Source: Cupriavidus pauculus
GTDB lineage: Bacteria; Pseudomonadota; Gammaproteobacteria; Burkholderiales; Burkholderiaceae
Length of the DNA stretch: 64,000 bases
Reading direction: 5' to 3'
NCBI RefSeq assembly: GCF_022179805.1
Contig: NZ_BPUO01000001.1
Location: 1 to 64,000, forward strand
The notes under the pieces were generated by a model that saw only the letters and a list, made by a program, of their open reading frames with translations, was not told the origin of the DNA and ran no database searches. The translations under genes and the position numbers were made by a program. Every line of letters begins with the position of its first letter. The stretch's first letter is position 1. This document shows positions 1 through 64,000 of the stretch, piece by piece.

Positions 1-252
1 ATATCTGGTTTGCCGATCCGCATGCCCCTTGGCAACGTGGCAGCAATGAGAACACCAATGGCCTGTTGCGTCAGTTTTTGCCTAAGGGCACAGATCTTTC
101 GCAGGTCACACAGACCCAGCTCAACGCCATTGCCAAATTGCTCAACGGACGGCCACGTCAAACACTCGGCTGGGATACGCCTGAAGAGGCAATGGCCAAG
201 GAACTGGAAGCCGAAAAACTAGCTAAACGTTGCACTTGACTCTTGAGACCGC
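1..252 (+). mobile_element. Right end of an IS30-family insertion sequence (partial)
   Basis: The window opens inside an IS30-type element. Its transposase reading frame runs in from outside and stops at 239, and the short stretch after the stop should hold the right terminal inverted repeat. The exact outer end (about 252) is an estimate, because the left end is not in the window. The element has inserted into the haemagglutinin-type gene on the minus strand, whose reading frame continues into IS sequence. Confidence 0.7.
3..239 (+). CDS. IS30-family transposase, C-terminal fragment (runs off the left edge)
   Basis: The 78 visible residues read [19 protein letters not shown], then [13 protein letters not shown] and [15 protein letters not shown]. 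This is the highly conserved C-terminal end of IS30 transposases. The Glu in [10 protein letters not shown] is the last acidic residue of the DDE catalytic triad that cuts and joins the IS ends. The N-terminal HTH and the first two Asp residues lie outside the window, so whether the transposase is intact cannot be judged. Confidence 0.9.
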
Positions 253-2383
253 CCATTCTTGCCCCCCCTAGGTCCACTGCGCGAGCAATCGCAGAGTTCC
301 CCCAAACATTTACGCCAGCATCGTCTCGAATATTCAGAGTGCCAGATACAAATACGCCAGAGCTATTGGTGGATTGACCCGTAACATTGAACGTAGCGTT
401 GCTCGTAACGTTGATGCTTCCTGACAGATGCGTGCCGACGGAATTCACAGAGCGCCCTTGAAGATTCAATGTGGCACGATCAGAAATATCCAGGCGCGCG
501 GTCGAATAGATCCCTTGCATGTCCGTGCTCGAACCCGTGACATTGAGGACTCCCGTGTTTTGCGACAGGCTTCCCCGGAACATTACGCCGTGGCCCTGAG
601 TCGCAGCGCCCGTCACAGTGCCGCCGCCAATGTTTTGCAGGTCGCCCCAAAACACCACAGCAGCTTGTGTTCCGCCCGTCGTGTTTCCGGACACTGTCAA
701 TGCCCCACCATTGAGATCAATGGTGCGAGCACCTGCCGTAACGACGGCACCATTATTCCCACCTATCGCCGCCGTCGGGTTCAGATTCAGCCTGTTCGAC
801 GTCGACGTGATATTGCCGTTCAATGTGATGTTGCCGTTGGCCGCCATGGTCAGGTTCGCGGCGCCGCCAGCAGTCTTGCTGATGTGCGCGTCGGCGAGCT
901 GAACGATATTGCCCGTGGCCGTGCCCGAGCTGGCCGTCGTGATCGTGACGTCCGTGCCCGCGTTCAGCGCATTGTTGATCGACGTATTGCGGACCGTGGC
1001 GGTGTTGCCAGTGCCCTGGAAGCCGTTTGATACCGTGCCGGTGTAGCCCGCATCCGCGCCCGTGCTGATCGTGATGTCGGTCGGGTCGATCAGCCAGTGG
1101 CCTGATTTGCCGTTCGGTGCCGCCGCGCTGATCGTGCCTTGCACGTCCAGATAGCGGCCCGACGTTTCGATGAAGCCACCGTCGCCCTGCGTGGCTCCGG
1201 CATCAACCCTTGCACCTGCATCCACCTGGGTGTAGTTGGCAAAGATCGCGCCGTCCTGCAGCAGCTTCTCGGCCTGGGTGCCGGCCAGCTTGTTCAGGCT
1301 GTCGCCGCCCAGCACCACCTTGCCGCCCTCGGCGGCACCATGCGCGTCGATCTCGGCATTGCCGAACACGCCCACGCGGTCGCCCGACAGCACGGCCGTG
1401 CCGCCCTTGGCGCCGCTTTTGGTATTCGATACATCGATCTTGCCAGTCAGCGTGACGTCGCCGGTCTTGCCGGCATCGGCCACCACCGTACCGGCGCGCA
1501 CCACGCCAGACAGGTTCACCACCGTGCTGAGCAGCGTGTCCTTGCCGCGCGCGGTCAGCAGCACCGAGCCATCTTGCGCGTGGATGTTGCCGCTGTTTTC
1601 CACCAGCGCCTTGGCCGTGGAATCGTCCAGCACCAGCGAGATGCCCTGGCCATTGTGCAGCGCCACCGTGGCGCTGTCGCCAGCGGCCAGAATGACTTGA
1701 CCGCCCGCGGCGGTCTGGATGTTCCCGGTGTTGCGCACCTGGTCGCCCATCAGGGTGACGTAGCCTTGCGCGTTGATGGTGCCTTCGTTAATAACGCCCG
1801 CTTGCGTGCCGGTGGCGCTCAGCGCCAGCGGATTGCCGGCCATGAAGGCATTGGTGTCGATGGACTTGGTGGTGGCCAGCAGCGAACCGACGTTCACAAC
1901 GGCGCCGTGGGCGAACAGCACGCCGTTGGCGTTTTGGATCAGCACCTGGCCGTTGGCCAGCAGCGAACCCTGGATATTGGAAGGCAGGCCGCCCGTCACA
2001 CGATTCAGGGCCTGGGCCTGGGCGTTGGGCTGGTTGAACTGCACCGTGTTGCCCTTGCAGATGTTGAAGGTGTTCCAGTCGATCACGGCGCGCTGGCTGC
2101 CCTGATCGATGTTCATCGTGTTGCCGTTAGGCTGGGAGATGGTGGCCTGGCCGGCCACGACGTTGCCATGGGTCGGCAATGCTTGCGCGCGCGCCGTACT
2201 GATATCGACGAGCAGCAGCGCCAGCGCCACCGCCGTCATCGTGGAAACAACGCCAAAGGATGAGGATGCGCTCTGCGCGCCGCCTTCGCCGGGCTGCTTG
2301 CCCTGGCTCTTCACGTTCTCTGCAACGGCCACAAGCATGCCGAGGTGCTTGCTGAATACGCGGCGATACCGATTCTTGTTCAT
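158..2383 (-). pseudogene. Filamentous haemagglutinin-type two-partner-secretion exoprotein, truncated by IS30
   Basis: The start at 2383 is chosen for its AGGAAG ribosome site. The N-terminus (MNKNRYRRVFSKHLGMLVAVAE) is an extended signal peptide region typical of two-partner-secreted giants. It is followed by the TPS domain (about residues 65-190, with NANGVLF in place of NPNGI) and Gly/Asn/Thr-rich beta-helix repeats. Such proteins cross the outer membrane through a TpsB partner and act as adhesins or toxin carriers. The last 30 or so codons are antisense to the IS30 transposase, so the natural C-terminus is lost and about 740 residues remain. No TpsB gene is visible. Family and truncation are clear; any remaining activity is unknown. 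Confidence 0.8.
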
Positions 2384-2713
2384 GATTCTTCCTGACGATA
2401 GATTGCACGGCACCCGGCCGCATGTGGCGGGCGGATGAGAGCGCAGGCTTGGCCTGCTGTCTCTGATTCATCGGGGGCTTTGGCCGCGCTTGCACATGTG
2501 GGTGACTGTTGCGCTCGAATAACCTGACTGCGCGCCAGGACGGCTTTAGCGATTCCTCGCTGGGAATCGTATGGAAGGAGGGGTTGATGCGGAATCGTAG
2601 GATTACTAAATCCTCAGGCCGAGCATCAATTCGGGAACTGTCAGGGCGAGCACTACATTTTCCGGAGGCAAATGTAGATCGAAGAATCTCCAAAAATCAC
2701 GGCAATCTGGAAG
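2384..2713. promoter_or_regulatory. Intergenic region between the exoprotein and the AraC gene
   Basis: This divergent 330-bp gap must hold the promoters of both neighbours. I see one clear dyad, AGGATT-ACTA-AATCCT, at 2599-2614, which could be a regulator site. No convincing -35/-10 pair or RNA gene was found. Confidence 0.4.
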
Positions 2714-3667
2714 ATGCGATACGATTCCGGTTGTCACCCGCATCCGAAACCGCAAGGAATTCCGCGTTTGCCTGCCGCCCTTCCCTCCAGCCACCCGGGC
2801 GAATTTCCCACCTTCGAGACGTCCGATTTCGCGGGCGACGGGTCGTTCTATTTCGACCTCGTGCGGCTGCAGGACCGCGACGACATTCCGCGTGGCTTCC
2901 TGCATCGGCACAACTACTATCACCTGCTGTGGATGACCCGGGCGAGCGGCACGCACATGCTCGACTTCGCGCATTTCGATGTGCGCGATCATTCGGTGTT
3001 CTTCCTCTCTCCAGGCCAGGTGCATGCCTGGACGTCGTCGGTCAAGCCTTACGGCTATGTGCTGAACTTCAGCATCGATTTTTTCGCGAGGATGTTTCCG
3101 CGCGCCGACGACGTTGCGAAATTTCCGTTCTTCCATCCGTCGCAAGGCAACAGCGCGCTCTATCTGACGCCCGATCAGCACGACGCCATGCTGCCGCTGC
3201 TGGACGACATGGATCGCGAGGCCCGCGAGCGCCAGCCGGGCGTTGGCGACGTAGTGCAGGCCAGCCTGCTGATCCTGCTCACCCGATTGCGCCGCCTGTG
3301 CCCCGACGGCGAGCAGCCGGGCGGCGTCGGTCCGCACCAGGCGCTCACGCGCCGCTTCACGATGCTGGTGGAAACGCACTACCTGCGCTTTGCCGCGATG
3401 GGCCAGTACGCCGAGGCGCTGGGCGTGAGCGAGCGTCAGCTCAACGACGCGGTCAAGCGGACGCAGGCGCGCACCGCCAGCCAGGTGGTGCAGGAACGCG
3501 TGCTGCTGGAAGCCAAGCGCTGGCTCAGCAATACCGAGACCGGCATCGCCGAGATCGCATTCCGACTAAATATCGAGGATCCGGCCTACTTCGCGCGCTT
3601 CTTCAAGAAGCAGACCGGCCTCACGCCGGGCGATTTCCGCAAGAAGCACTGCCGGCCGCTGGAATGA
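2714..3667 (+). CDS. AraC-family transcriptional regulator
   Basis: A 317-residue protein with an N-terminal cupin-like sensing half (HRHNYYHLLWMTRASGTH, about residues 55-75) and a C-terminal AraC double HTH (about 205-310). The signature GIAEIAFRLNIEDPAYFARFFKKQTGLTPGDFR lies near the end, split here as GIAEIAFRLN and PAYFARFFKKQTGLTPGDF. The sensing half resembles those of regulators of aromatic-acid catabolism. It lies just upstream of a Bug-type binding protein on the same strand and could control it, but the sequence does not prove this. The start is uncertain because GGAAG abuts the ATG directly. Confidence 0.88.
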   Translation: MRYDSGCHPHPKPQGIPRLPAALPSSHPGEFPTFETSDFAGDGSFYFDLVRLQDRDDIPRGFLHRHNYYHLLWMTRASGTHMLDFAHFDVRDHSVFFLSPGQVHAWTSSVKPYGYVLNFSIDFFARMFPRADDVAKFPFFHPSQGNSALYLTPDQHDAMLPLLDDMDREARERQPGVGDVVQASLLILLTRLRRLCPDGEQPGGVGPHQALTRRFTMLVETHYLRFAAMGQYAEALGVSERQLNDAVKRTQARTASQVVQERVLLEAKRWLSNTETGIAEIAFRLNIEDPAYFARFFKKQTGLTPGDFRKKHCRPLE

Positions 3668-3773
3668 AGCGCAAAAAAGTCCAACCCGGCGTCTGATCCG
3701 TCCTAACGCCCCCGCCACGCGGTTGCGTAGAGTGTGCCCAATGGTCATCAGAACCAGAAGCACAGGAGACAGC

Positions 3774-4748
3774 ATGTACAAAGCAATCGCAGCGTTGCGT
3801 GGCCTTGCCGTGGCCACCGCACTGGCCGCCACTTCCCTCAACGCGATGGCCGACTATCCGGACCGCCCCTTGCGCATCATCGTGCCATTCGCGGCCGGCG
3901 GCGCCACCGACGTCATCGCGCGCACCGTGGCGCAAGCGATGTCGGCCCGCCTCGGGCAATCGGTCGTGGTGGAGAACAAAGCCGGCGCCAACGGCAATAT
4001 CGGCGCCGTGGCCGCCGCCCGCTCGGACGCCGACGGCTACACGCTGCTGATGGCAACGTCGAGCCACGCCATCAACGCAACGCTGTACCAGAAGCTCAAC
4101 TACAGCCTTACCCGCGACTTTGTCGCGCTGTCGAACCTGGCATCCGTGCCGCTGCTGCTGGTGGTGAATCCGTCAATACCGGCCAGCTCGGCCAGCGAAC
4201 TCGCCACGTACGCCAAGGCCAATGCCGGCCGCGTCAACTACGGATCAGGCGGCACCGGCACCGCATCGCACCTGGCCGGCGAGCAGTTCAGCACGCTGAC
4301 CGGCGCCAAGATGACCCATGTGGCCTACAAGGGTGGCTCGCAGGCACTGAACGACCTGATGGGCGGCCAGGTTCAGGTGATGTTCGCCAACCTGCCCGAA
4401 GTACTGAGCCAGGTGCAAGGCGGCAAGCTCAAGGCACTGGCAGTGACCGGCAACAAGCGCCATGCCGCGCTGCCCGACGTACCCGCATTCTCCGAAACGC
4501 CCTTCCCGGCCATGACCGCACGCTCCTGGTTCGGCCTGTTCGCCCCGACCGGCACACCCCCGGCCGTGGTGGAGAAGCTGTCGCAGGCCATCGTCCAGAG
4601 CGTTGCCGACCCGGCCGTCAAAGACCGCCTGAAAGGCCTGGGCGCGGATCCCGTCGGCGACAGCCAGCCCGCATTCCAGAAATACGTGAATCAGGAAGTG
4701 TCGCGCTGGGCCGTGCTTGTGAAGCAATCCGGCGCCACCGTCGACTGA
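3774..4748 (+). CDS. Bug/TctC-family periplasmic solute-binding protein
   Basis: A 324-residue tripartite-tricarboxylate-type binding protein. The signal peptide (residues 1-23, cut near NAMA-DYPDRP) is followed by the family signature PLRIIVPFAAGGATDVIAR and the ligand-loop motif GNIGAVAAARSDADGYTL. AGGAGAC precedes the ATG at 3774, an internal start compared with the longest open frame. These proteins bind carboxylates or aromatic acids in the periplasm. No TctA/TctB membrane genes lie alongside, which is normal for the many orphan Bug proteins of Cupriavidus and Bordetella. The ligand is unknown. Confidence 0.92.
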   Translation: MYKAIAALRGLAVATALAATSLNAMADYPDRPLRIIVPFAAGGATDVIARTVAQAMSARLGQSVVVENKAGANGNIGAVAAARSDADGYTLLMATSSHAINATLYQKLNYSLTRDFVALSNLASVPLLLVVNPSIPASSASELATYAKANAGRVNYGSGGTGTASHLAGEQFSTLTGAKMTHVAYKGGSQALNDLMGGQVQVMFANLPEVLSQVQGGKLKALAVTGNKRHAALPDVPAFSETPFPAMTARSWFGLFAPTGTPPAVVEKLSQAIVQSVADPAVKDRLKGLGADPVGDSQPAFQKYVNQEVSRWAVLVKQSGATVD

Positions 4749-4780
4749 CACCACTCATCCGCCATCTTCAAGGAAATACC

Positions 4781-5098
4781 ATGCTGTACGACGTTCGCAC
4801 CTACACCTGCCAGCCCGGCACGATCAAGAAACACCTGGCGCTCTACGCCGAGCACGGCTACCCGGTGCAAAGCCGCCATCTGGGCAAACCGCTGGCCTAC
4901 ATGCAAACCGAGACCGGCAACGTCAACAGCTACATGCACATCTGGGTCTACGACAGCGCCGCCGACCGCGAGGCCAAGCGCCAGGCGCTGCAGAAAGACC
5001 CGGCCTGGGCCACCTATTTGAAGATGAGCGCCGAGGCCGCCTATCTGATCAGCCAGGAGAATCGGCTGATGACGCCGGTGGGGTTTTTTGAGGGGTGA
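4781..5098 (+). CDS. NIPSNAP-family protein
   Basis: A 105-residue protein beginning MLYDVRTYTCQPGT with HIWVYDSAADRE in the middle: a single NIPSNAP ferredoxin-like domain of usual length. The start at 4781 follows AAGGA and lies 32 bp after the Bug gene, so the two probably form an operon. NIPSNAP proteins often accompany catabolic genes in beta-proteobacteria; their chemistry is unclear. The C-terminal 50 bp overlap a convergent hypothetical gene. Confidence 0.88.
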   Translation: MLYDVRTYTCQPGTIKKHLALYAEHGYPVQSRHLGKPLAYMQTETGNVNSYMHIWVYDSAADREAKRQALQKDPAWATYLKMSAEAAYLISQENRLMTPVGFFEG

Positions 5099-5447
5099 GA
5101 GAGGTGGGGGCGGATGACATGCCGCCCCGGATCATTCGGCCTACCAAGTCGAAGGCGCCAGGGGCGCCTGCTGACGCTTTGCATGCCCTCCACCAGCGGT
5201 CGTCGTCAGCACCGTGTCGATCGGCACTCTGCAATTGCGCTTGCGCCAGATTCACCATCCGCAGCGCTTCTGAAAAAACTGGACCAAGCGTCTTCCCGCT
5301 CTCGGTCACGGACGCCGCAGTCTGCTCCGCCACAATGCCCTCTGCCATCTCAACCAGCATCCCGGGCCGCTGGGATTCCAGTCGTTGCAACAGCATGTGC
5401 AGAACATAGACACAGGCGCCGACTTGATTGTCCTGAGTGGAGCTCAT
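5049..5447 (-). CDS. Hypothetical protein, helical
   Basis: A 132-residue frame starting MSSTQDNQVGACVYVLHML after an AAGGTG site. The first 80 residues look like amphipathic helices; the tail is low-complexity and overlaps the NIPSNAP gene end by 50 bp on the other strand. I do not recognise a family. It may be shorter than drawn. Confidence 0.5.
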   Translation of the reverse strand: MSSTQDNQVGACVYVLHMLLQRLESQRPGMLVEMAEGIVAEQTAASVTESGKTLGPVFSEALRMVNLAQAQLQSADRHGADDDRWWRACKASAGAPGAFDLVGRMIRGGMSSAPTSLTPQKTPPASSADSPG

Positions 5448-5753
5448 GCATTCACCTTGTCTGTCAGTAGAAAGCTCGGATCGTAACGCGCGTCAGGGCA
5501 ATAGCGAACCTGAGCCGAGACTGCTGGGCTCAAACCACTTTTTGGATGGGGTGCCACAGCCAAATCCGCGCGGAGTTCGTGGGGGATTTCTGGGGGCGCG
5601 CGAAAATTATAGAGTGGCGCGGAGGGGCACCGATTGCGTGACAACAAGAAAGGAAAATACCCGCCAACCCTTGCTGGGCTTGGCTTAGCGGCATAAAGTG
5701 CCGGTTTTTGGCGCAGAGTGTAAAAGTTGCTGATACGCAACAAAAAGTTAGGA
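5448..5753. other. Chromosomal flank once directly downstream of tRNA-Leu
   Basis: No convincing gene is present. Before integration this was the DNA just 3' of tRNA-Leu on its own (minus) strand. It still carries a hairpin GTTGC-TGATAC-GCAAC (5726-5741), which on the minus strand is followed by a short T run. This is probably the original tRNA terminator, now 46 kb away from its gene. Confidence 0.5.
5726..5741 (-). terminator. Probable original terminator of tRNA-Leu, displaced by the prophage
   Basis: A 5-bp stem with a 6-nt loop, followed on the minus strand by CTTTTAC, 12 bp beyond the left copy of the tRNA 3' end. It is a weak terminator by sequence but in the expected place. Confidence 0.4.
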
Positions 5754-5777
5754 TGGTGCGAGGGAGGGGACTCGAAC
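5754..5777 (-). repeat. attL: 24-bp copy of the tRNA-Leu 3' end
   Basis: The 24 bp starting TGGTGCGAGGGAGGGG and ending CTCGAAC are identical to 51783-51806 within the intact tRNA-Leu. Bases flanking the repeat differ on both sides (A versus T, T versus C). Because the tRNA lies on the minus strand, this is the stranded chromosomal 3' end left behind when the phage integrated. Confidence 0.95.
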
Positions 5778-5809
5778 TTCACCGTAGATAAATACTCTTT
5801 CGCACAAAG

Positions 5810-5826
5810 GCGTAATTTAGGCGTAG
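5810..5826 (+). promoter_or_regulatory. Left arm-type integrase sites (two phased GCGTAR repeats)
   Basis: GCGTAA at 5810 and GCGTAG at 5821 are 11 bp apart. The same hexamer with the same spacing occurs four times beside the integrase at 51631-51668. This fits arm-type binding sites on the two sides of the att core. Confidence 0.55.
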
Positions 5827-5861
5827 CCGCTCAAAGACAATCTACGACCAGCGGTCGCCAA

Positions 5862-5881
5862 TACTGTTTATTTATACAGTA
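5862..5881 (+). promoter_or_regulatory. LexA (SOS) box
   Basis: TACTGTTTATTTATACAGTA is a match to CTGT-N8-ACAG with both arms perfect and an AT-rich centre. It ends 9 bp before the first codon of the gene at 5891, so LexA bound here should block that gene until DNA damage. Confidence 0.85.
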
Positions 5882-5890
5882 TGCTTAGCC

Positions 5891-6283
5891 ATGCCCCGTC
5901 TCATTGCAAAGCCTCGCCCACCCAAACCAGCGGACGGCTACCCTCCCAGCCCGATAGACCCGAACTACGACCGTTACTACACCCTGGACGAGGCCGGCCA
6001 GCCGGTGCGGTGCTACGACTACACCGAGCATGCCATGTGGCAGTCTTGCGAGGGCAAGGCCTGGCAGATCAAAGACATCCTGCCGGAATACGCGGTCGAC
6101 GTCTGGACCTACTTCTCGGGGTGGGCCAGCATGAGAGACGACAACCTGCCCATGTTCCGGACCATGGTCAGCGGCAGCCTGAGCAAGTGCTTCGAGTCGG
6201 AAACGTGGGAGCAGGCAGAGGACAAGCACCGGCGGGTGTTGGAAAAGGTGCTGCGAACGCTGCCCTGCAAGGACAGTCCGTAG
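5891..6283 (+). CDS. SOS-controlled phage protein of unknown function; antirepressor candidate
   Basis: A 130-residue acidic protein, alone at the left end of the prophage and immediately behind a perfect LexA box. I see no known domain; the sequence is Tyr/Trp-rich with Pro-rich residues 7-25. The short gap between box and ATG (with another ATG at 5881, out of frame) suggests a very short or absent leader. The phage repressor has no self-cleavage domain, so DNA damage must act by another route. By analogy with Tum of phage 186 and the Gifsy antirepressors, this gene is the best candidate. That role is inference. Confidence 0.75.
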   Translation: MPRLIAKPRPPKPADGYPPSPIDPNYDRYYTLDEAGQPVRCYDYTEHAMWQSCEGKAWQIKDILPEYAVDVWTYFSGWASMRDDNLPMFRTMVSGSLSKCFESETWEQAEDKHRRVLEKVLRTLPCKDSP

Positions 6284-6462
6284 CAAATTGGCAGGGGTGT
6301 ACAATCAAACGGACCAAGAGACTTTACGCGCCTACGACGCGCGAGTGGAGCAAGGCGACCGGCCGAATGCTTCCATATCGTCGAAGCGGCCTTTGCCGTC
6401 GTCCGACACTCTGAGGATCCTCTTGTAGCTGCCTCGCCGGCTGAAGTCCTCAGAGATCCTCC

Positions 6463-6750
6463 ATGAACATCTTGCTCGTCCGAAGCGGCGATAAAGCCAT
6501 ATTGATTCCTGCTGGCTTTGCGCTTCATGATTGCCCGGTCGCTGTAACTCGGTGGCTCGGCACACCTTTCTGTGAAGAGTTCGCCGAACTGAACGCCGCT
6601 ACTCCAATGCCCGGTATCGATCCGGAGGCCGTGCTCGACGAAATCTCGAAGTCCGGTTTCTGCGCAATAGATGGCCGTGGCATATTGCGTCCGGCTCACT
6701 GGCGACGATTGAGCCTCTCAAACTTCGGGATCTGCGAGCGAGCCACTTAG
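6463..6750 (+). CDS. Hypothetical protein
   Basis: A 95-residue frame beginning MNILLVRSGDKAILIPAGFA. It has protein-like composition but no recognised motif and only a poor ribosome site. It converges on Rz1. It could be a remnant of a longer gene. Confidence 0.4.
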   Translation: MNILLVRSGDKAILIPAGFALHDCPVAVTRWLGTPFCEEFAELNAATPMPGIDPEAVLDEISKSGFCAIDGRGILRPAHWRRLSLSNFGICERAT

Positions 6751-6798
6751 AGCTCCGTCCGATCTCATTGACTTCGCTCACTCGGCCCCAGACCGGAA

Positions 6799-7053
6799 CT
6801 AGTTCGGCCACGCCTCCACCGTCTTTCGGTGCTTGGCCGCACACTCCCCCAGCGCCTTAAGCACGTCCCCCATCACCCATTCCTGCCAGGCGTCATAGTC
6901 GCGTTCGGCTGGCGGGTCATGCGGCCACCGGCACGGCGCGGCCAGCGCGCTATCGAGCGCCGGCGGCTTGCTTGGCAGCCTCGTAGGCGTCGGTGAGCTT
7001 GCGCACCCGCAGATCATCAGGGCGGCAATCAGCAGGCAATGGCTTCTTCGCAT
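6799..7053 (-). CDS. Rz1-like outer-membrane spanin lipoprotein
   Basis: An 84-residue lipoprotein. The short signal peptide ends in the lipobox MICGC (Cys about 17), followed by a Pro-rich segment (PTPTRLPSKPPAL). The gene starts inside the Rz gene in another frame (overlap 6950-7053), the classic embedded Rz/Rz1 layout. Rz1 sits in the outer membrane and pairs with Rz to fuse the two membranes in the last step of lysis. The C-terminal region (WQEWVMGDVLKALGECAAKHR) is longer than in lambda Rz1. Confidence 0.82.
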   Translation of the reverse strand: MRRSHCLLIAALMICGCASSPTPTRLPSKPPALDSALAAPCRWPHDPPAERDYDAWQEWVMGDVLKALGECAAKHRKTVEAWPN

Positions 7054-7348
7054 TTCGAAATTCCTTCACGGCAGCGTCGACCTTGGCGCCGAGGGCGGTC
7101 TGGGTGGCGTTGAACTCGTCGGCCTTGGTCCGGATGGTCTCCCCGGCCTGGCGCAGGTCTCCCAGCGCGGCATTGGCGCTGGCCAGGTCAGCCTGGGCGC
7201 TGGCCGTCTTCATCCGGTCGATTTCGGCATCCTTACGCCAGCCGTTGGCCACCCAGCCGGCGGCGAAGATGGCTGCGGACAGCACCGCGGCGCCTATCGC
7301 ACGCCAAGGGATCGCAGCCAACGCTGCGCGTGGATCAAGAAAGATCAT
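6950..7348 (-). CDS. Rz-like inner-membrane spanin
   Basis: 132 residues from the ATG at 7348, chosen for the strong GGAGG upstream. One membrane segment (about 14-32, IGAAVLSAAIFAAGWVANGW) is followed by a long periplasmic coiled coil rich in Ala, Asp and Lys. This is the usual i-spanin plan. It overlaps the membrane-protein gene upstream by 14 bp and contains the start of Rz1. Confidence 0.82.
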   Translation of the reverse strand: MIFLDPRAALAAIPWRAIGAAVLSAAIFAAGWVANGWRKDAEIDRMKTASAQADLASANAALGDLRQAGETIRTKADEFNATQTALGAKVDAAVKEFRNAKKPLPADCRPDDLRVRKLTDAYEAAKQAAGAR

Positions 7349-7598
7349 GGGGCCTCCAGTGATGCCGCAGCTCAAGCCGCCAGACGCCCCACAGCACACC
7401 CAGCGCGATGGCGGCGTTCAGTGCCACCTCAGGATCGCTGTGGCATGCCCAGGGCGACACCATGTTTCCGAACGCCGCGAAGTTGACCAACAACAGGACC
7501 AGCGCACCGCCCGTGCGATTCGGCACCTTGTGCGTGAGCACGGCCCAGATCGAGCCGGCGAAGATGATGGCGTTTGCCGCCAGGTTGATGCTATGCAT
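7335..7598 (-). CDS. Small phage membrane protein, probable holin or antiholin
   Basis: 87 residues with three hydrophobic stretches: NLAANAIIFAGSIWAVL, GALVLLLVNFAAFGNMV and VALNAAIALGVLWGVW. It lies between the other holin-like gene and Rz. With two holin-like genes in the cassette, one probably times lysis and the other may inhibit it; the sequence does not tell which. Confidence 0.65.
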   Translation of the reverse strand: MHSINLAANAIIFAGSIWAVLTHKVPNRTGGALVLLLVNFAAFGNMVSPWACHSDPEVALNAAIALGVLWGVWRLELRHHWRPHDLS

Positions 7599-7599
7599 C

Positions 7600-7902
7600 T
7601 CAGCTCCCCCAGACGCGGCGACGGATGGCGTTCATCCACTCGGGGATCTGTTGCATCCCGTTGTTGACGATCGCCAGACCGAACACCGCAGAGGCGGCCA
7701 CCGCCAGCATGTGGGTGTAGCTGCCTGGTACCAGGCTGAACCGCTCCACTGCAGCGCCGCCAACCAGACAGCCGACGCCCATACTCCCCAGAAAGGAGAT
7801 GCCGCGCTGCCACCAGTTCCCCGGAATGAACTTCAATGCGATGGCAGAGCCCAGCGCCGCAGCCCCGCCAACCTTCGCTACCACCAATACTTCATCGCTC
7901 AT
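7600..7902 (-). CDS. Phage holin family protein
   Basis: 100 residues from the ATG at 7902. It has Gly/Ala-rich membrane segments (VGGAAALGSAIALKFIPG, FLGSMGVGCLVGGAAVERF, LAVAASAVFGLAIVNNGMQ) and a basic C-terminus (AIRRRVWGS), as in class I/II holins. It starts 2 bp after the endolysin stop, so it belongs to the lysis operon. Confidence 0.78.
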   Translation of the reverse strand: MSDEVLVVAKVGGAAALGSAIALKFIPGNWWQRGISFLGSMGVGCLVGGAAVERFSLVPGSYTHMLAVAASAVFGLAIVNNGMQQIPEWMNAIRRRVWGS

Positions 7903-7904
7903 TG

Positions 7905-8399
7905 TCAGACCCCGTTGTCGACCCCACCGTGCAGCAGGTATTGCGCCCTGAGGGCTTCGAATTTCTGTTCGTGCTGTCCGTACCCCGCTCCAGGCAAACT
8001 GGCCCAAATGCGACGGCACTTGTTGATGGCTGCGGCCAGTAGCCCGGCCTGAATGTCTGGAATGGCGCGGCACTCCCGGATCTGCTGGACCGCGATGGCA
8101 TCCTGCGCGGCCGGCCCGAAGTCGCGCAGGCCGAGCTGCCGCCTGTAGACATCGAAATAGCGCGACAGCAGCTGATAGCGCCCTGCCGCCGTGCTCCAGT
8201 CGCTGATGCGCGGGATGTAGATGCGCTGGCGCGGGTGGTCCGAATAGTCCGTGAAGAGGCTGCCGCCCACGATGACGTCGTAACCGTGATTGCGCGTCGG
8301 CTGCCGCCCGTCGTCCGTGCCCTCGCTGAAGCCCAGCATGTCGAGGAACCCGGCCATGTTCTGCCCGCCAGGTAGCTGATCGGCTCTGGTGAATGGCAT
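7905..8399 (-). CDS. Endolysin, GH104 lytic transglycosylase (lambda R-like)
   Basis: 164 residues from the ATG at 8399 behind GGAGGACGT. The motif MLGFSEGTD places the catalytic Glu at residue 26, and GRYQLLSRYFD and the C-terminal CRRIWASLPGAGYGQ are typical of lambda lysozyme homologues. It cleaves the MurNAc-GlcNAc link of peptidoglycan to a 1,6-anhydro product. It has no signal peptide, so release depends on the holin. Confidence 0.92.
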   Translation of the reverse strand: MPFTRADQLPGGQNMAGFLDMLGFSEGTDDGRQPTRNHGYDVIVGGSLFTDYSDHPRQRIYIPRISDWSTAAGRYQLLSRYFDVYRRQLGLRDFGPAAQDAIAVQQIRECRAIPDIQAGLLAAAINKCRRIWASLPGAGYGQHEQKFEALRAQYLLHGGVDNGV

Positions 8400-8419
8400 A
8401 CGTCCTCCAGAAATGGAAA

Positions 8420-8462
8420 TGCCCGCGCGTGGCGGGCATGAAAAAACCGCCCGAAGGCGGTT
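8420..8462 (-). terminator. Tandem hairpins; rho-independent terminator of the acyltransferase gene
   Basis: On the minus strand, AACCGCC-TTCG-GGCGGTT is followed by TTTTTTC (8441-8462): a textbook terminator 14 bp after the acyltransferase stop. A second perfect 8-bp stem (ATGCCCGC/GCGGGCAT, 8419-8439) lies just beyond. Late transcription into the lysis genes would have to read through both. Confidence 0.85.
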
Positions 8463-8475
8463 GATGTCGAAACTA

Positions 8476-9570
8476 TCAGGCCAAGGCGGCGACACGCCTT
8501 TGCCGGAACCGGTCGATCGGTATCTCGATGACCTTGATCATGAGCCCGGAGGCAATCAGTGTCGCCAGGAGAACGACCGAGCGTTGACGTTCCGTATCGC
8601 TGCCGATGAGGGGTATAAGCAGCACATGAATTAGGTAGATCGGAAACGACATATCCCCAAGCAGCTTGTCCAGTCGATTCGATTTCGTGGCGGCAAACAC
8701 GAACGGCATCAGCAGCGTCAGCAGTACAAAACCCTGCACTGCCCTGGGATCGAAGCCCAGCACTGCCGGCACCGCGCCAGGTGACCACTTGTACAGGACG
8801 ACCGAAGCGAGCAGCGCGAGAAAGCCCGGCAACGCATAGGGTCGCAACGCTGCCGTGCCAACGCCCCGATATATCCGGTACGAGAGCACACCGAAGAGGA
8901 AGAAGCAAATTTCGAATGGGAGCAGCCGGTACGTCCAGGGGTCGAACGTGGCACCGTAGTGTAGAGCGGTTTCCCTCAGTGCCAGCGACCCGACAATAAC
9001 CGCGACGATGACTGCCGTGCGCGCCCTGAACAGGAACGGCGCCACGACATACACTGCGCACTCCAGGCCAAGCGCCCACGCCTGCGGAACCGGCGCGAAG
9101 AAGTCTAGGCGCCCATTACCTGCCACTAGCGAGTTAGCCGACCACGCCAGACCGTCCTGTCCGATCACCAGAAAATAGCCCCAATCCATCCCGAACAGAA
9201 ACAGATTGCTGAGCACCATGTAAGCCAACGCATCCGCCGGGAGCGTGCTTGCGCGCTCGATCCAGCTTCTAACCGCGCCGAACGTATGAAACATCCCGCC
9301 CCAATGCACCTCCAAGAGGCCGATGATCACCGACAGCGCGAGCACCAGCCAATATGACGGGAATATCCGGAGGAACCGGTTCCCATAAAAGAGCAGCACG
9401 CCTTCTCGTCCGGTCGGGTACTTCTCGCTAAGGATCAGCGCGGTATAGAAGCCTGAGATAACGAAAAACATTTGGACGGCTGTCCTGCCGTCCATCATGT
9501 GGAAGCCATACAGCGGACCCATGTGGGCAAATACCACCGCGATGGCGAGCCAGAACCTGATCACTCCCAA
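8476..9570 (-). CDS. Acyltransferase family 3 membrane protein (O-acetylase type); lysogenic-conversion gene
   Basis: A 364-residue multi-pass protein of the Acyltransferase_3 family, shown by the opening RFWLAIAVVFAHMG, FFVISGFYTALIL and RFLRIFPSYW. It has about ten membrane segments. Members move acetyl groups onto O-antigen, exopolysaccharide or peptidoglycan precursors. With its own promoter and terminator between tail and lysis genes, it is a typical 'moron' that probably alters the lysogen surface. The TTG start at 9570 follows GAGGGG; a GTG at 9564 is the alternative. Confidence 0.88.
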   Translation of the reverse strand: MGVIRFWLAIAVVFAHMGPLYGFHMMDGRTAVQMFFVISGFYTALILSEKYPTGREGVLLFYGNRFLRIFPSYWLVLALSVIIGLLEVHWGGMFHTFGAVRSWIERASTLPADALAYMVLSNLFLFGMDWGYFLVIGQDGLAWSANSLVAGNGRLDFFAPVPQAWALGLECAVYVVAPFLFRARTAVIVAVIVGSLALRETALHYGATFDPWTYRLLPFEICFFLFGVLSYRIYRGVGTAALRPYALPGFLALLASVVLYKWSPGAVPAVLGFDPRAVQGFVLLTLLMPFVFAATKSNRLDKLLGDMSFPIYLIHVLLIPLIGSDTERQRSVVLLATLIASGLMIKVIEIPIDRFRQRRVAALA

Positions 9571-9601
9571 AGTGTCGCCCCTCGTCTCTTGTTCGGCAGT
9601 G

Positions 9602-9607
9602 ATTATA
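9602..9607 (-). promoter_or_regulatory. -10 element for the acyltransferase gene
   Basis: TATAAT on the minus strand, 32 bp before the acyltransferase start. No good -35 is present at the right distance, so activation may be needed. The operator-like palindrome at 9636-9652 lies upstream. Confidence 0.4.
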
Positions 9608-9627
9608 ACGACGCCTCCAAATTTCCC

Positions 9628-9656
9628 TTGCCACCTAGGACCATTGGTCCTATTCT
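9628..9656 (+). promoter_or_regulatory. Promoter with a palindromic operator in its spacer
   Basis: TTGCCA (9628-9633), a 17-bp spacer and TATTCT (9651-9656) form a good sigma-70 promoter for the HTH/lipoprotein cassette. The spacer and the first bases of the -10 are filled by the 17-bp palindrome TAGGACCA-T-TGGTCCTA (9636-9652). A dimeric repressor would fit. The HTH protein just downstream is the obvious candidate. Confidence 0.65.
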
Positions 9657-9708
9657 ATCTGCATGCGTAAGCGCACCCCGCGCGGACCTATCTCCGAAAG
9701 GAATGACT

Positions 9709-10923
9709 ATGTTTCGCCTTGCCAATGCTATATGCACCGCCATCGCCCGAAGAACTCATGAAGCTAAAAACGGACCTGGGTCTATCGAGCGCCGAGATGG
9801 CTCAGCTATTCGGTGTCTCCGATGGCCGCCAGTGGCGCAAGTACACAGGCGGCGAGCGGGAGATCAGCCCGCAGATCCTGTTCTTCGCGATGGCCAGGCT
9901 AGAACTGGATGCGGAAACAATCGAACGCATTCTGAGCCGCATGCGTGTCGTCGGCGCGCAAGTCGAATTGGAATCGCTGCGGTTGTAACCTGCCTCTCGC
10001 TGGCAGCATGCGGTGGCGGCGAATCGCCTGAGGCGGAAGCCGTTGCTCCGACTCAAGTCGCGCCAGCTCCCACTCCTACGCCGTCACCTGCCCCTACTCC
10101 TACCCAGCCCACCTACCCGATCCGGGCCGGCGCGTACCAATTGCTTGGCCCGCTTTTCGATGCAAAAGTCGTCGTCGAGGCAAGTTATTACGCCATCGGC
10201 CATAGCTTCGGTCTCTTCTTTGGCTGCGCAGACACTCAAACGTGTCTCATCCCAGACTACCAGGCAACCCCGCAGCAGAGCGCGGGAAGCCTCGTTTTCC
10301 CCGACCGTTGCCGGTTTCCATATGTCTTTGCCTACCAAGGCGCCACCTTCCTGGCCTGCAACAACAGCGACCCGGGCGATGGCGACATCTACCTATACCG
10401 CTCAAAGGACCTCGTGACCTGGGCTATTCAGAATAACGGACAGCCTATCGTCCGCAGGCAACCTGGGACCAACTGGGCGCACGTCTGGAATGTCGCAATT
10501 CTTCCTGTCGGCAACCGGTGGCACATGCTTGCCGAGTCTCACAGTACCCTCGGCCACATGGACATCGCCTATGCCTGGGCCGATCCAGCAGTCTCGATGG
10601 ACTTCACGCCTAATCAGGGACCAGTCGTTATCCCAAACGGCGGGAATCCGGAGATGATGCTGTTGGACGGCAAGATGGTGGCGATCCACGGCCTATTCCG
10701 CGACCGTAGCGCCACCGACCCGTGGTACACCACGATGAGCGTGGCTGACCCCGCCAACCCCACGACATGGACGATCCGCCGCGATAAGCTGCTCATCGAG
10801 CAGCCCGGCATAGACGTCTGCGATCCGACGTACATCGAGATTAACGGGCAGGGACGGATAGCAGTCAGCTACGATCAGAACAAGGTGCTGGAACTGATCG
10901 GTCCTCCGCTGTCACCGCTGTAG
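9709..10923 (+). CDS. Lipoprotein with GH43/GH32-like beta-propeller fold; N-terminus interrupted by an HTH frame
   Basis: The mature part begins at the lipobox LSLAAC followed by GGGESPEAEA and a Pro/Thr linker. About 290 residues of beta-propeller-like sequence follow (GDIYLYRSKDLVTW, PVGNRWHMLAES, NPEMMLLDGKMVAIHG), as in GH43/GH32 proteins. Catalytic residues cannot be assigned, so enzymatic function is open. Its only well-placed start (AAAGGA then ATG at 9709) reads MFRLA and then passes for 80 codons out of frame through the HTH gene before reaching RIGIAAVVTCLSLAAC. Removing those 240 bp would give a perfect lipoprotein signal, so the cassette looks inserted. It ends 1 bp before the convergent tail gene. 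Confidence 0.65.
   Translation: MFRLANAICTAIARRTHEAKNGPGSIERRDGSAIRCLRWPPVAQVHRRRAGDQPADPVLRDGQARTGCGNNRTHSEPHACRRRASRIGIAAVVTCLSLAACGGGESPEAEAVAPTQVAPAPTPTPSPAPTPTQPTYPIRAGAYQLLGPLFDAKVVVEASYYAIGHSFGLFFGCADTQTCLIPDYQATPQQSAGSLVFPDRCRFPYVFAYQGATFLACNNSDPGDGDIYLYRSKDLVTWAIQNNGQPIVRRQPGTNWAHVWNVAILPVGNRWHMLAESHSTLGHMDIAYAWADPAVSMDFTPNQGPVVIPNGGNPEMMLLDGKMVAIHGLFRDRSATDPWYTTMSVADPANPTTWTIRRDKLLIEQPGIDVCDPTYIEINGQGRIAVSYDQNKVLELIGPPLSPL
9725..9988 (+). CDS. Small HTH DNA-binding protein
   Basis: An 87-residue protein from the ATG at 9725 (TTG at 9719 also possible). The sequence KLKTDLGLSSAEMAQLFGVSD is an XRE-like helix-turn-helix, followed by a helical C-terminus (LELDAETIERILSRMR). Similar small regulators occur in many Burkholderiales prophages. 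It has no close ribosome site of its own; the AAAGGA upstream serves the overlapping lipoprotein frame. It could bind the palindrome in its own promoter. Confidence 0.75.
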   Translation: MLYAPPSPEELMKLKTDLGLSSAEMAQLFGVSDGRQWRKYTGGEREISPQILFFAMARLELDAETIERILSRMRVVGAQVELESLRL

Positions 10924-10924
10924 G

Positions 10925-11485
10925 TCACTGCGGGTTCGCCCACGCGACCGCCTGCGCAGCGTCAGGCGAGGTTGCCGCATTGACCTGCTCCGTAAGTGCC
11001 ACGAGTTGCTGTTGGCACTTATTGAGCCATGCCGCAAACGCCCAGACGACAGCCTGCGCTTGCGCCTGCGTGTGTTGCTTGAACGACCATGCACCGCCAG
11101 TCACGCACCAGAGTAAGCCGCCAGACGAGCATTGAGCGACGGTGTTCTGGTTCGCTTGATCGGTAAGCGCGCTCGGGTAGCCGTAGGCAGAGCCGAGCGC
11201 GCCAGACGAGAAACCGGACGCGATGGCGGTCGCGCATGCGGCGCTCAGGACGCCTATCTGCGCCGACTGTGCTGCAGCAAGCTGCTGTGCCGCAGTAAGA
11301 GGAGGAACTGGCGCGAGCGCCCCGTCAGTCACATACCAATACCCAGGTTGACTGATGCATGTCTGCCACTGTTCCTGTGTGATCTGAATGGTGTTCGTGA
11401 CGCCTGACGGAACCGGACTGTCCGCGCTGTCGTAGAACGCAGTGATGTGTCCTTGTCTGTCGAAGGCTGCGATTTTTTGACCCAT
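10925..11485 (-). CDS. DUF4376-type tail fibre assembly protein
   Basis: 186 residues. The N-terminal half (IAAFDRQGHITAFYDSADSP and WQTCISQPGYWYV) is the domain found in tail-fibre assembly proteins; the C-terminal half is a helical Ala/Gln-rich DUF4376-like segment. It lies directly after the tail fibre gene, the usual place for a fibre chaperone. It may be a minor fibre component instead. Confidence 0.72.
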   Translation of the reverse strand: MGQKIAAFDRQGHITAFYDSADSPVPSGVTNTIQITQEQWQTCISQPGYWYVTDGALAPVPPLTAAQQLAAAQSAQIGVLSAACATAIASGFSSGALGSAYGYPSALTDQANQNTVAQCSSGGLLWCVTGGAWSFKQHTQAQAQAVVWAFAAWLNKCQQQLVALTEQVNAATSPDAAQAVAWANPQ

Positions 11486-11497
11486 GATGTTCAGTCC

Positions 11498-12382
11498 TTA
11501 GTAGCCGATGGCGAACCACTGCGCCGCCACAGCATTGATGGAAACTGCCGTATTGCGCTGGTAATTTTGGAACGTTGCGCCCGTCGTGGATTTGCTTGAT
11601 GCCGTAACAAAAACACCCGGGTCGGTCGAATTACCGCTGGCGAATTGGCATGCAGTTTGGAAGGCAATCGGGAAGGTAACGGCATTGCTCGACTGCCCAC
11701 CCCCGGTTGCCTGCGTGTATGTACCCCACTGTACGATTAGCCCGGACGGGTACTTCTGATAGCCACTTGCACCGAGGGAAGCGGCCATCTGCCCAAGGTT
11801 CACCGCATGCCGGCTCTGCGTGGCCGGAGCGACCTGCTGTGCGCCACCGGCGCATTCCATAAGCACGGCGATTGGGTTACCGCTGTTGACGCCAGCGATG
11901 GTCGCGCGCATCAGCACCGCCGTCCCGTTCAGCGCCAGCTCGCCCCCCTGCAGCGGCTGCAGGCCGAGGCCATAAATCGGGATCGCGGTCAGCCCATCCG
12001 GGGCATAGGTCGATGCGCCGGTGTTCGCGTGCGCGATCTTCACTGCCTGCACAACGCCATCGACCCATGTACCCGCCACCAAGGGGGTCGAGTTGGTGGC
12101 AGTGTAGGCATTTGCTGCACCAGTATCCGCAAGGATGACCGTGCTTTGTCCAAGCCGCTTGATGGCCGCAAGCAGTTGGTTGAAGGCCGACTTATTAAGC
12201 GTCAAGCCCGCTCCAGTGACGACGTTGGCCAACTCCATCATCACGGCATTCAGCCACTCAGCGGGGACGATCGTTGCTGGAACATTCGTCGCCGGGTTTC
12301 CATCTGTAAAGAATCCGGCTGTACCCGCTGGGGTCGAGGCTGGCTGAGTTGTCGCGGCAGTTGCGTTGTCAATTTGGTACAT
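11498..12382 (-). CDS. Tail fibre protein with gp53-like C-terminal domain
   Basis: 294 residues. The N-terminus (MYQIDNATAATTQPASTP and GFFTDGNP) is the common baseplate-attachment region of Mu/P2-type fibres (PAEWLNAVMMELANVV). The C-terminus (YPSGLIVQWGTY, VTFPIAFQTAC, WFAIGY) is the gp53-like tip domain that contacts the host. It is short for a fibre and carries no DGR variable repeat. Confidence 0.85.
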   Translation of the reverse strand: MYQIDNATAATTQPASTPAGTAGFFTDGNPATNVPATIVPAEWLNAVMMELANVVTGAGLTLNKSAFNQLLAAIKRLGQSTVILADTGAANAYTATNSTPLVAGTWVDGVVQAVKIAHANTGASTYAPDGLTAIPIYGLGLQPLQGGELALNGTAVLMRATIAGVNSGNPIAVLMECAGGAQQVAPATQSRHAVNLGQMAASLGASGYQKYPSGLIVQWGTYTQATGGGQSSNAVTFPIAFQTACQFASGNSTDPGVFVTASSKSTTGATFQNYQRNTAVSINAVAAQWFAIGY

Positions 12383-12388
12383 GTGACC

Positions 12389-12985
12389 TCATGCGTAATG
12401 GAATTGCAAAATCGTGTGAGCAGGAGCCACTTCGCTCATCTCGCACTCAAGAACCTGGTTTCCCCAACTCGCCAGCGGATCCCCAGCGGCTGACTGCCCA
12501 GCGGCAAAACGCACCACGGTATTGAGGGCAGCGTTGATCGACCAGGTGAAAAACCAATCTTGGTTGCCCAGTTGCTGGCCAGCCGTGCTCTGGCCGCAAC
12601 GGAATGGCGCATAGTTCGTCACCGTAATTCCGTAACCAAGCCTCTGCGCGAAGCCGATGTAATAGGCGGCCGACTGACCGCCCGCATTCGCAAGACGCGC
12701 CACAACCTGCTGCCGACGCACCTGCACCGATGGGGCCGGGCCGGCGCACGGATCAGGCAGGCCAAGCGTCGACTCCCACTCCGGCAGCAATTCGTAGGTA
12801 GTGGCTGGAAACGAGTCGGCGAGGAGGTAGTTGCATCGCGCCGTCTGGGCCTCATAGGAAGCCGTCAGGCCGGCCTGCACCTTCGTTTGAACAGACGACG
12901 GATCGGTATCCCACACCCGCCCTCGCGGCATGAGTGATTGGAAGGCGCGGAGAAAATCCGCTGCCAACAGAACTGGAGCTCCCAT
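12389..12985 (-). CDS. Mu gp48/YmfQ-family tail protein (DUF2313)
   Basis: 198 residues from the ATG at 12985, behind GGCGGAA and 7 bp after the baseplate J stop. LLPEWESTLGLPDPC and VRRQQVVARLANAGGQS are the family signatures. In Mu this baseplate protein connects the J-like wedge to the fibres. Confidence 0.85.
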   Translation of the reverse strand: MGAPVLLAADFLRAFQSLMPRGRVWDTDPSSVQTKVQAGLTASYEAQTARCNYLLADSFPATTYELLPEWESTLGLPDPCAGPAPSVQVRRQQVVARLANAGGQSAAYYIGFAQRLGYGITVTNYAPFRCGQSTAGQQLGNQDWFFTWSINAALNTVVRFAAGQSAAGDPLASWGNQVLECEMSEVAPAHTILQFHYA

Positions 12986-12992
12986 TTCCGCC

Positions 12993-14105
12993 TTATGGAT
13001 ACGAAATGATCCCCACGGTCGGGATATGGCCGGCCGTGGCAACGATGTTCCCAGATGGGACGGTGATCACGAAACCTGCCGTGCTCGGCACGGCAGCAAT
13101 TGCCGACTCGATGTCCGACAGGTTCACGGTCCCTCCAGGCGCCCCCTTGCGGAACATGACATCAGCGATCGCAACTAGGATTGCGGCTCTTGTCGCGCTG
13201 GTGGACGACGTCAGCCCCGTAATCGTGAAGTTCACCGGGCTGGCGATGGGCGCGACGGAATACACCAGCGCCGTTACAGGCTGCTTAGGATAGATAGCGT
13301 TCGCTACGGTCAATTGATCGCCAGTCGCCTTGACTGCGGATCGGCTTTCGAGCGTCGCAACCCCGTCAGACCCTTGTGGGAATCCGCCACTTGCTGAATT
13401 CGCTTGGTCGAACATCGTGTAGACCACAACCGAACCCGCACCAAAGCCATTCCGCACGATCCACGCGCGCGTGACACCTGGAACGGCCGTTGCCCACTTT
13501 ACGTAGTCATCTGCATTTCCACCCTCCGCCGGACTTTGGAATGCATCCAGCACACGCACGCGGAAGTCGTCATCCAACTCCACATCCGCGCCGCCGGTGA
13601 AGGCAGTTGCCGCAGTGCCGTTCGCCTGCACACCGTCGATAGGCATGCTCAGCGACAACACGGTACCCGCAGCGCAATTGCCTTGCGCCCCGGTTGCTTG
13701 GTCGACAACGAGGACAGTCGCCGTGCGGTCTGCACCGACGGTTACCGATACCTGCACAACATACGTTTCGCCATCACCGCGAACCACCTTCGCGCCCGCG
13801 GCGATCGTCTTACCTACCTCACCGATGAGGATCACGCTACCGCCAGACGCCGTAGCGTCTTTGCGGTAAACCCCCTTCAGTGCGCCCCAGGCCTCAAGGT
13901 ATTCGCCCGTGGCCGTGTACGGCACAGCCTGCTTGGCGATCCAGTCCAGGTACCCATAGTGCAAGTGCGCGAGGCCGGCCTGCGCCGTCCCCATGATGTT
14001 CAGATTCGAAAAGCGAAGCTGGGGATCCGACCCAACTAGGTTGGCCGCGATGTCCGCAGCAACGTTCTTGCGGAGCTGCGTCAGTGTCGGTCGAGCAAAA
14101 GGCAT
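12993..14105 (-). CDS. Baseplate J-like protein (Mu gp47 family)
   Basis: 370 residues. MPFARPTLTQLRKNVAADI and YLEAWGALKGVYRK at the N-terminus, ADDYVKWATAVPGVTRAWI in the middle and a C-terminal repeat domain match the baseplate J wedge of contractile tails. It abuts gp46 by 1 bp. Confidence 0.92.
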   Translation of the reverse strand: MPFARPTLTQLRKNVAADIAANLVGSDPQLRFSNLNIMGTAQAGLAHLHYGYLDWIAKQAVPYTATGEYLEAWGALKGVYRKDATASGGSVILIGEVGKTIAAGAKVVRGDGETYVVQVSVTVGADRTATVLVVDQATGAQGNCAAGTVLSLSMPIDGVQANGTAATAFTGGADVELDDDFRVRVLDAFQSPAEGGNADDYVKWATAVPGVTRAWIVRNGFGAGSVVVYTMFDQANSASGGFPQGSDGVATLESRSAVKATGDQLTVANAIYPKQPVTALVYSVAPIASPVNFTITGLTSSTSATRAAILVAIADVMFRKGAPGGTVNLSDIESAIAAVPSTAGFVITVPSGNIVATAGHIPTVGIISYP

Positions 14106-14552
14106 TTAAGAGATCCCTTTCCAAACCCACGAAAAAGCAACCGCCTCCGTGGTTCCGTCCTTTCGATAGGCAACAATTTGAGCGCCGAGCATGCTCGTCC
14201 TAGTCCATTCGACGAGGACGTCAAATTTCGCCACGACCCCGTCGTCTATCAGCCACTGCAGGCACTCGATCAGGTAGTCATAGGCACGCTGCAGCGTGTC
14301 GTCGTTCTGCTTGGCTCGCTCGAGCAACCAGAGACGGGAGCCGATCGGCACCGTTTCCCCCTCGTCTCCCCACCAGCCCCGCGGGTCTCCAGATCCGTCC
14401 GGGATCTCGTCATCAAGATTTGCCACGCGGTCCGTGAAGACCGAGATGAGGATCGCGGTTTGGAGATCGCTACCCGTGCGCAGCGCCGCCCCGTCGAGCA
14501 CCCAATCCCCTCGGGACCGGCTGACGTCCCACACCGTTGTCGTATCGCTCAT
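14106..14552 (-). CDS. Phage GP46-family baseplate protein
   Basis: 148 residues. DLQTAILISVFTDRVA, GWWGDE and RLWLLERAKQ are diagnostic for the Mu gp46 family, the gp25-like wedge protein that starts sheath assembly. It overlaps the baseplate V gene by 4 bp (ATGA). Confidence 0.92.
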   Translation of the reverse strand: MSDTTTVWDVSRSRGDWVLDGAALRTGSDLQTAILISVFTDRVANLDDEIPDGSGDPRGWWGDEGETVPIGSRLWLLERAKQNDDTLQRAYDYLIECLQWLIDDGVVAKFDVLVEWTRTSMLGAQIVAYRKDGTTEAVAFSWVWKGIS

Positions 14553-15112
14553 TCGGTTTGATTCGGGTGTTCAGAGGTGACCGTGCTGCCGCCGCCCTGG
14601 ACGTTCTTCACGTCGTGGTTGTGGCCGTTGTAAATCGCCCGCATTTCGGCCATCGTGTGGGCGTTCGTTTCATAGTTGTCCTGGATGTCTCCGGAACACC
14701 GAAGCAGATCCGCTTGGACCGTGACGACCGAGGCATTCTGGATGTCCACCGTCTGCCCCTTCGCGTCAATTCGAACGCCCTCATCGGACAGATAAACCAC
14801 CTTCCCGTCCAGGCTATAAATGATCGTTTCCCCAGACTTCAGCCCACGCGGCCTCGACGCCTGATGGTTCGTCGCGATCACTACGCCGGCAGTACGATCA
14901 CCAGCCAGGAACACAACCACCGCATCCGAGTCGGGCGGCGGCATCGACGAAAATCCGAACTCAGCCACCCGCGCACGGTTGTCTCCCGTCTCGACGCCGG
15001 CCATCTGGACTTGCTGTCGTTGGACGCCGCCATCGTCGTTTCCAGTCCGGATACGCCCACGGCCTACCAGCATGCGCAGGCGGGCACCAATCGCTTCGAG
15101 CGCGCCGTTCAT
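14549..15112 (-). CDS. Baseplate assembly protein V (Mu gp45 family, central spike)
   Basis: 187 residues. The N-terminal OB-like domain (VQMAGVETGDNRARVAEFGF) and the C-terminal beta-helix-like strand repeats (DGKVVYLSDEGVRIDAKGQ) form the membrane-piercing spike. The end NGHNHDVKNVQGG resembles the His-x-His iron-binding tip of P2 gpV and Mu gp45. It overlaps gpP by 4 bp. Confidence 0.88.
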   Translation of the reverse strand: MNGALEAIGARLRMLVGRGRIRTGNDDGGVQRQQVQMAGVETGDNRARVAEFGFSSMPPPDSDAVVVFLAGDRTAGVVIATNHQASRPRGLKSGETIIYSLDGKVVYLSDEGVRIDAKGQTVDIQNASVVTVQADLLRCSGDIQDNYETNAHTMAEMRAIYNGHNHDVKNVQGGGSTVTSEHPNQTE

Positions 15113-16209
15113 TGAATCCCCCGCACATCGGTTCCGATTACATCCGCGAACTGCGGTTGCAGCTGGTAAGGCTCCGGTGTAAATGCATCGGACGGCATCA
15201 GGACAAGGTCAGCATGCGTACCGCTCTCATCCAGCCGATACGTCACCGATCCGATAAGCATCATTGCGTCGGGAACCTTGACCGTTGGCGCGGTGATATG
15301 CACCAGCGTGTTCGGCTCCCAGAGTGCGCCGTCAGCGTCGCGCCACGAGTCCGTTGTGAGCGTGACGATGTTCCCCCGCGCAATTCTCCGGTTCATCTCC
15401 CACACCGCGCGGCGTTGCGTTACCTCGATGCCGATGGCACTCAGGTTTTCGGCCACGATCACTCGCTGTCGGCGTCGCGTGACGCCCTGATCGGCCACTC
15501 GCGTGATCACATTCAGGCTTCCGCCGGACAGGTCGGAAAGCATGTCAAGCGCCTGCTGGACCGCCATGTATTCGGAGAAGCGATCTAACACGGAGAACAC
15601 TCCGCGGATGCTCTCGACGTTGATTCCCTCAGCGAAACCTCCGGCTGCCACCCGATCGCCTACCCGGGTAATGACGAGGTTCCCCTCTGCGTTGTCGTAC
15701 AGCAAGACCGCGCTATAGCGCGCCACACGCTCAAGCACCGAGTACGGCGTCTCGCCGAGCATGATGTTCAGTTGCTGCACATAAGGCATGTCCGTCACAT
15801 CGCACACCACCCCAAGCCCGGTGTATGGCACAGCGAGCTGCGTGGCGATCTGCTGGATGTTGCTGTTGACGATCTGCATGCCAGGCCATTCGGCCGCACA
15901 GTCCACCAGATCTGCGCACTTGCTACGGCCGGCTACCGAGATGGAATGAGCCCCATCCGATAGGGCCGGCGATACCGTGTCCACATATCCCGTCATCACC
16001 AGGTCTGCACCGAGCCGAAGCTGGAAGGAATCCCCCGGGCTAACCGAGACATCCCCACCCGAGACAAATCGCTCAGACATCGTGATGCTGAAGTCCGACG
16101 GCATACGCTCGATGCCGCGGGTAATCCGGATCTGCTGCCAGCCCTTCAACGCGCGCGCCTGCGCCCCGATCACGAGGCTTGCCTCGTTCAGGGATACGTC
16201 ATCAGCCAT
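15109..16209 (-). CDS. Baseplate hub protein (Mu gpP/gp44, P2 gpD family)
   Basis: 366 residues. RGIERMPSDFSITMSER, GYVDTVSPAL and the hub fold residues near HSISVAGRSKCADLVDC match the late-control D/gp44 family, the gp27-like trimeric hub holding the spike. Its length is normal for the family. Confidence 0.88.
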   Translation of the reverse strand: MADDVSLNEASLVIGAQARALKGWQQIRITRGIERMPSDFSITMSERFVSGGDVSVSPGDSFQLRLGADLVMTGYVDTVSPALSDGAHSISVAGRSKCADLVDCAAEWPGMQIVNSNIQQIATQLAVPYTGLGVVCDVTDMPYVQQLNIMLGETPYSVLERVARYSAVLLYDNAEGNLVITRVGDRVAAGGFAEGINVESIRGVFSVLDRFSEYMAVQQALDMLSDLSGGSLNVITRVADQGVTRRRQRVIVAENLSAIGIEVTQRRAVWEMNRRIARGNIVTLTTDSWRDADGALWEPNTLVHITAPTVKVPDAMMLIGSVTYRLDESGTHADLVLMPSDAFTPEPYQLQPQFADVIGTDVRGIQ

Positions 16210-16221
16210 ACGGTTTTCCGC

Positions 16222-17655
16222 TTATGAAGACAGCGCGTTGAAGGTCGTTGGCATGAACGCCGGGTGCACTGGATCTGCCTGCTTTACTAGGTCATCACTC
16301 CGGCTGGCATCTCGGTAGATCCGCTGCGCCAGCGAAAGCGCCGGCACGCTCGCGGGGAACGCGAACGATGTCACCGTCGCAAGATTTCCGCCGCGCGCGT
16401 TCAGATCCGCTATTACCGCCTGTCTGGCTCCGATAAGGGCCTGATAGACATCGTCATCTCCATCGTCCGCAGCTGCCAGAATCTCATCCTCAAGCAGGGA
16501 GGACACACCCTCACGAACGCTTGCTGCATCGTCCGCCGAGGTTGGTTGATAGGCACCAACCGCATACAGCACCTGCGTCAACGCCACGCGACGAAACAAT
16601 GCGTTGCAGGACGTCTGCATGGTCGCCATTGCCGCGCCAATCTCGGAGCCGGACGTCGCGTCCTTGCTCTGAACTTGAATCAGTGACGACAGCAAGCGGA
16701 TCCGATCAGCTGGATCGACGGCGGACACCGCCAGGGCGGCCGCCATGCCCTGCGCGGCCGCACCGAATGCGGCGCCATCTGTCACACTGGCCGCAGCTGA
16801 CGTCAAAGTCGACCCGGCCTTGGTGACCGACGTCCTCGCCGCAGCATCATTCGCGATGAGCTTTCCAACCGTGTTCGCCTGCTGCACGGTTCGCTTGGCT
16901 GCCGAATATCCGCTGTTACCCCCTCCGAACAGCCGCCCGAAGTTCCCCGCCAATGTCGAGATCGCCCCAAAGAAGCGCTTGACATCGTGCACCAGGTCAA
17001 CGGCTGCTGTGTACCAACCAAGCGCCGTGGATACCGCCTGCTGCACGACCGCAGCGCCCAGCGCCACCGCATCTGCCGTCGACTGGATAAAGGCGGCGAT
17101 CGACGCAGCGTCGATCTCGTCCGCTGCATCCGTAAGCGCGTCGGTCGTAGCGGCTACTGCAGCGGGATACCTGCGCTCCCCTGCCTCGATAAATGTCAGA
17201 GAAAGCTCAAAGAACCGCCCCGCATCCCACCGCTCAAGCGAATGGCCCTCCAGAGCCGAAACCTTGACCCGCCCCAACGTAGGGTGGACCAGTTCCCCGT
17301 CACCGCCCAGCTCAAACGCCTTGATCAGCCGCTCGCGCTGGCCGACGACACCGCCGCCGCCATAGACGAGGCTGTTCTCGACAAGAAAGGCGTTCAGGTG
17401 ATAGACCCGAGCAGATCGCCCGAGATCCTCCACCCACACGCCATCCCGTTGCGGGTACTGGTGAACGGCATTCTTGCGGCCGAACGTTGTCTCGCCGGCC
17501 AGAATTGCGAAAGGAACGCCGCGGTACGACGCCTGCCGGAGGGATGATTTCCATCCCCCAGGCAGATCGCCACCCAACGCCGACGCAAGCGAGGACAAAG
17601 CTCCGCCCACCCCGCCGATGCTGCCGACGAAGTTCAGGATTTTTGCTTGGCTCAT
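16222..17655 (-). CDS. DNA circularisation/tail protein N (Mu gp43 family)
   Basis: 477 residues. The N-terminal domain (WKSSLRQASYRGVPFAI, GRKNAVHQYPQRD, FLVENSLVYGGGGVVGQRERLI) is the conserved 'DNA circulation' domain of Mu gpN. Despite the name it works in tail assembly. It starts 4 bp after the tape-measure stop. Confidence 0.9.
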   Translation of the reverse strand: MSQAKILNFVGSIGGVGGALSSLASALGGDLPGGWKSSLRQASYRGVPFAILAGETTFGRKNAVHQYPQRDGVWVEDLGRSARVYHLNAFLVENSLVYGGGGVVGQRERLIKAFELGGDGELVHPTLGRVKVSALEGHSLERWDAGRFFELSLTFIEAGERRYPAAVAATTDALTDAADEIDAASIAAFIQSTADAVALGAAVVQQAVSTALGWYTAAVDLVHDVKRFFGAISTLAGNFGRLFGGGNSGYSAAKRTVQQANTVGKLIANDAAARTSVTKAGSTLTSAAASVTDGAAFGAAAQGMAAALAVSAVDPADRIRLLSSLIQVQSKDATSGSEIGAAMATMQTSCNALFRRVALTQVLYAVGAYQPTSADDAASVREGVSSLLEDEILAAADDGDDDVYQALIGARQAVIADLNARGGNLATVTSFAFPASVPALSLAQRIYRDASRSDDLVKQADPVHPAFMPTTFNALSS

Positions 17656-17659
17656 TCGG

Positions 17660-19624
17660 TTACACCACGCTTTCGGTCAGCATCGGTTCTCGGACGCGCG
17701 TCGTTGCCTCGACGTTGCCGCTCGCCTTGGAGGTGGCTTTGACGCCTTGCGTCGCACCAGACAGCACCACTTCGACCAGCACCTTTCCACCGCTTTGAGG
17801 CGTTCCACTAGCCCCGGCTGAAGACGGCCTCCCGCCCGAGGTCGCCGCATAGACAGACGACATCGGAGCGCTGCCGGCGAGTTGCGCTGCATTTGCCGCC
17901 CGCTTCGCCGCCTCTTCATCTGCCTTCGCCGGTCGCTCGTAGAACCTCGACACCACTTCGCCAGCCTCAGCCGCAGACCCGGCAGCGCGCAGGCGCTGGC
18001 CAGCGCGCCGCTCCGCGCCTTCTGTCAGCTCGTGATGGACGAAGCCCAGTTGCTCCTCGAGCGATGCGCTCCGAATATCCTTCCCGGCCCACTTGGCGAA
18101 TGCCGCCTGGCGGTCCGGATGCCACTGAGCGACACCGTACGCTTTGCCATTGTCCCCAGTCGCATTAGCTCGAATGCCGCTCTCTGCATGGAGGTTGGAA
18201 ACAATCCCGGATGCCTGATCTCGGGTCCAGCCCTTCCGCTCAAAGTACCCAACAGCATCGGCGGTACCTGCGGCGCCTGAAATGCCGGCCGCAATCTCGG
18301 CGTTCGACTTTCCGGTCGCCTTCCCCCACAGTGCCCCGAGGAAGTCCGAAGCTGGAAGCCGTGTCGATGCCCCCAACCAATCGCCTGACCGAACGGCATC
18401 GCGCCCCTTGTCGGTATCGGTATCCGGAAGCCCAGCGGCCTTTGCAGCCTTCAGGCCTCCCCAGGCCAGCAGACCGGCAACGCCAAGTTTGCCAATCAAT
18501 CCAGTTGAGCCAACAGCGCCCAGCGCGCTCGCCGCTGCCGGCGCCGCTACGGTGGCAAGCTTTGTCAGGCTCGCGATGAGGCTCAGCACCCCTGCGATCG
18601 GGCCAGCAAACGTAATGGCAGCAAGACCGATTGCCACGCCTTTGACGCCACCAATTGCATCCACGAAACCGCCAACGTCATTGCCAACCTTTCTCCAGTC
18701 GACGCTCTTTACCCAACCCGCAATGTCCTTCACAAACTCAGCAACATTTGTCGCAATAAGTTCCTTGTTCTGACTCACCCACTGCGACAGTTGCTCAAGC
18801 AACGGCGACAGCACAGGCACGAGGGCATTCCCGATCGACTGCTTGAGGCCATCGACCGCAATGTCCAGCTTTGTCATGTTCTGCGCATACTCGTTCGCAG
18901 CGGCGATCTGGGCGGGGCTCATCACTGTCCCCAGCGCGCGAGCCTGGGAGACATACGCTTCGATTCCTGCAGCACCCTTCTGCAGCATCGGCAGCAGCTG
19001 CTCCACGCCAAAGGTCCGCGCGATCAGACGCTGGGCCTGCACGTTCCCGTTCTGCTTCGAGATAGCTTCAGCGACCTGGCGAAGTGCCCGCGTCGCATCG
19101 ACAGCGCCCGACTTCGTCTTGGTCATCGTGATGCCAAGCTGGTTCATCAGAACCAACGCCTGGTTGTTCCGATTAAAGCTGGCATCTTCCAGCGTGTCGC
19201 CCAAGGACTTCAAAGCGCCGGTCATATCCTCCGCCGACCCGCCCGCGAGCTTCGCGGCCGCCTGGTACGCCTGCAGCTCGGACGTCGACACCCCAAGGAC
19301 CGCCGAAGTCTTGGTGATCTCGGCGCCAAGCTTCCCCCAGTTGTTGGCCAGATTCGCGATCCCGGCGACGGTAGCCACCCCGGCGAGTGTCCCCAAGGCA
19401 GGCGCCAGTGAAGAGACTGCAGACACCGCGCCACGCGCAGACGAAGCCACCTTCCCAAACGATGCGCTAATCTTGTCCACGCCCAGCTCGCGACCGAGAG
19501 ACCCAAAAGATTGCTTCAGGTCGCGGACCGGGCTCGTGAGGCGCGCCATCGACTGGTTGACTTTGCGTACCGTAGCGGTCGCCTTGTCTACGGCAGTGAT
19601 GGTGATCGTGAACGGATTTGCCAT
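17660..19624 (-). CDS. Tape measure protein with C-terminal phage tail lysozyme-like domain
   Basis: 654 residues from the ATG at 19624; the frameshifted chaperone stop overlaps it as TAATG, so translation is coupled. The N-terminus has a coiled coil and a hydrophobic stretch (GTLAGVATVAGIANLA), then the tape-measure core (GVSTSELQAYQAAAKLAGGSAEDM). The C-terminal part (AVGYFERKGWTRDQASGIVSNLHAESG and GVAQWHPDRQAAFAKWAG, about residues 480-560) looks like a phage-tail lysozyme domain. Such a domain would open peptidoglycan at infection. Confidence 0.88.
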   Translation of the reverse strand: MANPFTITITAVDKATATVRKVNQSMARLTSPVRDLKQSFGSLGRELGVDKISASFGKVASSARGAVSAVSSLAPALGTLAGVATVAGIANLANNWGKLGAEITKTSAVLGVSTSELQAYQAAAKLAGGSAEDMTGALKSLGDTLEDASFNRNNQALVLMNQLGITMTKTKSGAVDATRALRQVAEAISKQNGNVQAQRLIARTFGVEQLLPMLQKGAAGIEAYVSQARALGTVMSPAQIAAANEYAQNMTKLDIAVDGLKQSIGNALVPVLSPLLEQLSQWVSQNKELIATNVAEFVKDIAGWVKSVDWRKVGNDVGGFVDAIGGVKGVAIGLAAITFAGPIAGVLSLIASLTKLATVAAPAAASALGAVGSTGLIGKLGVAGLLAWGGLKAAKAAGLPDTDTDKGRDAVRSGDWLGASTRLPASDFLGALWGKATGKSNAEIAAGISGAAGTADAVGYFERKGWTRDQASGIVSNLHAESGIRANATGDNGKAYGVAQWHPDRQAAFAKWAGKDIRSASLEEQLGFVHHELTEGAERRAGQRLRAAGSAAEAGEVVSRFYERPAKADEEAAKRAANAAQLAGSAPMSSVYAATSGGRPSSAGASGTPQSGGKVLVEVVLSGATQGVKATSKASGNVEATTRVREPMLTESVV

Positions 19625-20033
19625 TACGGGACAGTGGCTTTCATCATGCGTTTCATCTGGTCGCTCCACCAGAGCAACCGCGACAGTGGGAGCAACCAGG
19701 CATCAAACGGCCCCCACTGGAAGAACTTCGTGACCTCGGCTACTCCGTTTGTCCAGTCGTCGGGCCATCCTCGGTAAAACCCCCGAGGTAGTCGCTTGCC
19801 TCCCGCAAGTCCCGCTGCCCGATTCTGGCAACTGCAGCGCGAGGAATACCCGCTACCAGGTGAATCAGCGTAATGCTCATCGCGATGTTGTTGGTTGCCG
19901 TGGCAGTCGCTTTTTCCAGCTCGCCGGCGAGAGGTTCGCGCAGAGTCAGGGTCTCGTAGGTGATGGCGCTATCACCAGTACCGAGAACGACCGGCTTGCG
20001 TAGCTTGATGACTTTCTCTTCGGGTTGATCCAT
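19624..20033 (-). CDS. Tail assembly chaperone, long form made by -1 frameshift
   Basis: Ribosomes slipping back by one base at 19776-19782 leave the short chaperone frame after 86 codons. They then add 50 residues that include DDWTNGVAEVTKFFQWGPFD and end KRMMKATVP, stopping at 19624-19626. The product has 136 residues. This G-T or gp41-type pair is nearly universal in long-tailed phages; the long form couples the tube protein to the tape measure. Confidence 0.85.
19740..20033 (-). CDS. Tail assembly chaperone, short form (gp41/E family)
   Basis: 97 residues from the ATG at 20033, preceded by GGAG. LRKPVVLGTGDSAITYETLTLREP and the Ala-rich helix around IAMSITLIHLVAGIPRAAV match the Mu gp41 / P2 gpE family. 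It starts just after the tail tube stop. The frameshift site lies 11 codons before its own stop. Confidence 0.88.
   Translation of the reverse strand: MDQPEEKVIKLRKPVVLGTGDSAITYETLTLREPLAGELEKATATATNNIAMSITLIHLVAGIPRAAVARIGQRDLREASDYLGGFTEDGPTTGQTE
19776..19782 (-). promoter_or_regulatory. Slippery heptamer G GGT TTT for -1 frameshifting
   Basis: In the chaperone frame the codons read GGG GGT TTT ACC. G GGT TTT fits the X XXY YYZ rule exactly. The -1 frame is open from here to 19624 and codes a Trp-rich tail of the expected type. Confidence 0.82.
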
Positions 20034-20034
20034 T

Positions 20035-20403
20035 TCAGTTCTCCGTGACGCTAGGACCCTCCCAACGGACCTCGATGGTGCCGTCGGTGGACTTTGCGGT
20101 TTGATCTTCGACGGTCCACATGTTGCGGCCGATGATGACCTTGCCATTTGCCAGCTCAGTAACGATCGTGACGTTCGTCATGTCGTTGAGGTCGCTCACG
20201 CGCAGGCCACCCGCGTCTCGCAAGGTCCCCGAAATCGATCCAGCCTTCGGGACCTCGCTGTAACCGTGAACGGAGTCCTGGCCAGTCAGAGTGGTGCGCG
20301 TGCGCGTCGAGGGGTTGTATTCAAAGTCGCCAGCCAGCATCAGCGCCTTGCCGTCGACAGTGATATTTGCCGTCCCCGCAATACGGTTCGTGTTGTCAGC
20401 CAT
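20035..20403 (-). CDS. Tail tube protein (Mu gpM family)
   Basis: 122 residues: NRIAGTANITVDGKALMLAGDFEYNP and TLTGQDSVHGYSEVPKAGSI are typical of Mu gpM tubes. It forms the inner tube through which DNA leaves. It follows the sheath gene as in Mu. Confidence 0.9.
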   Translation of the reverse strand: MADNTNRIAGTANITVDGKALMLAGDFEYNPSTRTRTTLTGQDSVHGYSEVPKAGSISGTLRDAGGLRVSDLNDMTNVTIVTELANGKVIIGRNMWTVEDQTAKSTDGTIEVRWEGPSVTEN

Positions 20404-20453
20404 TGCTTATGCTCCAAGATGCGCGGAGCGATCACGCGACCGCCCCTCCGCTT

Positions 20454-21944
20454 TTAGCTGTTGCGGAACTGGAAGAGCAGCGCAAAGATGCGCAGCTGAT
20501 TGATCAGAGTGGCCGGATACAACACGTCGACACGGCTCGGATTCGAAGGGTTCAGCTCCACGATTAGCCCCTCGGCGAATACGTCACTCTTCTGAACGTA
20601 GCCGTTATATTCCAGCTCCTGATACTTCGCGATCTGGCTGGCGCGGATCGTGTTTGGGGTAACGATCGCAGAACCTGGCGCGAACCGCGTGCCGTTGGCC
20701 GCGAGCTTGACGCGCGAATACTTGCTGGTGATGTCCGCCTTTAGCTGGCGCAGCACGAACTGGGCCGTGAGCAGCGTTTCCACCTGCAGATAGCTGTCGT
20801 CCGGTTGGCCGAAACTATTGAGCTGGTACGTCGTGATGAGATCATCGATCGCAACCGTCCCGTCATTCCCGACGGTGAACGTCGAGATGCCGTCCCAAAG
20901 CAAGACGTTTCGATCCTCGATGCGGAACCGCGACGCCAGCGGCGGCGCGAGCACCTGCGACAGCACGAGCGTCTGCAACGGTAAAGCCGGATCAGCCTTC
21001 GCCGATACCGCCACCGCCGCCGTGATATTTGCGGCCCAGATCCAGCTCGGTGTCGGAGAATCGTTGAAGCCCATGATGGACATGTGCTCGTCGTTGCGCG
21101 CAGACCCGAACGTCGTCAGGGTTCCAAGCGTGCCTCGAGTAGCCCCATAGGCACCGCCATAGAGTTGCTTGGCCCAGCTCCATCGGCCGGTCGTGCTGCT
21201 GAGGAACGATTTCATTGCGTCGAGAGACGCCGTGTCCGTGTACGGGAACGCGATAAAATCGAATTCCTTGTCCAGCAGGTTCGCCAGCCCCGCCGTCAGG
21301 TCCGGATTGACCAGGCCGCCGGACATAGCTGTGATTGTCACCGCGAGGCCCGTTGGCATGACTTCTCCACCCGCCGCACCACGGTAGTTCAGGCGCAGGT
21401 CGATGTCATTGCCCGCCAGCCCCTTGTTTTTGGCCGTGATGTTGACCTTGCTTGCCACTGTGCCGTCCACCGCCGCCGTAGCGGGTAGATCCGTATTGGC
21501 ATTGATCGCTGCCGCGAGCGCCGTGGCTAGTTGCGCAATCGTCTGCGTGGACATGACGGTCAGCGACACCAGCGTCCCAGCAATGTAGAGGGACATCACG
21601 CCAGTTGCGGTGGCCGCTGCAGTGAATGCGACCGCGCCGGCCGCCGCCACAGAGGACCCGCCATCAGCAAGCGGCAAATACCAAACTTCGCCGAATGGAT
21701 CCTGCCCACGATAGGCCGCCGCCATCAGCGCCAGCATCGAACCGGGGCCGCCCACGGCCTTCGCGTCGCTCACCCCCTGGCAGATCTGTGGCGTGTTGGC
21801 GACGCCGTTGCCGGACGAGGCGATCTGACCGATGATCAGTGCTCGCTGGGTGGTCGCGCCCGTGTTGGCGTGACTGTTGTCCAGCTCAGCATAGAACAGC
21901 GGCACCCGCAGGTTCTGCGGAATATTCTTGAAGGGGATCGTCAT
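20454..21944 (-). CDS. Contractile tail sheath protein (Mu gpL family)
   Basis: 496 residues. The N-terminal FKNIPQNLRVPLFYAELDNSHANT and the C-terminal conserved domain (IEDRNVLLWDGISTFTVGNDG, YLQVETLLTAQFVLRQLK, NPSNPSRVDVLYPATLINQL) identify a subtilisin-like-domain sheath. The pieces quoted are split from longer conserved runs. Contraction drives the tube through the envelope. Confidence 0.93.
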   Translation of the reverse strand: MTIPFKNIPQNLRVPLFYAELDNSHANTGATTQRALIIGQIASSGNGVANTPQICQGVSDAKAVGGPGSMLALMAAAYRGQDPFGEVWYLPLADGGSSVAAAGAVAFTAAATATGVMSLYIAGTLVSLTVMSTQTIAQLATALAAAINANTDLPATAAVDGTVASKVNITAKNKGLAGNDIDLRLNYRGAAGGEVMPTGLAVTITAMSGGLVNPDLTAGLANLLDKEFDFIAFPYTDTASLDAMKSFLSSTTGRWSWAKQLYGGAYGATRGTLGTLTTFGSARNDEHMSIMGFNDSPTPSWIWAANITAAVAVSAKADPALPLQTLVLSQVLAPPLASRFRIEDRNVLLWDGISTFTVGNDGTVAIDDLITTYQLNSFGQPDDSYLQVETLLTAQFVLRQLKADITSKYSRVKLAANGTRFAPGSAIVTPNTIRASQIAKYQELEYNGYVQKSDVFAEGLIVELNPSNPSRVDVLYPATLINQLRIFALLFQFRNS

Positions 21945-22132
21945 TCCTTAGCTCCACCTTTCGTCGATGCGCCGGCTTGGGCCGACGACTGTTCTTCGAT
22001 GGGCAGCACGTCACCGTCGCGGAGACGGGCGTGCCAATAGAAGTCGGTGACATCGACCTCGTGCCCCGGCTCGATGAGCTGCTTCGTCACGGGATCGCGA
22101 ACCTTCAATCCCGGAGCTGGTTTGATCTTCAT
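21941..22132 (-). CDS. DUF2635 protein (Mu gp38-like)
   Basis: 63 residues: IKPAPGLKVRDPVTKQL and FYWHARLRDGDV are the DUF2635 signature. It overlaps the sheath start by 4 bp, in the same place as in Mu. Its role is unknown. Confidence 0.85.
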   Translation of the reverse strand: MKIKPAPGLKVRDPVTKQLIEPGHEVDVTDFYWHARLRDGDVLPIEEQSSAQAGASTKGGAKE

Positions 22133-22140
22133 CTCGGTAC

Positions 22141-22704
22141 CTACTGAGGAAGGTCGATCGTCAGACCCAATTGCTGCGTGCCTTCCGGCGCCAGGATCGT
22201 CAGACCGATGGTTTGGAGCGGAGCCTTCGGAATCGGGTAGAAATCCTCGGGACCTTGGTAGAACTTCACTTCGATCTGCATCGAAAGCTCGCCCATCGGC
22301 ATGTCACCCTCGGAACTGGTGTTGACCTCCGAGTCGATCGACGAAAACTGCTCGATGCGCTGCCCACCGTTCGGGTCAACCCAGACTGCTGGGTTGTTGA
22401 TGAGCGCGACTTCGATCTGCCCTTTGAGCGCTTCCACCGCTGCGAGCGCAACCTTCGACCCCTCATCACCTGCCAAGGCGGGCGATTTCGTCCGAGCGGT
22501 GATGTCGAGGATGGAATAGACGTCAAACTGCGGGACATTCGGCCCCAATGACACCTTCCGCTCCTTCCGGCAATGAACCAGGATGAGAGGATAGGAATCC
22601 GGCGCCGTTGGCCAGTCGAACGGCGAATAAACAGCCTGGCCGGCATCCGTATGCCCCTTCAGCGCCTGGACGAACAAGTCACGGATCTGCGTCGATGTGG
22701 TCAT
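22141..22704 (-). CDS. Tail terminator-like protein (Mu gp37-like position)
   Basis: 187 residues from the ATG at 22704 behind GGAG. It contains YPLILVHCRKERK, VYSILDITARTKS, and the C-terminal strand pattern MPMGELSMQIEVKFYQGPEDFYP. Position between the head-completion gene and DUF2635 and its length fit a neck or tail terminator. The family name is inference from order. Confidence 0.6.
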   Translation of the reverse strand: MTTSTQIRDLFVQALKGHTDAGQAVYSPFDWPTAPDSYPLILVHCRKERKVSLGPNVPQFDVYSILDITARTKSPALAGDEGSKVALAAVEALKGQIEVALINNPAVWVDPNGGQRIEQFSSIDSEVNTSSEGDMPMGELSMQIEVKFYQGPEDFYPIPKAPLQTIGLTILAPEGTQQLGLTIDLPQ

Positions 22705-22705
22705 G

Positions 22706-23029
22706 TCACTCCATCCTGCTGAGACGCAACTTCGCGGCTCCATGTCCATCGAGCCTCGCCTCGCGGACAATGAAGCGCGCCCCGGTGCGAACAACCACGA
22801 GCTGGTCGTTCTGGGCCGGCGCGGACGCGAACTGGGAGATCTGGACGCCGAGGACCGCCGACACCTCTGTCACACCACTGCTGGCGTCGTCGAACAGCAC
22901 CTCCTTGACGAAGGCGTCGTCGAAAACGCCGGTGACAGTGAGGGCGATTCCGCCAACCGGTGTGTACTGAATGGCTTCGCCAAACACCCCCATCAACGGG
23001 CCAATGACCTCGGCGTCCCAGTCGATCAT
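22706..23029 (-). CDS. Head-tail joining protein (lambda gpFII-like)
   Basis: 107 residues. GVFDDAFVKEV, AVLGVQISQF and NDQLVVVRTGARFIVREARLD follow the gpFII/Gifsy-2 head-tail attachment pattern of beta strands. It begins in a TGATG overlap with the gene upstream and is the last gene of the lambda-type module before the Mu-type tail. Confidence 0.72.
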   Translation of the reverse strand: MIDWDAEVIGPLMGVFGEAIQYTPVGGIALTVTGVFDDAFVKEVLFDDASSGVTEVSAVLGVQISQFASAPAQNDQLVVVRTGARFIVREARLDGHGAAKLRLSRME

Positions 23030-23253
23030 CAGGACACCGTCACAGTCGGGCCGTCCTCAGGCGAGAACACCGGACCATCGCCACGAGGTGGCTCCACGGC
23101 GCCCGGCGTCGTGAGGTGGCCAGAAATCCGCAGTTGCTTGATCTCGTCGGCCGGCAGGGTCACCTCCTCCCCTGGACCGAAGTTCTTGCCGTCTACCGTG
23201 ACAGTCCGGCCGCGCGCGACGGTTGCGCGCGCCGGCTTCTCAGCGGCCGCCAT
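23029..23253 (-). CDS. Small phage head-region protein, gpFI-like position
   Basis: 74 residues starting MAAAEKPARATVARGRTV, with a strand-rich middle (TVTVDGKNFGPGEEVTLPADEI). It starts in a TAATG overlap with the capsid gene. In lambda this slot holds gpFI, but the sequences are not clearly alike. Function unknown. Confidence 0.7.
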   Translation of the reverse strand: MAAAEKPARATVARGRTVTVDGKNFGPGEEVTLPADEIKQLRISGHLTTPGAVEPPRGDGPVFSPEDGPTVTVS

Positions 23254-24311
23254 TAGTTCACCACCGGATCGCAGACGGTGATCGCCACGGCGGCGTTCAC
23301 CCGGCTCGGGATGACGATCGGCGACGACTGCATCAGGATGAAGCGCTGCGCCGGGTCTTCAGACACCCACGTCTTGGGCGCATATGCCATCGCCTGGTAG
23401 TTAAACGCCGGGTCCAGCACCGAGCCAAACGCGCGCGTGCCCATCAGGTCCGGACCGCACATGACCACGGTGCCGTCGGGAATCATCGGCTGCTCGACGT
23501 TGTTGTCGTCGACATACCAGTCGTTGTAGACCCAGAGGGAGTACTGGCCCCACACCCCCTTGTACTGCGCACCGCGCTGAATCTGGGCGCCCACGTTGAT
23601 CGTGTTGCCTTGGCCACCGCCCGGGAACCAGATCGCCGCCTTGACGACCGGGTCGGCCAGGAAGGCCGTCCACGCACTGGTGGTGAACACGAGGTCCGTC
23701 GCCACGCCACCCGACTTCTTCAGCATGGTGTGGCCCCATGCCTCAAGGTTGGCCGACGGCGTCGCCGTGCCAGCTACAACGTTGGCAGGCGTCCATTTGG
23801 CGCCGCCGGTCAACGCGATCGTCAGCGCGGCATCGCGGCCAAAGTCCACCACGACGGTCGGGAAGCCGTCGCCGGCGATGGTCACCGAACCACCAAGGAG
23901 TGCTTGAGCCGCCATCCACTCCAGGCGGCGATCGATCATGTCGATCTGGTCTTCGAGTTCGAACGTCAGGTTCGCCATCTCGCGCTCCCCTGCATTCATT
24001 TCGCCGCCAATGCGCTCGCCGATCATGCGGCGAACAGGCTTGCGCAGATCCGGGGCGCGCTTGTCCTTGATGTAGGCCGGCTTGAACGTGTTCGTCTGGT
24101 AGCGGCGCTGCTCGACGAGCCTCCCCTCCACCAGCGGCGACACGAACGGCGACATGCGGCGCTTGCCCACGTCAACGTCGATCGAGACAAATTCGGTGTC
24201 CGACTCGACCACGTTCGGGAAGAACTTGTCGAGCAGGAACTTTTGCGACTTCTTCAGATTGGGGACCATCTGAATCAGTACGTTGGTGTCGAAAACCAGA
24301 GTGCCAGGCAT
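23253..24311 (-). CDS. Major capsid protein (lambda gpE family)
   Basis: 352 residues. VFDTNVLIQMVPNLKKSQKF, RRMSPFVSPLVEGRLV and the C-terminal QSSPIVIPSRVNAAVAITVC are clear gpE features. It builds the icosahedral shell and lies after gpD as in lambda. Confidence 0.93.
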   Translation of the reverse strand: MPGTLVFDTNVLIQMVPNLKKSQKFLLDKFFPNVVESDTEFVSIDVDVGKRRMSPFVSPLVEGRLVEQRRYQTNTFKPAYIKDKRAPDLRKPVRRMIGERIGGEMNAGEREMANLTFELEDQIDMIDRRLEWMAAQALLGGSVTIAGDGFPTVVVDFGRDAALTIALTGGAKWTPANVVAGTATPSANLEAWGHTMLKKSGGVATDLVFTTSAWTAFLADPVVKAAIWFPGGGQGNTINVGAQIQRGAQYKGVWGQYSLWVYNDWYVDDNNVEQPMIPDGTVVMCGPDLMGTRAFGSVLDPAFNYQAMAYAPKTWVSEDPAQRFILMQSSPIVIPSRVNAAVAITVCDPVVN

Positions 24312-24342
24312 TGTTTTGGCTCCGTGCGAGGTATGCTTTGAC

Positions 24343-24373
24343 CCAAAAACAAAGCCCCCGACGAATCGGGGGC
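24343..24373 (-). terminator. Terminator-like hairpin between decoration and capsid genes
   Basis: On the minus strand, GCCCCCGA-TTCG-TCGGGGGC is followed by TTTGTTTTT. Placed inside the late operon, it could lower or pause transcription, or protect the 3' end of the mRNA for gpD, which is needed in large amounts. A late antiterminator would override it. Confidence 0.75.
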
Positions 24374-24399
24374 TTCGGTTCTTGATGGGGGGATGTTGG

Positions 24400-24813
24400 T
24401 TACGTCGGGTCGGCGGCGGTGACCGAGGTTTTCACGAAGATGCCGACCGCACGAAGCGCCGTTTTCGCAGCCGCCAGCGTGATGCCGGTACCGAGAAAGA
24501 GAGCTGCGCCGTTCACCTCGGCCATCAGATAGACGCCGCTGATGACGTCCGCCGCGCTGCCATCGGCGTCATCAGCAAGAATCGCCACCGGGGTCTGGCT
24601 GCCGTCGCTCGAAGCCGACAAAGCCTGCGTGTACTTGCCGCTCGCGGTGATCTTGCCAAGCACGGTACCGCGCTTGAAAGGACCGCCGGTGATCGTCACG
24701 GAGTCGGTGACGATCTGCAGCGGACCTGCGATCAGCTGATCGGGAACGTAGGCTTGGGCGGTGATGCCCGGCTGTTGGGGGTTGTCCCCGATAGTGCTTA
24801 CGGAAAGCGACAT
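24400..24813 (-). CDS. Head decoration protein (lambda gpD family)
   Basis: 137 residues. ITGGPFKRGTVLGKIT and TPVAILADDADGSAADV match gpD, the trimeric protein that stabilises expanded capsids. Its length is slightly above lambda gpD. Confidence 0.92.
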   Translation of the reverse strand: MSLSVSTIGDNPQQPGITAQAYVPDQLIAGPLQIVTDSVTITGGPFKRGTVLGKITASGKYTQALSASSDGSQTPVAILADDADGSAADVISGVYLMAEVNGAALFLGTGITLAAAKTALRAVGIFVKTSVTAADPT

Positions 24814-24839
24814 GGTGATTTCTCCTTATCGGGGAGGGT

Positions 24840-25457
24840 TTAAGCTTCGCCGCGGGCGCGGGCGGCGGCAGCAATCGCACGGTCAGCGATCGCCTTTGCA
24901 TCGGAGACGGGCAGTGCCTCACCTTGCGGCGTGACAGTCTTTACCTTCACAGATGCCATACGGTCTGCCAGGCCGGACCGACCTTTCGGCTTGTCGAGCG
25001 CGGACGCGCCAAGGGCGGCGATCGCCTGCTTCGACGTCATGCTGGTGTCGAACGCAAACACGCATGCCTGGTTCACGGCACCCGCCTTGATGCCCGCGGC
25101 AACGATCGCAGCGCAGCGGGCGCGCTCGCGCTGGCGGGCGCCCATGGCTCGGCCGGCGCGCTTGCCAGTTTCCTTGTCGTCCTTGTTGTCTTCGTCGTCG
25201 CCGTCTTCCAAGTCTTCGTCTTCGGCGTCTTTGTCATCAGGGTCATCACCCTCCGCCTTGCTGGACTTGGACTCCTTGTCCTTTTCTTCCTTGTCGTCAA
25301 GCTCGTCCATGCGCTTGGCGTAGTCCTCATCGGATTCACCTTCGCGCTGCTTGCGCTCGTCATCGTCATCGTCCTCCGCGCGGGCAGACGTTGCGCCGGG
25401 CGCCAGGCCAAGGAAATGGGCGAACGGCATCGCGCTCGCCATCTTCGTGAGCTTCAT
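24840..25457 (-). CDS. Acidic capsid-assembly (scaffold-like) protein
   Basis: 205 residues from the ATG at 25457 (AGAGG 9 bp upstream). Residues 28-90 are almost all Asp, Glu and Lys (EDDDDDERKQREGESDEDY), and the C-terminal third is an Ala-rich helical domain. In lambda the scaffold Nu3 is the C-terminal half of the protease gene C. Here protease and acidic scaffold-like part are separate genes in the same order. The scaffold role is inference. Confidence 0.65.
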   Translation of the reverse strand: MKLTKMASAMPFAHFLGLAPGATSARAEDDDDDERKQREGESDEDYAKRMDELDDKEEKDKESKSSKAEGDDPDDKDAEDEDLEDGDDEDNKDDKETGKRAGRAMGARQRERARCAAIVAAGIKAGAVNQACVFAFDTSMTSKQAIAALGASALDKPKGRSGLADRMASVKVKTVTPQGEALPVSDAKAIADRAIAAAARARGEA

Positions 25458-25480
25458 GTGGGACATCCTCTAGAGTTGGT

Positions 25481-26365
25481 CTAGGCCGAGATCGACTGGA
25501 TCAGAGCCCGAAACGCGGCGTCTGGTGCCGCCACTTCGTCCGCAAGTCCAAGGGCGACGCCTTCGGCGCCCAGGAACGTTGCGGCCTGGGTATCTCGAAC
25601 CGTGGCGGCTGAGATATTCCGGTTGCGGGCGACCGTTTCAACAAAGAGCTCGCCCATCGTGTTGATGTCCGCCTGAAAGCGCGCCAGCGCCTCGTCGGAC
25701 AGCGGGATTTCGGAATGACCATCCGCCTTTCGATCACCGTAGGTGATGAAAGTCACCTTGACGCCGGCTGCGGAAAGCGCCTTGGACAGGTCGACGTGTG
25801 CACAGATCACGCCGATGCTTCCCACCCCACCTGTTCGCGGCACGACGATTCGATCGGCGGCACTGGCAATCGCATAGCCGGCCGAGTAGGCCGACTCGTT
25901 CAGAATCGACCAGATCGGCTTTTGGCCACGCAAGCTGTGAATCGTGTCGACCAGATCAAAGCAGCCGGCGACTTCGCCGCCAGGGCTGTCAATGTCCAAG
26001 GCAATCGCCTTGACATCCGGGTCATCCAGCGCCATGAACAGGTTCTGACGGATACCGTCATAACCCGACATGCCGGAGTATGGCCGCAACGAACCAAGCT
26101 TCTGCACCAGCGTGCCCTGCACCGCAATCACAGCTACGCCGCAAACGTTGTCATAGCCATTCCGCGGCGTCCGGCCCGGTTCGGCAAACCCGTACTCATC
26201 GTCTTCCATCGCCATTGGGACGATGGTCGAGCCGTCCAGACGTACCATCTGGCTGACGCCCAGTCGGTCAGCCAGCGCCGCAATGACGATCTCGGCCTTG
26301 CGTGGATGGATAGCGACCGGCACGTTGAACATTTTTTGCGCCAGGCGCGGAAGCAGGTTGTTCAT
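25481..26365 (-). CDS. Prohead protease, S49 family (lambda gpC-like)
   Basis: 294 residues from the ATG at 26365, which overlaps the portal stop (ATGA). DSPGGEV (about 126-132) and SAYSAGYAIASAADRI with the likely nucleophile Ser161 are SppA/S49 hallmarks. It trims scaffold and portal during head maturation. Confidence 0.92.
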   Translation of the reverse strand: MNNLLPRLAQKMFNVPVAIHPRKAEIVIAALADRLGVSQMVRLDGSTIVPMAMEDDEYGFAEPGRTPRNGYDNVCGVAVIAVQGTLVQKLGSLRPYSGMSGYDGIRQNLFMALDDPDVKAIALDIDSPGGEVAGCFDLVDTIHSLRGQKPIWSILNESAYSAGYAIASAADRIVVPRTGGVGSIGVICAHVDLSKALSAAGVKVTFITYGDRKADGHSEIPLSDEALARFQADINTMGELFVETVARNRNISAATVRDTQAATFLGAEGVALGLADEVAAPDAAFRALIQSISA

Positions 26366-27999
26366 TCGGCTTTCGGCTCCTCGGACGGCTGTCCGGCCTT
26401 TGTTTCCCCGGTGCCCGCTGCCCATGTGGGAAGCGGAATGCCCAGATCCCTGAACTTCTTGATTTCAACTGCGCGACGATCGAGCACTTCGCGCCAATCG
26501 GCGCCAGCAAGATCGGCACACTCGTCTTCCAGCGTGGACAGTCCGGCGCCCATACCCAGTACGGCGCCCTCCTTCTCCTTTGTCGGGTCGACGTATCCCT
26601 TGCCTGGTCCCATCCACTTTGCCCGCGCAAATGCGGTACGGCATTCGGCGAACTCGGGGACCGGCCCATTTGGCATGGGCAGGTCATCGAGTTCAAACGA
26701 CTCTTCCACGAAGGCGCTGCCGATTGGCTGGGCAAATCCTCTGGCGAAATTGATCCGTCGGCGATGGAATGTCTTCCATGCCTCCAGCATCGCCGCACGG
26801 TACGACGAGTAGTTGACGTCGCTCCAGTTCTGGCTGATCTGCTGGGCGGATACTCCGGCGCCCGCCGCAACGTTGCGCAGCATCGCCGCCTCAAACGCCT
26901 GGAAGTTGGCGTTTGGCCGTGCTGCGGCCACCGTCTCGATGCTCTCCCCCGGATATAGCGACGTAAGCTGCGCTCCGCCTAGCCGGATGCGACGCTCCTT
27001 ATGGAACTCCGACCGGCCCTCCTGGTAGGCACCGAGCTTTCCGTCTCCCAACGCCTCCTCGACAAACTCCTGGTCAAAAGGGCTGGTGATGTAGGCCCCA
27101 AAGATCGCATTGATGATGGCCGCGTCCAGCTCTACACCGTCGTATTTGATCAGCATCTTGAGACGCTGCAATACGGGAGTCAGGATGCCAGCGCCGCCGC
27201 GGTGTTGGCCGGCCCGATCCGGCGTGAAGTTGTGCACGATCACCGGCCGGCCCCAGCTCGTCTCGCGCGGGATCAGATCCCAGCGCACGGAGTCGCCCGC
27301 GCTGAACCAATCACCCTGGTGCGCCCGGCGGATGTGGTAACCGACTGCAGCACCGTATTCATCGACCTCGACGCCTCCGCGCTGCGACTTCTGGTCGTAG
27401 CGAAGTTGGGGGTTCGACAGCCGGTCCGGGTCGACGAGCATGATCGTCGTCGCGTATCGCGCCCTACCGACACCCATGCGCTCCGGAAGCCAAAGCACCT
27501 GAGCGAGCGAGTCCCCATCCACGAGCTCGTGGCGGAATGCGACCGCCATCATCTCGGCGATCGTCATGTTGCGCTGCGCGTCGCAGTACAACCCAAGGTC
27601 TTCCGACCAGGATCGGTAGTGAGCTTCGAGCGCCTGGCCATACTCCTCGGCCCAGACGTGATCAAACCCCTTGTTCCCGCTGTAGGCGCGCAGCGCCTGA
27701 TAGTCCGGCTTGAACACGGGGTGGAAGTTTGCGCCCACCACGGTGTCCAAGGTCCGCGTTACCGCGGCCGATGCCCACCCGTCATTCCGAACGAGGTCAC
27801 GCACACGCGACACGATGCGGTCGCGGTACATGTTGAGCTCGCCATCAGGCGACCACAGGTATGGATTCCAGTCCGCAACATGATCGCCACGGATGTCGGC
27901 CGCATCGTACGGCGTGTGCGAGCCTCCCGTCAGCATCCGCGCCCGACTTGGCTGCAGCGGACTTCCGTCGGCGCCCACGATGGATACGGTGTTTTCCAT
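26362..27999 (-). CDS. Portal protein (lambda gpB family)
   Basis: 545 residues. NPYLWSPDGELNMYRDRIVSRVRDLVRNDGWA at the N-terminus (here RDRIVSRVRDLVRNDGWA), LSNPQLRYDQKSQRGGVEVD and NFTPDRAGQHRGGAG are typical lambda-type portal sequence. The dodecamer forms the DNA gate at one vertex. It overlaps gpW and protease genes by a few bases. Confidence 0.93.
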   Translation of the reverse strand: MENTVSIVGADGSPLQPSRARMLTGGSHTPYDAADIRGDHVADWNPYLWSPDGELNMYRDRIVSRVRDLVRNDGWASAAVTRTLDTVVGANFHPVFKPDYQALRAYSGNKGFDHVWAEEYGQALEAHYRSWSEDLGLYCDAQRNMTIAEMMAVAFRHELVDGDSLAQVLWLPERMGVGRARYATTIMLVDPDRLSNPQLRYDQKSQRGGVEVDEYGAAVGYHIRRAHQGDWFSAGDSVRWDLIPRETSWGRPVIVHNFTPDRAGQHRGGAGILTPVLQRLKMLIKYDGVELDAAIINAIFGAYITSPFDQEFVEEALGDGKLGAYQEGRSEFHKERRIRLGGAQLTSLYPGESIETVAAARPNANFQAFEAAMLRNVAAGAGVSAQQISQNWSDVNYSSYRAAMLEAWKTFHRRRINFARGFAQPIGSAFVEESFELDDLPMPNGPVPEFAECRTAFARAKWMGPGKGYVDPTKEKEGAVLGMGAGLSTLEDECADLAGADWREVLDRRAVEIKKFRDLGIPLPTWAAGTGETKAGQPSEEPKAE

Positions 28000-28262
28000 T
28001 ATCGGTACACGAAACCAATGCGGCGACGGGCACGCGGAATGATGCCGAGCTGCTGTTGTAGTTGGCGGATCAACGCGGTCAGGGCACCAATGTCCGCCTG
28101 CTGATAGGTAACGGTTTTCGCCCCGTCCCCCTGCGTGTAGCTAAAGGAGACACCCTTTGAGCCAGTCTGCAACGCGATCAAAGCCGCTTGGGCGTCGGAA
28201 AGCGCCTTCTGTAAGGCAGCCTGCGACATCCCGGCAAAGATCGAGGTCGTGGGGTCAAACAT
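27999..28262 (-). CDS. gpW-family head-tail joining protein
   Basis: 87 residues. FAGMSQAALQKALSDAQAAL and SFSYTQGDGAKTVTYQQAD fit gpW. It lies between terminase and portal as in lambda, plugs the portal and allows tail joining. Confidence 0.88.
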   Translation of the reverse strand: MFDPTTSIFAGMSQAALQKALSDAQAALIALQTGSKGVSFSYTQGDGAKTVTYQQADIGALTALIRQLQQQLGIIPRARRRIGFVYR

Positions 28263-28297
28263 TCCGTCTCCAGTGAAATTCCAGCGAGCCCGCGCAT

Positions 28298-30298
28298 TTA
28301 CGCAAGTCGGCTTACTCTCGACTTAGCCACAGGCTCCGCCACGATGACCCGCGGCATCCGCTCGACGACGGTTGGCGGCCGCACATCGATCGACACGTCT
28401 TCCGCAACCCGCGCCGGCTCTGCCAAGGTCATTGCATCGGGGAGCACGGTGGCCGCCGCTTCGTCTGCGCGCTGGTTCAGCTTCAGACCAAGATGGAACA
28501 AACCGCATAACGCGCCGTAGGCATAGACCCGGCAATCCAGAGCCTCATTCGCACGCCCGTTCGGCAGATCCCAGACCCGATACCGCTGGCCGTTCGCCAC
28601 CTTCACGATTACACGCTCGGACGTGAGCTGCGCAAAGTAGTTGATGTCTCGATCAACCGGGAAGTGCATGTAGCCCGGGCCGGGTTCATCGATGTGCAGC
28701 CGGTTCCGGATCGTGTCTTTCGCAGCATTCACACCGAGAATCACAGGGCGGAAGGATGCCTTCGTCCGCCGGCTGGGCTTCTTCGTCGGCCACACCGGAT
28801 TGCGCTTCCCACGAACTGCCGACTCCCCCTTGATCGCCCAAACCCGGCGGCCAAGCCGCTCCTTACAAAATTCGTAGACCTTCTGGGTGTGGTGTCCGCC
28901 GGAGTCCATGCAAGTCGCCATCGCCTCGAACCCGCGTCCATCAGCGCGGTACCAGATCCGCTTAAGGAAGGCATCCAAACGCTCCCAGGGCTCTGGGGTC
29001 TCAAGATCTCCCTCGATCACCTCATGTGCGATCGACCAGCTTTCCTCGTTCCGCCCCCATCCAACCACTTCGCATTCGAAGCGATCGTCCTGGGTGTCCA
29101 CCCCGACCGTTACAACGGCGACGCCGTCTTGCACCTCGGCAGGCCAGACCTCGCATCGGGCTACAAGCTTGTCTTCCTTCAGCGCCCGGTCGCCCCGGTC
29201 CTCATAGGTCTCGCCGAGCACCAGGTTAATGAACGTCTGCCGCGCAAGCGGGTCGTCCTTCACGTCCAGCCATTCCGCCACCAGGTTGCGCCAGGAGGCA
29301 TTCGGAAACAGGCTGTAGCCGGCCCAGATATGGAAGCCGGCATGCCCCGCAAATGGCCTTGTTGCTCGCCACTCGCCGCGCGCCACCATCTCCGGCTTGT
29401 CCACGTCGTGGATGACGCAGCCGTTGTGGCGGCAGACGTAGTACACCGTGTCGGGCAGCCCGGTACCGTGCTCGTCCTTGTCCCACTTGAAGCCGTAGGC
29501 CGTGTCCGGGCCTCCCCACTCGAGCACCTGCATCTCGCCGCAATGCGGACACGGCACGTGGTAGCGCCGCTGATCGCTGTTGGCGTAGCTTTTCTCGATC
29601 CGACTGAAACCCTTCACCGTCGGCGTGCTGCCAAGGATGATCTTGCGGTTCCAGAACGACTCGGTCCGCTTGATCCCCAGCTTGATCTGGTCGCCTTCCT
29701 TGCCAGCACCCTGCACGGGGTAGCCGTCCACCTCGTCAAACGCGACGATGCGTGCCGTGATCCGGCGAAAGCCGCCAGGGCTATTCGCACCCACGAACGA
29801 GATGGACGAGCCATTTCGGAAGACCCGCTTCAGGATCTTCTGCTTCGAATCCTTCTTCTTCAGGTCGCCAACGATCTCCGCGATGGCGGGGGTGTCCCGC
29901 AGCATCGGCTCGATTTCTGTCGTGCTGTAGTCCTCCGCATCCTCCACGCGGGGCTGGACCACAAGCATCGGTGACGGGTCCTGGTGGATGAAGTATCCCG
30001 CGACGTGGTCGAGGATCTTCGTGTAGCCCACCCGGGCCGACTTCTGGACCGTGATCATCTCCACGGTCGGGTCCGTCACCGCGTCCATGATCCCGTTCTG
30101 ATACGGGAACGCACGGAAGCGGCCGGTCTGCGCGCTCGTCTCGCGCGACAGCACCGCGTACTTATCCGCCCATTGGCTAAGGGTCAGCTTGGGCGGAGGC
30201 TGAATGTTTCGCCTGCGCGCTACCAGTAACTCCTGCTGTAGCGCTGCGTACCCGGTGGCGTACCGCCGCGCGTCAGGCGGGGCGTACGACTCCATCAC
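28298..30298 (-). CDS. Terminase large subunit (lambda gpA family)
   Basis: 666 residues. A Walker A-like QKSARVGYTK (about 85-94), Walker B IVAFDEVD (184-191) and the zinc-ribbon-like CPHCGEMQ match gpA. The N-terminal ATPase drives packaging and the C-terminal nuclease cuts cos. GTG at 30298 or ATG at 30295 starts the gene inside the small-subunit gene. Confidence 0.93.
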   Translation of the reverse strand: MMESYAPPDARRYATGYAALQQELLVARRRNIQPPPKLTLSQWADKYAVLSRETSAQTGRFRAFPYQNGIMDAVTDPTVEMITVQKSARVGYTKILDHVAGYFIHQDPSPMLVVQPRVEDAEDYSTTEIEPMLRDTPAIAEIVGDLKKKDSKQKILKRVFRNGSSISFVGANSPGGFRRITARIVAFDEVDGYPVQGAGKEGDQIKLGIKRTESFWNRKIILGSTPTVKGFSRIEKSYANSDQRRYHVPCPHCGEMQVLEWGGPDTAYGFKWDKDEHGTGLPDTVYYVCRHNGCVIHDVDKPEMVARGEWRATRPFAGHAGFHIWAGYSLFPNASWRNLVAEWLDVKDDPLARQTFINLVLGETYEDRGDRALKEDKLVARCEVWPAEVQDGVAVVTVGVDTQDDRFECEVVGWGRNEESWSIAHEVIEGDLETPEPWERLDAFLKRIWYRADGRGFEAMATCMDSGGHHTQKVYEFCKERLGRRVWAIKGESAVRGKRNPVWPTKKPSRRTKASFRPVILGVNAAKDTIRNRLHIDEPGPGYMHFPVDRDINYFAQLTSERVIVKVANGQRYRVWDLPNGRANEALDCRVYAYGALCGLFHLGLKLNQRADEAAATVLPDAMTLAEPARVAEDVSIDVRPPTVVERMPRVIVAEPVAKSRVSRLA

Positions 30299-30863
30299 GT
30301 GTCAGTTCCTCGAGCGCGTCAACAATGAGTTCTTGCAGTGCATCCTGAATCTCGATGACCGTCTTCAGCCGATGGATTCGCGGGGAATGCTCTGCCGGGA
30401 TCGCCAGCAGCCGGGTCCGGACCTTGGCGTACTCATCACCGACAGCCTTGGCCACATCGGCAACCGCGACCACCAAGCCGGCCTCCTGGTCATACTGGAG
30501 CTGTGCCTGGAGCGCCAGGTAGTTCTCCTTCATGCAGCGGGCCTGGTCGTAATCCATCTCGGCGCCGGTCGCGATCAGGATGCGCTCCGCCGCCCGGCTC
30601 GGCGTCTCGCCGCTGCGAACTGTTACCTCGGAATCAGGTGGGGTAACAGCCTTACGCTTGCGCGCCGAGCTGTTACCCCCCGTACCTTGGGTAACAGTTT
30701 GGGTAACAGGTGCAACCCCGTCACGGCGGTATTTTTTGAGGTTCGCATTCGATGCCTCGACGTCGACCTCATCGCCCGCAAACACAAGCCAGCCGCGCTC
30801 CTTCCACTTTGTCACCGTCTTCCGGCTGACGTTGTGGAGTGCTGCGAACTCGCTCTGCTTCAT
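30273..30863 (-). CDS. Terminase small subunit (Nu1-like)
   Basis: 196 residues. The N-terminal winged HTH (MKQSEFAALHNVSRKTVTKW) recognises the packaging site. A low-complexity linker with the repeat VTQTVTQGTGG separates it from a helical oligomerisation and gpA-binding part. The linker codons carry five of the seven CTGTTACC motifs discussed as cosB. Confidence 0.88.
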   Translation of the reverse strand: MKQSEFAALHNVSRKTVTKWKERGWLVFAGDEVDVEASNANLKKYRRDGVAPVTQTVTQGTGGNSSARKRKAVTPPDSEVTVRSGETPSRAAERILIATGAEMDYDQARCMKENYLALQAQLQYDQEAGLVVAVADVAKAVGDEYAKVRTRLLAIPAEHSPRIHRLKTVIEIQDALQELIVDALEELTRDGVVRPA

Positions 30864-30884
30864 GGCGATCTGTTACCTGTTACC
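30620..30884. promoter_or_regulatory. Probable cosB: seven copies of CTGTTACC
   Basis: CTGTTACC (either strand) occurs at 30620, 30642, 30670, 30690, 30702, 30870 and 30877. The last two overlap in tandem just before the small terminase start, and three copies extend to CTGTTACCCAA. Seven copies in 265 bp is far above chance (about 0.01 expected). Lambda has repeated R sites bound by Nu1 in the same location. The nicking site cosN should lie in 30885-30978 but could not be pinpointed. Confidence 0.7.
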
Positions 30885-30978
30885 CAAATTTGAAAAGTCT
30901 GTAGCTAGACGAAAGTCGCGGTGCGCAGTGCCCGTGATGCAGAGCCCCTCAGAAGGGACCCGTGGTATACATGCAACA

Positions 30979-31668
30979 TCATCGACGAGCCGTCGCCATA
31001 GCCTGTGCCAGGGCCTTCTCGAGCTCGGGCCGGAAGTGCTTCGCGACCACCTGGGCGGCCACGGAACGGTAATTCAGCTGCTGCTTGACTGGCATCGCAT
31101 CGCCGAATCGCATCAGCAGCTTGAGCTTGCCAGTCGTGTTCGCGCCCTTCGCGGCCCTGGTGACTTTGGCTTTGCCCTTGCCCCTTTTGACCTTTGCAGC
31201 AACCGGACGCTGCCACAAACCACTGATCGTCTCACCGGTCTTGGTCGTGATCGAACCCACAAATGTATCGGCGCGTCCACGCATGGAAGCCAGCTTCCCA
31301 GCAGAGAAGTTGCCGTACTTGTTCAGTAGCGACTTGTCCTTCGGGTTCAGCCAGGTGCGCCCACTGCCAATAAGCTTGTGCGTTCCGCCCTTTTCGAAGG
31401 GCAACAGATAGGCAGCAGCGATGTCCTTAACGTAGAGAACGCCAGTCAAGCTGCGCTTGTCCGCGCGCTTGATCGCTACAGAACTCAAGGTGAACGGCGT
31501 CGGCCGGTCGAGCACCTTACGCATGTTTTCGCGCTCGGCTTCTTGCGCCCGCTTCAGAGTGGCATTGATTGCCGTCGACACCGCGAAAGGCACCTGTTTC
31601 CGGGCAAAGTTGTCCAATGCGCGCTGCAACGCTTTCACGTCAGCACGAACTGAGATGTCAATAGCCAC
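30979..31668 (-). CDS. Phage structural protein, gpZ/gp10-like
   Basis: 229 residues with a GTG start. The opening pattern ALQRALDNFARKQVPFAVSTAINATLKRA resembles the helical N-terminus of minor tail protein Z/HK97 gp10 proteins. The C-terminal half is basic. It lies upstream of the terminase genes, an unusual place for a tail completion gene. There is no clear ribosome site. Confidence 0.55.
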   Translation of the reverse strand: MAIDISVRADVKALQRALDNFARKQVPFAVSTAINATLKRAQEAERENMRKVLDRPTPFTLSSVAIKRADKRSLTGVLYVKDIAAAYLLPFEKGGTHKLIGSGRTWLNPKDKSLLNKYGNFSAGKLASMRGRADTFVGSITTKTGETISGLWQRPVAAKVKRGKGKAKVTRAAKGANTTGKLKLLMRFGDAMPVKQQLNYRSVAAQVVAKHFRPELEKALAQAMATARR

Positions 31669-31758
31669 GGAAACGGAAAAAGAAACGGGTACGGAAGGTA
31701 GCGGCCTACCGTACCCAAACCCGGGCGAGAGACCAGGGAGGAGACAACCAGGAAGAAA

Positions 31759-32028
31759 TCAGATGGACGAGCACAGGCGCCAGCGCGCCGTTACGGTCGG
31801 ACGACCGCGCTTGGTTGCACGCAGGCGGAAGGTCTCGGAAGCATTCAGGCCGCAAACCCGGGGCAGCCCCAGCAATGCCAGGTGCGCATTCGTCGCCGGC
31901 AGCCGCTCCCGAACCCAGCGGCACAGTCCCTCGAAGGCCTTACGGAACGACGCCGCGAGAACCACCGCGAGACGCACGAATGCGTCGACCAGCTTCCGGA
32001 AATCCGACTTGAAGGCGAGGATGTTCAT
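31759..32028 (-). CDS. Small basic phage protein
   Basis: 89 residues from the ATG at 32028 behind GGAG. MNILAFKSDFRKLVDAFVRL begins an amphipathic helix; the C-terminus is Arg-rich. It lies just after the terminator at 32045-32084. No family recognised. Confidence 0.5.
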   Translation of the reverse strand: MNILAFKSDFRKLVDAFVRLAVVLAASFRKAFEGLCRWVRERLPATNAHLALLGLPRVCGLNASETFRLRATKRGRPTVTARWRLCSSI

Positions 32029-32044
32029 GAGCAACTCCGCAAAG

Positions 32045-32084
32045 GGAAAACGAAAAAGCCCGCGCGGCGAACCGGGCGGGCTTT
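32045..32084 (-). terminator. Rho-independent terminator at the end of the left early operon
   Basis: Minus-strand stem AAAGCCCGC/GCGGGCTTT followed by TTCGTTTTCCC. It lies 118 bp after the last early gene (32202) and before the terminase-side genes. It is a sensible place for a Q-type antiterminator to act. Confidence 0.75.
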
Positions 32085-32201
32085 GGGCCCATCGCTTTCC
32101 GTTCAGAGACACGCATCCCTCCTAAAGGATGCTATGTCTCGGTCTGAACCGGTAACGCCGCGATGGGCAATCAGTAATCTGTGGCGAAGGATAAGACACC
32201 T

Positions 32202-32606
32202 TCAGCCAATTTTCAAGCCCTCCTTTTGTCCCGCGGCGGCTCGCTGAGAGGCAGCAGCCCAGCCAGTTTGGTACATCTTCAGCGCGAACGTCATGAAGTC
32301 CATCGTCTGCTGCCCCCATTCGAGGGGCCTGGACATCCCGGCGCAGCAGTCGCGCATGAAGGCTGCTTGCACCTCGGGCGACGCCAGGCGGTTCCAGTCG
32401 TCTACCCATTTGCCGTCGGCCGGCTTGAGGTCGGCGCGGCCCAGCGCGGCCCGGGACTCCATCCAGGTGGCGGTGCGGCGGTGCTGGTTCCACAGTGCAG
32501 CGATCTGCGCCGCGAAGTAGGTGCCGCGCAGCCCATGCTGCTTGAGGTTGCGGCCGGCATGCTGGCGCTCGAATTCGGCCCGCAGTTGTGCTTCGGTCAC
32601 CGTCAT
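32202..32606 (-). CDS. Hypothetical phage protein
   Basis: 134 residues, helical, with several Trp (ALWNQHRRTATWMES, WVDDWNRL). It overlaps the next upstream gene by 4 bp, so it is the last member of the overlapping early operon. Function unknown. Confidence 0.7.
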   Translation of the reverse strand: MTVTEAQLRAEFERQHAGRNLKQHGLRGTYFAAQIAALWNQHRRTATWMESRAALGRADLKPADGKWVDDWNRLASPEVQAAFMRDCCAGMSRPLEWGQQTMDFMTFALKMYQTGWAAASQRAAAGQKEGLKIG

Positions 32607-33358
32607 GCCTTCTGCTCCCCGCTGCGCTTCATTGCGTCGTCAATCACCGCGCGGCAGGACTTCACGCCACGGGCCTTGCTGTCGTTCAGGTCAATGGCTG
32701 CGCAATGGCCACGCCCACCAGGCCCACTCATCAGTCGGACGATGTTCGGGCTCAGGATCAATTGCCAGCCGTAGTCGGTGCCGTAGTGCCGGTTCAGGCC
32801 GGCGTTTAGGCGGTCCAGGTAGTCCAGCCGCTCAGCATCAGCCCGCCAGGCATCACGTTGGTAGCGCATGCCGTCCACCTCTCGCTGCGCCTCCTCCAGA
32901 CGGTCGGTCTCCTCGTAGAGTTTCCGCACCTGGTATTCCAGGTCGCGGCCCAAGTCCGTCTTGGACCCGCAACCAGTGCGATCGCCCTCGGCCATGCAAT
33001 TCAGCACATACTCCACCTCGGCAATCTCGCGCATCCTTTCGCGCAGCCTGCCCGCCTGAACCTTGAGAGACCGGGCAAGCGCAGTCGTCGGGGTGGCGTC
33101 GGCCTCCTCATCAGCTGCCATGAGCTCGATGATCTCCGTGATCTCCTCGACCTCACGCTGGCTGGCGCTCTCCAGTTCGATCACTCGGAGGTTGGCGGCG
33201 CCGAGGCGGTCTGTCTGCTCACGCAGAAGCATGCTGCGAAGCTCCGCTCGGCGCTCTAGGTCACGCGCGTACGCCAGCAGCGCCATCCAGTCCTCGGGGC
33301 GGACCACCCTGCCAAGGTTGGCACGCTCCAATGCGTCCAAATCCAGCTTCTCTTTCAC
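32603..33358 (-). CDS. Coiled-coil phage protein
   Basis: 251 residues from the GTG at 33358, which overlaps the upstream stop (GTGA). Residues 25-170 are strongly charged heptad-like helix (LREQTDRLGAANLRVIELES, VRKLYEETDRLEEAQREVDG). The C-terminal 60 residues are compact (YGTDYGWQLILSPNIVRLM). Function unknown. Confidence 0.7.
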   Translation of the reverse strand: MKEKLDLDALERANLGRVVRPEDWMALLAYARDLERRAELRSMLLREQTDRLGAANLRVIELESASQREVEEITEIIELMAADEEADATPTTALARSLKVQAGRLRERMREIAEVEYVLNCMAEGDRTGCGSKTDLGRDLEYQVRKLYEETDRLEEAQREVDGMRYQRDAWRADAERLDYLDRLNAGLNRHYGTDYGWQLILSPNIVRLMSGPGGRGHCAAIDLNDSKARGVKSCRAVIDDAMKRSGEQKA

Positions 33359-33576
33359 AGGTCGTCCTCGCTGACTGCCGTGGTGTAATGCGGCCTGTAG
33401 CCGCCTTGCACATAAAACATCTCGCCACACAGGACGGCGGGGCAAACTGCTTCGGCTTGCCCCTCGTCTGACGCCAGCGCCCAAAGATCGCCCGGGCTGT
33501 CGTTCATATCGTTGGCATCAAACTCATGGCCGCAGTGGGGACACACGGGCATCAGCGTCTGATAGGTGTCAGCCAT
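33355..33576 (-). CDS. Small zinc-ribbon-like protein
   Basis: 73 residues from the ATG at 33576 behind AGGAG. CPHCGHEFD and CPAVLCGEMF supply two Cys pairs for a probable zinc site. The early position suggests a nucleic-acid or protein-binding accessory role; not established. Confidence 0.72.
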   Translation of the reverse strand: MADTYQTLMPVCPHCGHEFDANDMNDSPGDLWALASDEGQAEAVCPAVLCGEMFYVQGGYRPHYTTAVSEDDL

Positions 33577-34033
33577 TGTTCTCTCCTTCCTGTGGTTGCT
33601 CACGCGACAGTGCGGGCAGTCCATCTACATACGAATCCCACCCCTCGCGCGGGGTGTCGATGAGGCCTGAAAGCTGCCAACGAGTCGCCGTTGCCTTGGT
33701 CGCACGCCAACGTGCCGCGTCGACAGCATCCCTCATGGCGCGCCCGGCCCAGTTGTGGCGACCGCGTACCAGGCACGGGATGCACTCCTTCGGGCAGCCC
33801 ACCTCCAGGTAGTGGTCTGGCTTACCAGCCTCAGGGTGCGGGTTCACGCTCAGTGGCAGCCCGCATTTGTGGCAGCAGCCCGGCTTCAGCCCGCAAACTT
33901 CCTCGGCGTCCGGGGCCCACCCAAGCAACTCCCGGATGTGACTTTCGATGATGTCGCAATCTACCTTTCGTGCATCGCCCAACAGCGCGCGGCAGATCTT
34001 TTCCGCCGCTTCCGAAACGGGGGCTTGGCTCAT
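33569..34033 (-). CDS. Cys-rich hypothetical phage protein
   Basis: 154 residues from the ATG at 34033 (GGAG upstream). CCHKCGLPL and CPKECIPCLVRG look like zinc ligands. The C-terminus (YVDGLPALSREQPQEG) overlaps the next gene by 8 bp. Function unknown. Confidence 0.7.
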   Translation of the reverse strand: MSQAPVSEAAEKICRALLGDARKVDCDIIESHIRELLGWAPDAEEVCGLKPGCCHKCGLPLSVNPHPEAGKPDHYLEVGCPKECIPCLVRGRHNWAGRAMRDAVDAARWRATKATATRWQLSGLIDTPREGWDSYVDGLPALSREQPQEGENNG

Positions 34034-34242
34034 CGCGGTCTCCTGTAAGGATTGGGGTTGGGTATGAATGGCTTCCCATCGAGGATCGCCCGCCTGTGCC
34101 TGTCGCTCTCGGCTCGATCCCACCGTTGTTCGTTGCGCTGGCGCTCCCGCTGCGTACTGATGCCACACCACACCATGAAAACCAGCAACGGCGCCACCAG
34201 GCACGCGAGCACAATCTCCGCCGCAATTCCGGAATCCGTCAT
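34030..34242 (-). CDS. Small membrane protein
   Basis: 70 residues from the ATG at 34242 behind GGAGG. One membrane span (IAAEIVLACLVAPLLVFMVWCG) and a basic cytoplasmic tail. It overlaps both neighbours by 4 bp. Confidence 0.7.
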   Translation of the reverse strand: MTDSGIAAEIVLACLVAPLLVFMVWCGISTQRERQRNEQRWDRAESDRHRRAILDGKPFIPNPNPYRRPR

Positions 34243-34658
34243 GCCGCCTCCTGCGCAATCACCCCGCACCGCACAAGGAATTCAAAGCGCCATTCGGACG
34301 GATCCCCCGCCAGGCCAGCGCGCGACGGGTGCGGATCGAACACGATCTGACCGTTGCAGCCCACCACCGTATGGAAAACGCCATTCCCGCGCGGCGACGG
34401 CCCGCTAATGGCGTGATAGACGGGGTTGTTCGACCACATGTTGGCCACCGTCGGGATCTGCACGAAGACGTAGCCGTGCAATACGCAGAAGTCAGCCACG
34501 GCCTCCCAGAACGGTTTGCCGCCCTCCACCTCATCCCGGTAGAAGTGCGGCACCTGCTCACGCGGCAGGTCTAGCAGGGACGCCAGCACGGCGCGCTGGC
34601 AGTCTCCGTATTGCCCGGCATCGGGCTGGTGGGTGAATTCTTGGTCCGTTGGTGTCAC
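34239..34658 (-). CDS. Papain-like (C39-type) cysteine-peptidase-fold phage protein
   Basis: 139 residues from the GTG at 34658 (GTGA overlap). GQYGDCQRAVLASLLDLP places a Cys at residue 20, and GVFHTVVG...IVFDPHPS places His96 and Asp108, which suits a Cys-His-Asp triad. The same core (D/N-C-x-R-A-x-x-A-S-L and H-A/T-V-V-G...DPHPS) occurs in many phage proteins of unknown target. Activity is not proven. Confidence 0.65.
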   Translation of the reverse strand: MTPTDQEFTHQPDAGQYGDCQRAVLASLLDLPREQVPHFYRDEVEGGKPFWEAVADFCVLHGYVFVQIPTVANMWSNNPVYHAISGPSPRGNGVFHTVVGCNGQIVFDPHPSRAGLAGDPSEWRFEFLVRCGVIAQEAA

Positions 34659-35098
34659 GCCATTTCCCCCATTTCTGAAGCCCTCGCAATCAGCCTTTCG
34701 GCTTGCGCCTTGATCTGCTCGCGGGCTTTGATGCCCTCCAGGACCCTCGACATCACCATCAACGCCTTCGCGTGGCGCACCTTCCAGTGCGTGAGCGTGT
34801 TGGGCGACTGGCCATACTTCCTCACCAGGATCCGGCACACCAACTCAGCTGACATCCCATGCACGTAGTGGTACTGCAGAAGGCGCTTGGCTAGCGGGTC
34901 GTGAATCGACTGCCAGGCCTGTTCGAGCAGCCATCCATCCGCCACATCCTTCGGAACAATCTGCTGCGGTGCGCCCGTCTCATCCTGCCGGCTGAGTGCC
35001 GTCGCCAGCTTTGCCCAGGACGCGCAGTGCTTGGGCTGCCATCGTGGGTCTCTGACCACCCTGCCCCAATTCTCCAATCTCGCCTCAATCGTCATCAA
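34655..35098 (-). CDS. Q-like late antiterminator candidate
   Basis: 147 residues. The layout LENWGRVV near the N-terminus, an acidic helix, LLQYHYVHGMSAELVCRIL and a C-terminal helix follow the short Q proteins of phages 21 and 933W. It is placed near the end of the left early operon, before the late genes, as Q is. Q proteins load on RNA polymerase at the late promoter and read through terminators. Sequence similarity is weak, so this is a reasoned guess. Confidence 0.5.
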   Translation of the reverse strand: MMTIEARLENWGRVVRDPRWQPKHCASWAKLATALSRQDETGAPQQIVPKDVADGWLLEQAWQSIHDPLAKRLLQYHYVHGMSAELVCRILVRKYGQSPNTLTHWKVRHAKALMVMSRVLEGIKAREQIKAQAERLIARASEMGEMA

Positions 35099-35301
35099 TT
35101 CCCCCGCTGGAACAACTCACACCGTCTGCCGTACTGACGGCGCTTGAACTTGCACTCTCTTTGTCTTTCGCCTGTGGCATCCAGGAACGGGGACCGATTG
35201 GCACAGTCCCCGCACGCTTTGTCTGCCCGCCGCTGCTCTTCCTGGCGTCGCATCGCGATCTCCTCAGGCGTCAGGCGGTACATGTAGCTGGGATGGATCA
35301 C
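35095..35301 (-). CDS. Small Cys-containing phage protein
   Basis: 68 residues from the GTG at 35301 (GTGA overlap with the upstream stop). CGDCANRSPF and CKFKRRQYGRRC suggest a four-Cys metal site. It overlaps the Q-like gene by 4 bp. Confidence 0.65.
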   Translation of the reverse strand: MIHPSYMYRLTPEEIAMRRQEEQRRADKACGDCANRSPFLDATGERQRECKFKRRQYGRRCELFQRGN

Positions 35302-35552
35302 CGGCGCGCCTCCCGCTGCCAACGGATCCACGGCAAGCGGAACGCCGCGTGAAACTCCGCCTCTGCCTTGGCAACGTGGTCCAGATCCGCCCGGGAGGTA
35401 ATGTCGCAGCGCTCCAAGATGCGGGCCTTTGCGTCCTCCGACGTCTCGCACGGCCGTCCGGTCCTTACAGCCACCATTCGACGAAATTCGGGGTTGTTGC
35501 AGAGCCTCGCCGCCAGGTTGGACAGCGGGCCGCCCTTCCGCTTTTCGGTCAT
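35298..35552 (-). CDS. Hypothetical phage protein
   Basis: 84 residues from the ATG at 35552. SNLAARLCNNPEFRRMVAVR and ITSRADLDHVAKAEAEFHAAF are helical. It is joined to both neighbours by 4-bp overlaps. It may belong to the group of small replication- or recombination-linked phage proteins, but nothing specific can be said. Confidence 0.65.
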   Translation of the reverse strand: MTEKRKGGPLSNLAARLCNNPEFRRMVAVRTGRPCETSEDAKARILERCDITSRADLDHVAKAEAEFHAAFRLPWIRWQREARR

Positions 35553-36115
35553 ACCTGAGCCCCCATTCCGTAGAAGGCGACCATCAGCGGGTGCTGCGGC
35601 GCCTCGATGACACGGGGCGCGGGCTGCGTCTTCACCCGTCGCTTCCACTCAGCCGTCTTATCGGGGTCTTCTGTCTTACGCAGGGCGCGGCGTACCTTTT
35701 GCTCGAGTGCCGCAGCCGTTGGCTCGCCCCGTGGCACGTCCACGCCGGGCACCGGCAGCCACATCGGGCGGGACGTACCGCGCGCTACCGGCTCGTAGTC
35801 GACGATGTGCGCCTGGTGCATGTCGCGGCGGACGTAGAACAGCCTCTCGATGTTCGCGTGCTTCTCTCCGGTGGCATCCGCCAGCTCATGGACCGTCCGC
35901 GCAATGCCGTCCGCACAGATCTCCTTGATGGCGATCCAGACGGGGTTCTGGTCGCCGCGCTGGGCCTTCTTCGTCAGCCCCAGCTTCACGGCCCGGCAGT
36001 TCACCGACCCGCGTGGCCGCCCCAGCTTGGCGGCGATGTCGGGCGACTTCATACCCTCCCGGTAGCATTGGGCCAGCGCAGCGTCGTCGGCCTCGGTCCA
36101 CGGTCTCCTGATCAT
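35549..36115 (-). CDS. Myb/SANT-like HTH phage protein
   Basis: 188 residues from the ATG at 36115. RPWTEADDAALAQCYREGM and KLGRPRGSVNCRAVKLGL form a SANT/Myb-type three-helix DNA-binding domain with the usual tryptophan. The rest includes a second winged-helix-like part (ARTVHELADATGEKHANIERL). It is probably a transcription regulator or DNA-binding accessory. Confidence 0.75.
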   Translation of the reverse strand: MIRRPWTEADDAALAQCYREGMKSPDIAAKLGRPRGSVNCRAVKLGLTKKAQRGDQNPVWIAIKEICADGIARTVHELADATGEKHANIERLFYVRRDMHQAHIVDYEPVARGTSRPMWLPVPGVDVPRGEPTAAALEQKVRRALRKTEDPDKTAEWKRRVKTQPAPRVIEAPQHPLMVAFYGMGAQV

Positions 36116-36198
36116 CGCTTCATCCCCCACAGAATCGAAAGTGCTACGGCAGCCATTACCAAGCCTGCAAACGCGTCGCAGATGTCAGCAGAAGTCAT
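36112..36198 (-). CDS. 28-residue membrane microprotein
   Basis: AAGGG precedes the ATG at 36198. The product MTSADICDAFAGLVMAAVAL plus a short tail ending MKR is a single membrane span. Its stop overlaps the SANT gene start (ATGA), and its start overlaps the upstream stop. The chained overlaps support translation. Confidence 0.65.
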   Translation of the reverse strand: MTSADICDAFAGLVMAAVALSILWGMKR

Positions 36199-36350
36199 AG
36201 CGCACCCTTCGATGACAGCCACCAAGCGAAGGCGGCACCTACGATCAGCTCGAACACGAACAACTGCATCGTCCAGTGATGATTCGATGCCGGCCGCGCC
36301 GGTCTGGGCTGCGGTATTGCCAGAGGGCTACGAGGCTCCTTGTTCTCCAT
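36195..36350 (-). CDS. 51-residue membrane microprotein
   Basis: Starts at 36350 (GGAG upstream). The Pro-rich N-terminus (PLAIPQPRPARPA) is followed by one membrane span (MQLFVFELIVGAAFAWWL). It is joined to both neighbours by overlap or 4-bp spacing. Function unknown. Confidence 0.65.
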   Translation of the reverse strand: MENKEPRSPLAIPQPRPARPASNHHWTMQLFVFELIVGAAFAWWLSSKGAL

Positions 36351-36353
36351 TCC

Positions 36354-36503
36354 TCACTCCACATCGACCAGCAGGGCCAGCAGCACACATAGGAAAGCGC
36401 CCACAGCAAGGATTACCGCCGGATGCGCATCGATATATCTGGTGGACAAACCCATCACCACGGCTATTGCCATCAGGAAGAAGTTGCGCGCACACGGCTT
36501 CAC
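36354..36503 (-). CDS. 49-residue membrane microprotein
   Basis: A GTG at 36503 with a perfect GGAGG four bases upstream. Two membrane segments: FFLMAIAVVMGLSTRYI and VILAVGAFLCVLLALLV. Its start overlaps the DUF1064 stop (GTGA). Confidence 0.68.
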   Translation of the reverse strand: MKPCARNFFLMAIAVVMGLSTRYIDAHPAVILAVGAFLCVLLALLVDVE

Positions 36504-37009
36504 CGAACCTCCTTGATCTGGATACCCATCGCTGCCATGAGGTGCCGCTTGATCCGGTACCCCTCTGTCACTACGCCCTTTACGTCTTCGGTAATCGTCT
36601 GGCCATCGCTGTCCGTGTAGACAAAGTCCGCGATGTACTTCAGTGCCGGGCGCTTCCGCCCTTGGATCACCACCGGCGGTGACAGGAGAAACACCACCTG
36701 CCGCTCCAGCTCGCTGATCTGTCCTGCTTTCTGCAATGCCACCAGTTGAATCCATCGGTCCAGCTCGCGCCGGCTGTCGAACTTCATTCCCTGGTATTCG
36801 TGCTTCCGGTTGCCGTACTTACTCGGCTTGCGCGCCGGTATGCCCGCATGTCCGATGCCAGTTGCACCGCCGCTGGCCGCCCCCGGTACTTCTCCACCTT
36901 GACCAGATACGCCGTCACCTGATCGTCCGGCCTTCCCGCCAGCCACCGCACCTCGCACTCGTGCCGCCAGGCCTCGTCCGTTCGCATACCGCCCCCACAT
37001 GCTCGTCAT
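36500..37009 (-). CDS. DUF1064 phage protein (nuclease-like)
   Basis: The conserved part, KPSKYGNRKHEYQGMKFDSR through YIADFVYTDSDGQTITEDVKG, is DUF1064. It carries a nuclease-type core (E in FDSRRELDRW, D-x-V-Y and E-D-V-K like an Asp/Glu-x-Lys site). No start codon lies close to the domain, so translation probably begins at the ATG at 37009, which overlaps the replication gene stop and has GAGGTG upstream. That adds about 60 Gly/Ala/Arg-rich residues and overlaps the 67-residue gene below in another frame. Confidence 0.72.
   Translation of the reverse strand: MTSMWGRYANGRGLAARVRGAVAGGKAGRSGDGVSGQGGEVPGAASGGATGIGHAGIPARKPSKYGNRKHEYQGMKFDSRRELDRWIQLVALQKAGQISELERQVVFLLSPPVVIQGRKRPALKYIADFVYTDSDGQTITEDVKGVVTEGYRIKRHLMAAMGIQIKEVR
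36784..36987 (-). CDS. Small phage protein (DUF7696-like), embedded out of frame
   Basis: 67 residues, MRTDEAWRHECEVRWLAG, then VEKYRGRPAAVQLASDMRAY. This small helical protein type is common in beta-proteobacterial phages. GGGGGCGGT precedes the ATG. The whole gene lies inside the N-terminal extension of the DUF1064 frame. Confidence 0.65.
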   Translation of the reverse strand: MRTDEAWRHECEVRWLAGRPDDQVTAYLVKVEKYRGRPAAVQLASDMRAYRRASRVSTATGSTNTRE

Positions 37010-38088
37010 GCCTGCACCTCGATGGGCGGGTGCCCGTAGAAATGCTCGTGGACACTGGCGTAGCGGTCGCTCTTGTCCTTGAGTAGCTGACCGAGCATGT
37101 CTTCCATCCAAGGCCCCTCGCCAGCGGCCTTGAACACCCTGACCTTGAAGTCTTGGAAGTTCTCGTTCCGGTCGCGGCGCCACTTCACCCCGTGCTCACC
37201 GCCCTTTGCCTCAATCGCGCTTGCTCCGCCGCGCCACCACTGCCCGGATTCTGATGGCGATGCCCTGGCGTCTGGCACCGTGCCGGCACTTGCAACGGCC
37301 TTGGCCGCCTTCTCGCGGGCGGTGGTGATCATCGAAAGGATGTACTTGGCATTCGGCTTGTCGCCTGGCTTCCGCTGCTGGAACACGTCCACTGTCTCGA
37401 CGATCTCCTGGTCGGTGACCGCCAGGCGGACCATGTCCAGGACTTCCGCCGAGTTGCTGGTGACCGGCATGCCGTGTTTGCGTAGCAGGATGCGGATCTG
37501 CACGGGGCGCGAGTTTTCCTCGCCGGTCTGCTTGTTCTGCAAATGCGATGTGGTGTGATCCCCGGCTTCCGCGCGACCACTACCGCCTCCATCACCACAT
37601 TGTTTTTCTCTTATCTCCTCTCCTCTACTCTTATCTGGGGCGTCACACTGCGTCACATGTGCGTCACCGTGCGTCACCGTGACGTTTTCGACAGGAGTAG
37701 TGGGAGGCTGATCAACTTGTGCCTGAGCCGCGCGCTTCCTGTCTCGGTAGTCCCGAGTTCGCCCTGCGCTTGAGTCTTCGCGCTTCGGTTGTCGCTTGTC
37801 CCAGTTGGCAATTCGACCGTCGACGATCAGCCCCTTGGCCGCCATCGAATCCAGAATTGCCAGGCACGAACCGTCGTCGACATCGAAGAGAACGTCATGC
37901 GCGTCACAGTCAAACCCCGTGACACTGCCTCGCGTCACATCTGCGTCACACTGCGTCACAGAGCTTGCGTATTCGAGGATGGCCACCCAAAGGGTGATCA
38001 CGGTCGTGAAGTTCTGGCCAGACTTCCGGGCGACCCACTTGAACTTCGGGTCATTGAGGGAGCCATGCCACCAGCGGAACCAGTCCAT
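37006..38088 (-). CDS. Phage replication initiator, O-like
   Basis: 360 residues. The N-terminal winged-helix domain (MDWFRWWHGSLNDPKFKWVA, ITLWVAILEYAS) is the type found in replisome-organiser proteins. The middle is low complexity and is coded by iteron-rich DNA; the C-terminal domain (SMITTAREKAAKAVAS) may bind helicase. The gene contains two clusters of TGCGTCAC iterons, as lambda O contains ori. No DnaB or DnaC homologue is visible nearby, so host helicase loading is likely. Confidence 0.78.
   Translation of the reverse strand: MDWFRWWHGSLNDPKFKWVARKSGQNFTTVITLWVAILEYASSVTQCDADVTRGSVTGFDCDAHDVLFDVDDGSCLAILDSMAAKGLIVDGRIANWDKRQPKREDSSAGRTRDYRDRKRAAQAQVDQPPTTPVENVTVTHGDAHVTQCDAPDKSRGEEIREKQCGDGGGSGRAEAGDHTTSHLQNKQTGEENSRPVQIRILLRKHGMPVTSNSAEVLDMVRLAVTDQEIVETVDVFQQRKPGDKPNAKYILSMITTAREKAAKAVASAGTVPDARASPSESGQWWRGGASAIEAKGGEHGVKWRRDRNENFQDFKVRVFKAAGEGPWMEDMLGQLLKDKSDRYASVHEHFYGHPPIEVQA
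37600..37684. other. Probable replication origin, iteron cluster A plus AT/purine-rich tract
   Basis: CGTCAC starts at 37641, 37651, 37662 and 37672 (10-11 bp apart, one face of the helix), with an inverted copy at 37679-37684. Beside it, 37600-37640 is a pyrimidine tract (purine-rich on the minus strand) poor in GC for this genome. Lambda ori has the same plan: four phased iterons next to an AT-rich purine tract inside gene O. Confidence 0.72.
37902..37959. other. Iteron cluster B in the replication gene
   Basis: GCGTCAC copies at 37901, 37932, 37943 and 37953 (the last three 10-11 bp apart), with an inverted GTGAC at 37919. They use the same TGCGTCACA unit as cluster A, 260 bp away. Two clusters could allow looping or give handcuff-type control. 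Confidence 0.65.
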
Positions 38089-38148
38089 GCCTTACCCCCT
38101 CCCGGCGCCGTGAGACAATGCCCGTTCAACCACCGCAGGAGCACTGCA

Positions 38149-38448
38149 ATGACCCCAGAACGCGAGGAATGGCTGTTGGACGCAATGATGTTCACCGGCC
38201 GCGTTACCAGATGCGCCGTTGAACCGTTTCACACCACCGCTTTCGGGGGCAAGACAGCGAGCCGAGTTACCCTCGAACTCGCTCGGGATGCAGCGATAGA
38301 AGACGAAGACTTCCCCAGCAGCCTGGTCGCGACCTTCGTATTTCCCACCGAGGGAAAGACCATCGAGCAGATTCAGAATGAAGCCTTCGAGCGCGCCGCG
38401 AAGATGCTCAAGCACACTGGCCCGGACAGGGACAATAAGCCCGATTGA
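38149..38448 (+). CDS. Acidic phage protein encoded against the early operon
   Basis: 99 residues from the ATG at 38149 behind AGGAG. The helix TIEQIQNEAFERAAKMLKH and the strand ATFVFPTEGK look like real protein. It is the only plus-strand gene within the leftward early operon. A minus-strand frame (38092-38466) with GGAGG and an ATGA overlap competes for the same DNA, but its composition is less protein-like. Confidence 0.65.
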   Translation: MTPEREEWLLDAMMFTGRVTRCAVEPFHTTAFGGKTASRVTLELARDAAIEDEDFPSSLVATFVFPTEGKTIEQIQNEAFERAAKMLKHTGPDRDNKPD

Positions 38449-38462
38449 GTCGATGTGGGCGG

Positions 38463-38822
38463 TCATGCGCTCTCCTCCACGCGCACCGCCGGCACGCCGT
38501 ACATCCTCAGGCGATATGGCGCCCACCGGTCGTAGGCCTCATCCCACGCCAGACGCTTTTGTTCCTTCGTGTAGCGGCCGCCCTGATCGAGCTCGGTATG
38601 GCACCAGAAGCAGCCGGGTACCGACATGCGATCGTCAGCCTTGATGCCCTTCCCCTTGCCGTGCTTCAGCTGGTTGGAATGGGCCGGTACCACCGTGTCT
38701 GGGCGGTTCCGGCAGATGCCCGGGAAGCGGAGATAGCACTGCTGGCCGTGACACAGCAGGTCCGGGTGCAGCAGCGGGTTGACGCGGACGGCCTTGCCGT
38801 TCGCAATGATGACGACGACCAT
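38463..38822 (-). CDS. YbcO-like (DUF1364) phage nuclease
   Basis: 119 residues from the ATG at 38822. CYLRFPGICRNRPDTVVPAH, then MSVPGCFWCHTELDQGGR and LAWDEAYDRWAPY, match the DUF1364/YbcO fold, a zinc-containing HNH-type DNase found in lambdoid nin regions. It probably processes recombination or packaging intermediates. Confidence 0.75.
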   Translation of the reverse strand: MVVVIIANGKAVRVNPLLHPDLLCHGQQCYLRFPGICRNRPDTVVPAHSNQLKHGKGKGIKADDRMSVPGCFWCHTELDQGGRYTKEQKRLAWDEAYDRWAPYRLRMYGVPAVRVEESA

Positions 38823-39118
38823 CAGAACAGCGCCCCCTGCGGATGCGGGCGGCGGACCGGCTTGATCGTGCGTCCGGTGATGCGGCATTCGCGCGCCGGG
38901 CCGTGCTCCAGCTCGCCCAGCTTGGTGCGCAGCTCGTTGACACGGCCGCTGACGGTGTTGATGGGCGGGCTGGTCAACTCGCACAGTTCCTGCAGCGAGT
39001 AGTCGGCCGGGTACGGCTGGATGACCAGCATGATCTGGCGCTGTCTGGCCGAGACCGTGCCGTCCTTCCCAATGTCCCGGTATGTCTGAATGCTGGTGTG
39101 CGCGACTTGTGTGTGCAT
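38822..39118 (-). CDS. Winged-helix phage protein
   Basis: 98 residues. SARQRQIMLVIQPYPADYSL and LTSPPINTVSGRVNELRTKL form a winged HTH like that in nin-region and MarR-like phage proteins. It overlaps the nuclease start (TGATG). Confidence 0.7.
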   Translation of the reverse strand: MHTQVAHTSIQTYRDIGKDGTVSARQRQIMLVIQPYPADYSLQELCELTSPPINTVSGRVNELRTKLGELEHGPARECRITGRTIKPVRRPHPQGALF

Positions 39119-39128
39119 GCCCTCTCCC

Positions 39129-39296
39129 CTACGCCTGCTGTCTGGTCGGCTTGTACTTCTCGTCCTTGTATCCGGCGTTCCACTCGAGGTGGGCGTCGGT
39201 ACCGGGCATGTACGGGTTCTCCCCCGCCGCGCGGCCTTGCCGGAACGCCTCGGCGCCCTGCTCGCGCACCGCCGCGCGGCTCATGATTTCGTACAT
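39129..39296 (-). CDS. Ribosome modulation factor/CrpP-like microprotein
   Basis: 55 residues, ATG at 39296 behind GGGGAG. The pattern QGAEAFRQGRAAGENPYMPGT, then LEWNAGYKDE, matches the RMF/CrpP family (Q/G-x-x-A-x-x-x-G-x-x-x-x-x-P-Y and W-x-x-G-x). RMF caps 70S ribosomes in resting cells. A phage copy early in infection could act on host translation, but the function is unproven. Confidence 0.7.
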   Translation of the reverse strand: MYEIMSRAAVREQGAEAFRQGRAAGENPYMPGTDAHLEWNAGYKDEKYKPTRQQA

Positions 39297-39306
39297 CCCC
39301 GCTCCC

Positions 39307-39495
39307 CTAGTGCTTCACAGACTGCTCGGCCTTGAGGTCAAGCCAGCCAGTCTTGGTGAACGCCTCGTTCAATTGCGCATCCGCTTTGGCCATCTCCTGC
39401 AGCTCTAGGAATGCGCGTTGCTTGTTGTCTCCGTGCTTTTTCATCGCCTGCCGGACTGCGCTCCTGGCAATCCGCAGCGCCACCCCTTCATCCAT
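39307..39495 (-). CDS. Small phage protein
   Basis: 62 residues, helical (ALRIARSAVRQAMKKHGDNK). It overlaps the upstream gene by 8 bp. Function unknown. Confidence 0.6.
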   Translation of the reverse strand: MDEGVALRIARSAVRQAMKKHGDNKQRAFLELQEMAKADAQLNEAFTKTGWLDLKAEQSVKH

Positions 39496-39883
39496 GGATC
39501 CTCGCTGCGATCTCTTCCATCAAGGTCAGCATCGCTCGGCGCGCCAGGTACTGGCTGATTGCCCGGTTACCAAGGACGCGCTCCACGTCCGCGATCTTTT
39601 CCGCCGGCAGGTCCCGCCTCGGTTTCCCGTTGGCATTCACCTTCTCCCGGTGGAAGTAGTCGCTCGAGTGCGATGGGTACAGGTCAGCCATGGCCGCAAG
39701 AATCTGCTTCGTCAGCCCATGGTTCGCCCGGTGTTCCCAGGCGAGCGCGCACGCGTCACGGAACGTCTTGCACTCCGCGATCAGGCTGGGCGAGAGAAAC
39801 GGGCCTTGCGCGCCCGATTGCTGCTCGCTGACTGGCTGCAAGCCAGTACTGGGGCCGCATTCAAGCAGGTTCGCTGTCCGCAT
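39488..39883 (-). CDS. First gene of the left early operon; possible CII-like regulator
   Basis: 131 residues. The conserved block ADLYPSHSSDYFHREKV to RDLPAEKIADVERVLGNRAI and QYLARRAML occurs in many prophages at the cII position. A helical DNA-binding domain is plausible. AAGGA precedes the ATG at 39883 and TATAAG lies just upstream. The CII role is inference from position. Confidence 0.55.
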   Translation of the reverse strand: MRTANLLECGPSTGLQPVSEQQSGAQGPFLSPSLIAECKTFRDACALAWEHRANHGLTKQILAAMADLYPSHSSDYFHREKVNANGKPRRDLPAEKIADVERVLGNRAISQYLARRAMLTLMEEIAARIHG

Positions 39884-39981
39884 CGTTCTTGTCCTTATAG
39901 AAAGATTTCATCGGTTCCACGGTTGAATCCACAGTTGCGCGGAGCCGAAAATTTTTTTGCCAGGTGATCACTTCGCCCGGC

Positions 39982-40001
39982 CCGGCAGAAGCTTCTACCG
40001 G
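39982..40001. promoter_or_regulatory. 20-bp dyad between divergent early genes
   Basis: CCGGCAGAAGCTTCTACCGG is an almost perfect palindrome (AGAAGCTTCT core) in the gap between the CII-like gene and the plus-strand XRE gene. No T run follows on either strand, so it is an operator candidate, not a terminator. Confidence 0.5.
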
Positions 40002-40047
40002 CAAAACACAGACACATCTGCATAGAGGCAATGACACACTCAACCGC

Positions 40048-40392
40048 ATGTACACGTACGCCGAACGCCTCCGCTGGGCAATGCAACAGACCGAACCGCC
40101 GACCTCTCGGCGCGCTCTGGCTCTGCGCGTCGGCATCGAGTACCAATCCATCCAGTACCTGGCTGACCCAAACCGCAACGCGCAGGGCAGCCGCCACACA
40201 GAAGCCATTGCGCGCGCCCTCGGCGTTTCCGCCCAATGGCTCGCTACTGGAAAAGGCAAACCCCACCGCGGTCGCAAACAGCCTGTCGATCAGCGCCCTG
40301 CCCTTCATGACTGCATCCGGGACGTGCGTGAACTGCTCGCGCGACTGGAACGCATCGCACAAGCACTGGAAGACGGCCAGAGCGGGAACTAG
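40048..40392 (+). CDS. XRE-family regulator on the opposite strand to the early transcript
   Basis: 114 residues. MYTYAERLRWAMQQTEPPTS and LALRVGIEYQSIQYLADP form an XRE-like HTH, and ALGVSAQWLATGKG follows as in many phage repressors. The C-terminus is helical. It ends 1 bp before the Cro-like stop, so the Cro transcript runs antisense across it on its way to 39883. It has no good ribosome site. Confidence 0.75.
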   Translation: MYTYAERLRWAMQQTEPPTSRRALALRVGIEYQSIQYLADPNRNAQGSRHTEAIARALGVSAQWLATGKGKPHRGRKQPVDQRPALHDCIRDVRELLARLERIAQALEDGQSGN

Positions 40393-40593
40393 TCAGGCGG
40401 CCAACGGCCGGCCAAACACCTCGGCGTGCATCCGGTCGATCGCGACAAGGGTGCTGCCTTTGCAGTCCCCTTGGCCGTTCAGAATTCGGTTCACCGTCGG
40501 CTGGGAAATTTGCAGGCGGCGACTAAGCGCTACCTCGCTCATCCCGGTGTGAGCCTTCAGTTCGGCAAGCTTGACTTGGTGGGTCTTGTCCAT
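40393..40593 (-). CDS. Cro-like repressor
   Basis: 66 residues. The HTH ALSRRLQISQPTVNRILNGQ differs little from that of the divergent repressor (ALARMTGVPQPTINRILKGQ), so both should bind the same operators. TTGACA-17-TAGACT ends 5 bp before its ATG, so the mRNA is probably leaderless. Confidence 0.88.
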   Translation of the reverse strand: MDKTHQVKLAELKAHTGMSEVALSRRLQISQPTVNRILNGQGDCKGSTLVAIDRMHAEVFGRPLAA

Positions 40594-40598
40594 GCCTT

Positions 40599-40627
40599 AG
40601 TCTATTCATTGCCGCATAGCTTGTCAA
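40599..40627 (-). promoter_or_regulatory. Left early promoter (drives the Cro-like gene)
   Basis: Minus strand TTGACA (40627-40622), a 17-bp spacer and TAGACT (40604-40599). Operator O1 covers spacer and -10, and O2 covers the -35. Transcription should start at about the A of the Cro ATG. Confidence 0.82.
40602..40619. promoter_or_regulatory. Repressor operator O1
   Basis: CTATTCATTGCCGCATAG, an 18-bp dyad fitting the five-site consensus CTATTCRNNNNNGYATWG. It overlaps the spacer and -10 of the left early promoter. Confidence 0.78.
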
Positions 40628-40642
40628 TGCGCGCGTGAATAG
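40625..40642. promoter_or_regulatory. Repressor operator O2
   Basis: CAATGCGCGCGTGAATAG (the consensus on the minus strand). It overlaps the -35 of the left early promoter and lies just upstream of the repressor promoter, so a bound repressor could activate its own gene. Confidence 0.75.
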
Positions 40643-40646
40643 ATGT

Positions 40647-40675
40647 TTGACCATCGCTATTCGCCGCCGTATATC
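40647..40675 (+). promoter_or_regulatory. Repressor maintenance promoter
   Basis: TTGACC (40647-40652), a 17-bp spacer and TATATC (40670-40675). The predicted start coincides with the ATG at 40682, so the mRNA would be leaderless like lambda cI from PRM. O3 covers spacer and -10. Confidence 0.7.
40657..40674. promoter_or_regulatory. Repressor operator O3
   Basis: CTATTCGCCGCCGTATAT, the weakest of the five matches. It covers the repressor promoter, as OR3 does in lambda, where it limits repressor synthesis. Confidence 0.7.
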
Positions 40676-40681
40676 GGAACC

Positions 40682-41197
40682 ATGACAATCGCAACCCGCC
40701 TTGATCGCCTGATGCGCGCCCGGAACGTGAAGAGCCAGAGCGCCCTTGCACGCATGACTGGCGTCCCCCAGCCCACGATCAATCGCATACTCAAAGGACA
40801 GACGGACACTCCGGAGCTCGGGACGATCAAGAAGATTGCGACCACCTTCAATGTTCCAGCCACCTGGCTTGCTGAAGGCCCCGGCGACGATCCACCCAAC
40901 GTCGACCCAAGGCAGGGAAGCGCCGGGCTTCTGGTGGCGGCCAATATGTCGCTAGAGGAACGGGTGAGGAGCGCGCAGCTAGAGGCAGCAAATCACCTGA
41001 TCGGACTTCTTCCCTCGGCAGTCCTGTCCAAGTTGCTGGGCGCCCTGCAGCAATCCACCGAGACGAGCGACTTCTCGGTGTTCGATACGCCCTTTGACAT
41101 CAACCTTGACGACGTTAGGGCAAAAGCCGCCAAAGAGATTTCAGGTGGAGAGCCAGACCCCGTGCCACAAAGCAACAAGCGGCTAAAAACCCGTTGA
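40682..41197 (+). CDS. CI-like prophage repressor without self-cleavage domain
   Basis: 171 residues. The N-terminal XRE HTH (about 17-45, QSALARMTGVPQPTINRILK) is followed by NVPATWLAEGPGDD and a helical C-terminal part. There is no S24 peptidase domain (no Ala-Gly site, Ser or Lys catalytic motif), so RecA-stimulated cleavage is not expected. It is flanked by three operators upstream and two downstream and ends at a strong terminator. Confidence 0.85.
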   Translation: MTIATRLDRLMRARNVKSQSALARMTGVPQPTINRILKGQTDTPELGTIKKIATTFNVPATWLAEGPGDDPPNVDPRQGSAGLLVAANMSLEERVRSAQLEAANHLIGLLPSAVLSKLLGALQQSTETSDFSVFDTPFDINLDDVRAKAAKEISGGEPDPVPQSNKRLKTR

Positions 41198-41216
41198 CAC
41201 GCCATCGCTAGACGAC

Positions 41217-41239
41217 GCCCGCGATAGCGGGCTTTTTTT
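41217..41239 (+). terminator. Terminator of the repressor gene
   Basis: GCCCGC-GATA-GCGGGC followed by TTTTTTT, 20 bp after the repressor stop. Confidence 0.93.
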
Positions 41240-41385
41240 CGCCCCTGGGCGGCAGAGGCATTGGCCACCTAGCCGGCCAAACCCGTTGCATCCGACGGAC
41301 GTGGGGTTATTCCCACACCCCATCCGAGTTAAGTGAGTACCTCAGAACTTCAGGCCGCCAAGAATGCCTGCGTATGAGGGGTCAC

Positions 41386-41619
41386 ATGAGCAACGTAGTC
41401 AGCCTCGCCGAGCACAAACGCCGGACAGGCCGAATTGATCGTTCCGCCGCGCTACCGCGCACCAAACAAGAAGACGCAATCCACCTATTCCGCCAGGACG
41501 ACGGCACCTACAGGGCCTTCGTCAACGGCGCCTATTCGGAAGACGACCTCCTCTCCGTGGAGCATCTGACCGACCTGGCGCGCCGACTCGCGCGGGCCAA
41601 ACGCCTCGAGGGGACGTAG
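41386..41619 (+). CDS. Small phage protein between the repressor and the right operators
   Basis: 77 residues from the ATG at 41386 (GAGGGG upstream). MSNVVSLAEHKRRTGRIDRS and FRQDDGTYRAFVNGAYSEDD. It may be expressed in the lysogen, since it lies before the repressed promoter. No family recognised. Confidence 0.65.
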   Translation: MSNVVSLAEHKRRTGRIDRSAALPRTKQEDAIHLFRQDDGTYRAFVNGAYSEDDLLSVEHLTDLARRLARAKRLEGT

Positions 41620-41628
41620 CGGCCCGAA

Positions 41629-41646
41629 CTATTCATTCGCGTATTG
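41629..41646. promoter_or_regulatory. Repressor operator O4
   Basis: CTATTCATTCGCGTATTG, a good match to the consensus. It overlaps the -35 of the right early promoter, and its start is 24 bp from that of O5. Confidence 0.75.
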
Positions 41647-41671
41647 CTATTTCTATTCGTTGGTGTATAGT
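41644..41671 (+). promoter_or_regulatory. Right early promoter
   Basis: TTGCTA (41644-41649), a 16-bp spacer and TATAGT (41666-41671). O4 and O5 cover it, so the DGR-containing operon should be off in the lysogen. Confidence 0.72.
41653..41670. promoter_or_regulatory. Repressor operator O5
   Basis: CTATTCGTTGGTGTATAG, filling the spacer and -10 of the right early promoter. Confidence 0.75.
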
Positions 41672-41714
41672 TCCCTCCATCGACGCGCCACGGCGCTCAC
41701 TGGGAGATAGAGGG

Positions 41715-41804
41715 ATGGATCTGCTCGTACCTATCGGAATCATGTTGCAGACGCTCGGCATAGTCGCAGCGTTCGCTTTTGCGTCCTCGCGTGGGTGGGT
41801 CTGA
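41715..41804 (+). CDS. 29-residue membrane microprotein
   Basis: GGGAGATAGAGGG precedes the ATG at 41715. MDLLVPIGIMLQTLGIVAAF is one membrane span. It is the first gene of the right early operon, the position of small toxic or regulatory proteins such as lambda Kil and CIII. Confidence 0.6.
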   Translation: MDLLVPIGIMLQTLGIVAAFAFASSRGWV

Positions 41805-41807
41805 GCC

Positions 41808-42230
41808 ATGGCCAAGCCCCTCACCCACGAACAGATCCTGGCATTGCCGCTCTCCCAACAGGGCGCGGCGATGGCGGAATACAAGCTCCGCGCCCGCCAG
41901 GCTGAACTCAAGGCTATGGCCCCGGCACTGCTGCTCCTCGATGCGGAGCACGCCGCCATCAAGGCCGCCGGCTACGACATCCACGCCGACTCGCTCACGC
42001 CTGCCTTCCGAGAGAAGCTGACGCTCCACGTCATGGCTTCCATCTTTGATGGTGGTGTGCGCCTGTATAGGGCACTGCTGAAGGCTGGCTTCGTGCTCAG
42101 CGAGCGCGATGACAGCACTCACACCGCGACGCTTCTCTTCAAGAAGGGCCGCCTCCGCCTGCGCATGTACATGGCGCCGAAAGACTTGGCGCGCGCCGAG
42201 GCTCCGGTTGAGATCAAGGAGGCGGCATGA
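41808..42230 (+). CDS. Hypothetical phage protein
   Basis: 140 residues. The N-terminal half is Ala/Leu-rich helix (QQGAAMAEYKLRARQAELKA); the C-terminal half looks beta-rich and basic (HTATLLFKKGRLRLRMYMAP). It overlaps the next gene by 4 bp. Function unknown. Confidence 0.7.
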   Translation: MAKPLTHEQILALPLSQQGAAMAEYKLRARQAELKAMAPALLLLDAEHAAIKAAGYDIHADSLTPAFREKLTLHVMASIFDGGVRLYRALLKAGFVLSERDDSTHTATLLFKKGRLRLRMYMAPKDLARAEAPVEIKEAA

Positions 42231-42460
42231 ACAACGATCACGCTGTTCAACGCCAGGCCGCCGCGGCCAATGACTACGACAAATTGCTCCGCGAGTACCA
42301 ACTCGCGCAGATCATCATTGGAAACGCCTGGCAGTTGATGACCATCAACCAGCGGCTGGTGTGGGGCGAGCGGAATGCCACCGCTGCCGCCCGCCTCAGC
42401 GCTGCCTGCAAGGCTGCAGGCGCCGCCGTCATTGCTGAAGCCACCGGGAGCGCAGCATGA
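42227..42460 (+). CDS. Small helical phage protein
   Basis: 77 residues, MNNDHAVQRQAAAANDYDKL, with ATGA overlaps at both ends. Function unknown. Confidence 0.65.
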   Translation: MNNDHAVQRQAAAANDYDKLLREYQLAQIIIGNAWQLMTINQRLVWGERNATAAARLSAACKAAGAAVIAEATGSAA

Positions 42461-42813
42461 GCGCCACGCACACCCCCGGCCCCTGGTTCTACCAGGAGAA
42501 CTCGGACGCCTATACGCACATCGTGCGCGCGGCCAGCAAGCCGAATCTCATCCTGGTTCATCTGCGCCAAGACACGTCCGGCGGCGCAGAGGCCGACGCC
42601 CGCCTGATCGCCGCGGCACCGACCATGTTTGACGCGCTCGCCGCCGCACGGCAGACGATCTACCAAGATCGCAAGAACATGTTCGACTGCCATGTGAACT
42701 TCCAAACCGGTGAAGTCCACGACGAGCTGGGCAAAGCGGGAATCGCTGCATACGACCTGGTCCTCAGGCAGATCGACGCGGCCATGGCCATCGCTACGGG
42801 GAGTCCAGCGTGA
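42457..42813 (+). CDS. Conserved phage protein
   Basis: 118 residues. HTPGPWFYQENSDAYTHIV and ADARLIAAAPTMFDALAAAR are hallmarks of a very common phage family of unknown role (TPGPW...ANARLIAAAPDLL type). Confidence 0.75.
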   Translation: MSATHTPGPWFYQENSDAYTHIVRAASKPNLILVHLRQDTSGGAEADARLIAAAPTMFDALAAARQTIYQDRKNMFDCHVNFQTGEVHDELGKAGIAAYDLVLRQIDAAMAIATGSPA

Positions 42814-42935
42814 AGCTTCTCCGCGCCATCGCCTTCTGGGTCGGTACCGCCATCGGCGTAATTGCCCTCTCCGGCCTCTATGCCGCTTTCAATCCGGAAG
42901 CGCCCACCGCCACCCGTATCTGGAGGCAGTCATGA
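42810..42935 (+). CDS. 41-residue membrane microprotein
   Basis: A GTG at 42810 overlaps the upstream stop (GTGA), and its own stop overlaps the next ATG. One membrane span, AIAFWVGTAIGVIALSGLYA. Confidence 0.62.
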   Translation: MKLLRAIAFWVGTAIGVIALSGLYAAFNPEAPTATRIWRQS

Positions 42936-43045
42936 ACACCGAGATCTTCATGCACGACCACGTGCGCGAGATGCGCGCCAAGGGCTGGAAGCTGAGCGGC
43001 CGCCTGCTGCCGAACGGCGACCTCGAATACGTCCGCCTCCACTGA
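42932..43045 (+). CDS. 37-residue phage microprotein
   Basis: Starts at 42932 behind GGAGG. HDHVREMRAKGWKLSGRLLP ends in a short strand. Function unknown. Confidence 0.6.
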   Translation: MNTEIFMHDHVREMRAKGWKLSGRLLPNGDLEYVRLH

Positions 43046-43053
43046 GATCTGCC

Positions 43054-44193
43054 ATGGCTAAGACCAAGACCAAAGCAACGAACACCGAGTCGCTGATGCT
43101 CACCATAACGAGAAAGCACCTGAGCGATGCCTTCAAGGCCGCCAGCCAGGCTGCACCGTCCAAATCGCCGCTGCACATTCTGACCCACATCAGGCTGCAG
43201 GCCACGGAGGACGTCCAGGCAGTGACCCTCACGGGATCAAACACCCACATGACCGTCCAAGCGACGGTTCCTGCTGAAATCTTCGGGGACTGCATCGACA
43301 TTTGCCTGCCCGCCGACAAGCTTTCCGCCCTGGTCGGGATGACCGCAGAGGATGTGAGTTTCACGGCGAAGGACGCGAAGGTGATTGCGCGCGCTGGCTC
43401 GTGCCGCTTGACCATTCCGTCCCTGCCTGGGCGGGACTTTCCTGAAGCGAGGATCGAAGGCGAGCCCATTGCCGTGCTCGACGCGCCGGGCCTCACGGAG
43501 ATGATCCCGACGGTGTCGTTCGCCGTGGCCGGGATGTTCCGCCATGACAAGCCCATCCTGCGAAACCTATGGATCGAGTGCGACGGCGAGGCGGTACACA
43601 TGGTCGGCTGCGACAGCTTCATGCTGGCCGCGAATTCATTGCTGGTAGCGCCGGCAGAGTTCGGCGAGACCATCGCGCCGTTCGGCGTTTGCCTTGCGGC
43701 CGATGGTGCGGATCTGCTCTCGAAGGTTGGCGCGACCCGGTTTGAGATCTATGAGAAGCACATTGTTGGGAGCCGTGACGGGATCCGCATCGAGTGCGGA
43801 CACCAGGGCGCCAAGTACTTCGATTGGCGCCGGATGATCCCCAAGGCTGACCAGTTCGTGACGTTCTCGCGCGACGAGCTGCTGCAGATCTGCCCGCTGC
43901 ATCGCGTCTTCGATCAGAAGGGCGTGATCCGCTTCGAGCAAGACGGCGCTGACTGCGCAATCACGATCACCGACGGCATGCAGGCCGTCGACGCCGAAAT
44001 TCCGGTCAAGGCGCGTAGCGAAGAAGCGCACCTAGACAACTCATTCGACGGCCCGAATCTCCTGCGCCTGCTCGGCCAGGTGAAGACCGACGACGTCGCG
44101 CTTTCATGGGCCAGCCAGGGGAAGCAGGACTTCTCCGTCTACCTCCTTCAGGACGGTAGCTGGCGCGGCATTCTCACCTCCCTTCGCGTGTAA
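43054..44193 (+). CDS. Phage-encoded DNA polymerase III beta (sliding clamp)-like protein
   Basis: 379 residues. LMLTITRKHLSDAFKAASQA, ICLPADKLSALVGM, ARAGSCRLTIPSLPGRDFPE and a three-domain beta/alpha repeat reflect the DnaN fold, with length typical of DnaN (about 370). The clamp rings DNA and tethers polymerase. A phage copy could redirect the host replisome or swap partner binding. The C-terminus (GSWRGILTSLRV) differs from the usual MPMRL ending of DnaN, so partner choice may differ. Confidence 0.8.
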   Translation: MAKTKTKATNTESLMLTITRKHLSDAFKAASQAAPSKSPLHILTHIRLQATEDVQAVTLTGSNTHMTVQATVPAEIFGDCIDICLPADKLSALVGMTAEDVSFTAKDAKVIARAGSCRLTIPSLPGRDFPEARIEGEPIAVLDAPGLTEMIPTVSFAVAGMFRHDKPILRNLWIECDGEAVHMVGCDSFMLAANSLLVAPAEFGETIAPFGVCLAADGADLLSKVGATRFEIYEKHIVGSRDGIRIECGHQGAKYFDWRRMIPKADQFVTFSRDELLQICPLHRVFDQKGVIRFEQDGADCAITITDGMQAVDAEIPVKARSEEAHLDNSFDGPNLLRLLGQVKTDDVALSWASQGKQDFSVYLLQDGSWRGILTSLRV

Positions 44194-44206
44194 CGAGGAC
44201 CCTGAC

Positions 44207-44521
44207 ATGACTATCGACGAACTCAAGCGGCAGGCAGCCAAGGCAGCAAGACGCGGCGACGTGGCCAAGATGGACGAGCTTGAACTTGCCTACATCAAGC
44301 TGGCCGTTCCGCTCACCGTGGCCGACTCCAGCTATGACGGCGACCGCGCAGTGATCCTCGCTTCGCCGATTCGCCTGTTCCGAGGTGCCGGGCCGAATGG
44401 TGAAACCCGCATCCAGTGGATGCGCTCCGACGGCATCTATGCGATGTCGGACATCAATGGCCACTTCATTGGCGAGCCCGACGACGCTCCAACGCTCTTC
44501 CCGCTCGAAATGGCGGCCTGA
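44207..44521 (+). CDS. Hypothetical phage protein
   Basis: 104 residues. MTIDELKRQAAKAARRGDVA, then LFRGAGPNGETRIQWMRSDG. It lies just before the DGR. Function unknown. Confidence 0.65.
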   Translation: MTIDELKRQAAKAARRGDVAKMDELELAYIKLAVPLTVADSSYDGDRAVILASPIRLFRGAGPNGETRIQWMRSDGIYAMSDINGHFIGEPDDAPTLFPLEMAA

Positions 44522-44643
44522 TCAACCGGGGAAAGCGGCATCGACAGCCCCAAGTCACTAAACACCGTGGGAAGCCTCCGAGACCCTCCCCGCCGCAAGT
44601 ACCCGACCCAACGCAGTACCCACGCAACTCAATAGGACTCCGC

Positions 44644-45003
44644 ATGCAACAACTGCAAATCCCGCCGCTGTCCGAGGGCGAAATCTATGTCGGTGCCATC
44701 GGCGACAAGAACGGTGACTTCCACCACGTGATCCTGCTGCCGGGCGACAACGGCGACGCCACGTGGCAAGCCCAGATGGAATGGGCCAAGTCGGTTGGCG
44801 GCGATCTTCCGAACCGCGTCGAGCAGGCCATGTTGTGGGCCAACTTCCGCGACCAGTTTCAGAAGGATTGGTACTGGAGCAACGAAGTCCACCACAACAA
44901 CGACGGCTGGGCCTGGTGTCAGAGCTTCGGCTACGGCACCCAGGACTACCGCCACCAGGGCAGCGAGCTTCGCGCTCGCGCCGTCCGCAGATTGCCCATT
45001 TAA
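44644..45003 (+). CDS. DGR variable protein 1 (DUF1566/C-type-lectin-like)
   Basis: 119 residues from the ATG at 44644 (AGGA upstream). It contains FHHVILLPGDNGDATW, LPNRVEQAMLWANFRDQF, KDWYWSNE, then the variable region DGWAWCQSFGYGTQDYRHQG and the fixed end ELRARAVRRLPI. The fold resembles the C-type-lectin-like targets of retroelements, where the variable residues sit on the ligand-binding face. It lacks a signal peptide. Binding partner unknown. Confidence 0.88.
   Translation: MQQLQIPPLSEGEIYVGAIGDKNGDFHHVILLPGDNGDATWQAQMEWAKSVGGDLPNRVEQAMLWANFRDQFQKDWYWSNEVHHNNDGWAWCQSFGYGTQDYRHQGSELRARAVRRLPI
44903..44993 (+). repeat. DGR variable repeat VR1
   Basis: 91 bp aligned without gaps to the TR at 46027-46117, with 13 mismatches. 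Every mismatch is A in the TR (changed to G, C or T here), hitting all nine AAC codons and the TAT codon. The last 29 bp, from GAGCTTCGCG to GCAGATT, are identical and probably contain the initiation site for homing. Confidence 0.95.
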
Positions 45004-45033
45004 CCCTTCATCCATTCCTCTGGAGCGCATCAC

Positions 45034-45495
45034 ATGATCACGCTTGAACAGATCGAGGCCGAACACTCGCGCGTAGCCGCAATGATCGAGGCCTTCCGCG
45101 AACAGCTGCTGCCCACGGAGTACACCGTCGCCGGCGTGAAGATCCCGCTCGCGCCAGGTGAACGCTACGCGGGCCTCGTCCTCGGCGATGAAGGACAGCC
45201 GGACTACCACCTAATCCTGCTGCCCGGCGAAGTCGAGAGCGCCACGTGGAAGGATGCCTGCATCTGGGCCGGTGACCGCGACGCTTCGCTCCCTACACGC
45301 CGCGAGCAATCCCTCCTGTTTTCCAACCTGAAGGGCGAGTTTGAGTCAGCCTGGTACTGGTCCGGTGAGGAGCACGAGGAAAACGACGGCTGGGCCTGGT
45401 TTCAGTACTTCGGCTACGGCCGCCAGTACGGCAACCCCCAGGACCTCGAGCTTCGCGCTCGCGCCGTCCGCAGATTCATTCCTTCAGTAATTTAA
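45034..45495 (+). CDS. DGR variable protein 2 (DUF1566/C-type-lectin-like)
   Basis: 153 residues behind GGAG. An extra N-terminal helix (MITLEQIEAEHSRVAAMIEA) precedes the domain shared with protein 1: YAGLVLGDEGQPDYHLILLP, LPTRREQSLLFSNL, SAWYWSGEEHE. Then come the variable region (DGWAWFQYFGYGRQYGNPQD) and ELRARAVRRFIPSVI. It lies 30 bp after protein 1, a tandem paralogue. Confidence 0.88.
   Translation: MITLEQIEAEHSRVAAMIEAFREQLLPTEYTVAGVKIPLAPGERYAGLVLGDEGQPDYHLILLPGEVESATWKDACIWAGDRDASLPTRREQSLLFSNLKGEFESAWYWSGEEHEENDGWAWFQYFGYGRQYGNPQDLELRARAVRRFIPSVI
45386..45476 (+). repeat. DGR variable repeat VR2
   Basis: 91 bp aligned without gaps to the TR, with 14 mismatches, all at TR adenines. 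One AAC codon (seventh) is unchanged and a CAC has become CCC. The pattern differs from VR1, so the two sites were diversified independently. Confidence 0.95.
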
Positions 45496-45509
45496 CCATT
45501 TGAACCACC

Positions 45510-45884
45510 GTGGCTCTGCACACCCAACTTCCGATCTACAAGGCGGCATACGGTCTCCTGGACGTTGTCACCGACTTGGTCAAGAACATGGCCCGCGATT
45601 TCAAGCGCAGCATCGGCGAAAAGATCAACGCCGAGTGCATTGAGATCATGGTGCTCGTGTTCCGGGCTAATGTCGCCGCCGACAAGTCGCCGCATCTGGT
45701 GGAACTGCTGGAGCGCCTGCAAGTGATCGAGCTGCTTCTGCGTCTCAGCATGGACAAGCGACTGATTTCCCGGACCGGCTACGCCAAGGCCATCGAGATC
45801 ACGACCGGGATTGGCAAGCAGGCAAACGGCTGGAAAAAGTTCGCAAATCGCCCGCTTCACGGAGGTCAAGGCCGCCATGACTGA
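45510..45884 (+). CDS. DGR accessory variability protein, Avd-like four-helix bundle
   Basis: 124 residues with a GTG start. HTQLPIYKAAYGLLDVVTDL, DFKRSIGEKINAECIEIMVL and LIELLLRLSMDKRLIS-like helices (here VIELLLRLSMDKRLI) match Avd/23S-IVP four-helix bundles. Avd forms a basic barrel that binds the reverse transcriptase and its RNA and is needed for template-primed cDNA. It lies directly before the TR and RT. Confidence 0.88.
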   Translation: MALHTQLPIYKAAYGLLDVVTDLVKNMARDFKRSIGEKINAECIEIMVLVFRANVAADKSPHLVELLERLQVIELLLRLSMDKRLISRTGYAKAIEITTGIGKQANGWKKFANRPLHGGQGRHD

Positions 45885-47235
45885 GCGATCTTTCAATCTG
45901 GTCATGCCGCTGGCTCACGAGGCCACCGACAGGCGCATCACGGATACCTCCGGTAGCTTCCGGGCAGCGTCCGGCGCAGTTTCCCAGCTGAGCAATCGGA
46001 CGGGCGACGTGGATAGCATGATGGATACGGCTGGGCCTGGTATCAGAACTTCAACAACGGCAACCAGAACAACAACCACCAGAACAACGAGCTTCGCGCT
46101 CGCGCCGTCCGCAGATTGGAACGAAAGCGCCCCCTTCTCGTTTTACGAACTGCTCGAAGCCTATATCGACTGCCGCCGCACAAAGCGCAACAGCGCGAGC
46201 GCGCTGGCGTTCGAGGTCAACCTGGAGCAAAACCTGCGATGTCTGTACGACGAGCTGGCCGAAGGTATCTACACACCGGGACGGTCGAAGTGCTTCGTCA
46301 TCACGCGACCAAAGCCCCGTGAAGTGTGGGCGGCAGAGTTCCGCGATCGCATCGTGCACCACCTTCTGTACCGGAAGATCGGCCCTCGTTTCGAGAGCTC
46401 CTTTATCGCCGACTCTTGCGCCTGCATCAAGGGACGGGGCACCCTGTACGCCGCTCGCCGCCTGGAAGCGAAGGTGCGAAGCATCACCCAGAACTGGTCG
46501 CGGCCTGCGTTCTACCTGAAGTGCGATCTAGCCAACTTCTTCGTAAGCATCGACAAGAGCATCCTGCTGCAGCTGCTGCGCGTGAAGATCACTGAGCCGT
46601 TCTGGCAATGGCTAGCCGAGCTTGTGCTGATGCACGACCCACGGGCTGATTTCGTCTACCTCGGCGATCGCTCGATGATGGAACTCGTGCCGCCGCACAA
46701 GCGGCTCATGGAGCAGCCGGCACACCTGGGACTGCCAATCGGCAACCTCAGCAGCCAGTTCTTCGCGAATGTGTACCTCAACGAGCTGGATCAGTTCGTG
46801 AAGCACCAGATCGGCGCGCGGCATTACATCCGCTATGTCGATGACTTTCTGATCCTGCACCAGTCGCCACAGTGGCTGAATGCCGCACTGTCGCGCATCG
46901 ATGACTTCCTGCCGCGCGAGCTGCACGCACGTCTGAACCCAACGAAAACGATCCTGCAAACGGCCGCACGCGGCATCGACTTTGTTGGGCAGGTAGTACG
47001 GCCATGGGCACGTCATACCCGCGCCCGCTCGGTGAATGTCGCGGCGCAACGCCTGGCGCAGATGCCAGACGCCGATGTCTTCGATGCGGCCAACAGCTAC
47101 TTGGGACTCACCCGCCAGGCTACGGCCAGCCACGTAGACCGCGCTTGCCTCGCAAAGGTGATCCGGGGCCGGGGCCACGCCGTGGATTTCGCCCTCACCA
47201 AAGCCTATCGCAAGGCGGACCGGAGGCAGGCATGA
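45877..47235 (+). CDS. DGR reverse transcriptase
   Basis: The RT domain starts near nt 46135 (SFYELLEAYIDCRR). It has IGNLSSQ (about 288-294), the DGR-specific form of motif 4, and the catalytic YVDD (320-323). The thumb contains LNPTKTILQ and GIDFVGQVV. DGR RTs copy the TR RNA with errors at adenines. The ATG at 45877 with GGAGGT upstream overlaps the Avd stop and stays in frame through the TR, giving 452 residues; ATGs at 46018 and 46021 are alternatives. No ATG lies between the TR and the RT domain. Confidence 0.92.
   Translation: MTERSFNLVMPLAHEATDRRITDTSGSFRAASGAVSQLSNRTGDVDSMMDTAGPGIRTSTTATRTTTTRTTSFALAPSADWNESAPFSFYELLEAYIDCRRTKRNSASALAFEVNLEQNLRCLYDELAEGIYTPGRSKCFVITRPKPREVWAAEFRDRIVHHLLYRKIGPRFESSFIADSCACIKGRGTLYAARRLEAKVRSITQNWSRPAFYLKCDLANFFVSIDKSILLQLLRVKITEPFWQWLAELVLMHDPRADFVYLGDRSMMELVPPHKRLMEQPAHLGLPIGNLSSQFFANVYLNELDQFVKHQIGARHYIRYVDDFLILHQSPQWLNAALSRIDDFLPRELHARLNPTKTILQTAARGIDFVGQVVRPWARHTRARSVNVAAQRLAQMPDADVFDAANSYLGLTRQATASHVDRACLAKVIRGRGHAVDFALTKAYRKADRRQA
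46027..46117 (+). repeat. DGR template repeat (TR)
   Basis: 91 bp between Avd and the RT domain. Read in the frame of the targets it codes Y-Q-N-F-N-N-G-N-Q-N-N-N-H-Q-N-N: nine AAC codons, which can mutate to many amino acids but never to stop. It is the invariant donor for VR1 and VR2. The next base upstream (T46026 against G in both VRs) marks the left end of homology. The transcript around it probably forms the structured DGR RNA. Confidence 0.95.
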
Positions 47236-47534
47236 CCCGGCTTGCGTTCGCAATCGCCCTGCTCGCTGCGCTCATAGCCGCCATGGCTTGGGGCACCCAC
47301 CAAACCCTCCGTTGGATGCAACGGATTGCAGAAGGAGATCTCCCGATGGGAATCGTCAGCACCGCGACGATGATCGATCGCCTCACCAGGCGGATCGACA
47401 CGCGCGACCTCCGTATGGACGAAGCCAGCTTTGTCCGAAGCCTCAAGGAAAAGGTCCAGCGTTCCAGCATTGTCGACCTGACCGCCGACGAAGTGGAGAA
47501 GCTCGACGAGATCCACGGGAGACTGTTCCAATGA
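47232..47534 (+). CDS. Membrane-anchored phage protein
   Basis: 100 residues starting in the RT stop (ATGA). One N-terminal membrane span (LAFAIALLAALIAAMAWGTH) and a helical charged domain. Not a known DGR part; it may be an ordinary early gene. Confidence 0.65.
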   Translation: MTRLAFAIALLAALIAAMAWGTHQTLRWMQRIAEGDLPMGIVSTATMIDRLTRRIDTRDLRMDEASFVRSLKEKVQRSSIVDLTADEVEKLDEIHGRLFQ

Positions 47535-48775
47535 CACTCGCCTCTCTTCGTAACTGGGCCGCCGACAATTTCATCGCGGCCACCTTCCAGACAATGGGGC
47601 AGTACCGAACCGCACTGCTACGCGCAATCGACGAAGCGATCCAGCAGACCTTCCAATTGCGCGTGAAGCCCTGGATGCTCGAATGCTTCGGCGCGGAGAT
47701 CTCGGCAGATGCGGAGGAACGCAACCACCGCTTCCTCGAAGAGGCGCTGGAACTGGTTCAGGCGTGCGGCTGCTCCCGCAGTGAGGCGCACCAGCTCGTC
47801 GATTACGTTTTCTCCCGCCCGGTTGGCGAAAAGCACCAGGAGGTCGGTGGCGTCATGGTAACGCTGGCCGCGCTTTGCCTCGCGCAGTCGCTAGACATGC
47901 ACGCTGCAGGTGAAACAGAGCTGGCCCGCGTCTGGACCAAGGTAGATCAAATCCGCGCGAAGCAGGCAGCCAAGCCAAAGCACTCACCTCTCCCTCAGCA
48001 TGTTCCCGACGTCTATGCAGCATCGAGGGCACAGGATGCACAACCTGCAATCCAGTACAGCGACGAACTGACGCCTCGCACGCCTAGCGAGAGATCGGCC
48101 TACCTGGAAGGCGTCGAGGAAGGGAAAATGCGCGCTGTGCGTGATTGGCTCGCACAGTCGTCGGCACAAGTGACGCCCGTTGCCTTCGACCTAGTCGGCC
48201 TAGCTGACCGAATGCTGGCTCCCCGTGATCTCACCAGAGACGAGCGCGGCATGCTGTCAAACCCGGCGCTCCCGGAACTCGATGAGGGCGACGATGTGCG
48301 CGGGTTCCTTCTGGCATTTGGTATCGAATGCGAGGCCGTGCGCATGGAAACGGATTGCGACGATGAAGCACTCATCGAAGCAGTGTGGGAGGGCGCGAGC
48401 TGCGCCCCGTGGGCGCCGACGCCGCCAGATGGTGACGGGTGGATGCTTTCCGACATCTACGACACCGAGGATGGCCCCGTTGCGCTCTTCATTCGAAAGA
48501 AGCCGGCCGAGCCGCACAAGACGCGCCGGCAGCGCCAAGCTGAGAGCCAGCGAAAGCGTGATTCAGATCGCATGGACAAACTCATCGACGAAAGCTGGGA
48601 TCTACGTTGCTTTGACATCGGCAGCAGCGAAGGTGATGGCGATGTCGGCTGGCGCGTCGTCGAACACCACCAGGCCGCACCACATGAGCGTGTAGTGGCC
48701 GAGGTATTTCGCGACGACCCACGCGCCGCCATCGACGCCGCCATTTCCCGCAAGCATGCGGAGGTGGAAGCATGA
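47531..48775 (+). CDS. MazG-like nucleotide pyrophosphohydrolase-domain protein
   Basis: 414 residues from the ATG at 47531. Residues 55-130 contain NHRFLEEALELVQACG (EExxE, Glu70/71/74) and EVGGVMVTLAALCLAQSLD, which follow the all-alpha NTP pyrophosphohydrolase pattern. The remaining 280 residues are acidic and unassigned (TPPDGDGWMLSDIYDTEDGP). MazG-type phage enzymes trim dNTP or (p)ppGpp pools. Catalysis is inferred. Confidence 0.68.
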   Translation: MTLASLRNWAADNFIAATFQTMGQYRTALLRAIDEAIQQTFQLRVKPWMLECFGAEISADAEERNHRFLEEALELVQACGCSRSEAHQLVDYVFSRPVGEKHQEVGGVMVTLAALCLAQSLDMHAAGETELARVWTKVDQIRAKQAAKPKHSPLPQHVPDVYAASRAQDAQPAIQYSDELTPRTPSERSAYLEGVEEGKMRAVRDWLAQSSAQVTPVAFDLVGLADRMLAPRDLTRDERGMLSNPALPELDEGDDVRGFLLAFGIECEAVRMETDCDDEALIEAVWEGASCAPWAPTPPDGDGWMLSDIYDTEDGPVALFIRKKPAEPHKTRRQRQAESQRKRDSDRMDKLIDESWDLRCFDIGSSEGDGDVGWRVVEHHQAAPHERVVAEVFRDDPRAAIDAAISRKHAEVEA

Positions 48776-49266
48776 AAAAGACGGCCATCATTTCCGAGTG
48801 CGGCACTTACCGGTATCGGCTCGGCCGGCGCTGGGCGGATGGCGGCTGCATGCTGTTCGTCATGCTCAACCCGAGCACGGCCGACGCGGAAGTCGACGAC
48901 CCGACCATCCGCAAATGCATGGGATTCGCCTCGCGTGCTGGCTTCAGCGCAATTGAGGTGGTCAACCTGTACGCCTATCGTGCGACGGATCCGAAGGCAT
49001 TGAAGGCGGCGGGCTGGCCCGTCGGTCCGAAGAACCATGAGCACGTATCCCACGCGATGCTCGACACCATCCACGGTGACGGCATCGTAGTTGCAGCCTG
49101 GGGTGCGAATGCTCGTGGTCGGCCGGAGGCATCTTCCATGCTGGAGAAGATGGCACGAACAGGCTTTGCGGCACATGCCCTGCGGATCCTTCCCGACGGC
49201 ACGCCAGCTCACCCGCTAATGCTGCCCTACAGCTGCAGCCCAACAAAGATGGAGGTGTCGGCATGA
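48772..49266 (+). CDS. DUF1643 protein
   Basis: 164 residues. RYRLGRRWADGGCMLFVMLN, NPSTADAEVDDPTIRKCMGF and VVAAWGANARGR are diagnostic. The family is common in phages and islands; function unknown. It overlaps both neighbours by 4 bp. Confidence 0.85.
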   Translation: MKKTAIISECGTYRYRLGRRWADGGCMLFVMLNPSTADAEVDDPTIRKCMGFASRAGFSAIEVVNLYAYRATDPKALKAAGWPVGPKNHEHVSHAMLDTIHGDGIVVAAWGANARGRPEASSMLEKMARTGFAAHALRILPDGTPAHPLMLPYSCSPTKMEVSA

Positions 49267-49781
49267 GCCGAAGCGGATACACCGACGATTGCGAGAACCT
49301 CGGCCTGTGGCGCGGCGCCGTCGAGCGGGCGATTCGTGGCAAGCGCGGGCAGCAGGCTCTGAAGGAGATCGCTGCCGCCATGGACGCGATGCCAAACAAG
49401 GTCCTTGCTGCCGAGTCGCTCGTCACAACTGACGGCGAGTTTTGCACGCTAGGCGTGTTGGGTGCGTTTCGCGGCCTGGACATGGCGCCTATCGATCCGG
49501 AAGACCCTGACCAAGTGGCCAAGGCCTTCGATCTCGCCCCTGCCATGGTGCGCGAGATCGTCTTTGAGAACGACGAAGCCATGGTCACGTGGAAGCACGT
49601 GGATGTGGAGATCACGGGCCCGGTACGCCCGTACTACCCGGAGTACGGAAATCACATCGTCCGGACGATGGTTGACATACCGGAAAGCGACCTGGGCCCG
49701 ATGCGCTGGAAGCGCATGCGGGAATGGGTCGAGCGACATCTGGCTAAGGAAGCAGCACGGCAGAGCCATGAACATCCCTGA
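49263..49781 (+). CDS. Conserved phage protein
   Basis: 172 residues. GLWRGAVERAIRGKRGQQAL and LKEIAAAMDAMPNKVLAAE begin a well-known phage family without assigned function. It overlaps the next gene by 14 bp. Confidence 0.75.
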   Translation: MSRSGYTDDCENLGLWRGAVERAIRGKRGQQALKEIAAAMDAMPNKVLAAESLVTTDGEFCTLGVLGAFRGLDMAPIDPEDPDQVAKAFDLAPAMVREIVFENDEAMVTWKHVDVEITGPVRPYYPEYGNHIVRTMVDIPESDLGPMRWKRMREWVERHLAKEAARQSHEHP

Positions 49782-50289
49782 CGACCTCACCCTCTACTCT
49801 ACGGTCCACGGCCACGGCGCCAACGGCCTGGCGTTCTACCGCTATGCCGATCAGGATGGCTTTGGCGTTCACCTGGATGCGCGACGCGAGTCGTACGGCA
49901 AACCCTTTGTGAACTCGTTCTGGCTGGAGGCGCTGCCCGAACAGCGCTTTCCGACCATGCCCGCCCTGCAACTGGCCGCACGCGATCTGACCGACGACCA
50001 GGTGGCCACCGAGCGCGCAAAGTATCCGCTGATCCGAAGCTCCCGCCCGGTCGGCGAGCGCCGGCATCAGAACCTTTGCCGCCTGTGCCCACGGTCCGCC
50101 GGCCAGCCAGGTGCCGTGATCGTCCATCTGGCCAGGAACTGGAATCCAGCTGTCGACCGCTATGTCGAGCTTTGCGACGCCCACGGGAGCCTTTCTGACA
50201 ACCCCGCCGCGCTGGACGCGGCACTCGAAGCCGAATTGGCAGAACGGAAGGCTCGCGCTGCCGCGCAGGGCCTCCCGTGGATGATGTAA
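49768..50289 (+). CDS. Hypothetical phage protein
   Basis: 173 residues from the ATG at 49768. FYRYADQDGFGVHLDARRES and LCRLCPRSAGQPGAVIVHLA. The Cys pair may bind metal. Function unknown. Confidence 0.62.
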   Translation: MNIPDDLTLYSTVHGHGANGLAFYRYADQDGFGVHLDARRESYGKPFVNSFWLEALPEQRFPTMPALQLAARDLTDDQVATERAKYPLIRSSRPVGERRHQNLCRLCPRSAGQPGAVIVHLARNWNPAVDRYVELCDAHGSLSDNPAALDAALEAELAERKARAAAQGLPWMM

Positions 50290-50308
50290 CGCAGGAATGG
50301 AGTGAGAA

Positions 50309-50611
50309 ATGAGCGAACAAGAACTACTCGACCGCATCATCGAGGAACTGGACAAGAGAATCCGCCCGATGGCCCACATCCCGCTTGAGGCGCAGCTTTG
50401 GTCAACGAAAGAGATCGGCGAATACCTGCAGCGGCCCGCCAAGGTGGTGCGCGAACGCGTGGTGAACGTGCCCGGTTTCCCGGCACCGATCCGTCTTCCA
50501 AACCCGGGCAGCCTCGGCAAGGCTCAGCCGCGCTGGAAGGCGATCGAGGTCATCAAGTGGGTGGAGTCGTACCAGGGCGGCAAGATGGGCCGCCCTCGCA
50601 AGCCGGACTAG
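50309..50611 (+). CDS. Excisionase-like HTH protein
   Basis: 100 residues. LWSTKEIGEYLQRPAKVVRE is an AlpA/MerR-type winged HTH and WKAIEVIKWVESYQ follows. It is last in the right early operon and converges on the integrase with a 4-bp overlap, the usual place for Xis. It would bend attachment DNA to favour excision. Confidence 0.78.
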   Translation: MSEQELLDRIIEELDKRIRPMAHIPLEAQLWSTKEIGEYLQRPAKVVRERVVNVPGFPAPIRLPNPGSLGKAQPRWKAIEVIKWVESYQGGKMGRPRKPD

Positions 50612-51630
50612 CCCAGCCGCAGCGCCAGTTCGGCGGCGGACTCGTTGTAGTAGGTCCGCAGCTCGCTGAGGTTGGTGTGCCCGGTCATCCGGGCCAGCGC
50701 GAGCACGTCGAGCTTCGTCGAGAGCCTGGTGATGGCTTCGTGGCGGGTATCGTGGAACGTCAGGTCGGCAATGCCGGCCTTTTCCTTTGCCTTCCGGAAC
50801 AGGGCATCCCGGCTGGCGGCTGGCAGCGCAAACAGCGGCTTGCCGTCGTCCACTTCCGGCAGCATCTTCAGCAGTTCGATGGCGCGCGTGGAGAGTGGCA
50901 CGTCCCGGGCACCGCCATTCTTGGTCATCGGAAGATGGGCGACGCGCCGCTCCAAGTCGACCGTGTGGGAGGTCAGGCCCAGTAGCTCGCCAGAGCGCAT
51001 TGCAGTTTCGATGGCCAACAGGAACGCCACGGCCACTCGCTGGGACGACAAAGCGACGGGGTGACCCTCGTAGTAGCCCAGGGCCAGGGTTATATCCTCG
51101 ATCTCCTTGTCGGAGATGCGCCGGTCGCGCGGCGGCGAGTCGGGCGGCCGCCGGACGTTCTTCATGGGGTTGTGTGTCAGCCAGCCCCACTCCTCATGCG
51201 CCACCTTGAAGGCGTGAGAAATCAGGGACATTTCGCGCGACACCGACGCGCCGGCGATACCCGGCTGCTCGTCCGTCCCGCGCTGCCTGACGTCGCGCCA
51301 AGCAGCAATGTGGGCGGGCTGGAGGTCCGCCAGCTTGATGTCTCCGAACTTCCGCCCCAAGACGGCAATGTCGCCAATGAGGTCCAGCCGGATGACCTCC
51401 CACCGCTCACCCTTCTTGGCCGGGCTCACCTTCTCGGCGTAGGTCTTCAGAACGTCGCGCACGGTGTGGGTCTTGCTCCCCGTCCCGCCGCTGATCGAAC
51501 GCAGTTCAGTCTCGCGCTGAGACGCCCAAGCTTGGGCCTCCGCCTTGGTATCGAGGTTCTTCGAGTCGCGCGTGCCCTGGACATAGACCTCGGCGCGCCA
51601 GCCATTCTTGACCTTCCGAAAGGAAGCCAT
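50608..51630 (-). CDS. int: Tyrosine-recombinase integrase
   Basis: 340 residues. An arm-binding N-terminal domain (MASFRKVKNGWRAEVYVQGT), a core-binding domain (about 55-165), then the catalytic domain with Arg212 (MRSGELLGL), His293-x-x-Arg296 (HDTRH), His318 (GHTN) and Tyr327 or 328. It joins attP to the tRNA-Leu 3' end. Its start abuts the four phased arm-type sites, so integrase may control its own expression. Confidence 0.95.
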   Translation of the reverse strand: MASFRKVKNGWRAEVYVQGTRDSKNLDTKAEAQAWASQRETELRSISGGTGSKTHTVRDVLKTYAEKVSPAKKGERWEVIRLDLIGDIAVLGRKFGDIKLADLQPAHIAAWRDVRQRGTDEQPGIAGASVSREMSLISHAFKVAHEEWGWLTHNPMKNVRRPPDSPPRDRRISDKEIEDITLALGYYEGHPVALSSQRVAVAFLLAIETAMRSGELLGLTSHTVDLERRVAHLPMTKNGGARDVPLSTRAIELLKMLPEVDDGKPLFALPAASRDALFRKAKEKAGIADLTFHDTRHEAITRLSTKLDVLALARMTGHTNLSELRTYYNESAAELALRLG

Positions 51631-51668
51631 GCGTAACCTCAGCGTAAATTCGGCGTAATGACGCGTAG
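51631..51668 (+). promoter_or_regulatory. Right arm-type integrase sites (four phased GCGTAR repeats)
   Basis: GCGTAA at 51631, 51642 and 51653 and GCGTAG at 51663: spacings 11, 11 and 10 bp, one face of the helix. Matching repeats lie beside attL. Confidence 0.65.
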
Positions 51669-51782
51669 TTTAGTGAGGTTTCGTGCGGAATTTCAAGGGG
51701 TCTGTAGAGCCACACGGCGGGCCGTAAGCCCTTGTATTACCGTGGGTTGCGGCGTTTTTGGGTGCCGTGTGGCTTTGGTATT

Positions 51783-51806
51783 TGGTGCGAGGGAGGGGAC
51801 TCGAAC
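51783..51806 (-). repeat. attR: 24-bp core within the intact tRNA-Leu
   Basis: Identical to 5754-5777. It spans the CCA end, the acceptor strand and part of the T-arm. Confidence 0.95.
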
Positions 51807-51869
51807 CCCTACACCATTGCTGGCGTCAGGACCTAAACCTGGTGCGTCTACCAATTTCGCCACCCTCGC
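51783..51869 (-). tRNA. tRNA-Leu (anticodon UAG)
   Basis: An 87-nt cloverleaf including encoded CCA. Acceptor GCGAGGG/CCCTCGC, D-arm with GGTAGACGC, anticodon loop TTTAGGT (UAG), a long variable arm as expected for Leu, and T-arm GGTTCGAGTCC. The 3' 24 nt now come from the phage and keep the gene whole. Confidence 0.96.
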
Positions 51870-51908
51870 AGTCCTGGACCGGGCTTCCATCAAGCAATTC
51901 CACAAAGC

Positions 51909-51936
51909 AAAAAAGGCGGCTGGAACTGCCCGCCTT
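51909..51936 (-). terminator. Terminator downstream of the MFS gene
   Basis: Minus strand AAGGCGG/CCGCCTT stem followed by TTTTTT, between the MFS gene and tRNA-Leu. It separates the two transcripts. Confidence 0.75.
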
Positions 51937-52102
51937 CTTCCGCCCTATTCCTGCCGTGGCTTGCTTTTGGCGCGTTGCGCGCCGGAATCCGGTTCGTGCC
52001 GTTGGCGTTACTTCTGCCAGCGGCGCAATAAGGATGCGGATTGTAGCGCAAGGCGGCAGGGGAATCCAGTCCCCTGCCCGCCTTGCTGACGCTTGCTTCG
52101 GA

Positions 52103-53428
52103 TTACTGGCGGGCGCGGATGAAGGCAATGACCAGCACCGTGGCGCAGGCTTCCAGGGCGGCCACGAAATACAGGCCCGAGGACAGCTTGCCGGTGGTGG
52201 ATTTGAACCAGCCGATCATGTACGGCGCCACAAAACCGGCCAGGTTGCCGATCGAGTTGATCAGGGCGATGCCGCCGGCGGCGGCCGTGCCGGCCAGGAA
52301 GGCCGAGGGCAGCGACCAGAACACCGGGAAGGCGGCCAGGATGCCGATCGATGCCACGGTCAGCGCCACCAGGGCCAGCACGGCGCTATGCAGCCAGAGG
52401 CCGGTCAGCGTCAGGCCCACGGCGGCCAGCAGCGTGGCCAGGGCGCAGTGCATGCGGCGCTCGCCGGTGCGGTCCGAATGGATGCCGTTGAGGACCATCG
52501 CGATGGTGCCGGCCACGAACGGGATGGCGGAAATCAGGCCGATCTGCAGGTTGCCGTGCACGCCCAGTTCCTTGATGATCGATGGCGACCAGAACGCGAT
52601 GGTCGCGTTGCCGCTGACCACGCAGAAGTAAATGGCCGCGCAGATCCAGACGCGTGCGTTGGCAAAGGCGTCCTTGAGCGCCGAATGCTTGGCCGGGTCG
52701 CGGGCTTCGTTCTCGATGTCGCGCGTGACGATGGCCTGTTCCTGCTGCGACAGCCATTTGGCGTTCACCGGCTTCTCGGGCAGGTACATCAGCACGGCAA
52801 TACCGGCCAGTACCGACGGAATGCCCTCGATCACGAACAGCCATTGCCAGTTCGACAGGCCGTCCACGCCGTCCATCACGGTCATGATGAAGCCGGCCAG
52901 CGGGCCGCCGATCACGCCAGCGATGGCGAACGACGTCATGAACAGGCCGTTGATACGGGCGCGCCGTGCAGCCGGGAACCAGTAGGTCAGGTACAGCACC
53001 ACGCCCGGGAAGAAGCCGGCTTCGAAAATACCCAGCAGGAAGCGCAGCGCGTAGAACTGGCCCGGCGTCTTCACGAAGATCATCGCCATGGAGGCAAAGC
53101 CCCAGAGGATGGTGATGCGCGCCAGCGTCTTGCGCGCGCCGATCTTTTCCAGCAGCAGGTTGCTCGGCACTTCGAACAGGAAGTAGCCGATGAAGAAGAT
53201 GCCGGCGCCCAGGCCGTACACGGCTTCACTGAATTGCAGGTCCTGCAGCATCTGCAGCTTGGCGAAACCGACGTTGACGCGGTCGATCCAGGCCAGGATG
53301 AACAGGAATACGAGGAACGGGATCAGGCGCACGGTGATCTTGCGGTACGCCTCGTTGCGTTGCTGCGCCAGTTGCGCGGGCGGCAGGCTCTCCAGGGCGC
53401 CGGGGGCGCCGCTCATCACGGAAGACAT
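52103..53428 (-). CDS. MFS transporter, anion:cation symporter (phthalate permease) family
   Basis: 441 residues, 12 membrane segments. ITVRLIPFLVFLFILAWIDR and DRVNVGFAKLQML in the first helix region, GVVLYLTYWFPAARRAR and WLFVIEGIPSVLAGI are hallmarks of the ACS family, which imports organic anions with H+ or Na+. AAGGAG precedes the ATG. It lies 138 bp after the amidase gene on the same strand and probably imports an amidase-related substrate. Confidence 0.92.
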   Translation of the reverse strand: MSSVMSGAPGALESLPPAQLAQQRNEAYRKITVRLIPFLVFLFILAWIDRVNVGFAKLQMLQDLQFSEAVYGLGAGIFFIGYFLFEVPSNLLLEKIGARKTLARITILWGFASMAMIFVKTPGQFYALRFLLGIFEAGFFPGVVLYLTYWFPAARRARINGLFMTSFAIAGVIGGPLAGFIMTVMDGVDGLSNWQWLFVIEGIPSVLAGIAVLMYLPEKPVNAKWLSQQEQAIVTRDIENEARDPAKHSALKDAFANARVWICAAIYFCVVSGNATIAFWSPSIIKELGVHGNLQIGLISAIPFVAGTIAMVLNGIHSDRTGERRMHCALATLLAAVGLTLTGLWLHSAVLALVALTVASIGILAAFPVFWSLPSAFLAGTAAAGGIALINSIGNLAGFVAPYMIGWFKSTTGKLSSGLYFVAALEACATVLVIAFIRARQ

Positions 53429-53566
53429 CGGTGACTACTCCTTGGGTGTGGTTGAACGGGGCGCCGCTACGTTGGCGGCGCCCTCTCGCATTGCGCTGTG
53501 CTGGCGCTTCGGGCGCGGTGCCCGTGGGAATCCGGCCGGGGAAATTCAGCCGCTGCTGCGGGTGCG

Positions 53567-54904
53567 TTACTTGCCGAGTGCCTGCTCGATGGCGGCCGAC
53601 ACCTGCAAGGTGCGTGCGTCGCTGCCAGTCAGTCCGCAGACGCCCAGGCCCATGCCCTCTCCCATCGGCAGCGATGTGGCGCAGCCGTCGAGGAAGTTGA
53701 TCACGCTGGCGTTGCGCAGCACCAGGCCGTTGGTAGCGAAGAAGTCCTCGTCGCGCGTCAGCGCATCGAGTCGCGGCGGGCGAACAGCCACGCTGGGCAT
53801 CAGCCAGGCATCGGCGTCGCGCAGCAGGCCGGCGGCGCGTTGCTGCATAGCGCGGCGCTCAGCCAGCAGCACGATGTAGTCGGTAGCCGTCAGCTTCTCG
53901 CCACGGCGGATGCGTTGGGCCACGCGTTGGTCGTACTGGTCGCCCTTGGCTTGCAGCAGTTCGCGATGCCAGGTCCACGCTTCTGCAGCCGTCAGGCCGC
54001 CAGCGGCGTTGATCTCGGGCAGGCGGCGCAGTTCGGGGAAAGCGAACTCAACGATGTGGGCGCCCTGCGCCGACAGCTTGACGAGCGTGGCCTCGAATGC
54101 CTGCGCCACCTCGGCTTCCACGCCGTCGCCCACGAAGTCGCGGGTCACGTACAGGCGCAGGCCGCGCAGGTCGGCGGCGCGCGTGTCGAGCGTCTCGCCG
54201 CTGAGCACGGCATCCACGGCCGCGCAGCACGCCACCGACCGGGCCAGTGGGCCGGCTGAATCGAGCGACGTGGAAAGCGGCACCGCGCCGTCCAGCGGCA
54301 CGCGCCGTGCGGTCGGCTTGAAGCCGGTCAGACCGCAGAACGCCGACGGAATGCGGATCGATCCGCCGGTATCGGTGCCCAGCGCCGCCACGGCCATCTG
54401 TTCGGCCACGCTGACGGCGCCGCCCGACGTCGAGCCGCCGCTGATGCGCTCGCCATCAAAAGGCGTGCGCGGCGTGCCGTAGTGCGGATTCAGGCCCAGG
54501 CCCGAGAACGCGAACTCGCTCATGTTGGTGCGGCCAATCAGCACTGCACCAGCGGCGCGCAGCCGGGCCACCGCCGGCGCATCGGCCTGGGCCGGCGCGT
54601 TGCCGTCCAGCGCCTTCGAGCCGGCGCGCGTCACCTGCCCACGCACATCGAACAGGTCCTTGATCGATACCGGCAGCCCGGCCAGCGGCGATGCCACGTA
54701 GCCAGCGGCACGCGCCTGGTCGGCAGCATGTGCCTGGGCCAGCGCGCCCTTGGCATCCACGCTCATGAACGCCACGCCACCCGCCTGCTGGTGACGATCG
54801 ATATTGGCCAGCGCTTCCTCGGCCAGCGAAACGCTGGTGGTGCGGCCAGCCGCCAGCGCGGCGGCCAGTTCGGCGATGGTTGGTGCGATGGTAGGTGCGG
54901 TCAT
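53567..54904 (-). CDS. Amidase-signature-family amidase
   Basis: 445 residues from the ATG at 54904. The Ser-cisSer-Lys triad is visible: Lys82 (SIKDLFD), Ser158 (ISGGSTSGGA) and Ser182 (GTDTGGSIR). It splits a C-N amide bond to acid and ammonia or amine. The substrate is unknown; the neighbours suggest an amide or ureide catabolic route. GTG at 54916 is an alternative start. Confidence 0.92.
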   Translation of the reverse strand: MTAPTIAPTIAELAAALAAGRTTSVSLAEEALANIDRHQQAGGVAFMSVDAKGALAQAHAADQARAAGYVASPLAGLPVSIKDLFDVRGQVTRAGSKALDGNAPAQADAPAVARLRAAGAVLIGRTNMSEFAFSGLGLNPHYGTPRTPFDGERISGGSTSGGAVSVAEQMAVAALGTDTGGSIRIPSAFCGLTGFKPTARRVPLDGAVPLSTSLDSAGPLARSVACCAAVDAVLSGETLDTRAADLRGLRLYVTRDFVGDGVEAEVAQAFEATLVKLSAQGAHIVEFAFPELRRLPEINAAGGLTAAEAWTWHRELLQAKGDQYDQRVAQRIRRGEKLTATDYIVLLAERRAMQQRAAGLLRDADAWLMPSVAVRPPRLDALTRDEDFFATNGLVLRNASVINFLDGCATSLPMGEGMGLGVCGLTGSDARTLQVSAAIEQALGK

Positions 54905-54912
54905 GGGCAGGC

Positions 54913-55590
54913 TCACTCGGCTACGGCCAGCGTTTCCACGCGATACACGTGGCGCAGGCTGCGGTTGCGTACGGGGTCGTGCAGTTCCACTTCAAAGGCT
55001 TCGCCGTGGCCCATCTCGCCGATCACGGCCTGGGTGCCACAGAACATCGCGGTGCCGGGCGGCAGTTGCGCCTCGCCGGTCAGGCGTTCGATCAGGTCGC
55101 GCGGGTCCAGCAGGCGCGTGACCTTGCCTTCCTGATACAGCGCGCGCTGGCCGTCGCGTACGCGCCAGCAACGCATTTCCAGCACGTCCCAGTGATCGGC
55201 TACCTCGTCAAAGCGCCACACCTCGCCGCCCATCGGCTTGGCGCACATCTGCTTCGACACCGTCACGTCGTACGCCTCGACCTTGCGGTCGGTGTGGTCG
55301 GAGCCAATGCCGACGTACAGCGCGTCGGCGCCCTGCAGCAGCACGAACTCGGTTTCGCCGGACGAGTCGTCGCGCGGCACTTCGAGCACGTCGGATGTGG
55401 TCAGCAATTGCGCGGCCAGCGGATAGAACGTGGGCACGGTGGCGGGCGGCTTCACGCCGATAGCCTTCAGTTCGTCGATGTGGTGCTGGACGGCGTCCAT
55501 GTCGCGGCCAGTCCAGCCGGCGATGATCAGTCGTTCGATGTCGAGGGCGAGCGCGCCCCCGCCGGCTACCTGGAGATGCAGTGTCGGCAT
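54913..55590 (-). CDS. DUF2848 protein
   Basis: 225 residues. RLIIAGWTGRDMDAVQHHID, FYPLAAQLLTTSD and MFCGTQAVIGEMGHGEAFEV match DUF2848, related to fumarylacetoacetate-hydrolase-like folds and often found with amidases. It ends 8 bp before the amidase ATG, so they are one operon. Confidence 0.88.
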   Translation of the reverse strand: MPTLHLQVAGGGALALDIERLIIAGWTGRDMDAVQHHIDELKAIGVKPPATVPTFYPLAAQLLTTSDVLEVPRDDSSGETEFVLLQGADALYVGIGSDHTDRKVEAYDVTVSKQMCAKPMGGEVWRFDEVADHWDVLEMRCWRVRDGQRALYQEGKVTRLLDPRDLIERLTGEAQLPPGTAMFCGTQAVIGEMGHGEAFEVELHDPVRNRSLRHVYRVETLAVAE

Positions 55591-55624
55591 TGCTTGCTAC
55601 CTGTTACGAGGGGAAAAGATTCGG

Positions 55625-56323
55625 TCAGAGGGTCCGGATGATGTTCTTCCGGAATTCGTCAATGTGTTCGCGGATCGCGTTGCGCACCGCCGGCACGTCG
55701 CGCCGCTCCAGGGCGTCGACGATTTCCAGGTGCTCCTGGTAGACGTTCTCCAGGTGCTGCGGGTCGGACAGCGACAGGAACCAGAAGCGCGCCTGCTTCT
55801 CGTGCAAGCCGCGCAGCAGTTCGGCCAGCACGCGATTGCGCGAGGCGGCCGACATGGCGGTATGGAACTTCAGGTCCAGCGATGCCAGCGCCGGGATGTC
55901 GCGGCGGGCGATCAGCTCCGGCGAGCGGTCGACGATCTCGCGCATCGCCTTGAAGTCGCTCTCGTGCCCGCGCTCGCAGGCCAGCGTGGCGCACAGCATC
56001 TCGTTGGTGGCGCGCACCTCGATCATGTCCAGCACTTCGTTCAGCGACAGCGGCGTCACCAGCACGCCCTTGCGCGGCAGGATCGACACCAGCCCTTCCA
56101 CCTCCAGCCGATGCAGCGCCTGGTGTACCGGCGTGCGGCCAAGGCCCAGCAGCGCAGCCACCTGGGCCTCGTTCAGCGGTTCGCCAGGGCGGAATTCGCA
56201 CGCGATGATGCGGCGCTTGATTTCGGTATAGGCCTGCTCGCGCAGCGCGGCGCCGCTCTGGGCGAGCGTCGGGACGGCGGGCGGGTTGTCGGCGTTGCCG
56301 ACGAGGCGGATCGGGTTGGCCAC
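55625..56323 (-). CDS. GntR-family (FadR/FCD) regulator
   Basis: 232 residues. The N-terminal winged HTH (LNEAQVAALLGLGRTPVHQA) and C-terminal FCD effector domain with metal-ligand pattern (DLKFHTAMSAASRNRV and EHLEIVDALERRD) are clear. It lies first in the minus-strand operon and likely controls the amidase genes and perhaps the ABC importer. Confidence 0.92.
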   Translation of the reverse strand: MANPIRLVGNADNPPAVPTLAQSGAALREQAYTEIKRRIIACEFRPGEPLNEAQVAALLGLGRTPVHQALHRLEVEGLVSILPRKGVLVTPLSLNEVLDMIEVRATNEMLCATLACERGHESDFKAMREIVDRSPELIARRDIPALASLDLKFHTAMSAASRNRVLAELLRGLHEKQARFWFLSLSDPQHLENVYQEHLEIVDALERRDVPAVRNAIREHIDEFRKNIIRTL

Positions 56324-56742
56324 AGGCTAGGTCCGGTCGGGCTGTGTTGAAGTTGTTGTGATACTAGTGTGATATTTCACTAAGGACAATGGGGAAATGG
56401 GTGGGGTAAACACTAGGGAGTGGGGTTTCGGGGTGTTTGGGGTGTGCGGTGGGCGTCGCGCGTGGGTTCGATGTCGTTGGGCTGACAAGTTGGTGCAAGG
56501 TGGCATCCATCGTGGTGCAGGTGGTGGAGTGCGTGTGCCATTGAGGGGTGCCGTTTCCCGTCTTTCGATTTGCTCCCCTCTCCCTCTGGGAGAGGGGCTG
56601 GGGGTGAGGGCGTTGAGGCTCTGCTTGCCGACGGGTCGAAATTTGAACTGCCGGGCCCTCTCCCCCAACCCCTCTCCCGCGTTGCGGGAGAGGGGAGCAA
56701 ACCAAGGCGTTGCGGGAGAGGGGAGAAAACCGGCGGTGCGCC
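56324..56742. other. Intergenic region with long inverted repeat
   Basis: This 419-bp gap holds the promoter of the GntR gene and a REP-like inverted repeat (56572-56725). No gene was found; the open frames across it come from the GC-rich repeat. Confidence 0.5.
56572..56725. repeat. REP/REPIN-like element, copy 1
   Basis: Two inverted arms (GCTCCCCTCTCCC ... GGGAGAGGGGAGCA), each with its own small hairpin, around a 60-bp spacer. A second partial end (GCGTTGCGGGAGAGGGGAG) follows in direct repeat at 56707-56725. The same unit occurs at 59822-59952. Confidence 0.75.
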
Positions 56743-57990
56743 CTATCTCGCGTGCTCCAGCATGGCTTGCAGCAGTACGTTGGCGCCGGCTTCGATGTGC
56801 TCGGGCAGCGCGTCTTCCAGTTCGTTGTGGCTGATGCCGTCCTTGCACGGCACGAAGATCATGCCCGTGGGCGCGCGCTGGGCCACGTAGACCGCGTCGT
56901 GCCCTGCCCCGCTCACCACGTCCATATGGGGCAGGCCCAGTGCAGCCGCCGCGCGCCGCACACTGTCCACGCAGGCCGCCGCGAATAGGCAGGGTTCGAA
57001 CTTGACCACCTGGCGCACCTGCACGGTCACGCCTGCCGCGTCAGCGATGCCCGCGAAGGACGCGCGCATGGCGGCGTCCATGCGGTCCAGCCCGTCCTGC
57101 GCCAGGTTACGGAAGTCCACCGAGAAATCGACCTGCCCCGGAATCACGTTGCGTGAGTTCGGCTTGATCTCGACAAAGCCCACCGTGCCACGGCCATGCG
57201 GCGCCTCGTCGCGCGCGATGCGGTTGACGGCTTCGATCATGCGCGCCGACGCAAGCAAGGCATCGTGCCGCAGCGCCAGCGGCGTAGGCCCGGCGTGGGC
57301 GTCCTGGCCGGTCACGGTCACGTCGTACCACTGCTGCCCCAGCGCGCCGCTGACCACGCCGATCGGCAGGCCGGCTGCTTCCAGTACGGGCCCCTGCTCG
57401 ATGTGCGCCTCGAAGTAGGCCGCGTACATGCCGCCCGGCACCTCGCCCGCCGGCTGCTCGCCACGGTAGCCGATGGCCGCCAGCGCATCACCCACGCGGA
57501 TGCCGTCGCGGTCTTGCTGCGCACGGGCGAACCCGGCATCGAACACGCCCGCGAACACGCCGGAGCCCATCATCACCGGGGTGAAGCGCGTGCCCTCCTC
57601 GTTGGTCCAGAACGCCACCTCCAGCGGCGCGCGCGTGACGATGCCCAGGTCATTGAGCGTGCGCATGACCTCCAGACCGGCCAGCACCCCGAAATTGCCG
57701 TCGAACTTGCCGCCCGACGGCTGCGTGTCGATATGGCTGCCGGTGGCCACCGCAGGCGCGGCTGGGTCACTGCCCGCGCGCCGCGCGAAGACGTTGCCGA
57801 TCTCGTCGGTGCGCACCTCCAGGCCGGCATCGCGACACCACTGCACCACCAGGTCGCGGCCCTTGCGGTCTTCCTCGGTCAGCGCGATACGGCACACGCC
57901 GCCCTTGGGCGTGGCGCCGATCGCGCCCAGGTCCATCAGCGATTGCCACAGGCGGGCGCCATTGATGCGGGGAGTGAATTGCGAATCCAT
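56743..57990 (-). CDS. M20-family amidohydrolase (allantoate/N-carbamoyl-amino-acid type)
   Basis: 415 residues from the ATG at 57990. Metal ligands are visible: His86 (GSHIDTQ), Asp97 (GKFDGNFG) and Glu131/132 (NEEGTRF); also HIEQGPVLE and GQDAHAGPTPL. These mark the hydantoinase/carbamoylase branch that splits N-carbamoyl or ureido groups using two metal ions. It lies divergent to the ABC importer with 155 bp between. Confidence 0.92.
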   Translation of the reverse strand: MDSQFTPRINGARLWQSLMDLGAIGATPKGGVCRIALTEEDRKGRDLVVQWCRDAGLEVRTDEIGNVFARRAGSDPAAPAVATGSHIDTQPSGGKFDGNFGVLAGLEVMRTLNDLGIVTRAPLEVAFWTNEEGTRFTPVMMGSGVFAGVFDAGFARAQQDRDGIRVGDALAAIGYRGEQPAGEVPGGMYAAYFEAHIEQGPVLEAAGLPIGVVSGALGQQWYDVTVTGQDAHAGPTPLALRHDALLASARMIEAVNRIARDEAPHGRGTVGFVEIKPNSRNVIPGQVDFSVDFRNLAQDGLDRMDAAMRASFAGIADAAGVTVQVRQVVKFEPCLFAAACVDSVRRAAAALGLPHMDVVSGAGHDAVYVAQRAPTGMIFVPCKDGISHNELEDALPEHIEAGANVLLQAMLEHAR

Positions 57991-58145
57991 GTCTATGTTG
58001 TCTGTGGTGAGTGAACATCGAGCAACGATCCAGCAAGAAGCAGACCACGACGCGAATGATCCATCGATGGTGCATGACCACTGGCACATCACTTGCTAGA
58101 CGGTACGCAGCCATCTCATTCCCCTCACCATCAGGAGCCCTGCCT

Positions 58146-59798
58146 GTGAACCACTCCAAGTCTCTCCGCGCGAAAGGTCTCGCCGTCGCACTGTCGCTGC
58201 TCGTCTTGCCAGGTGCGGCGATGGCCGACAAGGTGCTGCGCATCGGCATGACCGCCGCCGACATCCCGCGCACGCTGGGCCAGCCCGACCAGGGCTTCGA
58301 GGGCAACCGCTTCACCGGCATCCCGATGTACGACGCGCTGACCGCCTGGGACCTGTCCAAGAGCAACGGCCCGAGCCTGCTGGTTGCGGGCCTGGCCACC
58401 GAGTGGAAGGTCGACGACAAGGACAAGACCCAGTGGACGTTCAAGCTGCGTCCGGGCGTGAAGTTCCATGACGGCTCGCCGTTCAATGCCGATGCCGTGG
58501 TCTGGAACGTCAACAAGGTGCTGGACAAGACCGCCAAGCAGTTCGACCCGAGCCAGGTGGGCGTGACCGCGTCGCGCATGCCCACGCTGCGCAGCGCGAA
58601 GAAGATCGACGACCTGACCGTGGAGCTGATCACGGCCGAGCCCGATTCGTTCCTGCCCTACAACGTGTCGAACCTGTTCATGGCGTCGCCCACGCAATGG
58701 GAGAAAAAGCTCGCCGCCGTGCCGGCATCGGTGACCGATCCGGCCGAGCGCAGCAAGCAGGCGTGGGTGGCCTTTGCCGCCGACGCCTCGGGCACGGGCC
58801 CGTTCAAGATGACCCGCTTCGTGCCGCGCGAGCGCCTGGAACTGGCAAAGAACGCCAGCTACTGGGACAGCAAGCGCACGCCGAAGATCGACAAGGTGGT
58901 GATGGTGCCGATGCCCGAGGCCAACGCACGCACGGCGGCACTGCTGTCCGGCCAGGTCGACTGGATCGAGGCGCCCGCGCCCGATGCCATCGCGCAGATC
59001 AAGAGCCGTGGCTTCGAGGTCTACGCCAACACCCAGCCGCATATGTGGCCGTGGCAGTTGTCATTCGCGCCTAACTCGCCGTGGCTGGACAAGCGCGTGC
59101 GCCAGGCCGCCAACCTGTGCGTGAACCGCGCCGGCCTGAAGACGCTGCTGGGCGGCTACATGGCCGAGGCCAAGGGCATTGTCGAGGCGGGCAACCCGTG
59201 GTGGGGCAATCCCAAGTTCGACATCAAGTACGACCCGAACGCGGCCCGCAAGCTGATGAGCGAAGCCGGCTACTCGGCGGCCAAGCCGGTCAAGGTCAAG
59301 GTGCAGGTGTCGGCGTCGGGCTCGGGCCAGATGCAGCCGCTGCCGATGAACGAGTACGTGCAGCAGAACCTCAAGGAGTGCTTCTTCGACGTGGACTTTG
59401 ACGTCGTGGAATGGAACACGCTGTTCACGAACTGGCGCGTCGGCGCCAAGGACGCCAGCGCGCACGGCACCAACGCGATCAACGTCAGCTTTGCGGCGAT
59501 GGACCCGTTCTTCGCCATGGTCCGCTTTGTCAGCACCAAGACCCAGCCACCGGTTTCCAACAACTGGGGCTACTTCGGCAATGCCGAGTTCGACAAGCTG
59601 ATCGAGACGGCACGCACCTCGTTCGGCGAAAAGGACCGCGACGCCGCGCTGGCCAAGCTGCATGCGCGCATCGTCGAGGAATCGCCGTTCGTGCTGATCG
59701 CGCATGACGTGGGCCCGCGCGCCATCTCGAAGAAGGTCAAGGGCGTGGTGCAGCCGCAGAGCTGGTTTATCGACATTGCGACGATGTCGATGGATTGA
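58146..59798 (+). CDS. ABC transporter substrate-binding protein, peptide/nickel (SBP5) family
   Basis: 550 residues with a GTG start behind AGGAG. Signal peptide (GLAVALSLLVLPGAAMA), then LATEWKVDDKDKTQWTFKLR and RPGVKFHDGSPFNADAVVWN typical of SBP5. It binds the transported compound in the periplasm, here probably a peptide-like amide or ureide. Confidence 0.92.
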   Translation: MNHSKSLRAKGLAVALSLLVLPGAAMADKVLRIGMTAADIPRTLGQPDQGFEGNRFTGIPMYDALTAWDLSKSNGPSLLVAGLATEWKVDDKDKTQWTFKLRPGVKFHDGSPFNADAVVWNVNKVLDKTAKQFDPSQVGVTASRMPTLRSAKKIDDLTVELITAEPDSFLPYNVSNLFMASPTQWEKKLAAVPASVTDPAERSKQAWVAFAADASGTGPFKMTRFVPRERLELAKNASYWDSKRTPKIDKVVMVPMPEANARTAALLSGQVDWIEAPAPDAIAQIKSRGFEVYANTQPHMWPWQLSFAPNSPWLDKRVRQAANLCVNRAGLKTLLGGYMAEAKGIVEAGNPWWGNPKFDIKYDPNAARKLMSEAGYSAAKPVKVKVQVSASGSGQMQPLPMNEYVQQNLKECFFDVDFDVVEWNTLFTNWRVGAKDASAHGTNAINVSFAAMDPFFAMVRFVSTKTQPPVSNNWGYFGNAEFDKLIETARTSFGEKDRDAALAKLHARIVEESPFVLIAHDVGPRAISKKVKGVVQPQSWFIDIATMSMD

Positions 59799-59995
59799 GG
59801 TTGAAATTTTGCGTTGGTTTGGCTCCCCTCTCCCATGAATGGGAGAGGGGCGGGGGGTGAGGGCCAGCGCATCAAGCTGCGTTCCACGTGGTCTTTTATC
59901 GACGGCCTGCCCTCACCCCCAACCCCTCTCCCGCATGCGGGAGAGGGGAGCAAAAACAAAGAAGACTCCAAACACCCACAAGCCGGCAACAGACC
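59799..59995. other. Gap within the ABC operon, filled by a repeat
   Basis: 197 bp between binding protein and first permease, almost all taken by the REP-like repeat below. Hairpins here may lower downstream expression and leave more binding protein than permease. Confidence 0.5.
59822..59952. repeat. REP/REPIN-like element, copy 2
   Basis: Inverted arms GCTCCCCTCTCCC and GGGAGAGGGGAGCA with internal hairpins, same plan as copy 1 at 56572-56725 but with a different spacer. Confidence 0.78.
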
Positions 59996-60946
59996 ATGAC
60001 TTACCTGCTACGCCGCATCGTGTATGCGTTGCCGATCCTGCTTGGGGTCGCCCTGCTCTGCTTTTCCCTGGTCCATATCGCGCCCGGTGACCCGCTGGTA
60101 TCGGTGCTGCCGCCCGATGCCTCGGAAGACCTGCGGCGCCAACTGACCGCGCTGTATGGCTTCGACAAGCCGTTCCTGGAGCAATTTGCCCACTGGCTCG
60201 TGCGTGCGCTGCATGGCGACCTGGGCACGTCGATCGCGACCAACCGCCCCGTCATGAGCGAGGTGGGTAAGGCGGTCATCAACTCGATCCGGCTGGCCTC
60301 GGTGGCCACGCTGATCGGCTTCACGTTTGGCTGCCTGTTCGGCTTCGTGGCCGGCTATCTGCGCGATTCGGTGCCCGACCGCGTTGCCTCGTTCCTGTCG
60401 GTGCTGGGCGTCAGCATTCCGCACTACTGGCTTGGCATGGTGCTGGTCATCGCGTTTTCGGTGCTGCTGGGCTGGCTGCCGGCCACCGGTGCCGGCCCCG
60501 ACGGATCGGGTTCCTGGGCGTGGGATTGGGGACACATCCAGTACATGCTGCTGCCCGCGGTGACGATGTCGGTGATCCCGATGGGCATCGTGGCGCGCAC
60601 CATCCGCGCGCTCGTGGCCGAGATCCTGTCCAACGAATTCATCGTCGGCCTGCGCGCGCGGGGCCTGTCGGAGTTTGCCGTGTTCCGGCACGTGGTCAAG
60701 AACGTGGCGCCCACCGCGCTGTCGGTCATGGGGCTGCAGCTGGGCTACCTGCTGGGCGGATCGATCCTGATCGAAACCGTGTTCTCGTGGCCCGGCACCG
60801 GCTTCCTGCTCAACGCTGCCATCTTCCAGCGCGACTTTCCGCTGCTGCAGGGCACCATCCTGGTCCTGGCCGTGTTCTTCGTGCTGCTGAACCTGGTGGT
60901 GGATGCGCTGCAGACCGTGTTCGACCCCCGCATCCAACGCAACTGA
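59996..60946 (+). CDS. ABC transporter permease (DppB family)
   Basis: 316 residues. MTYLLRRIVYALPILLGVAL, PGDPLVSVLPPDAS and the EAA-type loop GLRARGLSEFAVFRHVVKN with VFSWPGTGFLLNAAIFQRD identify DppB. Six membrane segments. Confidence 0.95.
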   Translation: MTYLLRRIVYALPILLGVALLCFSLVHIAPGDPLVSVLPPDASEDLRRQLTALYGFDKPFLEQFAHWLVRALHGDLGTSIATNRPVMSEVGKAVINSIRLASVATLIGFTFGCLFGFVAGYLRDSVPDRVASFLSVLGVSIPHYWLGMVLVIAFSVLLGWLPATGAGPDGSGSWAWDWGHIQYMLLPAVTMSVIPMGIVARTIRALVAEILSNEFIVGLRARGLSEFAVFRHVVKNVAPTALSVMGLQLGYLLGGSILIETVFSWPGTGFLLNAAIFQRDFPLLQGTILVLAVFFVLLNLVVDALQTVFDPRIQRN

Positions 60947-60968
60947 ACGCCGCCATCAGGGAGCCCCC

Positions 60969-61856
60969 ATGGAAATGACGTTGAACAAGGCCGTCGCGCC
61001 GCTGCCCGTGGAACGCTCGCCGGGCTACTGGGCCACGGTCGGGCGCCGGCTGTTGCGCAACAAGCTGGCGATACTGGCCGCGCTGATCCTGCTGGCACTG
61101 ATCGTGATGGCGATCTTCGCGCCCGCGCTGACGCCGGCCGATCCCTATGCCTCATCGATCCTCAAGCGCCTGAAGCCGATCGGCTTCGAAGGCTACCTGC
61201 TGGGCACCGACGAACTGGGCCGCGACATGCTGTCGCGCCTGATGCTCGGCGCGCGGCTGTCGCTGTTCATGGGCATCACGCCCGTGCTGCTGGCCTTCGT
61301 GATCGGCAGCGCCGTCGGCATCGTGGCCGGCTACGCGGGCGGGTGGACCAACACGGTGATCATGCGCCTGACCGACATCCTGTACGCGTTTCCGTCGGTA
61401 CTGCTGGCCATCGCGCTGTCCGGCACGCTGGGCGCGGGGGTGGGCAATGCGCTGCTCTCGCTGACCATCGTCTTCGTGCCACAGATCGTGCGCGTGGCCG
61501 AGAGCGTGACCACGCAGGTGCGCAACCGCGAATTCGTCGATGCGGCCCGCGCGTCCGGCGCATCGTCGCTGACCATCGTGCGCGCGCATGTGCTCAACAA
61601 CGTGCTGGGTCCGATCTTCGTCTATGCCACGAGCCTGATCTCGGTGTCGATGATCCTGGCCTCGGGCCTGTCGTTTCTGGGCCTTGGCGTGAAGCCGCCG
61701 GAACCCGAATGGGGCCTGATGCTCAACACGCTGCGTACCGCCATCTACACGCAGCCGTGGGTAGCCGCCCTGCCCGGCGCGATGATCTTCCTGACCTCGA
61801 TCTCGTTCAACCTGCTGGCCGACGGCATCCGTTCGGCCATGGAAATCAAGGAGTGA
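60969..61856 (+). CDS. ABC transporter permease (DppC family)
   Basis: 295 residues. LLGTDELGRDMLSRLMLGAR, DAARASGASSLTIVRAHVLN and LSFLGLGVKPPEPEWGLML are diagnostic for DppC. It pairs with the DppB-type permease. Confidence 0.95.
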   Translation: MEMTLNKAVAPLPVERSPGYWATVGRRLLRNKLAILAALILLALIVMAIFAPALTPADPYASSILKRLKPIGFEGYLLGTDELGRDMLSRLMLGARLSLFMGITPVLLAFVIGSAVGIVAGYAGGWTNTVIMRLTDILYAFPSVLLAIALSGTLGAGVGNALLSLTIVFVPQIVRVAESVTTQVRNREFVDAARASGASSLTIVRAHVLNNVLGPIFVYATSLISVSMILASGLSFLGLGVKPPEPEWGLMLNTLRTAIYTQPWVAALPGAMIFLTSISFNLLADGIRSAMEIKE

Positions 61857-61858
61857 GC

Positions 61859-62941
61859 ATGGCCGAGACCCCGATGTCCCCGACATCCCCGGCGTCCGCC
61901 GATGTGGGCGGCCCCGCCCAGCCGCTTGTGATCGCGCGCGACCTGGTCAAGCATTTTCCGTTGAAGTCGCCAGTGCCGTTCCGGCCGGGCGGCGTGGTGC
62001 GTGCCGTCGACGGCGTCAGCTTCGACGTGCTCAAGGGCGAGACGCTGGGCGTGGTGGGCGAATCCGGCTGCGGCAAGTCCACCACGGCGCGGCTGCTGAT
62101 GCAGCTCACCGCGCACGACAGCGGCGAGCTGATTTTCGATGCGCAGGGCGTGGGCACGCCGCAACTGCCGATGAAGGCGTTCCGCAGCCAGGTGCAGATG
62201 GTGTTCCAGGACAGCTATTCGTCGCTGAACCCGCGCCTGACCATCGAGGAATCGATCGCTTTCACGCCGCGCGTGCACGGTGTGCCGTCGAATGAAGCCA
62301 CCGAGCGTGCGCGCTATCTGCTGGAACGCGTGGGCCTGGAGCCGAATCGCTTTGCCGGGCGCTATCCGCATGAGCTGTCGGGCGGGCAGCGCCAGCGCGT
62401 GAACATCGCGCGTGCGCTGGCGCTGCGCCCCCGGCTGGTGATCCTGGACGAAGCGGTGTCCGCGCTGGACAAGTCGGTCGAGGCGCAGGTGCTGAACCTG
62501 CTGCTGGACCTCAAGGCGGAATTCGACCTGACCTACGTCTTCATCAGCCACGACCTCAACGTGATTCGCTACCTGTGCGACCGCGTGATGGTCATGTACC
62601 TGGGCAAGGTCGTGGAAATTGGCGATACCGCGCAGGTCTACGCCAACCCGGCCCACCCGTACACGCGCGCGCTGCTGGCGTCGATGCCGTCGATGGACCC
62701 GGACCACCGCACGCTGGCTGCGCCGTTGGCCGGCGATCCGCCGAACCCGATCAATCCGCCATCGGGCTGCAGCTTCCACCCGCGCTGCGCACGCGCCGAA
62801 CCCGTGTGCGAACGCCGCGCACCGGCCTTGTCCGACGCGCTGGCCGGCCATCCGGTGTCCTGCCTGATGGCGATGCCCGACGGCGGACACTCGCTGCCGC
62901 TGCGCCGCATGACGCCGGGCTTGCACGCGGCCACGCCCTGA
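61859..62941 (+). CDS. ABC transporter ATP-binding protein (DppF family)
   Basis: 360 residues. Walker A GESGCGKST (about 67-75), signature ELSGGQRQR, Walker B VILDEAVSALD and the C-terminal oligopeptide motif with Cys cluster (CSFHPRCARAEPVC). It starts right after the DppC stop. Confidence 0.94.
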   Translation: MAETPMSPTSPASADVGGPAQPLVIARDLVKHFPLKSPVPFRPGGVVRAVDGVSFDVLKGETLGVVGESGCGKSTTARLLMQLTAHDSGELIFDAQGVGTPQLPMKAFRSQVQMVFQDSYSSLNPRLTIEESIAFTPRVHGVPSNEATERARYLLERVGLEPNRFAGRYPHELSGGQRQRVNIARALALRPRLVILDEAVSALDKSVEAQVLNLLLDLKAEFDLTYVFISHDLNVIRYLCDRVMVMYLGKVVEIGDTAQVYANPAHPYTRALLASMPSMDPDHRTLAAPLAGDPPNPINPPSGCSFHPRCARAEPVCERRAPALSDALAGHPVSCLMAMPDGGHSLPLRRMTPGLHAATP

Positions 62942-62958
62942 ATTCGCCAGAGATTTCG

Positions 62959-63993
62959 ATGTCCACAGACTCCACCACCCAGTCCCCTGCGACCCCAGCG
63001 TCCCCTACGCCCGCCGTGTCCGTACGCGACCTGCGGGTGACCTTCTCGGGCGGCGGCAAGACCATCCAGGCCGTCAACGGCGTGTCGCTCGACGTGGCAC
63101 CCGGCGAGGCCGTGGCGCTCATCGGCGAATCGGGTTCGGGCAAGAGCGTGACGCTGCGCGCGCTGATGCGCCTGCATCCGCCGCGCCGCACCACGATGAC
63201 CGGCGACATCCGCGTCGATGGCCAGCCAGTGCTGAAGCTGGACAAACGCGCGCTGGCCCGCATGCGCGGCGGCACGGTGGCCATGGTGTTCCAGGAACCG
63301 TTGCTGGCGCTGGACCCGGTCTACACCGTGGGCCAGCAGATCGTGGAATGCATCCGCACCCATCGCAAGGTGTCGAAGGCCGAGGCACAGGCGCTGGCGC
63401 TCAAGGCGCTGGAATCGGTGCGGATTCCCAGTCCGGAGCGCCGCCTGGCCGCCTATCCTCATGAGATGTCCGGCGGCATGCGCCAGCGGGCGATGATCGC
63501 GCTGGCGCTGTCGGCGCAGCCGAAGATCCTGCTGGCGGACGAACCGACCACGGCGCTGGACGCCACCGTGCAGATCCAGGTGCTGATCCTGCTGCGCGAA
63601 CTGCAACGCGAGCTGGGCCTGTCGATTGTCTTCGTGACGCACGACATTGGCGCCGCCGTGGAAATTGCCGACCGCGTGGCCGTGATGTATGGCGGGCGCA
63701 TCGTCGAGGAAGGCCCGATCCGCACGCTGATGCGCGAGGCGCGCCATCCATACACGGTAGCGCTGCTGCAGAGCCGCCAGCACGGCATGGAGCCCGGCCA
63801 GCGCCTGCAGACCATCGGCGGCGCGCCGCCGGACCTGGCCGCATTGCCGCCCGGCTGCTCGTTCGCGCCGCGCTGCCCGCACGTGCGCCCCGCCTGCCTG
63901 GCCGAAGTGCCGCCGGCGGTGACGCTGGGCGGCGGCCATCGCGTCAGTTGCGTGCTGGCGGCCGAACCGGCCTCCAGCGAATGCGCGGCCTGA
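62959..63993 (+). CDS. ABC transporter ATP-binding protein (DppD family)
   Basis: 344 residues. Walker A GESGSGKS (56-63), signature EMSGGMRQR, Walker B LLADEPTTALD and C-terminal CSFAPRCPHVRPAC. With the DppF protein it powers the importer. It ends 7 bp before the window edge, completing the five-gene operon. Confidence 0.94.
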   Translation: MSTDSTTQSPATPASPTPAVSVRDLRVTFSGGGKTIQAVNGVSLDVAPGEAVALIGESGSGKSVTLRALMRLHPPRRTTMTGDIRVDGQPVLKLDKRALARMRGGTVAMVFQEPLLALDPVYTVGQQIVECIRTHRKVSKAEAQALALKALESVRIPSPERRLAAYPHEMSGGMRQRAMIALALSAQPKILLADEPTTALDATVQIQVLILLRELQRELGLSIVFVTHDIGAAVEIADRVAVMYGGRIVEEGPIRTLMREARHPYTVALLQSRQHGMEPGQRLQTIGGAPPDLAALPPGCSFAPRCPHVRPACLAEVPPAVTLGGGHRVSCVLAAEPASSECAA

Positions 63994-64000
63994 CACCGCC

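Follow-up and report, generated by a model that had tools for sequence, protein, structure and literature searches.

A two-target prophage diversity-generating retroelement whose template RNA likely primes from its 5' side

The diversity-generating retroelement (DGR) of the Bordetella phage BPP-1 has the lectin-like Mtd as its target, and A56 of its spacer has a role. At that locus (Rfam RF03022, Phage_DGR) Avd, the template repeat (TR) and the reverse transcriptase (RT) follow one another in the same order as in the locus described here, and 17 of 17 TR/VR differences are at adenines, while the DGR RNA lies 3' of the TR (RNA 4822-4954, TR 4684-4817) and brt is preceded by a 144-nt spacer. A 7-bp match of TR 123-129 to spacer 48-54, immediately ahead of A56, is one of several helices of like length there. 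In BalMu-1, too, the Rfam-matched RNA is 3' of the TR. The choice of the cDNA start in DGRs is described mainly from BPP-1, with the RNA behind the template (PMC12875486).

The Burkholderia phage Magia has a locus of the present type, with an RT that is 70% identical and an RT-15 RNA abutting the TR; its depositors annotate lectin-fold DGR targets with IMH-like regions, and it carries a further, third VR (CPT_Magia_057) some 7 kb upstream, whereas the locus studied here has two. RT-15 (Rfam RF03018) reportedly originates from the 2017 work of Weinberg on candidate structured RNAs, and the Cruim01 record annotates it next to an RT. No paper connecting RT-15 with DGRs was recognisable, as judged partly by title, and papers on RNA candidates, on DGR surveys and on the BPP-1 RNP could describe an upstream DGR RNA. 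In the Vibrio phage VP58.5 and the Pseudoalteromonas phage ACA1 the annotated RT gene also spans the TR, but 174 nt separate the TR from the RT core and the TR begins within about 10 nt after Avd.

The window, i.e., the whole stretch of 64,000 nucleotides of Cupriavidus pauculus DNA that was analysed, contains a 46-kb myovirus-type prophage with a 24-bp repeat on both sides, at tRNA-Leu. Within it lies a complete DGR, with two target genes, one TR, Avd and a DGR reverse transcriptase, in the order read by the first-pass annotation. The features are as follows.

5754..5777, no strand: left-hand copy of the 24-bp repeat, a putative att site
44644..45003, plus strand: VP1, first target, 119 aa, predicted C-type-lectin-like (Lcl_C/DUF1566)
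44903..44994, plus strand: VR1, 13 mismatches to the TR, all at TR adenines; identity extends to 44994
45034..45495, plus strand: VP2, second target, 153 aa, a relative of VP1 that has an additional N-terminal stretch
45386..45476, plus strand: VR2, 14 mismatches to the TR, all at TR adenines
45510..45884, plus strand: Avd, 124 aa, GTG start
45811..47235, plus strand: RT reading frame, longest form
45846..46028, plus strand: RT-15 structured RNA RF03018, 154.7 bits (cut-off 82), overlapping the Avd stop and abutting the TR
45891..45900, plus strand: 5' strand of the predicted long-range helix, UUUCAAUCUG, left unpaired by the Rfam model
46027..46117, plus strand: TR, 27 adenines, within the RT reading frame
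46112..46121, plus strand: 3' strand of the predicted long-range helix, CAGAUUGGAA, at the TR 3' edge
46171..47235, plus strand: RT core, beginning at the CRRTKR motif; nearest solved structure by sequence 8ub7
50608..51630, minus strand: prophage tyrosine integrase
51783..51806, no strand: right-hand copy of the 24-bp repeat, at an end of tRNA-Leu 51783-51869

When the TR (46027-46117) is compared without gaps over 91 nt with VR1 (44903-44993) and VR2 (45386-45476), a recount agrees with the earlier one in that 13 of 13 and 14 of 14 differences are at TR adenines, the chance of all 27 falling there being about 2e-17. The two VRs differ from each other at 14 positions, every one a TR adenine, and at 9 of the 11 diversified codons, which agrees with the earlier statement that most of these codons differ, and the claim that both were rewritten from one TR is supported, each carrying the adenine-only signature of the single TR. 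A pattern search of the host genome, with adenines free and up to three other mismatches allowed, found these three copies and no fourth. Of the features of the BPP-1 type, neither a non-adenine TR/VR difference inside the repeat up to 46117 (IMH/IMH*) nor a hairpin just after the VR was found in the window, where the stems have only 4 and 3 bp; across the family, post-VR stems of at least 6 bp occur in 19 of 230 VRs versus 7 of 230 shuffled ones, a small excess.

The VRs sit at the ends of the VP1 and VP2 genes, in the 3' part of the target gene as in DGRs. The Lcl_C (DUF1566) matches of the two targets are below threshold (23.5 and 21.2 versus the Pfam cut-off of 34.9). The predicted model of VP1, the only target covered by fold prediction, has a C-type-lectin-like fold (mean pLDDT 95.9); its structure search of the PDB gave no match at E 0.001, the nearest solved structure being the Legionella Lcl C-terminal domain (TM 0.72, E 1.4e-3). 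Avd matches PF22296 (45.9 bits, cut-off 40) and phrog_3206, 'Avd protein of DGR', and is below the cut-off of the NCBIfam Avd model (47.8 versus 80); its sequence comparison with the PDB gave mainly designed-ankyrin matches, regarded as chance. The RT motifs named earlier, YVDD and IGNLSSQ, the latter of which we take to be the DGR RT motif, are confirmed in frame. The RT matches phrog_1423, 'Reverse transcriptase' (E 1.6e-107), and its best PDB match is 8ub7 (122 bits), presumably the BPP-1 DGR RT; by these profile and PDB matches and the motif it is assigned to the DGR clade.

The earlier reading of the locus as a DGR thus stands, but it overlooked the RT-15 RNA upstream, the absence of a 3' spacer and the clamp that, as predicted from sequence, this RNA places on the far end of the TR. 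The RT-15 match spans the full model (positions 1-192) and is the only Rfam match at the gathering score in 44500-47500. Unlike in BPP-1, the RNA is 5' of the TR and adjoins it, the TR is within the RT frame with no 3' spacer, and no BPP-1-type structured RNA was found 3' of the TR, where 53 nt lead to the RT core. The last base of RT-15 is 0-3 nt beyond the first base of the TR in all 14 loci in which both were found. A search of 399 genomes with RT-15 alone gave nine matches above the cut-off, the window included, and all nine have a TR/VR pair and the DGR RT motif; at three matches below the cut-off neither was found.

For the family analyses, 146 sequences (145 loci and the window) were scanned for TR/VR pairs, with the TR of L112 picked by hand. 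Sixteen lacked a pair, several of them lying on contigs truncated close to the RT; of those that had a pair, six (L011, L035, L047, L056, L109 and L132) failed the RT motif pattern and two (L057 and L058) had no core. Merging of identical loci gave 110, and setting aside L051, L052 and L054 as other DGR types gave 107, of which 94 below 95% identity form the covariation set. Since the scan tolerated no more than one non-adenine mismatch, the tally of 2824 versus 29 that it gave is biased and is not counted as evidence; the VRs of the turnover pairs and of the identity-boundary profile below come from the same scan. Of 12 control phages, 6 had an RT core that could be placed. The possibility that the RT-15 region is a mere N-terminal extension of the RT was rejected, since, while the region is open in many relatives, some have stops or frame changes there (e.g., L018, L042, L074, L076, L126 and L145), and L076, L126 and L145 are still good RT-15 matches (177.5-177.9 bits).

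A predicted helix of 8-10 bp joins RT-15 to the TR 3' edge, unlike in the Rfam model, which ends at the TR, leaves the helix strand unpaired and has no such pairing. Among all column pairs of the 94 loci the top covarying one is 45894-46118, 224 nt apart (z 32), paired in 93 of 94. On the tree these two positions changed 17 and 15 times, with 13 changes on the same branch where 2.4 are expected, and none of 2000 permutations reached 13; for 45892, 45895 and 45893 with their partners the test was not above chance (P 0.11, 0.11 and 0.49). Helix cells are paired in 89.8% versus 80.9% in shuffles, with none of 500 shuffles as high, and in 23.5-44.9% when the strands are slid out of register; two of the five measures in the shuffle test were not above shuffles (91/500 and 141/500). 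The outer pairs fray (45895-46117 paired in 67/94, 45891-46121 in 45/84). In ensemble folding, 43 of 94 loci have the helix core above 0.5; when the window RNA is folded alone, the helix is missing and the stability does not exceed that of shuffles (z 0.74). The helix is also where TR/VR identity ends (192 VRs of 94 loci, pooled): non-adenine mismatches rise from 3/192 at 46112 to 78/138 at 46118, the low mismatch within the repeat being partly imposed by the way the VRs were found.

An equivalent predicted helix between leader and TR 3' edge is seen in a divergent Bacteroides DGR clade (43 loci, 26 of them non-redundant, after exclusion of the distant L178 and L179 and the cut L195), where TR/VR identity ends about 5 nt before the helix. 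The Bacteroides phage Bacuni_F1 has Avd, a 128-nt leader, the TR, a 38-nt gap and the RT, with the helix at the equivalent place, but its RT is only 33% identical to that of the window, it has no Rfam match at the gathering score, and most of its relatives have a different helix sequence. In an unsupervised mutual-information scan of this clade (effective N 15.5) the helix was not among the high-ranking pairs. In both clades cognate leader and TR strands pair better than swapped ones (0/5000 permutations, with relatedness between loci remaining in the statistic and a random draw of 60 of the 94 RT-15 loci); about a quarter of swapped partners (median 0.24) pair equally well with a leader, many of them being alike.

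Through the predicted pairing of the upstream RT-15 with the 3' edge of the TR, the cDNA start would be fixed from the 5' side, and we give a probability of roughly two in three to the reading that this is a DGR in which both VRs differ from one TR only at its adenines and the template RNA primes from there. RT and Avd would bind the template RNA, with RT-15 substituting for the 3' spacer of BPP-1; the cDNA would begin near 46111, priming probably being from an internal ribose just past the helix (about 45901-45904); adenines would be miscopied during cDNA synthesis, and the cDNA would replace VR1 and VR2, so that two small lectin-like proteins would be altered on their predicted ligand face. 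With less confidence, we narrowly favour the wider proposal that there are two DGR RNA architectures, one with the primer RNA after the template, as in BPP-1, and one with it before, as in the window and the Bacteroides clade, reaching round to the far end to start the cDNA, with the template also serving as the beginning of the RT gene. RT-15, for which the Rfam match gives no more than a name, would be the primer and scaffold of the second.

Pairing by itself is no proof of priming, and the helix might only ring or protect the RNA, the cDNA start being set otherwise, e.g., by a nick in the target DNA; target-primed models for BPP-1 are discussed in PMC3240598. The strand polarity, however, fits priming and the pooled identity boundary falls at the helix, and we consider this explanation unlikely.

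It is rather less probable still that the locus is an ordinary BPP-1-like DGR, with the essential RNA 3' of the TR inside the RT coding sequence and RT-15 merely protecting or processing the transcript. The characterised DGRs (BPP-1 and BalMu-1) do have a 3' RNA, the BPP-1 spacer being treated in PMC12875486. Against this, the gap from TR end to RT core has a median of 52 nt (range 39-99, 107 loci), compared with 174-236 nt in VP58.5, ACA1, BalMu-1, Bise and ANMV-1, and the covariation with the TR 3' edge belongs to RT-15 itself; more weakly, fourfold sites in the first 40 RT codons have no extra conservation (0.447 versus 0.455 overall).

Of similarly low probability is that the RT-15/TR helix is a translational switch that masks or frees RT starts at about 46009-46023, the RT being made only when the RNA is not a template. 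The candidate RT starts of the window include ATG 45877, GTG 46009, ATG 46018 and ATG 46021, with no ATG, GTG or TTG between the TR and the RT core (about 46171). No such codon follows the TR in 69 of 107 loci (an ATG does in 5), so that in most loci the RT start seems to lie inside or upstream of the TR. Consistent with a switch, 25 of 107 loci, among them the window, have every in-frame start upstream of the TR, and the stem that closes RT-15 includes ATG 46018 of the window in its 3' strand (paired as 45904-46019 and 45905-46018). However, start positions shift among relatives (solely inside the TR in 3 of 107) while the helix stays, and the helix ends just where TR/VR identity stops, which a switch does not need. 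It should be noted that a switch and priming from the 5' side are compatible.

The repeated rewriting claimed earlier is borne out in relatives. The closest one, L002, has the same TR, with VRs differing at 13/27 and 12/27 adenine sites and at 0/65 others. Over 96 locus pairs with RT DNA at least 85% identical, which share loci, 2489 of 4771 adenine sites differ versus 93 of 11446 others. L073, L074 and L076, with RTs identical over the compared stretch, differ at 14-21 of 34-35 adenine sites and at 0-1 of 71 others; in L008/L097 and L096/L098, each pair with identical RT, the VRs are unchanged. Because close relatives share the TR yet differ at VR adenine positions, we infer that the DGR family diversifies in nature. 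That the locus is an inactive relic with old, fixed VRs is very improbable, given the intact state of the RT, Avd, the TR and the two target genes, and given that near relatives differ almost solely at adenine sites.

Judged from its letters, the locus is of a known kind, a complete DGR with an adenine-only signature and natural diversification across its family. With more than 100 loci that have the RNA in front, the family offers a natural topological swap for testing the required role of the RNA. The RT-15 RNA gains a likely job, in a layout of greater compactness, where RNA, template and enzyme gene overlap. Since VP1 and VP2 are small stand-alone proteins of the early region, close to the integrase, tail-fibre tropism switching is not to be assumed; targeted diversification is placed among early-region phage proteins rather than tail fibres, and the question becomes which ligands these predicted lectins would bind.

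As checked directly, the locus at 44644-47235 is a complete diversity-generating retroelement (DGR) of a prophage with two targets and one template, as the first-pass annotation described it. The 13 differences between the first variable repeat (VR1) and the template repeat (TR) and the 14 between VR2 and the TR counted there are each found at a TR adenine, the joint chance of all of them falling so being about 2e-17, and VR1 and VR2, described as mutually different at most diversified codons, differ at 9 of 11. The DGR is real and of an already-known kind, and a TR-pattern search and a search for the accessory protein Avd picked up no other such element in the 6.8-Mb assembly. The coordinates of two of its features are as follows.

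45846-46028: RT-15 structured RNA (Rfam RF03018), 154.7 bits, ending where the TR starts
46027-46117: TR, 91 nt, with 27 adenines

The element resides in a prophage spanning about 46 kb and bounded by two copies of a 24-bp direct repeat (5754-5777 and 51783-51806), the latter copy lying at one end of a tRNA-Leu gene and a tyrosine integrase adjoining it. Between the copies lie genes for tail sheath, baseplate, tape measure, portal and terminase, which make the prophage a myovirus-type one; 8 of the 10 proteins scanned there have phage matches. The DGR belongs to the early region and adjoins none of the tail genes found in the prophage; some 3.4 kb separate it from the integrase, and it is close to a sliding-clamp-like gene, a DNA polymerase III beta homologue upstream of it (42922-44193, + strand; PF00712, 42.7 bits; phrog_947). 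The DGR is also close to the integrase in Magia, QDWS and LPPA56, three of the six close phage relatives retrieved; integrase annotation is absent from the displayed stretch of Cruim01 and Haboob, and the stretch of another of the six, SC_8, is unannotated. Note also that OK094664.1 (Shewanella phage) and OP650936.1 ('Hujiaoplasma' phage), with equal length (47,902) and with 75.5% and 75.4% identity to the window, seem to be a single phage recorded for two hosts.

Between related loci the VRs differ mainly at adenine sites: among 96 pairs of loci with reverse transcriptase (RT) identity of at least 85%, which share loci and are not independent, and one of which has no comparable VRs, 2489/4771 adenine sites differ vs 93/11446 other sites. 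The closest relative, L002 (Cupriavidus pauculus), has a 94% identical RT protein and an identical TR, and differs from the window at 13/27 adenine sites in VR2, at 12/27 in VR1 and at 0/65 non-adenine sites. Three other related loci (L073, L074, L076), with identical RT DNA over the compared stretch, have VRs differing at 14-21 of 34-35 adenine sites and at 0-1 of 71 others; the upstream RNA region of L073 differs in frame from that of L074 despite the identical RT DNA, with the VRs diversified in both. No VR change was seen between L008 and L097 or between L096 and L098, pairs with identical RTs, each of which may be the same sampled sequence twice. Two MAG loci labelled Telmatospirillum (L052) and Acidobacteriia (L056) have identical TR/VR coordinates, so that probably either one of the two was misbinned or the phage is shared.

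The target proteins, VP1 (119 aa) and VP2 (153 aa), are small and mutually related. With the predicted VP1 structure (mean pLDDT 95.9, 40 sequences), Foldseek gives no PDB match at E 0.001; the best solved match is the Legionella Lcl C-terminal domain (E 1.4e-3, TM 0.72), and most of those behind it are C-type-lectin-like proteins. When viral models are compared, the matches near the top include DUF1566 proteins from uncultured phages. In the 110 loci with DNA examined, which take in the window and three DGRs of other types, there are two VRs in 74, three in 23 and one in 13. A distant VR, 2.6-7.7 kb upstream, is present in 17 loci, in 14 of them in a small gene (115-135 aa); that of Magia, annotated as a possible target, is truncated by the locus end, and in two the ORF calling took the wrong frame. 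Small lectin-like VR genes kilobases upstream of the cassette are seen, for example, at L140 1-353, L006 98-475, L072 4047-4415 and L082 2143-2514. With VR-bearing genes several kb from the cassette in relatives, one TR therefore serves dispersed targets.

RT-15 is present in 15 of the 18 loci scanned, the other three being short pieces (L059, with a partial RT match, and L092 and L117, where 98 and 176 nt separate the RT match from the contig start), and in all 14 loci with both located its final base is 0-3 nt beyond the first TR base. With RT-15 alone as the query, 399 genomes of the order contained 9 matches over the cut-off, one of them the window. Each of the 9 has a TR/VR pair as well as a DGR RT motif; neither was found at the three sub-cut-off matches. 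By contrast with the window, where the RNA is 5' of the TR, it is 3' of the TR in BPP-1 (RF03022) and BalMu-1 (RT-14); the other 10 control phages gave no Rfam match at gathering score.

The stretch between the TR and the RT core motif measures only 53 nt in the window, and its median over 107 loci is 52 nt. In five of the control DGRs, by contrast, it is 174-236 nt long, and in the control Bacuni_F1 80 nt, the core being unlocated by pattern in the other six; in BPP-1, 144 nt separate the TR and brt. No in-frame ATG, GTG or TTG occurs between TR and core in 69/107 loci, while an RT start after the TR is possible in 38. In 25, the window included, all candidate starts are upstream of the TR, and thus the window TR is very likely translated as part of the RT N-terminus, giving a threonine-rich stretch in another frame than the one used by the targets. 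This is not unique by itself, because the annotated RT genes of VP58.5 and ACA1 likewise run through the TR. At L022 7876-7966 the TR is read in one and the same frame by RT and by the target gene, which, as judged by eye, sets this locus apart from the remaining RT-15-type relatives in the list; lectin-like residues could therefore stand at the start of its RT.

Covariation was scanned without supervision in 94 loci, across RT-15, the TR and the beginning of RT. The pair ranking first overall, 45894-46118 (z 32, against 26.5 for the second), spans 224 nt and lies in a predicted helix of UUUCAAUCUG with CAGAUUGGAA (45891-45900 with 46112-46121, here called the clamp), of which the 7-bp core 45894-45900/46112-46118 is perfect. 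The two bases are paired in 93/94 loci, as C-G, U-A, G-C, A-U or U-G. On the RT tree they change 17 and 15 times, 13 times on the same branch vs 2.4 expected (0/2000 permutations as high), with 12 of the 13 going from pair to pair. Further pair-to-pair changes occur at 45893 (1), 45895 (3) and 45896 (2), beyond chance only at 45896 (P 0.0045; P 0.49 at 45893 and 0.11 at 45895). Helix pairing is 92.4%, falling to 20-56% when the partner is slid. In a second alignment, of 32 of the 94 loci, 89.8% is paired vs 80.9% in shuffles and 26 cells are doubly changed vs 7.0 (0/500 as high for each), two of the five measures being not beyond the shuffles. The Rfam RT-15 model leaves the helix strand unpaired. 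In BPP-1 (L150 4806-4812/4865-4871), a 7-bp match links TR 123-129 with spacer 48-54 just before A56, and UGGUC is common to the spacer and RT-15 at that place; the match may be fortuitous, or it may correspond to the clamp on the 3' side.

Bacuni_F1, whose RT is 33% identical to that of the window and which is without an Rfam match, has the order Avd, 128-nt leader, TR, short gap, RT, and its leader is predicted to pair with the TR 3' flank like the clamp. By eye, the two strands co-vary in 26 non-redundant loci of this type (AUCUGU/ACAGAU, CCGUAA/UUACGG, CCC/GGG and others). With permutations that ignore kinship among loci, mean duplex energy is -10.4 for cognate vs -7.6 for swapped strands, and in 60 of the 94 RT-15 loci -9.7 vs -7.8, with 0/5000 as good in each case. 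An unsupervised scan of the Bacuni_F1-type loci did not rank the helix high. Their TR/VR edge is at 4944/4945, about 5 nt ahead of the helix (24 VRs).

For 192 VRs of the 94 loci, the non-adenine TR/VR mismatch per position stays at or below about 5% over 46072-46112 (3/192 at 46112), a low level that is partly imposed by the VR-finding scan, which does not impose the edge position. It then climbs to 12/189 at 46114, 42/183 at 46116, 75/186 at 46117, 78/138 at 46118 and 90/107 at 46119, the edge coinciding with the last helix pair. Since the silent third positions 46109 and 46112 are also matched (3/192 mismatched at each vs 50/192 at 46115), protein selection alone fails to explain the edge. 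Because the edge is at the last helix pair and the upstream strand has the polarity required of a primer, we propose that cDNA synthesis would start near 46111, with the clamp priming it from the 5' side of the TR, as inferred from the sequence. As far as the literature searched and the Rfam model show, the RNA layout of this DGR is a new variant.
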